This document shows positions 1-26,333 of a stretch of 26,333 nucleotides of DNA, piece after piece. Made by a program: the position numbers and the translations under genes. Numbering within the stretch: the stretch's first letter is position 1; every line of letters starts with the position of its first letter. This stretch comes from a virus: IMG/VR virus record IMGVR_UViG_3300030380_001223, positions 1-26,333 of that record, one strand, 5' to 3'. The notes beneath the pieces are model-generated. The model saw only the letters and a program-made list of their open reading frames with translations, ran no database searches and had not been told where the DNA came from.

Positions 1-79
1 ACAAAGCGTACTGCTCAAAACAGTCCTGCATTTCGTTTACAACTGCCTCAATTAATCTTTCATCTGGTGTTTCACTCAT
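1..79 (-). CDS. Hypothetical protein, cut by the window edge (N-terminal 26 residues only)
   Basis: An open frame starts at ATG 79-77 on the minus strand and runs off the window without a stop. The visible residues start MSETPDERLIEAVVNEMQD and look like an amphipathic, acidic helix. An AGAGG stretch just upstream can serve as ribosome binding site, and the start overlaps the end of the preceding zinc-ribbon gene by 8 nt, the same close packing seen across this phage. No family is recognisable from so short a fragment. Confidence 0.5.
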   Translation of the reverse strand, partial: MSETPDERLIEAVVNEMQDCFEQYAL

Positions 80-227
80 CGCCCTCTTCCTCTTCCCTTT
101 CTGAATCTGCAATCATGTGGTCATAATCACAATTACGGCAGAACCCGCCGCTATCATAACTGTAATGCTTTAAGCGGTTGTAGTCCTCATGGTAGTGACC
201 GCATCGTAAACAAGTTAATCCGTCCAT
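72..227 (-). CDS. Zinc-ribbon mini-protein, 51 aa
   Basis: ATG 227-225 opens a 51-codon frame that starts MDGLTCLRCGHYHEDYN. Two CxxC pairs (C6/C9 and C30/C33), about 21 residues apart, form a typical zinc-ribbon knuckle, and the tail is very acidic (EREEEEGDE). Its start overlaps the end of the 73-aa gene upstream and its end overlaps the next gene, so the three are probably translated from one mRNA. Such mini zinc ribbons are common in the early regions of lytic phages, where they often bind nucleic acid or host factors, but no specific role can be assigned here. Confidence 0.6.
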   Translation of the reverse strand: MDGLTCLRCGHYHEDYNRLKHYSYDSGGFCRNCDYDHMIADSEREEEEGDE

Positions 228-436
228 TCTACAATCTCCAGATTCGTTGTTATTTCTGAATGGTCAAGGTCTACAGATACACAATCCCACCCAACACTCT
301 CTCTATCATCAACGTAAGCTTGTTGCATTTCTTCTTTAATAGCGTCTACAGACATACCAGTGCAGTCTAACACCCACTCTTCAGTATACTGCTTCATCAG
401 CTTTGCTCGTAGTATCATTTTATTGTTCGAACGCAT
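215..436 (-). CDS. Hypothetical early protein, 73 aa
   Basis: The frame stays open upstream to 631, but the best start is ATG 436-434: it is preceded by AGAAGG at good spacing, and both a promoter (471-499) and a terminator (504-538) lie just upstream, so a longer protein would have to read through the terminator. The product starts MRSNNKMILRAKLMKQYTEE and has an acidic C-terminal half with alternating hydrophobic residues (WDCVSVDLDHSEITTNLEIVEWTD) that suggests a small alpha/beta fold. I do not recognise a family. It is the first gene of the leftmost minus-strand operon. Confidence 0.6.
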   Translation of the reverse strand: MRSNNKMILRAKLMKQYTEEWVLDCTGMSVDAIKEEMQQAYVDDRESVGWDCVSVDLDHSEITTNLEIVEWTD

Positions 437-470
437 CTGCTTTCCCTTCTGTTTATTTGCAGTTTCATTA

Positions 471-499
471 CCCATACAGGTAACTATAGCATTTGTCAA
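471..499 (-). promoter_or_regulatory. Sigma70-like promoter for the leftmost minus-strand operon
   Basis: On the minus strand a perfect TTGACA (499-494) is followed after 17 nt by TATGGG (476-471). It lies 5 nt beyond the T-tract of the terminator at 504-538 and about 35 nt before the chosen start of the 73-aa gene. The -35 box is consensus, but the -10 box matches only in its first three bases. Confidence 0.5.
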
Positions 500-503
500 G
501 CAC

Positions 504-538
504 AAAAAAACAGAGCCATCCCGAAAGATGACCCTGTT
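504..538 (-). terminator. Rho-independent terminator, minus strand
   Basis: Read on the minus strand, AACAGGGTCATC (538-527) pairs with GATGGCTCTGTT (520-509) across a 6-nt loop. The 12-bp stem has two G-U wobbles and is followed by seven T (510-504, the first shared with the stem). It ends the unit that starts at the 613-641 promoter and would also stop read-through from the operon at 638-1215. Confidence 0.8.
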
Positions 539-606
539 AATAGACAGTAACTTGTATTGGAGTATTGGGGCGAGGCAGAAAGGAAAACGAAACATCCCCG
601 CCCCAT
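504..606 (-). ncRNA. Candidate small RNA, about 100 nt
   Basis: A consensus promoter (613-641) would start transcription near 606, and a strong intrinsic terminator ends it at 504-538. The RNA would begin with a 7-bp GC-rich stem (TGGGGCG, 605-599, with CGCCCCA, 572-566), have a pyrimidine-rich loop and a single-stranded middle, and end in the terminator hairpin. A hairpin at each end is typical of stable bacterial and phage sRNAs. No frame inside has a ribosome binding site and ends before the terminator. It could instead be a 5' leader with an attenuator for the downstream genes, but those have their own promoter. No known RNA family is recognised. Confidence 0.5.
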
Positions 607-612
607 TTTTCC

Positions 613-641
613 TATATATCAAAGGTGACAATACATGTCAA
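613..641 (-). promoter_or_regulatory. Strong sigma70-like promoter of the candidate small RNA
   Basis: TTGACA (641-636), a 17-nt spacer and TATATA (618-613) on the minus strand make a near-consensus promoter. Its -35 box overlaps the stop codon of the 90-aa gene (TGA 640-638). No gene start follows within 100 nt; instead there is a terminator, which is why a small RNA is proposed. Confidence 0.65.
626..640. promoter_or_regulatory. Operator-like dyad TGACA-N5-TGTCA, copy 1
   Basis: A perfect 5-bp inverted repeat with a 5-nt centre covers the -35 box and first part of the spacer of the 613-641 promoter. The same dyad, at the same place relative to a minus-strand -35 box, occurs at 1259-1273. 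A repressor bound here would block RNA polymerase. The ribbon-helix-helix protein encoded at 900-1094 is the nearest candidate regulator. Confidence 0.45.
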
Positions 642-910
642 CCCCTATATTCATATAAAGTGTTCATCTTCAATAGAGTTGACAAATTTCTGACAATATG
701 TGCCATACATTGATTCTTTGTGCCGACAAAAGCAGTAGTCCATTGCTTTAAGTCTACAGCTTCTCTTGCTTTGACAAGTTCTTTATCTGTAAACCCCAAA
801 CGTACGAGTGACATTGGCACGAGCAATTCATACTTCTCGTCATACTCTCGCTTGACAATATCATACTCTAAATCGGATAAGCCCGATGACCGTTGTTTTC
901 TAGTTGACAT
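638..910 (-). CDS. Hypothetical protein, 90 aa
   Basis: ATG 910-908 is preceded by GAGG at 6-nt spacing inside the end of the regulator gene, with an 11-nt overlap. The product starts MSTRKQRSSGLSDLEYDIVK, is charged and probably helical (KREYDEKYELLVPMSLVRLGFTDKE), and has no membrane segment. No family is recognised. It is the last gene of the short leftward operon that begins near 1240; its stop codon lies in the -35 box of the next promoter, so operon end and small RNA start are tightly fitted. Confidence 0.6.
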   Translation of the reverse strand: MSTRKQRSSGLSDLEYDIVKREYDEKYELLVPMSLVRLGFTDKELVKAREAVDLKQWTTAFVGTKNQCMAHIVRNLSTLLKMNTLYEYRG

Positions 911-1094
911 TTTCTTCCTCTAGTGCATCTAAGTATACGCCAATTGATTCCCTTATCAGGTCTGCAACGGCTACTTGCTGACCATGTATCAAACTTTCAT
1001 CGTGGGCTATTTTAGCAAGTCTGTCGTAATCTTCAATCTTTATGTTCAGATTGTAGTTCTTGGTTGGTGACAATATCTTGTTCGGTCTCGGCAT
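900..1094 (-). CDS. Ribbon-helix-helix (CopG/Arc-like) DNA-binding protein, 64 aa
   Basis: The 64-aa product has the layout of a ribbon-helix-helix repressor: a basic N-terminus (MPRPNKILSPTK), one beta strand with alternating residues (YNLNIKI), helix A (EDYDRLAKIAHDE), a short turn and helix B (VAVADLIRESIGVYLDAL). Such proteins dimerise through the strand and bind inverted or direct repeats as dimers of dimers. Start ATG 1094-1092 has GAGG upstream and overlaps the end of the 60-aa gene before it. The two TGACA-N5-TGTCA dyads nearby are plausible targets, which would make it an autoregulator of its own operon and of the small RNA. The fold is inferred from sequence pattern; the target is a guess. 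Confidence 0.55.
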   Translation of the reverse strand: MPRPNKILSPTKNYNLNIKIEDYDRLAKIAHDESLIHGQQVAVADLIRESIGVYLDALEEENVN

Positions 1095-1215
1095 CTTCCC
1101 AATCCTCTATCCTTGCACCTTTACTGTGCTGTTTTTTGCTAGGCACAATACGATTCCTATATTTATTACTACCCAACTGTTTAGCTATCGGGTTGTTTTT
1201 ATTAGTATATTTCAT
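1033..1215 (-). CDS. Small conserved marine-phage protein, 60 aa
   Basis: The start chosen is ATG 1215-1213, giving MKYTNKNNPIAKQLGSNKYR at the N-terminus; an upstream extension to 1248 has a non-ATG start and would begin at the -10 box of the promoter. The N-terminal half is very basic (KQLGSNKYRNRIVPSKKQHSKG), the C-terminal half very acidic (EDWEDAETEQD). Similar MKYTN..NP.AK.L...KYR proteins of unknown role are, as I recall, widespread in marine phages. As the first leftward early gene it may act early in infection, perhaps by binding nucleic acid through the basic half. Confidence 0.6.
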   Translation of the reverse strand: MKYTNKNNPIAKQLGSNKYRNRIVPSKKQHSKGARIEDWEDAETEQDIVTNQELQSEHKD

Positions 1216-1245
1216 AGTAGTATTACTCCCAACGGGATATCCAAT

Positions 1246-1274
1246 CAAATAACACGGCTGACAAGACCTGTCAA
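1246..1274 (-). promoter_or_regulatory. Leftward early promoter, divergent from the replication operon
   Basis: TTGACA (1274-1269), 17 nt, then TATTTG (1251-1246) on the minus strand, about 31 nt before the start of the 60-aa gene. Its first 18 bases match the promoter at 613-641 at all but three positions (TTGACAxGTxTTGTCAxC), so the two are probably co-regulated. Confidence 0.6.
1259..1273. promoter_or_regulatory. Operator-like dyad TGACA-N5-TGTCA, copy 2
   Basis: A perfect 5-bp inverted repeat around a 5-nt centre (TGACA-AGACC-TGTCA). The right arm is the -35 box of the leftward promoter, and the whole dyad lies about 15 nt from the -35 box of the divergent rightward promoter, so one bound protein could affect both directions. 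Same half-sites and geometry as the dyad at 626-640. Confidence 0.45.
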
Positions 1275-1287
1275 CTAAAAAATGTTG

Positions 1288-1316
1288 TTGACAATATTTA
1301 TCGTACGTTTTATATC
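1288..1316 (+). promoter_or_regulatory. Rightward promoter of the replication operon
   Basis: TTGACA (1288-1293), a 17-nt spacer and TATATC (1311-1316) form a strong sigma70-like promoter. Transcription would start near 1323, about 22 nt before the primase start codon at 1345, which rules out the longer frame from 1282. Recognition by the host sigma70 enzyme would fit early expression. Confidence 0.65.
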
Positions 1317-1344
1317 TGCTTTGTCTTTGACATGGAGAAGTGAC

Positions 1345-2142
1345 ATGAGTTCACCAGCTTGGCTGACAGGATATGTAGAATCGTTGGACATACCCGCATT
1401 GGGTAGATACAGGTCTGACTGTCCAGTTTGCGGCAAGGCAAACACGTTCAGTGTTAGTGACGATGGCCTGCAACGATTGTGGTACTGTTTTCATGCAGAC
1501 TGCAACGTCAAAGGGCGCACCGGCATCACGCTGACAAAAGATTTTGCCAAACATGCACTATCTCGCAAAGAGAAACGTACGCCCCCACCCGAAACATCTG
1601 TATTTCAAACACCTGACACGTTTGTCAGTCTGTCTCGCAATCTTGATGCAGAACTTTATGTTCGCTCTGTAAATGCTTATGATGCTTACCTTTCTGGTCG
1701 AGCAGACATACAGTACGATTTCAAACGTAACCGTGTCGTGTACATGGTGAAGGACGGACGGCGTGTTGTTGATGCGGCGGGGAGAAGCATAGATGGACGT
1801 AAACCAAAGTGGTATCGATATGGAAACAGTAAACAGCCTTTTGTCTGTGGGAGCGGAGATATTTGTTTTGTGGTTGAGGATTGCGCTTCATCATGCGCTA
1901 TTAGTAATCTGACTACGGGCATAGCTTTGTTGGGTACAAATCTTTTGCCCGAACACGTTGACTTGTTAAAAACGTACAGGAAGGTAAACATCGCCCTAGA
2001 CAAAGACGCTACAGACAAAGCACTTGACATGGTACGCACGTTGCATAATGTTGTGCCTACAAAATTAGTCATCTTGACACAGGATTTGAAGAACATGAAG
2101 GGAGACGAGCGGGATGAGTTCATTCGACAGTACATTGATTGA
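1345..2142 (+). CDS. DNA primase (zinc-finger plus TOPRIM), 265 aa
   Basis: This is the primase of the replisome, making RNA primers for lagging-strand synthesis. A zinc-binding domain comes first (C26, C29, C48, C53, in CPVC and CFHADC). A TOPRIM-type catalytic core follows, with the acidic residue in VVED (E178) and the DxD pair in LDKD (D219, D221). ATG 1345 has GGAGAAG just upstream and sits just after the promoter's start point; the frame is open back to 1282, but that part precedes transcription. In T7 primase and helicase are one protein (gp4); here they are two genes overlapping by 29 nt. At 265 aa it matches the T7 gp4 primase half in length. Confidence 0.85.
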   Translation: MSSPAWLTGYVESLDIPALGRYRSDCPVCGKANTFSVSDDGLQRLWYCFHADCNVKGRTGITLTKDFAKHALSRKEKRTPPPETSVFQTPDTFVSLSRNLDAELYVRSVNAYDAYLSGRADIQYDFKRNRVVYMVKDGRRVVDAAGRSIDGRKPKWYRYGNSKQPFVCGSGDICFVVEDCASSCAISNLTTGIALLGTNLLPEHVDLLKTYRKVNIALDKDATDKALDMVRTLHNVVPTKLVILTQDLKNMKGDERDEFIRQYID

Positions 2143-3343
2143 CAGACAAATACTTGGGTTTTGTCTTAACAACGACTTCTTTGGTCGTGCAAAGAACATT
2201 CTCGATAGAACTATGTTCCAGCGTGAGATGCGTGACATATTTGACACGCTGACTTACCATCACACTACTTACGATACGAACATAACTGTGGGCGAACTGG
2301 CTGTCTTGTTTTCTGACCGCTACCCTGCCATGCCTGACAGCGCACGTAAAAACGTACACGATGTGATTGCACAGCTTGATTGTGGTACGCCTGACAACGT
2401 GGACTTGCACATGGAATTGGTAAACAACTTTTGGTTGCGAGACCGTGCGCGAATCATAGGTGAAAAAGCAATCGAGATATTTACAGGTGAAAGCGAGGAG
2501 TTTGGTGAGTTACGTCGTCTCATTGAGGCTGTTGAAGATGGGCGAATTAGTGACAAGACAACCTATACGGAAGAAACATCCACGCTTGAGGAACTATTGG
2601 ATGACCAAGTGGGAGACCCTGACTTCCCTTTCGAGTTCGGCCTCATCAGGGACGAGGTAGAGGGTCTTGATAGGGGCAACTTGGGTATCATCTTTGCCAG
2701 ACCAGAGGTAGGTAAGACCACCTTCTGCTGCTTCCTAGCTGCAAGTTACGTACGTGCAAAGCAAAAGGTAGTATATTTTTCTAACGAAGAGCCAGCAAAG
2801 AAAATAAAATTGCGTCTCATTCAGTCATTTTTTGAAGTCACACAGGAAGAGCTTGACAAGAATCGTGCAAAATACGTACCATTATGGGATGAGCATATTG
2901 CACCGTACTTTAAAATCATGGCATCTGTTGGTACGAGTGTCGAAGAGGTAGATGAGTATGCTAAACTAAACAAGCCTGACATAATTTTCTGTGACCAACT
3001 TGATAAGTTTCGTGTTGCCGGTGAGTACAATCGTGGTGACGAGCGGTTGAAGGAGATATACGTCAACGGACGTGAGATTGCCAAACGCAATAACTTACTG
3101 TTCTGGGCTGTGTCGCAGGCAAGTAACGATGCTCATGACCGACAGTTTATTGACTATTCTATGATGGACAACTCGAAGACAGGTAAGGCCGGTGAGGCAG
3201 ACATTATCATTGGTATTGGTAAGACAGGTTCGAGTGAAGTGGAGAACACCGTACGACATATCTGTATATCAAAGAATAAAATCAACGGGTATCATGGCAT
3301 GATAAATGCACAGATAGACATAGCAACAGGAGTGTATTACTGA
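2114..3343 (+). CDS. Replicative DNA helicase, DnaB/gp4-like, 409 aa
   Basis: This is the hexameric 5'-3' helicase that unwinds DNA ahead of the polymerase. An N-terminal DnaB-like helical domain (SFDSTLIDRQILGFCLNND) is followed by a RecA-type motor: Walker A ARPEVGKTT (K201), an SNEEP motif like H1a, Walker B IIFCDQL (D294) and H4-like WAVSQAS. The Walker A loop has Glu where Gly is usual (PxVGKT). The start ATG 2114 lies inside the primase end, with GGAG upstream, and the stop TGA shares its A with the next gene's ATG (3341-3345). Separate helicase and primase genes are a bacterial-style arrangement, but the overlap suggests coupled production for one complex. Confidence 0.9.
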   Translation: MSSFDSTLIDRQILGFCLNNDFFGRAKNILDRTMFQREMRDIFDTLTYHHTTYDTNITVGELAVLFSDRYPAMPDSARKNVHDVIAQLDCGTPDNVDLHMELVNNFWLRDRARIIGEKAIEIFTGESEEFGELRRLIEAVEDGRISDKTTYTEETSTLEELLDDQVGDPDFPFEFGLIRDEVEGLDRGNLGIIFARPEVGKTTFCCFLAASYVRAKQKVVYFSNEEPAKKIKLRLIQSFFEVTQEELDKNRAKYVPLWDEHIAPYFKIMASVGTSVEEVDEYAKLNKPDIIFCDQLDKFRVAGEYNRGDERLKEIYVNGREIAKRNNLLFWAVSQASNDAHDRQFIDYSMMDNSKTGKAGEADIIIGIGKTGSSEVENTVRHICISKNKINGYHGMINAQIDIATGVYY

Positions 3344-3921
3344 TGAGGGTACTTACCTTTGATGTGGAAACTACACATAAAGATAAGCCTAGCGGCGGTA
3401 CGACTGCACTGCCTCACTTCGGCAACCGTCTTGTATCTGTAGGTTTCAAGTGGATGGGTAATGATGTACAATATCTATGCTTTCACCACGCAGACCGTGA
3501 GCCTAGCCGGGATGCGTTCAACATATTTCAAGATGCCCTGCGTCTCGCTGATGTAGTTGTTGGACAAAACATCAAGTTTGATTTACAATGGATACGCTCA
3601 TGTAACTTTACCTACGAGGGACATGTATATGATACGATGGTTGCGGAGTACCTGTTGGCGAAGGCGAGGCGTTGGCCTCTTGGCCTTGCTGCTCTTGCTA
3701 AAAAGTATGGCGGCATACAGAAAGAGAAAGACCTCGTTCAGCCGTATCTCAAGGATGGGAAGACGTTTTACGAGATACCGTGGGAGATAGTAGAGGAGTA
3801 TGGTATAGCTGACGTAGCCGCTACAGAACACGTTGCACTCAAGCAACTAGAAGCCTTTGGCACAACATTTGAGGAACTTTATGGAAAACGAACTGATACC
3901 GACACTGAAGCTGTCGCTTGA
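3343..3921 (+). CDS. 3'-5' proofreading exonuclease (DnaQ-fold domain of Pol A as a separate protein), 192 aa
   Basis: The product has the three exonuclease motifs of family A polymerases: Exo I FDVETT (D7, E9), Exo II GQNIKFDLQW (D80) and Exo III YGIADVAATEH (Y153, D157). It is the size of the exonuclease domain of T7 gp5 alone. It removes misincorporated nucleotides and presumably works with the polymerase encoded right behind it, whose gene starts 41 nt before this one ends, in the +1 frame relative to it. In most phages both domains are one polypeptide. The split could be real, or a sequencing indel or a programmed frameshift could join them; GAGG ahead of the polymerase ATG argues for a true separate start. 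Confidence 0.85.
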   Translation: MRVLTFDVETTHKDKPSGGTTALPHFGNRLVSVGFKWMGNDVQYLCFHHADREPSRDAFNIFQDALRLADVVVGQNIKFDLQWIRSCNFTYEGHVYDTMVAEYLLAKARRWPLGLAALAKKYGGIQKEKDLVQPYLKDGKTFYEIPWEIVEEYGIADVAATEHVALKQLEAFGTTFEELYGKRTDTDTEAVA

Positions 3922-5422
3922 AATGACAGACGTACTCGCCAAGATAGAGTACAACGGTCTGAAGATAAACCTCGACACACTTGAACAGATACGAGAAGAA
4001 TACGAAACTGAGATGCACGAACTGGAGATGCGTCTGGATAGCTTGGCACGTGATGCTATGGGGGATACACCCATCAATCTTGCCAGCCCAGACGACAGGT
4101 CGATGCTGTTGTATTCACGTAAAGTTGCAGACAAGACTCTTTGGTCACAAGTGTTTAACTTAGGGCATGAGGTGCGTGGGTCTACACGCAAACCAAAGAT
4201 GCGTACTCGCATGAAAGCCAAGGAGTTTAAGGAAAACGTACGCGGTTTGACACGTGTAGTGTACAAGACAGAAGGGCAACGTTGTCCAGATTGTGATGGT
4301 GAAGGGCGTTTTCACCCCCTGCGTAAAGATGGCACACTCAGCAAAGCAGTGAGGGTCTGTAAGACATGCAGGGGTACGGGTGTTCTGTATCGCAGCACCG
4401 GCGAGGTGGCGGGTTTCAAGCTTGTGCCTCGCAACCCTATGGACGTTGCGTCCGCTGGTTTCAAAACGGATAAGGTTACACTCGAAGAACGTGCGCCAGA
4501 ACTTGATGGTGCAGCCCGTGACTTTGCCGAATCGTACGTACGGTACAATGCCTTGCGTACTTATCTAAGTACCTTTGTTGAAGGGATGCAAAACAATGTT
4601 GATGAGAATGGTTTTATACACCCAGAATTTATGCAGTGTGTTACGGCGACGGGTCGCCTTTCGAGCCGCAATCCTAACTTTCAGAATATGCCACGTGGAA
4701 GTACCTTCGCTATACGCAAGGTTGTCGAGAGCAGGTTCGAGGGTGGTCAGATACTTGAGGGAGATTACTCTCAGCTAGAGTTTCGTGTTGCTGGCTTCCT
4801 AGCTAACGACGACGGCATCCTTACAGATGTAGAAGCAGGCACAGATGTACACAGCTACACAGCCAGCGTTATAGGTTGCACTCGACAGGAAGCCAAGGCC
4901 CACACATTTAAGCCGTTGTATGGCGGTGTTAGCGGTACAGAGGACCAGCAAAGGTACTATCGTGCGTTCAAGGAGAAATACGCAGGTGTGAAGGAGTGGC
5001 ATGAAAGACTGCAGAGAGAGGCTGTGAAGGAGAAGCAAATCAAACTACCATCGGGTAGACAGTACGCTTTTCCAGATGCAAAGTGGACAGAATGGGGTAC
5101 AGCCACAAATCGTACTGCCATCTGTAATTATCCGGTACAGGGATTTGCAACCGCAGACCTGTTACCCATGTGCCTTGTACGTCTCAGCCACTTAGTGGAA
5201 AAAAATAATTTACAGTCTGTAATATGTAACACTGTACACGACTCTATCGTCATGGACGTACACCCTGATGAAAAAGATATTTGTATCAAACTGATGGTCA
5301 AGGCAATGTTAGCGATACCAGAAGAAGTTGAGAAAAGGTATGCTATACAATATACGATGCCTGTTGACATAGAATTAAAAATAGGATACAACTGGCTTGA
5401 CTTAACTGAAGTCAATGTGTAG
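3881..5422 (+). CDS. Family A DNA polymerase with DnaJ-type zinc insertion, 513 aa
   Basis: This is the replicative polymerase core without an exonuclease domain. Motif A is EGDYSQLEFR (D295), motif B is R335-x3-K339-x3-F343...YG, and motif C is VHDSIVMDV (H453, D454). The residue equivalent to E. coli Pol I F762 is F343. Within the N-terminal thumb region sits a zinc module with two DnaJ-like repeats, CPDCDGEG (C135, C138) and CKTCRGTG (C160, C163). A polymerase with a partial DnaJ central domain is, as I recall, a hallmark of HMO-2011-type marine phages. ATG 3881 has GAGG at 6-nt spacing; a TTG extension to 3857 is unlikely. Motif C carries Ser where many Pol A enzymes have Glu, which is common in phages. 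Confidence 0.92.
   Translation: MENELIPTLKLSLEMTDVLAKIEYNGLKINLDTLEQIREEYETEMHELEMRLDSLARDAMGDTPINLASPDDRSMLLYSRKVADKTLWSQVFNLGHEVRGSTRKPKMRTRMKAKEFKENVRGLTRVVYKTEGQRCPDCDGEGRFHPLRKDGTLSKAVRVCKTCRGTGVLYRSTGEVAGFKLVPRNPMDVASAGFKTDKVTLEERAPELDGAARDFAESYVRYNALRTYLSTFVEGMQNNVDENGFIHPEFMQCVTATGRLSSRNPNFQNMPRGSTFAIRKVVESRFEGGQILEGDYSQLEFRVAGFLANDDGILTDVEAGTDVHSYTASVIGCTRQEAKAHTFKPLYGGVSGTEDQQRYYRAFKEKYAGVKEWHERLQREAVKEKQIKLPSGRQYAFPDAKWTEWGTATNRTAICNYPVQGFATADLLPMCLVRLSHLVEKNNLQSVICNTVHDSIVMDVHPDEKDICIKLMVKAMLAIPEEVEKRYAIQYTMPVDIELKIGYNWLDLTEVNV
5364..5392 (+). promoter_or_regulatory. Possible internal promoter before the ssDNA-binding protein gene
   Basis: TTGACA (5364-5369), 17 nt, then TACAAC (5387-5392, 4 of 6 matches) lies in the last codons of the polymerase gene, about 60 nt before the next gene. 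An abundant ssDNA-binding protein would benefit from its own promoter. The -10 box is weak and the site lies in coding sequence, so it may be chance. Confidence 0.3.
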
Positions 5423-5460
5423 AATCAATCTACGCAACCCTAATCGTAATGGAGAATCGA

Positions 5461-6297
5461 ATGGGAAATCTTGTAAATAATGAACTGGACTCTTTAGTAG
5501 CGGCGTTTAATTCTGATGATGAAACTGCTTTGATGGCGGCTTCTGGGCAACAGACTCAGCAGAAGCAAACGGGCTTACCAAGACTAAATATTAACTATGA
5601 TATGGAAACGGAAGATGGCATCGCTTTGACGCGAGGTGATTGGAAAGTTTATATAGATGGTAGGTTCTTGTACGCTCCCACTGTGCAGGTAAGACCTATC
5701 TTACGGACCTTCGAATATAGTTTGTGGGACGCAGACGAAGGGGCTTTTATGTGTAAGTCTGTTCAGAAACCCACTATATCAGGGGACTTTCCTGATTCGG
5801 ATGGTACGAATAAATGTGGTCGTCTCCGCCGTGATGAAGAAGAGACCGCATCAGAAGAAGCGCAGATGCGTTCCCGTGCTGTAGTTTGTAATCAGGTTAT
5901 CTATGGTCAACTGTCAGGTAACTTCAAAGCCGCAGATGGAACGGAAGTAACTTTAGATGCCCAGCCTATTGTGGCTTACTTCAAACGTTCGGGGTACAAG
6001 CCGATTGGAGACTTCATTGATGGATTATCTCGTCAGAAAAAACTGATGCAACGTCAGGTTATAAATCTGGCAACATCCAAGGCTAAGAAGGGCAGTGTTA
6101 CCTATTGGATTCCTGTTCCTACTTTGCATGGTGAAGTTCCTATTACAGAGGCTGATAAACAACTGATGGGTATGTTTGCTGATACTGTATCTGCACATAA
6201 TAATTATGTGATGGAGCAGAATCGTGAAGCCACTAAATTGATGGGTGGCGGAGACTTTGATTTAGCAGACGATTTTACTGATGTTGACGCTGCTTAG
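5461..6297 (+). CDS. Probable ssDNA-binding protein, 278 aa
   Basis: The protein has a disordered Q-rich N-terminal part (ASGQQTQQKQTGLPR), a beta-rich middle with aromatic residues (GDWKVYIDGRFLYAPTVQVRPILRTFEYSLWDAD), a conserved-looking CGRLRRDEEET segment, and an acidic end (GGGDFDLADDFTDVDAA). A beta-rich core with an acidic tail is the layout of phage ssDNA-binding proteins such as T7 gp2.5, and the place between polymerase and exonuclease fits. Two ATGs are possible: 5449 and 5461. GGAG at 5451-5454 is ideally spaced for 5461, which is chosen. No clear OB-fold signature can be read by eye, so the function rests on layout and context. Confidence 0.55.
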   Translation: MGNLVNNELDSLVAAFNSDDETALMAASGQQTQQKQTGLPRLNINYDMETEDGIALTRGDWKVYIDGRFLYAPTVQVRPILRTFEYSLWDADEGAFMCKSVQKPTISGDFPDSDGTNKCGRLRRDEEETASEEAQMRSRAVVCNQVIYGQLSGNFKAADGTEVTLDAQPIVAYFKRSGYKPIGDFIDGLSRQKKLMQRQVINLATSKAKKGSVTYWIPVPTLHGEVPITEADKQLMGMFADTVSAHNNYVMEQNREATKLMGGGDFDLADDFTDVDAA

Positions 6298-7165
6298 TAT
6301 TCAAGACTTTTTGGATAAAGCAAGCAGGGGGGAACTTGATGTCTCCCCTGCATCGCTTGAGGAATTTGAAAAAGACTGTCGTGAGGCTGCTGCTAAACAG
6401 TTAAAGCGTGAGAAGCGCGAATGGTACGTTCGCATGTCTGGTCTTGGTCGGCCTATGTGCCAACAAATGTTGGACAGGGACGGTGTAAAGGAAGAAATGG
6501 AATACAACGCTGTGTTCCGCTTTTTGTTTGGTGACCTGACAGAGGCAGCAATGATGCTTGTACTGCGGGAAGCTGGTGCGGACATTAGAGGCGCACAGGA
6601 GAAGTGTTCTTTACATTTTGATGGGTATATAGTCAGAGGTACGCTTGACCTCATCCTGCGCGATTCTATGGGCATTGACAGGGTGTGGGACATTAAGTCT
6701 TCTAGTGATTGGGCATTTAAAAACAAATGGACGGGCGGATACGAAAAGTTACTTGAGGAAGACCCGTTTGGGTATATCATGCAGGGTTTCTTGTACGCTG
6801 AAGCAATGAACATGCCATTCGGTGGTTGGCTTGTTGTAAATAAATCATCTGGTGAAATACTTGAAGTGCCTGTTCCTGAGTGGCACGATACAGATAAACA
6901 TAAGTATTTGAAAGAAGCAAAGCGTCGCGTAAAGGTTTTAAATAACCCTGATGCACCGTTCGTAAAATTTGAACCAGAGGATGAGACTTATCGTAGACAA
7001 GGACAGATTATTAAGACAGGTAACAAGATATTACCTCGCGTATGTGGATTCTGTGGTTACCGCGCACATTGTTGGCCTGATGCAATACTACGAGAAAAAG
7101 TAACCTCACAGGCTAAGAACCCTCCTAAGACATGGTATACTAGATTAAAAAAGAAAGAAATCTAA
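6281..7165 (+). CDS. PD-(D/E)XK exonuclease with Cas4/AddB-like iron-sulfur cysteines, 294 aa
   Basis: A RecB-type nuclease core is visible: GTLDLI (D123), VWDIKSS (D137, K139) and a Q-motif QGFLYAEA (Q168). Four cysteines lie as in the iron-sulfur nucleases Cas4 and AddB: one before the core (C60, in GRPMCQQ) and three after it (C255, C258, C264, in VCGFCGYRAHCW). In T7-like phages the equivalent step is gp6 5'-3' exonuclease, which trims DNA for recombination and host DNA recycling; this protein probably fills that role with a different fold. It starts 17 nt inside the preceding gene with only a weak ribosome binding site, suggesting coupled translation. There is no CRISPR array or Cas1 near, so a CRISPR role is not supported. 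Confidence 0.8.
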   Translation: MLTLLSIQDFLDKASRGELDVSPASLEEFEKDCREAAAKQLKREKREWYVRMSGLGRPMCQQMLDRDGVKEEMEYNAVFRFLFGDLTEAAMMLVLREAGADIRGAQEKCSLHFDGYIVRGTLDLILRDSMGIDRVWDIKSSSDWAFKNKWTGGYEKLLEEDPFGYIMQGFLYAEAMNMPFGGWLVVNKSSGEILEVPVPEWHDTDKHKYLKEAKRRVKVLNNPDAPFVKFEPEDETYRRQGQIIKTGNKILPRVCGFCGYRAHCWPDAILREKVTSQAKNPPKTWYTRLKKKEI

Positions 7166-7545
7166 TGCCGTACATCTTGATGAGAGAATACGATATAGAC
7201 CTAATGGCTCTGAACGATGACTTGCACCATGCGTATGTTGAATCACATACAGGTACAGGGGGAGAAAGACGTGTCGTGTATCTTCGTCAACATGAAAAGG
7301 GGATGCCTATCACGTTGAGAGAGAATTACTCTGATGATGGGTTTCTACGTGCAGAAACGTACGAACGAGACGCACGTACCGTCGAGAATGAATTACTAAA
7401 AATAAGACAATTATCTAATCAGGGGGTAAACATTTGCGTACCACTAGCACCGCTCACAAAAGAACTAGATGCTATTCAAAGACTATCCCCAAAACTCGCC
7501 GGGTATCTAAAACAAAGACTAAACTCGATAAGCCTAATAGTATGA
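7165..7545 (+). CDS. Hypothetical protein, 126 aa
   Basis: The ATG at 7165 overlaps the TAA of the exonuclease gene by one base, and the TGA overlaps the ATG of endonuclease I, so the gene is locked into the recombination cluster by translational coupling. The product starts MPYILMREYDIDLMALNDDL; it is soluble and mixed alpha/beta, with a C-terminal helix-rich region (LTKELDAIQRLSPKLAGYLKQRLNS). No family or catalytic motif is recognised. Position between an exonuclease and a junction-resolving endonuclease suggests a DNA recombination or packaging accessory, but this is context only. Confidence 0.65.
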   Translation: MPYILMREYDIDLMALNDDLHHAYVESHTGTGGERRVVYLRQHEKGMPITLRENYSDDGFLRAETYERDARTVENELLKIRQLSNQGVNICVPLAPLTKELDAIQRLSPKLAGYLKQRLNSISLIV

Positions 7546-7943
7546 AACGTAAATTTGCAAATAGAAAATCAGGGTATCGGTCACAGTTTGAACTTAGCTT
7601 GGCTCGTAGTTTGAAAGAAAAGAACATACCGTTCGAGTACGAAACAAAACGATTGACATACATACCTGACCCTAAGACATACACTCCAGACTTTTACCTA
7701 CCAGAAACAGACATTTATATCGAGGCAAAAGGCGAGTTATCTAAGCCAGACAGAGTGAAGATGATTCTGATAAAGAAACAGCATCCTGAACTTGACATAC
7801 GGTTTGTTTTTATGAATTGTCGTAATAAGATATATAGGGGAAGCAAGACAACGTACGCTGATTGGTGCATCCGACATGGGTTTGATTGGTCAGAGAAACA
7901 CATACCAGCCGAATGGTTAAGAAAGGTAGACAACGATGACTGA
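7542..7943 (+). CDS. Endonuclease I, Holliday-junction resolvase (T7 gp3 family), 133 aa
   Basis: The enzyme cleaves branched DNA; in T7 it resolves recombination junctions and breaks down host DNA. The family motifs are clear: E17 in the first helix (SQFELSLARSLKEKNIPFEYE), YTPDFYLP with D50, and IEAKGE with E61 and K63, matching T7 E20, D55, E65 and K67. The C-terminal part QHPELDIRFVF...KIYRGSKTTYADWCIRHGFDW...IPAEWL also follows the T7 protein closely. Length (133 aa against 149 in T7) is normal; the dimer-swapped N-terminus is somewhat short. The frame is open to 7434 upstream, but ATG 7542 overlaps the previous stop and starts at the family's usual place. Confidence 0.92.
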   Translation: MKRKFANRKSGYRSQFELSLARSLKEKNIPFEYETKRLTYIPDPKTYTPDFYLPETDIYIEAKGELSKPDRVKMILIKKQHPELDIRFVFMNCRNKIYRGSKTTYADWCIRHGFDWSEKHIPAEWLRKVDNDD

Positions 7944-8286
7944 TGACGTAAATAAGATAGTAGAAGCAGCAAGTCTATTACCTGACAGGTACTACTTAAT
8001 TATGAATTACGAGGATGAAGATTCGTTTTCTATGACAGCGTACGACACAACAAAAGGCGATGTGAATATGGAAAACGTACCCGCTGGTATGGTTATGTTG
8101 TCTGGCATAATTGAATTAATGGAAAATGATTTTGACCGTGTGTGGGATGCTGGCATTGCTCGTCTTAGTTTTATTGCAATGGCAGAATCTTTCAAACCTG
8201 AAAGTAAAGATGAAGAAAAGGCAATTAATAAGATTGTTGCGCGAGAAGACAATATTGTGAAAGTAAATTTCGGAGAAACGCAGTGA
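7936..8286 (+). CDS. Hypothetical protein, 116 aa
   Basis: It starts at ATG 7936 inside the end of endonuclease I (8-nt overlap) and ends inside the start of the DUF3310 gene. The product starts MTDDVNKIVEAASLLPDRYY; it is acidic, with a YYLIMNYEDEDSFSMTAYDT beta-hairpin-like stretch and a helical C-terminal half (ESFKPESKDEEKAINKIVARED). No catalytic motif, signal peptide or membrane segment is seen. Function unknown. Confidence 0.65.
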   Translation: MTDDVNKIVEAASLLPDRYYLIMNYEDEDSFSMTAYDTTKGDVNMENVPAGMVMLSGIIELMENDFDRVWDAGIARLSFIAMAESFKPESKDEEKAINKIVAREDNIVKVNFGETQ

Positions 8287-8567
8287 CGAGTTATATGAAC
8301 ATTATGAAAGATATAGAAGACAAATACGAACAAGCAGGCAAAGAGGCATACAGCGGTTATGATATGGTCAACAAACCAATTCACTATAATCAGGCAGGTA
8401 TCGAGTGCATTGAGGCAATCAGGGCGGCGACGGGTACAGGCTTTGAACAATACCTACAAGGGAACATCATCAAGTACGTCTGGCGATACAGATACAAAGG
8501 CAAATTACAAGACCTCAAAAAAGCCCAGTGGTATCTTGAAAAGTTAATAGAAGAGAAAACAGAATGA
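8283..8567 (+). CDS. DUF3310 family protein (related to T7 gp1.7 nucleotide kinase region), 94 aa
   Basis: The core MVNKPIHYNQAGIECIEAIR...FEQYLQGNIIKYVWRYRYKGKLQDLKKAQWYLEKLIEE is the hallmark of DUF3310: NxPxHY, a central helix and a KYxWRxxxKxxxxDLxKAxWYL end. The domain also occurs in T7 gp1.7, a nucleotide kinase, and in many phage proteins of unknown activity. The likely start is GTG 8283, overlapping the previous stop, because GGAG (8272-8275) sits 7 nt upstream; ATG 8295 has no such site. Its place just before the ribonucleotide reductase fits a role in nucleotide supply, but no kinase P-loop is seen in this short form. Confidence 0.85.
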   Translation: MTSYMNIMKDIEDKYEQAGKEAYSGYDMVNKPIHYNQAGIECIEAIRAATGTGFEQYLQGNIIKYVWRYRYKGKLQDLKKAQWYLEKLIEEKTE

Positions 8568-8722
8568 ATTGTTGGCATTGCAAGACAGAATTAATTTGGG
8601 GATGTGACCACGACATAGAAGAAGAAAGTGATTACTTCTGTATGGTCACAAACCTACACTGCCCAGATTGTGGCAGTGAAGTTTCAGTATACTTACCAAA
8701 GGAAAGAAAAACCGATGAATAA
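8564..8722 (+). CDS. Zinc-ribbon mini-protein, 52 aa
   Basis: ATG 8564 overlaps the TGA of the DUF3310 gene (ATGA). The product starts MNCWHCKTELIWGCDHD and has two CxxC pairs (C3/C6, C33/C36 in HCPDCGSEVSVYLP), the pattern of a small zinc ribbon. It ends within the start of the nrdJ gene (8-nt overlap). The role is unknown; such mini-proteins between metabolism genes in phages are often conserved but uncharacterised. The gene is supported by the overlapping start, the paired cysteines and the lack of any other frame here. Confidence 0.65.
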   Translation: MNCWHCKTELIWGCDHDIEEESDYFCMVTNLHCPDCGSEVSVYLPKERKTDE

Positions 8723-10664
8723 TATGTTACCTACCCCATATCAGCAATTCATTCACAAATCACGATATGCTCGTTGGATTGAAGATGAAGGACGCAGAGA
8801 AGATTGGCATGAGACTGTGTATCGTTACACAAACTTCATGGCAAATCACGTCAAAGACAAGCATGATTTTAATATATCAAAAAAAGACCTTTCTGAAATA
8901 CATGATGCTATTTTAGATTTACAGGTTATGCCAAGCATGAGGGCCATGATGACATGTGGTCCTGCATTGGAGCGAGATAATGTATGTGGGTACAACTGTT
9001 CGTATATTCCCGTAGATAGCCCACGTTCGTTTGATGAGTGTATGTACATTCTTATGTGTGGAACTGGTGTGGGATTTAGCGTAGAAAGAGAATGTGTTAA
9101 TAACTTACCCGTTGTATCTGACAATTTTAGTAGTTCTAGCACTATTATAACTGTAGCAGATAGCAAACCGGGATGGGCAAAAGCCTATCGTGAATTAATT
9201 GCGCTATTATACGCAGGACAAATTCCTTCTTGGGATACGTCTAATATTCGTCCTTCCGGTGCGCGATTAAAAATTATGGGGGGCAGAGCTAGTGGTCCAC
9301 AACCTTTAATTGACCTGTTTAATTTTACCATTAAGATATTTAAAAAAGCAGCAGGACGTAAGTTATTTCCTATTGAGTGCCATGACCTTATGTGTAAGAT
9401 TGGTGAGGTAGTGGTCGTAGGCGGAGTTCGTAGAAGCGCACTTATAAGCTTGTCAAATCTTAACGATGACCAGATGCAACACGCTAAATCTGGAGAATGG
9501 TGGGACGAACCTGATAAGCAAATATATCGGAATGGTCAACGGTCGTTGGCAAACAATTCTGTAGCCTACAAAGGTAAGCCAGATATTGGTACGTTTATGA
9601 GAGAGTGGGTTGCCTTATATGAAAGCAATTCTGGTGAACGAGGTATCTTCAACCGTGAAGCTGCAGACAAACAGGTGGCACGTAACGGCAGACGTGAAGT
9701 AGGACATATGTGGGGTACAAACCCGTGCAGTGAGATTATTTTGCGTCCATACCAGTTTTGTAACCTTTCTGAGGTCGTCGTGAGGGCTAGTGATACCCTT
9801 GATGACTTACTGAGGAAGACGAGAATTGCCACTATTGTAGGTACAATACAGTCTACGCTTACAGATTTCAAGTATTTGAGGAATGTATGGAAAAAGAACA
9901 CAGAGGAAGAAAGATTGTTAGGTGTGTCCTTAACTGGTATTATGGACCACTCCGTTTTATCCAAAAACGTAGACAGCAAACGATGGCTAGAAAAGATGAA
10001 AGAAGAAGCCGTCAAAACAAACGAGAAGTATGCAAAGATGCTTGGAATCCCTCAGTCCGCTGCAATCACTTGTGTAAAGCCGTCGGGTACTGTGTCACAA
10101 CTCGTGGACGCAGCTAGTGGCATACATGCTCGTCACAATGATTATTACATTCGAACTGTTCGTGGTGGTAACTCTGACCCTCTTACTCAGTTCATGAAGG
10201 AGTCAGGGGTGTACAACGAACCTGACGTTACGAAACCTGATACAAACACTGTGTTTAGCTTTGCCATGCAATCACCTTTAGGCGCAGTGTTGCGTACAGA
10301 CATATCTGCAATAGAACAATTAGAGCTATGGAAAACTTACGCTTTACACTGGTGCGAACACAAACCTTCCGTAACTATATCTGTAAAAGAACATGAATGG
10401 ATGGATGTGGGTGCTTGGGTTTACAAAAACTTTGATGTAGCATCAGGTGTATCTTTCTTGCCTCACAGTGAACACATCTATAGGCAGGCTCCGTATCAAG
10501 ATATGAAACGTGAAGATTACTTAGAATGGCAACAAGCGTACGATTACGTTACACTTGATTGGAGTAAGTTATCTGAATTTGAAAAAGAAGATACCACAAT
10601 AGGCTCCCGCGAACTTGCTTGTACAGCCGGTGTGTGTGAAGTCGTTGACCTGAGTGCAGCATGA
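8715..10664 (+). CDS. nrdJ: Adenosylcobalamin-dependent (class II) ribonucleoside-triphosphate reductase, 649 aa
   Basis: The enzyme reduces ribonucleotides to deoxyribonucleotides using B12 to make its thiyl radical, supplying DNA synthesis with or without oxygen. The active site is intact: NPCSEI with C338 (radical) and E340, C349 eleven residues on (matching C408, E410 and C419 of the Lactobacillus enzyme), the N-terminal redox cysteine in CGYNCSY (C91 or C95), and the C-terminal pair C636/C641 spaced like C731/C736. GGVRRSALISLS and CVKPSGTVSQLVDAASGIHARH are further family signatures. ATG 8715 has AAAGGAAAG upstream; the frame continues to 8628, but that part covers the zinc mini-gene. 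At 649 aa it is somewhat shorter than the roughly 740-aa monomeric type. Confidence 0.95.
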   Translation: MNNMLPTPYQQFIHKSRYARWIEDEGRREDWHETVYRYTNFMANHVKDKHDFNISKKDLSEIHDAILDLQVMPSMRAMMTCGPALERDNVCGYNCSYIPVDSPRSFDECMYILMCGTGVGFSVERECVNNLPVVSDNFSSSSTIITVADSKPGWAKAYRELIALLYAGQIPSWDTSNIRPSGARLKIMGGRASGPQPLIDLFNFTIKIFKKAAGRKLFPIECHDLMCKIGEVVVVGGVRRSALISLSNLNDDQMQHAKSGEWWDEPDKQIYRNGQRSLANNSVAYKGKPDIGTFMREWVALYESNSGERGIFNREAADKQVARNGRREVGHMWGTNPCSEIILRPYQFCNLSEVVVRASDTLDDLLRKTRIATIVGTIQSTLTDFKYLRNVWKKNTEEERLLGVSLTGIMDHSVLSKNVDSKRWLEKMKEEAVKTNEKYAKMLGIPQSAAITCVKPSGTVSQLVDAASGIHARHNDYYIRTVRGGNSDPLTQFMKESGVYNEPDVTKPDTNTVFSFAMQSPLGAVLRTDISAIEQLELWKTYALHWCEHKPSVTISVKEHEWMDVGAWVYKNFDVASGVSFLPHSEHIYRQAPYQDMKREDYLEWQQAYDYVTLDWSKLSEFEKEDTTIGSRELACTAGVCEVVDLSAA

Positions 10665-10957
10665 TGAATAAGCTCATACACGATACTTGGAATATGGTTA
10701 TGAATAGTAAACATAACCCTTTGCGAAATATACCTGATATGAGTACCCGACACCTTGTGATGCAACTTCTCGCATGGATGTGGTGTATTATCTTTTCAAT
10801 GTACTTAGGGTCTATTACTGTGTTTGGTGTTAGTGCGCTGTTGCATAGTGTACTTATAGCTGGTATAGTAGTTACCGTAGCTACCTTTGAGGTTGCGCGT
10901 AAAAGACCACAGTATTTTGGCGGTCTTGGTAGAGGAACAGGGGGAGAGCATGAGTAG
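10661..10957 (+). CDS. Small membrane protein with two transmembrane segments, 98 aa
   Basis: The start ATG 10661 (or 10664) overlaps the nrdJ stop. The product starts MMNKLIHDTWNMVMNSKHNP and carries two hydrophobic stretches, LVMQLLAWMWCIIFSMYLGSI (about 32-52) and SALLHSVLIAGIVVTVATFEVA (about 58-79), separated by a short turn and followed by a basic, glycine-rich tail. Two segments plus a short charged tail are compatible with a holin or an inner-membrane modifier, but its place in the early/middle replication operon argues against a late lysis role. Function unknown. Confidence 0.65.
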   Translation: MMNKLIHDTWNMVMNSKHNPLRNIPDMSTRHLVMQLLAWMWCIIFSMYLGSITVFGVSALLHSVLIAGIVVTVATFEVARKRPQYFGGLGRGTGGEHE

Positions 10958-11078
10958 ACCAGAGTGGGAACGAATGTCAGATGATGGCATGAACAAGTTT
11001 TTAAAAGTGTGTGTTACCGGATTATTTCTATATGGTGCGTACGAGGTAGTGCTTGCTTTAATAGGTAAGTTCTCATGA
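10950..11078 (+). CDS. Single-pass membrane mini-protein, 42 aa
   Basis: ATG 10950 overlaps the end of the previous membrane-protein gene by 8 nt, with GGGGGAGAG directly upstream. The product starts MSRPEWERMSDDGMNKFLK, and VCVTGLFLYGAYEVVLALIG forms one transmembrane helix. Tight coupling to the two-pass protein suggests that they work together in the membrane. It is too short for family assignment, but the strong Shine-Dalgarno sequence and ATGA overlap with the next gene support it. Confidence 0.6.
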   Translation: MSRPEWERMSDDGMNKFLKVCVTGLFLYGAYEVVLALIGKFS

Positions 11079-11497
11079 GCATAGAACCGTGTGTATCAGA
11101 CCGTAAGAAGTTTGACCTAGACCTACAGTATGGAAAAGTACGTGAGAAGCGTGTTGCTGAAATGCTGCAAGATAAGAAGATAGAGGTCAAATCAGAACGT
11201 GACATGTGGGTACGTACTGGTAACATTGCTATTGAGTATGAGTGCTACGGCAAACCCAGTGGCATAAATAAGACAGAGGCAGACTACTGGTTTCACAACC
11301 TCTGTATAGGGAACGATACATTTGCAACACTTGTGTTTGATGTGCCGTCTCTCAAGCGTATCATTGACAACCTAGATAACAAACGTACTGTGTCGGGGGG
11401 AGACAATGGTGCTGCACGGATGTACCTATTGAGTTTGCAAAAGCTATTCTCAACAGACGTATTCAAGGCATACAAAGATGGCGCAAAAGAAGGCTAA
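11075..11497 (+). CDS. PD-(D/E)XK-like nuclease family protein, 140 aa
   Basis: The N-terminal half reads like a small restriction-endonuclease-fold protein: FDLDLQYGKVREKRVAEML (helix with a conserved acidic residue), IEVKSERDMWVRTGNIAIEYECYGKPSGI, and TEADYWFHN. The EVK triad element (E37, K39) in a strand after an acidic helix, then a TGNIAIE(Y)E strand, recurs in phage proteins that I recall as PD-(D/E)XK-type. The usual Asp two strands before ExK is not clear, so activity is uncertain. It could cut phage or host DNA, or resolve branched DNA beside endonuclease I. It starts in an ATGA overlap with the membrane mini-protein. Confidence 0.6.
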   Translation: MSIEPCVSDRKKFDLDLQYGKVREKRVAEMLQDKKIEVKSERDMWVRTGNIAIEYECYGKPSGINKTEADYWFHNLCIGNDTFATLVFDVPSLKRIIDNLDNKRTVSGGDNGAARMYLLSLQKLFSTDVFKAYKDGAKEG

Positions 11498-11696
11498 GTT
11501 ATTTTCTCTGGAAGCAAACCTGCTTACCAGTGGCAACGTAGAGATATTGTGGGATGGTGTTAACCCTGACGATTTCGAACGCGAAATGAATTTAGGGATG
11601 CCAGAGTACGAAGGTTCGCACAGTGTAGCATCCCTAATTCGGTACTTGCGTACAGTCGGTGATGAAGTGATGGATAAGTCGCGGACGTACGTTTAG
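11478..11696 (+). CDS. Hypothetical protein, 72 aa, last gene of the rightward operon
   Basis: ATG 11478 lies 20 nt inside the previous gene. The product starts MAQKKAKLFSLEANLLTSGN and is a small soluble alpha/beta protein (VEILWDGVNPDDFEREMNLG) with a helical end (SVASLIRYLRTVGDEVMDKS). No family is recognised. Its stop overlaps the stop of the convergent minus-strand gene by 4 nt (11693-11696), so the replication operon has no room for a terminator before running into the late block. Confidence 0.6.
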   Translation: MAQKKAKLFSLEANLLTSGNVEILWDGVNPDDFEREMNLGMPEYEGSHSVASLIRYLRTVGDEVMDKSRTYV

Positions 11697-11965
11697 ATAA
11701 CGCCACGACCTTTTAGTATATCTGCTTTTGTTACCTTGCCATCTTTATTTAGGTCAGGAAACTTTGCTGTTCCGCCACCTGCCATCATGGGCATACCCAT
11801 TGCAGGTTCAATATTTTTTGATTTTCTTTCTTCACGGGGCATTTGTTGCCCCTTTGCTTTTTTTGCAGACATCTGGTTTGCAGTGCCGCCGTACATCATT
11901 GGCTTACGACGAGTCATGCCACCATACATCATACCCTTGCGTGGGCCATTGTTGTACGTTTTCAT
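11693..11965 (-). CDS. Small basic MMYGG-repeat protein with EF-hand calcium-binding loop, 90 aa
   Basis: The N-terminal half is basic and repetitive: KGMMYGG, KPMMYGG and MGMPMMAGG, rich in Met and Gly. The C-terminus has a textbook EF-hand loop, DLNKDGKVTKAD (D71, N73, D75, G76, V78, T79, D82), which binds calcium in proteins such as dockerins. Sea water is calcium-rich, so a calcium-stabilised virion or tail part is plausible. GGAG upstream overlaps the stop of the 1591-aa gene. I recall similar small proteins in marine phage structural clusters without a known role. It is the last gene of the leftward late block. Confidence 0.65.
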   Translation of the reverse strand: MKTYNNGPRKGMMYGGMTRRKPMMYGGTANQMSAKKAKGQQMPREERKSKNIEPAMGMPMMAGGGTAKFPDLNKDGKVTKADILKGRGVI

Positions 11966-11974
11966 ATTTATCTC

Positions 11975-14900
11975 CTACGGCACAAACGCTTCATCTAAGT
12001 GTTCGTAACCTCTATCTTTTGTGTATTTGAAGGTGTGTCCAGTTTCCTCGTTATCGTAGAGAACAGGAATACTAATGTCCGAACCTTCGTGAGTTGCCAG
12101 ATGTCGTTCTAATCCTACGACTAACATCTGGAAAAGTTCTTGGTCTTTTTCTTTTGGCAGTGGGCGACCTGTGCTTACCATTTCCATAAAGATTTCACCA
12201 ACACGTGGGTTTGAAATCATCTGCGTTAGAAGAGACATATTGTTGTTACGCATCTGTTGTAATATCGCTTCCGTACCCACGTACCTGAAACTTACAACAC
12301 CGCGATTGATAGCATAAAATCGGCTGATGTAACTCTCGATTGAAAAGTCACGAGGTATGCCGGTAAAACGCACCCCTTCAGATTTTACTTTTACATTCTG
12401 TTCAGACATAAATGCAAGGACATCCATGTACGTTTTGTAATTCTTTTCTCCCAAGATGTCTTGAACTACTGTTTTAACTTCAGGATTGTTTACACCTAAA
12501 ATTTCATTTAGTTGACCTAAATCCATCTCGAACTTTTGTACTATCTGACCTTTACCTACCAGTGGTATGTAGGTGTTTGTAGCTTTAAACGCTTTTGCTT
12601 CAATAGCTTCTTGCAAGACAGAGCGTAGAATCATGTTGATATCTTGTTCGCTCATGCCGCTTTCAGCAAACAGGTGTGTTCGCAGTTGTGAGAGGCGTTG
12701 AGGTCCACCGCTGATTAGTTGAGAAGCTAAGTTCGATGCGTCTACTCTGTCTGCAGTGTAGTTCTGTAGAAAACGTACGGAATCATCCAACCCTTTTTTA
12801 ATGACCACTACATCTCTTGTTGTTTGAGCCGCCACTTCTTGGGCGGCATTTTTGTACATAGCCATACCTTTTTCGAAGTTGACCTTACCTACACTTCCTT
12901 CGCTAAAGTTCATTAGCTGATTAAACATACGGTCTGTGTTTACCAAACGTACTTCTGTGCCTGCATTGTTTACACCCACAAAAGCCTTTTCAAAGTTACG
13001 GGATATTGTTTCAAACTCATCAAAGGCCATATCACCACGCTCAACAGCATCTAAAATAAATTCTCTGTAGTTTGCAGCTAGTATCTCTTGAAATGCTTGT
13101 CCCTTTGGTGTGTCGATATTTATTTTCTTACCATCTGGTGTATCCACACCAATGATGTTAGCTAAAGATGTTAGGTTGTTTTGTTGTTCTGTTGTAGATT
13201 TACGTGACCACGCCTTTACATCAATCCACGTGTTGGGCTTGTTATTTCCAAATGTCATGCCCAGAGGATTGTCTGCTGATGCGTCTACACTTACACGTGC
13301 GCCATTCTTAAAGTCTTGAAAGCCCATCCAGCTACGAATAAGCGGATTGTCTTGATACTTTGACATGAGAGCAGACCAGCCTGCGTTAGCCATAGCCACG
13401 CCTTCTTTTACCGTTACATCTTGACTTGAACCATTAGGCATAGTCAAAGTGGCTATCAAATCATTCGCTGGTATGCGCTGACCTTCTGGTGTTTCTACAA
13501 CAAAGTTACCAAATGCTGCGGTAGCACCGTTTCTAATCTGTAAGTATGTAGCCTGTGCTTGCCCCTTGCCTGCTCTTTCAGCGGACCGTGCTAGGTTGCC
13601 AGATGCTTGTTGTAATTCACGAAGCTGAATAAAGTTCAACGGAAAAACTTCTATGTTGCCACCACGTTTCTGTGCTTCCTTACGCATGTAGTTTACAGCA
13701 GCAACGGCACGAGGTACGTTTTTAGTAAGAGGTTCTCTGTTTTCTGCAGCCCGTTCAAATGCCGCTTGTATTACATCCTCTGTTTCCATGCCGTTCTTTG
13801 TAGCCACTTGGGATATGACAGCATTAGCAGACTGTTCAAGCGTACCAAGAATTTTGTTTAAAGGACTCATGGCTGCTGTGTTTGGATTCATAGCTGTAAG
13901 AAACTCAGCGTTGTCCTCTGACTTAGAAGCAGATACAATCGTATCAAGTATGTCACCGCCGTCACTAAAAGCTGCACCATTTACAGGAACGAGGTTACCG
14001 TCTGGACCTCTCATACGAAAAATCTGTCCATTTAATTCTTTATATGGAAGTGCTGCTTTTGCCTTGTCTGCAGAGTATGTGCTTTCCATCAGCAATGCAA
14101 GTAAGTCACCCGGCTTTTTAAAGTTAGGAAGTCCCCCTGCTACGTCTGCAGCCTTGGGTAGGGTTTCTGGTTTTTCTGCACTCATTACAGAAAGAATAGT
14201 ATCTTTTGCTCTGTCTGTTGTTGTAGGCAGAGCGTTGGTTACAGTTTGACGAGCCTGTGCTAAAATAGAGTCTGCAACTTTATCCGCTTTTTCATCTATA
14301 CTTGTTTTTATCTGTGCTGCTTTGCCCGGTGTTATTCTTTCAATACCATAGCTATGCAGGTTGTCAAAGACTTCAGCCATGCTTTTTTCACTGCCCGGTG
14401 CGATACGAGCGAGAGAGCCGTTGGGTGTACCCTCAATCATACCAAGAACGGTGTTGGAGTAGTTTCTGTTTAGTACACCTAAATCACTTTCAAGCTGGTC
14501 AATCTTACCCTTTGCATTATCCATAGCTGCCTGCACTGTGGTGTACAACTTGTTTGTTGCCGTACCGTCTACAACAGCGTTTTCATTCTCTCTCAAACGT
14601 ACGAACAGACCTCGCAGTTCACTGAGCAGTTCTTGTTGTGCGCTTCTATTTTCTTCAAGTGTTTGCATCAAGCCTTTAAACTCTGCGGTAGCAGGTGCGT
14701 CCAGACCTACTCGCATACCCTCTTCTAACGTTTGCAAAACAGCAAGGCTGATAATATTTGATGCAGACCGTTCAAGCAGGTTTGATGGGATGCCTTCACC
14801 TCTTAATGCGCTAGACAAACCATTAAAGTATCGTACCCTTGCTAAAACTGCATCGCGAAACTCAGGGTCAAAGTTAGCAAGATTTTCAGCTAAACGTGAT

Positions 14901-16750
14901 GCTTGTTTTGCTGCAAACGGGTTTAACGTTCTACCAGCTTTCATACGTTTGACTATATCCACAGCCCCCCCGGGTGCTTTTGAAAGGCCGTACATAGCCA
15001 TACCTGCACCAGAACCTAAAAACTCCCAGAACATTTCATCACCGCCGTGAGCCTGTGCTGTGGTATACGCAGTTGCTCCACCAAGCACAACTGCCGCGTC
15101 TAATCGTTTACTGTCGCGCATAAATTTAGGTACATTTGATTGTGCAACAATACGACGAAGTTGCGTTTCAGTACGAGATACATCTAACTTGAGAGAGTTA
15201 ATCCGGTCTACCTCTTTTACTGTGAGAGGACGGTTTTCATCACTGGCACGGTTTTTTATGCCAATTATCTCTTGTCTCTTGTTGTTTCTAAATTCTACAA
15301 ACTTGCGTACTTCCGGTTTTTTGCTTACGGAGAGTGCCGCTTCTTCTATTTCAAATCCTGCTTTGAGTGCGCTAGAGGTACGAATACCATTTATTTTTGC
15401 AGTGACGGCTCCTACTGTATCTATTGTTGTAGATACTGCTCCACCTACTACGGGAACATTTAGCACCTTATCGTGTATTTTTGCGGAATTAAAAGTAATA
15501 CCAAGCTGCGACCTACGCATGGCTTGATAGCCTTGAAGTATATCCTCTTGGCTTATACCGGGAAATTTTGCACGTTGATTTTGTTCGTACAATTTAAAAT
15601 TAGCTATTTCTTTTTTGCCAGCAACGTACTTTATAGTTTTTGCTGTGCTAGTTGCGCCTACCGTTTCCACTGCAAGTGCGACTGTTTTTGTGCCAATACC
15701 GGACATCATACGAGACAGCCTCTCTGCCCCATTATAGTCAACATCTAAACCAAGTTGGTCAAGCCTGTTCAAAATCAACCCCGGCATACGAGGAAAGAAA
15801 CGTTCTAAAACTTCTTCTCTACCTTCAGGAGTAAAAAAATCACCGGGAATAAGTGTTGCATCTAGTGCTTCAGTAAGTAAGTACCCGCCTGCTTCAAACG
15901 GAAACCTTGCAATATCTGTAAACACACCTCTGAAGTTAGATACATCTCCTGCACCAAAGCCAAAGGCAGTAGGCAAGGACATTCTATGTTTCATAATACC
16001 TGCAATGTTACGCTCACTAAATCCATTGTTACGCATGGTTTGAACCATGTTCTGAGCCATCATCACATTCAGAACTTCGTTATCGCCAGTAACAGCGGTG
16101 AACGCATCCCACTTGGTGCGGTCTTCTACCTTTCTATCACTAAATGGATTTAAGTTTACAACGTACTCATTCAGGTCTTTAGGCGTGGTTGTATACTGCT
16201 CAGTAATAGAAGAGTAAGGTATCGGTTGATTAAACGAACGCTTACCCCCTAGCTTGTCTTGTATTTCAAAGTCAAGACTAATAGCCTTACCAGCGTTAAG
16301 TTTATTCAAACGACTTTCGTAACTTTCTGCTTTAGTAAAGAGTGCCTGCTGCGTAGGTATGTTACCCTTTTCGTCACGCTTACCGTCTGGGTCTTTAAAT
16401 GTAAACCCTCTGGCTTGCATAACTGTATTCTTAAAGTTGTCGTTGTCGATATCCACGCCTTTTGCTTTGTACGCTTCTTCTACACTGATTATAGGTGTAA
16501 CTTTAGAATGGTCGATTACATTTCGATATGTCTCTATAAACGCTGCACCAGCAAACGGCTTACTAAACGTAACTTCACGTTCACCTGTAATTGCAGGCTC
16601 AGAAGCAACCTTCTCTTCAAAACGTATTGGAGAAAGCCCTCCTAGTGAACCGGGAGCATCAAACATACTCGTACGCGGGTCACCAACAGTTCCTTGCGAC
16701 AGACCTTTTCCTACCTTTTTAAATAGGCTGTAATCGCTATCTTCTGCCAT
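11975..16750 (-). CDS. Very large putative internal virion (DNA ejection) protein, 1591 aa
   Basis: Only the size, place and composition point to a function. It is the largest gene here, next to another giant gene at the end of the structural block, as T7 gp15 and gp16 (inner core, ejected into the cell envelope to form a DNA channel) are. A hydrophobic, glycine/alanine-rich stretch at about 555-595 (AAVVLGGATAYTTAQA, FLGSGAGMAMYGLSK) could insert in membranes, and long helical or coiled stretches follow (LEENRSAQQELLSELRGLFVRLRENE, about 695-725; GKIDQLESDLGVLN, about 745-760). No lytic transglycosylase motif was seen. ATG 16750 begins MAEDSDYSLFKKVGKGLSQG; AGGA lies 11 nt upstream, inside the previous gene's end. 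Confidence 0.6.
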   Translation of the reverse strand: MAEDSDYSLFKKVGKGLSQGTVGDPRTSMFDAPGSLGGLSPIRFEEKVASEPAITGEREVTFSKPFAGAAFIETYRNVIDHSKVTPIISVEEAYKAKGVDIDNDNFKNTVMQARGFTFKDPDGKRDEKGNIPTQQALFTKAESYESRLNKLNAGKAISLDFEIQDKLGGKRSFNQPIPYSSITEQYTTTPKDLNEYVVNLNPFSDRKVEDRTKWDAFTAVTGDNEVLNVMMAQNMVQTMRNNGFSERNIAGIMKHRMSLPTAFGFGAGDVSNFRGVFTDIARFPFEAGGYLLTEALDATLIPGDFFTPEGREEVLERFFPRMPGLILNRLDQLGLDVDYNGAERLSRMMSGIGTKTVALAVETVGATSTAKTIKYVAGKKEIANFKLYEQNQRAKFPGISQEDILQGYQAMRRSQLGITFNSAKIHDKVLNVPVVGGAVSTTIDTVGAVTAKINGIRTSSALKAGFEIEEAALSVSKKPEVRKFVEFRNNKRQEIIGIKNRASDENRPLTVKEVDRINSLKLDVSRTETQLRRIVAQSNVPKFMRDSKRLDAAVVLGGATAYTTAQAHGGDEMFWEFLGSGAGMAMYGLSKAPGGAVDIVKRMKAGRTLNPFAAKQASRLAENLANFDPEFRDAVLARVRYFNGLSSALRGEGIPSNLLERSASNIISLAVLQTLEEGMRVGLDAPATAEFKGLMQTLEENRSAQQELLSELRGLFVRLRENENAVVDGTATNKLYTTVQAAMDNAKGKIDQLESDLGVLNRNYSNTVLGMIEGTPNGSLARIAPGSEKSMAEVFDNLHSYGIERITPGKAAQIKTSIDEKADKVADSILAQARQTVTNALPTTTDRAKDTILSVMSAEKPETLPKAADVAGGLPNFKKPGDLLALLMESTYSADKAKAALPYKELNGQIFRMRGPDGNLVPVNGAAFSDGGDILDTIVSASKSEDNAEFLTAMNPNTAAMSPLNKILGTLEQSANAVISQVATKNGMETEDVIQAAFERAAENREPLTKNVPRAVAAVNYMRKEAQKRGGNIEVFPLNFIQLRELQQASGNLARSAERAGKGQAQATYLQIRNGATAAFGNFVVETPEGQRIPANDLIATLTMPNGSSQDVTVKEGVAMANAGWSALMSKYQDNPLIRSWMGFQDFKNGARVSVDASADNPLGMTFGNNKPNTWIDVKAWSRKSTTEQQNNLTSLANIIGVDTPDGKKINIDTPKGQAFQEILAANYREFILDAVERGDMAFDEFETISRNFEKAFVGVNNAGTEVRLVNTDRMFNQLMNFSEGSVGKVNFEKGMAMYKNAAQEVAAQTTRDVVVIKKGLDDSVRFLQNYTADRVDASNLASQLISGGPQRLSQLRTHLFAESGMSEQDINMILRSVLQEAIEAKAFKATNTYIPLVGKGQIVQKFEMDLGQLNEILGVNNPEVKTVVQDILGEKNYKTYMDVLAFMSEQNVKVKSEGVRFTGIPRDFSIESYISRFYAINRGVVSFRYVGTEAILQQMRNNNMSLLTQMISNPRVGEIFMEMVSTGRPLPKEKDQELFQMLVVGLERHLATHEGSDISIPVLYDNEETGHTFKYTKDRGYEHLDEAFVP

Positions 16751-16752
16751 GC

Positions 16753-19700
16753 TTATTGAATCCTGCTTGTAAAGTTAGCTCTGTCATCTGCTGTAATTTG
16801 GTCAACAGAAGTGTAGGGTTCTTGCCCATCTAATGTTCTTTGGAAGTTTACAGAGTTTAATAGAGTGTTATCATCTATTGCGTCTATGGCTTTTGTATTG
16901 TTAATTCGAGATGCAATCTGTGTGGGTGTTATATTTCTGTGGAATACGCCTCTATCAGCAACTGCAGATAAGTTTTGCACGACAGCAAAAGCTGCAGCAG
17001 TGCGAGGATTACGAGTTGTGCTATACTGTGCAACCGTGCGAATTTCACGCATCATGTTACGAGCAACTTCAATGACTGCAATCTGCGACTGCGGAGAAGC
17101 AGTTACGTTTTGACGCAAAGCGCGAAGTATTAATGCAACGTCTTGGTCAGAAATCGTACGACCTCCTGTACCCCCTTGGATGGTAGCAGATAGTTCGTAC
17201 GCCAAAGTAACGATGTGGAACTGACGAGCGGCTAAGGCTCGTTCTTCTTCGGTCTCTGCGTTCGCTACCTCTGTAGCAATCTCGTCGATAATTGCTTCAA
17301 CCTGTTCGCGACCTTTGTTACCTTCAGAACCAGTGTCCAAACCTACTTGCTGTTTGAGAGCGTCTACACGTGAGTTAAATGCTTCTGAAATTGCATCCTT
17401 ATCTGTGCCTCCCAATAAGTTTTGAAAAGCACCAAAAGCTTCTCTACCCAAGTATTCTAATCCGTCGATTGTAAGAATAATCCCGCCTACTGCAGTACTA
17501 GGACGTACGTTCCCATCAGGGTCATAATACGTACCTAATATATCGTTTGCAATACCAATGCCTCGATTAGCACTTTTTATTACCCCTTGATTTGCTCTGA
17601 ACTGTTGCTCTGTTTGAGTTGAACCGTAGCCCATCAAACCGTTATTTAAGGCAGCGTCCATAACAGAGGGGGGAGTGTAAGTAAATATATCTAAATTTGC
17701 AGGATGTTGATATATTAATTGTTCTGCAGCCTCTACAGCGTCAGTTAACGTACCAGAAGCAGGTATAAAGGTGTTTGCAAAATATTTAAAGTCTTGTTCT
17801 TGCAGATTAGTTTCTTCACCATTTACGTACTGTATAAATCTGTCTAGGTAAGAAATATTTCTCCCACCTATATCTATTTTCTTGCTATCCATATTTTGAA
17901 ATGCAGCAAGCAACGGTTGATTTTGAGAAGGTTGTACTATGCCATCTGTAGCTATAGGTTCACCAAACCTATCTCTTTCAAACGATATGAATGAAAACAT
18001 ACTCTGTTGTGCCATATCTTGACGATTACCATTTAAAGCCATCAGCTTTGGCATTAATACATTTTCAGAAAAGGGGGCTTGTGCGGCAGGAACAAATGTT
18101 GGTACAAGGGCAACATCCATTCCTCTTTTAATCAGATTTCCCACTTGATTGTCCGCATCCATCGTATCTACATTCATTCCTGATTCTACAATAACAGGAA
18201 CAGAACCCGAAGGAGAGACCTTAGTAATTTTATCTAACACGTTCTTATTTTGTGTGTCTAGTTGTACTATGTCAGTTGCAAGTAAAGCGTCTTCAAATCC
18301 TTTCACTTTTAAAAACTGAGGATAATACTGCTTTACAAATCCTAAATTAGATTTATGACCTTGAAGAGGCGGAATCCCCATCTTCATCCGTTCGTTGTTT
18401 TGATTTGAACGTATATCAGATATAGACTGTACGATTGCAGGCACGGCCTGATTAACATATTCTTGGGTTCTATCACCATTATTTATATCATCTATAACAT
18501 CACCGGTAAGTTTGCCGTGCATCTTTATGAGACTATCCCCCGGTGTTGCAGACATAGGCGCACCTAAAAATTGACCAGCGTCCGTGCGAAACGGTATGTT
18601 CATGTCTTTGGCTAGTGACCTAGTTGGTGTTATGCTTGCAGAACTCGTACGAGAAATCGTACCCGTTGAATCAACCTTTACAGGAGCAGCGGTTACAGCT
18701 TCCCTCAGTTGTTCTGATGTAGCTTCAGATTGTAAAATTGTCTCTCCATTGGACATGGTAAGTTCTACGTCTTCTTTGTCTTCTTCTTCGATAGCCCCCA
18801 TCAGTCTTCCAGTTGAAAGATTAACCGGGCCTTTTCCCGCGTACTCATAGCCGGGTTGATTACCATACATTCGGTCAAGTTGAGAGCGAGATTCAGCTTG
18901 AACTAAATGATATTCTCCGTTTTTATCTTGTATGTAACCGAAATCACGTTGGATACCAGTTGGCTGGTTAGTTTCTCCGAATGTTTCATTAACTAGCCTA
19001 CCATTTTTAAATTCTCTAACGACCGGCACGTACGATATGCTCGATAAATCAAACCCTTGTTCGTGAGCCGTTTTTTCTAATTCGCTGTAAGTAAGATTAT
19101 TATACTGTATGTTACCTATACGAGCGTTAAATGTTGTCTTTTTTTCAACGGTATCTGCAGGAACTTTTCTTTCAATTACCTTTTCAGATACAACTGTACC
19201 TTTAGGTCCAGTTTCTTTTTCAACCTTTGTTATAGTTACTTGGTCTTGACGAAGGCCACGTTGTTCTAACTCTTTATCTAGTCCTTCTGTAGTTAAATTC
19301 ATTATGGTGGTAGCACTTTCAACTACCTTTCCATCCTTAATTTTTGCAGGTATAGTCATAGTAAAGCTTTGCTTCGCAGTTGTACGTGCTGCACCTAAAG
19401 GAGCTGTCTTAGTTTCGCCAATACGTTTTCCGTCTGGTGTAAAAAAAGCGGATTCCATTAGAGGTTCTACGCCTATTTCAAAACCATATGCTTGTGCATC
19501 GGCTGCGTCCGACACAGGAAATATTCTGTCACCTACACGGATGCTTCTTTGTTCACTAGCACCCATTGCAACCTGCAACTCTTTAGGTTCAAATATGTCA
19601 GGAACACCATCTTTATTCAAGACTCCTACTTGTGGGGGGTTAATTAAATCAACCATCCCACCGACATTCTGCCGTAGAAATTCTATTGTGCCAACCCGGC

Positions 19701-20091
19701 CTTGAAATGAATATACGGGCGCACCTGCTGCGTTCCCGCCGCCGCCGATAATCTCACTGATTGGTTGAAACGCAGTTTCTGCGCCTGTTTTCGTACCAAT
19801 TATGTCGTACCCTTCAGGGTGTCTTGCAGGACCAACAAAAGGTTTTGTAAAAATATCAGACGGGTCTGTTTTGCTGCGATACATATAGAATTGTTTATTT
19901 TTTTCAGCTATTTTTAAACGTTCACGGTCATCTTTGCGGTCTTCCTGAACACCTATCTTTTTCAGTTCAAATTCCTGCTCTGCTTTTGTAGCTTCAGACG
20001 CTGCTTGATTTGCTTCAATAGCCTGTTTAGTTAACCTATTCTTTTTCTGTGATACACTAAATGCGTACAATCCTAACAGAAGTGGGTCCAT
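16753..20091 (-). CDS. Large putative internal virion protein, 1112 aa
   Basis: This second giant protein starts MDPLLLGLYAFSVSQKKNRL, with a short hydrophobic start followed by a strongly charged coiled-coil (about 22-68: KQAIEANQAASEATKAEQEF...ERLKIAEKNKQF). The middle is rich in beta-like segments and Thr/Ser/Gly stretches, and the end is helical (ARNMMREIRTVAQYS). It could be the partner of the 1591-aa protein in the ejection core, as gp15 and gp16 are in T7. No enzymatic motif is recognised. It overlaps the preceding stop by one base (TAATG) with GGAG nine bases upstream and ends 3 nt before the next start, so the giant proteins are probably made together. Confidence 0.55.
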   Translation of the reverse strand: MDPLLLGLYAFSVSQKKNRLTKQAIEANQAASEATKAEQEFELKKIGVQEDRKDDRERLKIAEKNKQFYMYRSKTDPSDIFTKPFVGPARHPEGYDIIGTKTGAETAFQPISEIIGGGGNAAGAPVYSFQGRVGTIEFLRQNVGGMVDLINPPQVGVLNKDGVPDIFEPKELQVAMGASEQRSIRVGDRIFPVSDAADAQAYGFEIGVEPLMESAFFTPDGKRIGETKTAPLGAARTTAKQSFTMTIPAKIKDGKVVESATTIMNLTTEGLDKELEQRGLRQDQVTITKVEKETGPKGTVVSEKVIERKVPADTVEKKTTFNARIGNIQYNNLTYSELEKTAHEQGFDLSSISYVPVVREFKNGRLVNETFGETNQPTGIQRDFGYIQDKNGEYHLVQAESRSQLDRMYGNQPGYEYAGKGPVNLSTGRLMGAIEEEDKEDVELTMSNGETILQSEATSEQLREAVTAAPVKVDSTGTISRTSSASITPTRSLAKDMNIPFRTDAGQFLGAPMSATPGDSLIKMHGKLTGDVIDDINNGDRTQEYVNQAVPAIVQSISDIRSNQNNERMKMGIPPLQGHKSNLGFVKQYYPQFLKVKGFEDALLATDIVQLDTQNKNVLDKITKVSPSGSVPVIVESGMNVDTMDADNQVGNLIKRGMDVALVPTFVPAAQAPFSENVLMPKLMALNGNRQDMAQQSMFSFISFERDRFGEPIATDGIVQPSQNQPLLAAFQNMDSKKIDIGGRNISYLDRFIQYVNGEETNLQEQDFKYFANTFIPASGTLTDAVEAAEQLIYQHPANLDIFTYTPPSVMDAALNNGLMGYGSTQTEQQFRANQGVIKSANRGIGIANDILGTYYDPDGNVRPSTAVGGIILTIDGLEYLGREAFGAFQNLLGGTDKDAISEAFNSRVDALKQQVGLDTGSEGNKGREQVEAIIDEIATEVANAETEEERALAARQFHIVTLAYELSATIQGGTGGRTISDQDVALILRALRQNVTASPQSQIAVIEVARNMMREIRTVAQYSTTRNPRTAAAFAVVQNLSAVADRGVFHRNITPTQIASRINNTKAIDAIDDNTLLNSVNFQRTLDGQEPYTSVDQITADDRANFTSRIQ

Positions 20092-20636
20092 TACTCAGTC
20101 TCCTCGCTTACTGGTGGTGTACTAAGAAAAGAGTTCTCAGGCGGTGCGTCCTGTGTCTCATACGACACATCAAATTTTTCACCCATACGTGTCATGCGGT
20201 TACGCTCTTCGTTCATAGCCATAAACAGTTGTGGATTACGGCTCTTGATAATGTTGTAAAATGCCACGTCATCAACATTACCTTGGGATTCTTCTTCGTC
20301 AACAAACATTTGAACAGGTATGCCCTCTTGGAGAGCCATGTCGTACAAGAACACACCTACTGCAGGTTTAATTATTTCAGCAACGTCAGGGGTAAACGCA
20401 CCTGCCATAAAGCCTTTAAAAGCAACTTGGTCTACCAACTCTTCGACTGTGATGCCTGCCAGCATTAATTTAAGCATATCATTACGTGCAGGACCGTTGC
20501 CAATGCTTTCTGTAATATGGTCTATCGCATCATCTGGATTAGAAAAACGAGCAGGCTGTTCCCATGCCCACTTGCCCGGTGGTCCAGTAAGAGAGTTGCC
20601 CGGTGGGGCAGCAAGTGCAGTAATTTTATCTTGCAT
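20091..20636 (-). CDS. Conserved hypothetical structural-cluster protein, 181 aa
   Basis: The product starts MQDKITALAAPPGNSLTGPP and continues GKWAWEQPARFSNPDDAIDHI, with a helical middle (NDMLKLMLAGITVEELVDQVAFKGFMAGAFTPDVAEIIKPAVGVFLYDMA) and a disordered, acidic, proline-rich tail. I recall related proteins (LTAPPGKW.W..PP, GAFTPDVAE) in marine phages next to large virion genes, with no known function. AGGA sits 6 nt before ATG 20636, at the previous stop. A role in virion assembly or as a minor internal protein is inferred from place only. Confidence 0.6.
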   Translation of the reverse strand: MQDKITALAAPPGNSLTGPPGKWAWEQPARFSNPDDAIDHITESIGNGPARNDMLKLMLAGITVEELVDQVAFKGFMAGAFTPDVAEIIKPAVGVFLYDMALQEGIPVQMFVDEEESQGNVDDVAFYNIIKSRNPQLFMAMNEERNRMTRMGEKFDVSYETQDAPPENSFLSTPPVSEETE

Positions 20637-20639
20637 AGT

Positions 20640-21194
20640 TTATCCTGTTAGTTTGGCACGTGCGCGACGCCTTGCAGATGTTGTGCTGGCAAGTGATGCT
20701 TTAGTAGTGACTGTTGGGCTAGCTGTGCTAACGGTCGGCAGTCCTACCATTCTAGCACGTTTAGCTAGATAACTTTGTACGTTTGCATTTGCTAATGCAC
20801 GATTGACTGAGCCATTTCTCCCTACGGGAATTTGACTAGCACGACCCGCTTGAAACGATGTGTTTGTTTTTACTGGTCCTACGCCGGGAGTTTTATTTAA
20901 AGGTATGGAAGGTAAATCACTGTACTTCAGGCTTTGCATCTCACCTGCTACCTCTGTACCAAACTGAAGAAGTTCTTTTCCAGATTCTAACATAGGAGAT
21001 AAAAACGAACCAACCTTGGTATCCCCAAATGCTGGAATACCTAACTTTTTAAGTCCGCTTCCTACAAAAGTTTTATCAGTGTAGTAACCGCCAGAGGTTT
21101 CTCCAAACAGGTACTCTTTCGCAACCGTACTTCCCAATATGGCTGCTCCTATCTTTAATGTCTTTCCGCCTACTGCTTTTGATAACCAACTCAT
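20640..21194 (-). CDS. Hypothetical structural-cluster protein, 184 aa
   Basis: The N-terminus has a short amphipathic/hydrophobic stretch (GKTLKIGAAILGSTVAKEYLFG) too weak for a clear membrane anchor; the rest is low in complexity with many Gly, Ser, Thr and Ala (TSFQAGRASQIPVGRNGSVNRALANANVQ), and the C-terminus is arginine-rich (SARRRARAKLTG). A basic tail in a capsid-interior protein could touch DNA. No family is recognised. It lies between the Q/A/N-rich protein and the 181-aa protein, with 3- to 5-nt gaps on either side. Confidence 0.55.
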   Translation of the reverse strand: MSWLSKAVGGKTLKIGAAILGSTVAKEYLFGETSGGYYTDKTFVGSGLKKLGIPAFGDTKVGSFLSPMLESGKELLQFGTEVAGEMQSLKYSDLPSIPLNKTPGVGPVKTNTSFQAGRASQIPVGRNGSVNRALANANVQSYLAKRARMVGLPTVSTASPTVTTKASLASTTSARRRARAKLTG

Positions 21195-21199
21195 ATCTT

Positions 21200-22729
21200 C
21201 TATCCAAATATGTTATCGATTGCCTTGATAATCAAGAAATCGTCGAACTTATCATCGTACAAGGATGCGTTTTCGCTGAACGATGCTGCTTGCATTGCTG
21301 CATTGTGTGCGCGGTCTTTATCATTCTCAGATATCTGCATGGCCCACGCAGCCTTATCTCGATACAACTGCCATAGATTGTTCAATGCGTTTTGCTGTAT
21401 GCCAAGCAAGTTTAGTGCGTTTTGTCTGTTTGCTTCGTTTTGATTTGCTGTGTTCTGAGTGTTTACAGTACGTCTCCAGATAGCATTACTCTGGTCTATT
21501 TCAAGACGCATGTTTGCATTGAATTGTTCGTATTGTGCGGTCATCTGTGCATTAAATTGTTCAAGAGCCGCAGATTGAGATGAATTGAACTGTTGTACAG
21601 CAATCGAACGTTGTATGTTTGCTGTTTCTATGTTTGCACCCAGTTCAGTAAAGAACTCTTGTATTTCGTTTTCAGACTTTGCGTTAAATTGTTTTGCAGC
21701 ATTTTGGGCAGCAGCATCCGATACGAGTGCGCTTACCTTCGACTGAAATGTCAGTGTGTTTGCTTGTTGTTCGTTTGTAAGATTTTGTAAATCAATAGAC
21801 AGAAAAGCTTTGGCGTTGTTTACAGCAGCTTGTTGACGATTGTTTAGGTTTGCCATGTCCATTGCAGCAAACGTCGCAGCGTTTTGTAATGCAGCCTGTT
21901 GTTCGTTGTTTAAGTTTTGTAGCTGTATAGTAGCGTATTTATCTGCATCTGCTTGTGCAATCGGCACACCAGACTCCATGACAGCCTGCGTAATAGCCGC
22001 TGCAGCCATGCTAGACGAGCCTAATCCACGTTGTTGCATGATTGCATTTACTCTGCGTACGGCGGGAGATGCCCACGCAGGAAGAGGTTGACCAGCTTGT
22101 ATAGATTGCATCAACTGACCCAGTTGGTACTGAGTTGTAGCTCTTTGGTCTAGTTGTTGTGTTGCTGCTTGGGCTATACTTTGTTGTCCAACTTGCCCCT
22201 GCGCCGCTTGCATTTGTGCGTCTTGAGAAAGTTGGCCTTGAGCTGCTTGAGCTTGTCCAACTTGAGGAGCAGCCAGTTCAGCTTGATAGCCTACTGCTTG
22301 TACAGGAGTAGGTTGAGTTTGTGTTGGAGCGGATATAGTAACTGCAGGAGCTACTTGTGGCGCAGGGCCAACAGTATTTGCAGACAGAAACTCATCTGCC
22401 TGTGTCTGTTGTGCCACGGTAGTTATTTCTGCGCCGGTAGGTAAAGTAGATTCAGCTAGGTCCGCTTGTTGTGCTTTTTGTGCAATCGTAGCTTCTTCTA
22501 GTTCATCACCAGTTTTACCCTTGGTTGTTTTTTTATTTACAGGCTTTTTTGCCATGTTAGTGTTTCCCTGATTGCTTTGCGCTGTAAAATAATTTTTAGC
22601 TACCTCAACTCGTGTTCCATCTGCTTTAAATGCAAATATGTTTCCGGGGTTTGGAGCGACAGCAGTTCGAGGCATAAAAGGGGTTGGGTCGTTCTGCTGT
22701 AGCGGGTCAGAGCCAGTGTATACCGCCAT
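21200..22729 (-). CDS. Q/A/N-rich putative internal virion protein with 22-residue repeats, 509 aa
   Basis: The protein is dominated by Gln, Ala and Asn. After a disordered, Lys/Pro-rich first quarter comes a proline-and-glutamine region (QTQPTPVQAVGYQAELAAPQ), then AVRRVNAIMQQRGLGSSSMAAAAITQAVMESG and three tandem 22-residue units at about 269-334 (LQNLNNEQQAALQNAATFAA; MANLNNRQQAAVNNAKAFLS; LQNLTNEQQANTLTFQSKVS), ending in more helical heptad-like sequence (QFNSSQSAALEQFNAQMTAQYEQFNANM). Long helical Q/A-rich proteins of this type occupy the gp14-like internal core position in podoviruses. A second possible start lies at about residue 59 (MAKKPVNKKTTKGK), but the first ATG has AGGAAG upstream. 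No enzymatic domain is seen. Confidence 0.6.
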   Translation of the reverse strand: MAVYTGSDPLQQNDPTPFMPRTAVAPNPGNIFAFKADGTRVEVAKNYFTAQSNQGNTNMAKKPVNKKTTKGKTGDELEEATIAQKAQQADLAESTLPTGAEITTVAQQTQADEFLSANTVGPAPQVAPAVTISAPTQTQPTPVQAVGYQAELAAPQVGQAQAAQGQLSQDAQMQAAQGQVGQQSIAQAATQQLDQRATTQYQLGQLMQSIQAGQPLPAWASPAVRRVNAIMQQRGLGSSSMAAAAITQAVMESGVPIAQADADKYATIQLQNLNNEQQAALQNAATFAAMDMANLNNRQQAAVNNAKAFLSIDLQNLTNEQQANTLTFQSKVSALVSDAAAQNAAKQFNAKSENEIQEFFTELGANIETANIQRSIAVQQFNSSQSAALEQFNAQMTAQYEQFNANMRLEIDQSNAIWRRTVNTQNTANQNEANRQNALNLLGIQQNALNNLWQLYRDKAAWAMQISENDKDRAHNAAMQAASFSENASLYDDKFDDFLIIKAIDNIFG

Positions 22730-22731
22730 AA

Positions 22732-22878
22732 CTACTTCCTTGTGGAATTATATATTTTAATTGCCAAGTAACAAATTGATAAGATACCTACAGCAAGTGC
22801 TACCCACTGGTTAAGTGCGGGTAGCCACATGGGTGCAGAGATGCCACCAATGGCAATAGCAAAATCATCTGGCTTCAT
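22732..22878 (-). CDS. Single-pass membrane mini-protein, holin candidate, 48 aa
   Basis: A 48-codon minus-strand frame starts at ATG 22878 and reads MKPDDFAIAIGGISAPMWLP, then one transmembrane helix (WVALAVGILSICYLAIKIYN) and a basic tail (STRK). A short periplasm-facing N-terminus, one helix and a positively charged end fit a class of small phage holins that make membrane holes at the end of infection. No endolysin gene is visible in this window to pair with it. Its last codons contain the AGGAAG that is the ribosome binding site of the 509-aa gene, which supports it as a real gene. Confidence 0.55.
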   Translation of the reverse strand: MKPDDFAIAIGGISAPMWLPALNQWVALAVGILSICYLAIKIYNSTRK

Positions 22879-22879
22879 G

Positions 22880-23062
22880 TTATTCTGCATCCTGAATGGT
22901 GTTACCTTCAGCTACCCACTCAAGAATTGCTGCGTAGTGGCGGTTGGCTGGGTCTGGGGGTACAGACCATTCTTTACCGTCAATTGTAGCTTTAATAGAA
23001 ATATTCTTAGCCCCTGTAGAACTGTTCATATACTGTGCTGATGTTATGTTCATTTTATCCAT
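22880..23062 (-). CDS. Small conserved tail-cluster protein, 60 aa
   Basis: The product starts MDKMNITSAQYMNSSTGAKN and continues ISIKATIDGKEWSVPPDPANRHYAAILEWVAEGNTIQDAE. The part SVPxDxANRHYAAIxEWVAEGNTIxxA recurs, as I recall, in many marine phages directly after tail-fibre genes, sometimes fused to them; it may be a fibre-associated chaperone or a small structural domain. GGAG lies 8 nt before ATG 23062, inside the stop region of the fibre gene. No known function. Confidence 0.7.
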   Translation of the reverse strand: MDKMNITSAQYMNSSTGAKNISIKATIDGKEWSVPPDPANRHYAAILEWVAEGNTIQDAE

Positions 23063-23064
23063 TC

Positions 23065-24105
23065 TTACAACTCCGCATCAATTTCAAATCCGTCATTTAC
23101 TGCCGCATGAAAAAATGCACGACCCGTTGACGAAACAGAGGTAGACATAGCCACAGAATCAGGAGTATGAACCGTTAAAGATGGTTGATTGGCACAGTTT
23201 GATAAAGTCCATGTTCCTATTAAAGACCCTGCTCCTTTGGCTCTCATCTTAACTGGAAACATTGCTGTTAATGTTATTGTGTCGTTTGAGTAAGAATCAG
23301 CATAATACGCTAAACTTGTTTCACAAACACTTCTAAAATAATACCTCTGACACCTAGCCAACTCATCCCCAATAGAACGATGCTCAAATGCTGTAGCCTG
23401 TTCGCCTACTTCAAGCTGTACGCCTGTTAAGTAAAACTCATTGCTAGTGCTGTCCATTACATTAACTTGACCAGCCGCACGATTGGCTGTTGTGTTATGC
23501 CAAGTATTTGCAGTTAGTGTCCCACCGCTATAATTAGAGCCAGCCATTAGCCACCAATTAATGAGAAATCCAAGGGTGTTGTCGTCTGTTATAGCTGTTG
23601 TTTGATAGCCGTCAAAAGTTACTTCAACTTTCTGCCAAGTATTAGCTGATGCTATTGTGTATGGTTGTGGGTTGATATAACCAGCATCTGCGTGCTGTAT
23701 TTCTACAATATGTATTCCTGTTTTAGGAGACTTAACCCAGAATTGAAGAGTTAAAGATTTTGCGCCTGATGTACCATACTTAAGATGTTGTAGGTCTTGA
23801 CCCTCAAACCTATGTGACAAAATTTCATAATCCGATGCAGCTACGGAAGTGTCAGCGGTTGTTACATCTAGCTTTAGGGAATGAGAAAATCCTTGGCCGG
23901 ATGGCACTGTTGTTGACTGACTATATGTTAATCGTTGTGAGCCACTACCCCCAAGACCGAAACGGTCAACTCCATATGTGTTGGTATAAACACCAGTCTG
24001 AGTTCCACGTTGATTTATATTCATTGCACCATTTATAATCAGATTCCTGTTTGACAGAGCTGTTTGCGAACCTATCAGTGCGGCTAGTTCTGCTGCTTTA
24101 CTCAT
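23065..24105 (-). CDS. Tail-fibre/receptor-binding protein with carbohydrate-binding-like domain, 346 aa
   Basis: The protein has the layout of phage fibre tips: a short helical start (MSKAAELAALIGSQTALSNR), the NLIINGAMNINQRGTQTG...YGVDRF signature that opens a beta-sandwich often found in fibre and pilot domains, a 150-residue Thr/Ser-rich beta region resembling a carbohydrate-binding module (LTLQFWVKSPKTGIHIVEIQ), and the FYLTGVQLEVGEQATAFEHRSIGDELARCQRYYF motif that closes such sandwiches. It probably binds the host surface at adsorption. Its start overlaps the preceding fibre module by 4 nt (ATGA) with GGAG 7 nt upstream. Confidence 0.8.
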   Translation of the reverse strand: MSKAAELAALIGSQTALSNRNLIINGAMNINQRGTQTGVYTNTYGVDRFGLGGSGSQRLTYSQSTTVPSGQGFSHSLKLDVTTADTSVAASDYEILSHRFEGQDLQHLKYGTSGAKSLTLQFWVKSPKTGIHIVEIQHADAGYINPQPYTIASANTWQKVEVTFDGYQTTAITDDNTLGFLINWWLMAGSNYSGGTLTANTWHNTTANRAAGQVNVMDSTSNEFYLTGVQLEVGEQATAFEHRSIGDELARCQRYYFRSVCETSLAYYADSYSNDTITLTAMFPVKMRAKGAGSLIGTWTLSNCANQPSLTVHTPDSVAMSTSVSSTGRAFFHAAVNDGFEIDAEL

Positions 24106-24500
24106 GCTAGGTCTCCGTGTGCTGTTGCAAACATAAATTCACCATCACTAAAAGATGGAGAAGAATTAAACGCAGTACATCTCAATCCAAACTCAGAAGT
24201 GGACAAATCAAGTCTTCTACCAGATGGGGTACTTTCACCAGCGGCATCTGAAGTACTAATTGCACCACCTATGGTTACAGAATAATCATTGTTTACCATA
24301 CTATTTGTTAGTACAACGTCATACTTTCCTGTTCCATCGTCATTTAAAGAACTAACATTGAGTGAATCTCGTGTTGCAATAGTACCTGTTCCATTAAAGT
24401 TTACCCACGCTTTCGCACTTCCCCCTGCAACAAAACTGGTGGCAATACTGTTGTTACCGCTGGCATCCTTCAGGGTGTTTACTCTCAGTTCGCTTGCCAT
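24102..24500 (-). CDS. Tail-fibre module protein, tandem paralog, 132 aa
   Basis: This is one of four related proteins. It starts MASELRVNTLKDASGNNSIA and has the core AWVNFNGTGTIATRDSLNVS followed by SLNDDGTGKYDVVLTNSMVNNDYSV, and it ends in GDLA. The core recurs in marine phage fibres and looks like a beta-sandwich with a W-F-D-S-x-N surface. A distal variable part (SPSFSDGEFMFATAHGDLA) may set specificity. The last codons GGA GAC make the GGAG ribosome binding site of the 346-aa fibre gene. It probably forms part of a fibre stalk or knob; it is too short to make a trimeric fibre on its own. Confidence 0.6.
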   Translation of the reverse strand: MASELRVNTLKDASGNNSIATSFVAGGSAKAWVNFNGTGTIATRDSLNVSSLNDDGTGKYDVVLTNSMVNNDYSVTIGGAISTSDAAGESTPSGRRLDLSTSEFGLRCTAFNSSPSFSDGEFMFATAHGDLA

Positions 24501-24514
24501 TATGCGAGGTCTCC
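24492..24514 (-). repeat. 23-bp junction repeat, copy 1
   Basis: A 23-bp sequence identical to 24875-24897 spans the end of one module gene (codons for GDLA and the TAA stop) and the start of the next (ATG GCA AGC). It includes the GGAG that serves the next ATG. Perfect identity, while the genes on either side differ greatly, suggests recent duplication or recombination at this junction. Confidence 0.85.
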
Positions 24515-24883
24515 GTTACTGCTTACAAAATGATGTTGGTCACTGTTTGAAGAACCAGTATATGTACGTGATTGAAACTGTGAGGTGGTGTGTACAGTTG
24601 TCCATAACTGATTTAGATTGTTTTCTAAAGAAATATGACAAATGTAATTTACGTTATTCATATTGTTTGAAAAGGCGTGGGTATAATCGCCTGTTCCATT
24701 ATCTGTTCCGCTACTTATGTTAAAACTGTCATCATAAGTATTTGAAGTATAACGCCAGTTTAACCAACACTTTGCTAACCCTTGTTGAAGATTAGTTGTC
24801 GTGCTATTACCTTCACCTGTTACAGCAATAGAGCCAGCAGTGGCTACACCCGTAATTGTATCTACTTTGAGTATGCTTGCCAT
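24500..24883 (-). CDS. Tail-fibre module protein, tandem paralog, 127 aa
   Basis: The product starts MASILKVDTITGVATAGSIA and shows the core KCWLNWRYTSNTYDDSFNIS then SGTDNGTGDYTHAFSNNMNNVNY, ending SSNGDLA. It is colinear with the 132-aa and 124-aa neighbours and with the C-terminal part of the 150-aa protein. The C-terminal third is unlike the others, as expected for host-range-determining fibre parts. It shares one nucleotide with each neighbour (TAATG), and its ribosome binding site is the GGAG in the GDLA codons of the gene upstream. Assignment to the tail fibre rests on context and on the recurrence of this core in marine phage fibres. Confidence 0.6.
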   Translation of the reverse strand: MASILKVDTITGVATAGSIAVTGEGNSTTTNLQQGLAKCWLNWRYTSNTYDDSFNISSGTDNGTGDYTHAFSNNMNNVNYICHISLENNLNQLWTTVHTTSQFQSRTYTGSSNSDQHHFVSSNGDLA

Positions 24884-24897
24884 TATGCGAGGTCTCC
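24875..24897 (-). repeat. 23-bp junction repeat, copy 2
   Basis: Identical to 24492-24514 over 23 bp; it likewise joins the GDLA end of the 124-aa module to the MAS start of the 127-aa module. The distance between copies is one gene length (383 bp), so homologous recombination between them would delete or duplicate exactly one module. Confidence 0.85.
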
Positions 24898-25257
24898 ATG
24901 TACTAAAGTAGCATTAACGGCTCTATCCCGATACGTTCCACCAGTATCCCCAACCACATATCTGTGGGTTGTTGTTGTAGATGCCGCCCTTGAGTTTGAT
25001 ACTATGATGGACTCATTACTGTCATCGTTGCCAGCACTTCCACCAATTATTTGTGTAGCCGCACTTAAAGCATTTGAGTAAGTAACCGTTGTGTCACCTG
25101 TTCCATTATCTGCAATACTTGATACGTTAAAACTACTGCTAAGAGAATGAGACGCATTGTGACGTTCAAATACCTTTGCCGCAGTCTGCTTAGTCAACTC
25201 AACAGGACTAGTACCATCCTTTGCCGCAATAGTATCTACATTAAGTACACTGGTCAT
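24883..25257 (-). CDS. Tail-fibre module protein, tandem paralog, 124 aa
   Basis: The start chosen is ATG 25257 (MTSVLNVDTIAAKDGTSPVE); a TTG extension to 25269 adds four residues and is unlikely, since GGAG lies 6 nt upstream of this ATG inside the previous gene's last codons. The core SSSFNVSSIADNGTGDTTVT and the ending LVHGDLA match the other modules, though the W-containing strand has diverged. The N-terminal motif VDTI(A)xKDG is shared with the 127- and 132-aa paralogs. Confidence 0.6.
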   Translation of the reverse strand: MTSVLNVDTIAAKDGTSPVELTKQTAAKVFERHNASHSLSSSFNVSSIADNGTGDTTVTYSNALSAATQIIGGSAGNDDSNESIIVSNSRAASTTTTHRYVVGDTGGTYRDRAVNATLVHGDLA

Positions 25258-25712
25258 ACTATGCTCCAATACCCGTTAACAGTCACGGTAGCAGACTGTG
25301 TGATTGGCCCTGCACTTACGCCATTCTCATCTGCATCAATCGTAATGTCTGCGCTGATAGTCTGACCGTTCAGACGGATGATGCTGTTGTTGCCCTTGAA
25401 TGGGTAGCGTGTATCACTCTCTGTCTTGGTGTACGAGTTTGCAATACTAAACGCATCATAGACCACCATCTCAACTACGTCATTCAGGGATGCCCCTGTG
25501 ACCAGTACAACGCTAGTGCCTGTTGTAGCGGCATAGTCAGTACCCGGCTTGAGTAGCACACCATTCTGATACACATCTACGTACAGGCTATCTGCGTAGG
25601 TCAGTGTCTTACTGTCTGCGTCACTACCACTAAAGCTAGTCTGACCAGCAGTTGCTTGATAGACAAAGCGGTTGCGAACACCGAACTCTGGGGATTTTCC
25701 TATGTAAGGCAT
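25254..25712 (-). CDS. Tail-fibre-associated protein, 152 aa
   Basis: It starts MPYIGKSPEFGVRNRFVYQA and shows TSFSGSDADSKTLTYADSLYVDVYQNGVLLKPGTDY, a beta-rich domain that I recall as widespread in marine phage fibres (MPYIGKSP..GVR, YVDVYxNGVLL). The C-terminal part (IRLNGQTISADITIDADENG) is likely a second beta domain. It differs from the GDLA paralogs and splits their row in two. It may be an attachment or collar-like module anchoring the fibre to the tail. It shares a base with the gene upstream and 4 nt (ATGA) with the gene downstream. Confidence 0.65.
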   Translation of the reverse strand: MPYIGKSPEFGVRNRFVYQATAGQTSFSGSDADSKTLTYADSLYVDVYQNGVLLKPGTDYAATTGTSVVLVTGASLNDVVEMVVYDAFSIANSYTKTESDTRYPFKGNNSIIRLNGQTISADITIDADENGVSAGPITQSATVTVNGYWSIV

Positions 25713-26164
25713 TAAGCTAAGTCTCCTACCACATTATAGGTAACATTATCTCTATCAGCATCTGAACCACCATTTCGTAGTCGTATTACAAAAGTTCCTG
25801 CTGCCACACTGTTAGAAGAACCATGACAAGTGCTACCTGAAACTGTGTCCCAATCTGCTCCAATAGATAGCGAATAGTTCGCATTGTTCATATCGTTGGC
25901 TATAGTTACAGTATAATTTCCTAAGCCATTATCTGTAATGCTTGTTGTATTAAAGCTGTCATCTAGTGTAGTGTCAGACCCTTCAAAGTGGCCCCAGCAT
26001 TTACACACCCCCTGCTGGATAGAAGTGTTGACAGCACCGCCCTCAGAAGCAACGGTGCTAGAACCATTTAAACCAGCAAGAGTAAATCCTGCATCTTGGT
26101 CTAGTGCAGCAGTACCTACTGCATCCGCAGCTATACCGCCTTGCTTTACTGTGGTCAGTGCCAT
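25712..26164 (-). CDS. Tail-fibre module protein, tandem paralog with N-terminal extension, 150 aa
   Basis: ATG 26164 has GGAG 9 nt upstream; a TTG at 26167 would add one residue and is unlikely. The first 50 residues (MALTTVKQGGIAADAVGTAA...DAGFTLAGLNGSSTV) are unlike the other modules and resemble the pseudo-repeats that lead into phage fibre shafts. The rest holds the paralog core KCWGHFEGSDTTLDDSFNTTSITDNGLGNYTVTIANDMNNANYSLS and ends NVVGDLA. It is the first full gene of the row in transcription order, so it could sit closest to the tail. Confidence 0.6.
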   Translation of the reverse strand: MALTTVKQGGIAADAVGTAALDQDAGFTLAGLNGSSTVASEGGAVNTSIQQGVCKCWGHFEGSDTTLDDSFNTTSITDNGLGNYTVTIANDMNNANYSLSIGADWDTVSGSTCHGSSNSVAAGTFVIRLRNGGSDADRDNVTYNVVGDLA

Positions 26165-26176
26165 CAACTTAACTCC

Positions 26177-26333
26177 TTATGCGTAAGGGCTATCACCAAG
26201 TACGCTTGTATCCCAAGCTGCCTTCAGCTTTGCAATTGTATCTGCATTAGTAATTGCAGATGCTGCTGGGGCATCACGAAGGGCTTTCTTCTTATTTACA
26301 GAAGCAGTCTTTGCATCTGCATCATCAGCTTCA
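26177..26333 (-). CDS. Hypothetical late protein, C-terminal 51 residues only
   Basis: The frame enters from the right edge of the window and ends at TAA (26179-26177). The visible part ends DTIAKLKAAWDTSVLGDSPYA; before this it is rich in Ala and Lys (KTASVNKKKALRDAPAASA), so probably helical. No start is in view. The stop lies 12 nt before the next gene's ATG, with GGAG in between. The Ala/Lys composition would fit a short helical virion or fibre-associated protein, but no family is recognisable. Confidence 0.55.
   Translation of the reverse strand, partial: EADDADAKTASVNKKKALRDAPAASAITNADTIAKLKAAWDTSVLGDSPYA

Follow-up and report, generated by a model that had tools for sequence, protein, structure and literature searches.

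The window analyzed here is the whole of a 26,333-bp linear virus fragment (IMGVR_UViG_3300030380_001223), and near its beginning the minus strand carries a promoter (P1), a hairpin and an intrinsic terminator in close succession, followed by a second promoter (P2) and the next operon (Table 1). A sequence-only reading had proposed a stand-alone small RNA (sRNA) gene at this place, bounded by a near-consensus promoter and a strong intrinsic terminator with no plausible gene between them. The promoter was found where it had been described, with the hexamers TTGACA and TATATA separated by 17 nt, and both hexamers are retained in seven near relatives. The terminator was confirmed as well: it has a 13-bp stem, no other terminator-like site in the first 6 kb of the window is as strong, and the first two of the seven T in its T run are paired. 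The GC stem described at the 5′ end of the RNA is present at its place, but it comprises 10 bp and not 7 bp. Folding of positions 606-502, which had been proposed as a check, gave -36.3 kcal/mol (z = -4.4), and none of 200 shuffled sequences folded as well. In near relatives, 1-nt indels disrupt the frame of the sole ATG-initiated ORF between promoter and terminator (606-496), and the possibility that the locus encodes a short peptide was rejected on this basis. The locus accordingly combines its own promoter and an intrinsic terminator with no conserved ORF, as an sRNA gene would. No Rfam match, including to the C4 RNA (RF01695), was obtained at the gathering score in the window or its relatives, and no tRNA, tmRNA or other known RNA was found.

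Table 1 Features of the predicted small RNA gene and its surroundings in the window
Feature	Position	Strand	Details
P1, promoter of small RNA	613..641	-	TTGACA 641-636, 17-nt spacer, TATATA 618-613
Predicted small RNA	504..607 (predicted start ~606, end ~504)	-	Covariance models R1, R2; fold z = -4.4
Hairpin 1	566..605	-	10 bp, 605-596 with 575-566; 20-nt loop 595-576
Seed UUCGUUUUCCUUUCUG in hairpin 1 loop	576..591 (591-576)	-	Near-invariant in near relatives; pairs with translation starts
Intrinsic terminator	504..538	-	13-bp stem 538-526 with 521-509, UUCG loop, T7 510-504
P2, promoter of next operon	471..499	-	TTGACA 499-494, 17 nt, TATGGG 476-471
Gene after P2, 73 aa	215..436	-	ORF list; weak PHROG 8580 match
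Gene C, 90 aa, upstream gene	638..910	-	3′ end holds P1 and hairpin 1 5′ arm in distant relatives
Predicted target: RBS of first gene after P2 (ATG 436), CAGAAGGGAAAGC	439..451	-	13 bp with seed
Possible target: DnaB-type helicase RBS (ATG 2114), GAAGGGAGACGAG	2097..2109	+	-14.8 kcal/mol

The DNA polymerase of the window carries a DnaJ-type zinc-finger insert, and its closest cultured match is that of Pelagibacter phage HTVC033P (47.5%); on these grounds we place the window in the HMO-2011-type group. A DNA-level search of the window against cultured phage records gave no match. Several HMO-2011-type subgroups lack lysogeny genes (PMC9038755), and gene content together with sigma-70-type promoters suggests that the phage is lytic and that the locus lies in its early region. 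The polymerase itself is encoded in the window by two overlapping ORFs in different frames, 3343-3921 (+) and 3857-5422 (+), corresponding to a 192-aa exonuclease and a 513-521-aa polymerase bearing the DnaJ-type insert, whereas cultured HTVC033P and HMO-2011 have a single polymerase gene. Because the split arrangement recurs in four relatives (L103, L104, L106 and L107), it is not a sequencing error, and it may represent a split gene or a programmed frameshift.

In an uncultured HMO-2011-type clade, more than 60 related viral contigs carry the cassette of promoter, hairpin, linker and terminator at the equivalent position, which rules out a chance origin. In the subgroup of the window (seven contigs, the window included) the RNA is present with 23 of 23 pairs kept; the terminators of the near relatives show one double change and six one-sided changes, every pair being retained, and the hairpin 1 loop is nearly invariant between variable flanks. 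In nearly all other relatives the minus-strand order upstream of primase is gene C, P1, hairpin 1, linker, GC-rich terminator and P2. The first covariance model (R1), trained on the seven near relatives, found full-length matches on the same strand and in the syntenic place in L087, L078, L077, L051, L081, L079, L074, L065, L050 and L062, with E values in distant relatives of 1e-8 to 3e-3. A second, extended model (R2), applied to 57 further loci, gave exactly one match in 50 of them, all syntenic (E <= 0.0014); those without a match were L075, L076, L080, L082, L083, L085 (gene C not found) and L086 (contig ends inside gene C). A direct R2 search of the complete cultured genomes HTVC033P, HMO-2011, CRP-3 and CRP-1 gave no match. 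Longer versions of the RNA, with ~100 extra bases, occur in L019, L020, L055 and L081, and in L055 the extra bases lie inside hairpin 1, both arms of which are still complementary.

Compensatory changes were observed across lineages in both stems. In alignment A8 (16 sequences), which was fitted to the covariance model and is hence biased towards structure, 10 pairs are changed on both sides in 47 cells, a result reached by none of 500 shuffles; the unfitted alignments A2 and A5 agree. The sequence-only reading had named the lack of such changes among related phages as evidence against a stand-alone sRNA, and their presence supports it. The present analysis adds four elements to that first description: the locus overlaps the upstream ORF, a second promoter follows it, the RNA belongs to a clade-wide family, and its predicted targets appear to co-evolve with it.

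The upstream overlap concerns gene C, whose TGA stop codon (640-638) sits within the P1 -35 box in the window. In distant relatives P1 takes the form TTGACA-18-TGnTAAAAC and lies inside the 3′ end of the gene. The codons at the -35 box were compared among 44 distinct gene C sequences. Leu, present in 40 of them, is always encoded by CTT, and the Val of the other four was read as GTT; Asp is GAC in all 44, and the Arg codon after it is AGR in 21 of 22. Other degenerate codons of gene C vary, unlike those at the -35 box, and this freezing of synonymous positions indicates selection on the DNA motif rather than on the protein. In distant relatives the 5′ arm of hairpin 1 also belongs to the coding sequence (xxx-CCN-TAY-GAR), and the 3′ arm mostly coincides with the stop codon or follows it. 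Changes at the third base of the CCN codon are accompanied by changes in its hairpin partner, an agreement favored by the choice of the 3′ arm by best match. Gene C belongs to a set of three small genes (71, 64 and 90 aa; 638-1248, minus strand) without clear family, which run from the divergent region beside primase as far as the RNA. All three are retained throughout the clade, but the set is not seen at this place in cultured HMO-2011-type phages, in which the genes upstream of primase are on the plus strand. A search for gene C in bacterial genomes yielded no confirmed match.

These observations bear on the explanation that the locus is only an operon boundary, at which the terminator ends the A-B-C operon and P2 starts the next, P1 and hairpin 1 being incidental or protecting the mRNA end. 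A terminator followed directly by a promoter is common between operons, and this terminator can also serve the upstream genes. However, conservation of the P1 -35 box at synonymous positions, covariation of hairpin 1, whose 3′ arm matches the coding 5′ arm lineage by lineage, and co-evolution of the seed with translation starts, described below, make this explanation unlikely.

The RNA exposes a single-stranded, mostly pyrimidine-rich stretch in a loop or linker. The best minus-strand match to the loop in the 26 kb is the ribosome-binding site (RBS) of the first gene after P2, with -16.7 kcal/mol. Energies of duplexes between the full-length RNA and the P2 leader, which allowed long loops, failed to distinguish own from swapped pairs, and contiguous helices were used instead. 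With these, own RNAs paired better than swapped ones with the first gene after P2 (p = 0.004 with one sequence per lineage; 0.025 without the group of the window), pairing being weak in L024 and L087. The idea that this gene is the only target was dropped after a genome-wide scan of gene starts. The match to the DnaB-type helicase RBS is kept in three near relatives, and its ortholog-group test reached only p = 0.06. The second-best minus-strand match to the loop, CAGAAAGGGAAG (103-92, minus strand; -13.5 kcal/mol), precedes a start codon at 79 by 12 nt; it may be due to chance, since it is also within the glutamate-rich end of ORF 72-227.

When all gene starts of the long relatives were scanned, strong matches appeared at several leftward early genes. 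The seed differs by lineage and yet pairs, mostly over 7-14 bp, with the translation-start regions of early genes of its own phage: the gene after P2, a DUF932 gene, an HTH gene and, mainly in one lineage, primase. The choice of predicted targets differs from one lineage to another. Perfect 11-bp matches occur in L105, a relative of the window, at the two leftward genes that score best there, a GP88-like gene (UUCGUUUUCCU with AGGAAAACGAA) and the DUF932 gene (GUUUUCCUUUC with GAAAGGAAAAC); a match to the GP88-like gene is also present in L107. Because the window ends before the DUF932 gene, we infer its main targets from these two relatives. The DUF932 protein (L095:12679-13683, minus strand, and orthologs) has almost no homolog in cultured phages, the only one being a weak match in Brevibacterium phage LuckyBarnes.

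Among the DUF932 orthologs (21 sequences), own pairs summed to -204.6 kcal/mol versus -144.5 +/- 11.5 kcal/mol for swapped pairs (p = 5e-5), a value that, like those of our other permutation tests, counts related sequences as independent. The exception is the test with one DUF932 member per seed class (seven classes, all permutations), which gave a median p of 8e-4 when unpaired regions were considered and of 0.013 with the whole RNA. The longest Watson-Crick runs of the own pairs were 11, 13, 9, 8, 7, 10 and 12, versus mostly 5-9 in swapped pairs; in L072 the pairing with DUF932 is weak. In an unbiased test of 42 ortholog groups, primase ranked best (p = 2e-4), a value that overstates independence because the signal comes mainly from one seed lineage, with up to 14-15 bp spanning the start codon. 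DUF932 (0.0014), ribonucleotide reductase (0.004), a small conserved protein (0.006) and the HTH gene (0.017) followed, and the late structural groups in this test gave no clear signal. For ribonucleotide reductase, encoded in the window at 8715-10664 (+), and its orthologs (n = 12), the own RNA pairs better than the RNAs of others. Taken together, a single-stranded seed complementary to translation starts has been kept in evolution.

Promoter motifs, structure and terminator are thus conserved in the sequences compared, and the seed co-varies with translation starts. We consider it likely that the locus is the gene of a multi-target base-pairing sRNA of a marine phage, most probably one that damps early-gene translation. 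Host RNA polymerase would start at P1 and stop at the terminator, producing a stable RNA of ~100 nt that consists of a 5′ hairpin and the terminator hairpin and leaves the seed exposed in a loop or linker. The seed would pair with the Shine-Dalgarno (SD) and start regions of several early mRNAs of the same phage. The SD sequence and the start codon are the usual site for translational repressors, and the predicted pairing covers one or the other; most likely, it would block ribosome binding and so lower or time the translation of early genes. The apparent co-evolution of the exposed stretch with early-gene ribosome-binding sites suggests that the RNA controls the timing of their translation, and as similar promoters precede the RNA gene and its targets, the accumulating RNA would progressively damp early translation. 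The RNA may instead activate genes, or may have additional host targets. More tentatively, we propose that this one sRNA is a hub coordinating early-gene translation on both strands (DUF932, HTH, primase and variable early genes), an RNA timer in which the seed and the target ribosome-binding sites change together between lineages.

P1, the RNA and the next operon are consecutive on one strand, as would be expected of a cis-acting leader in which P1 reads into that operon and the terminator is an attenuator or antitermination site. We regard such a leader as improbable, slightly more so than a mere operon boundary. The hairpins fold separately, and the predicted minimum-energy folds contain no alternative that excludes the terminator, unlike what a transcription attenuator would require. 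Moreover, in nearly all of the >60 loci a conserved promoter of the next operon follows the terminator directly, and some predicted targets, primase among them, are encoded on the opposite strand. The -10 region of P2 is unusual and strongly conserved in nearly all relatives (TTGACN-17-TATRGGTWA), and the motif is kept although the gene behind it differs between phages. Least probable of all is an RNA acting in trans mainly on host mRNAs or host translation, with the phage matches as by-products of an anti-SD-like seed: UCCUU-type stretches exposed in several lineages would match many ribosome-binding sites, and the known phage sRNAs VpdS and PreS act on host RNAs (PMC12197685), but the GUUGUUGUGU and GUUGGUUGG seeds are not SD complements and nevertheless match starts of genes of their own phage.

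On the preferred reading, a base-pairing sRNA directed at early genes of its own phage, the locus would be a previously undescribed RNA gene of ~100 letters, conserved in ocean phages of a large uncultured group. Known phage sRNAs are few, and most come from temperate phages of enteric bacteria. The remark in the sequence-only reading that none was known for this phage type agrees with a 2025 review table of phage sRNAs, which lists none from the HMO-2011-type group (PMC12197685), and with the main paper on these phages, which does not mention sRNAs (PMC9038755). In a single-copy RNA present in more than 60 contigs, with lineage seeds tracking the ribosome-binding sites of orthologs, the joint evolution of an sRNA and its targets is naturally recorded. 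Such an RNA suggests that a dominant marine phage group controls its early genes post-transcriptionally, and it provides defined pairs for testing; if the reading is true, abundant ocean phages for which no such control is known would possess an RNA-based timer of their early program.

Among known systems, the C4 antisense RNA is encoded ahead of its target, ant, and in the same orientation. It is a ~77-nt RNA of phages P1 and P7 (RF01695) whose loops pair with target mRNA (PMC12197685, PMC5320573). The RNA of the window is similarly predicted to pair, over 13 bp, with the RBS region of the gene just downstream on the same strand. C4, however, has three stem-loops and is released when RNase P cleaves a longer transcript, whereas the window RNA has two stem-loops, several predicted targets, no Rfam match, and its own promoter and terminator, which make release by RNase P unnecessary. 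P22 sar and lambda OOP are also small phage RNAs, transcribed from promoters of their own, and regulate phage genes through base pairing (PMC12197685), but they are described as antisense to one gene each, in temperate phages; the RNA described here matches several targets, mostly over 7-14 bp, and is not fully antisense. VpdS of VP882 and PreS of lambda are, like the RNA proposed here, phage-encoded trans-acting base-pairing sRNAs (PMC12197685), and differ in belonging to temperate phages and in their reported host targets and Hfq binding; the matches found for the present RNA lie in genes of its own phage. The SmelA075/SmelA099 sRNAs of Rhizobiales provide a parallel from an alphaproteobacterial context, with hairpin loops that expose an anti-Shine-Dalgarno sequence (PMC3927594). 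They have three or four loops with CCUCCUCCC, whereas the phage RNA has one loop or linker and lineage-specific seeds; CCUCCUCCC is absent from the compared phage RNA sequences, the nearest being CCUCCUUU in L051 and L052. RNAs of the SmelA075/SmelA099 type are named 'cuckoo'. By the comparisons made, the predicted sRNA is a member of neither the C4 family nor this type, and by analogy it would work like both C4 and the alphaproteobacterial sRNAs with anti-SD loops.
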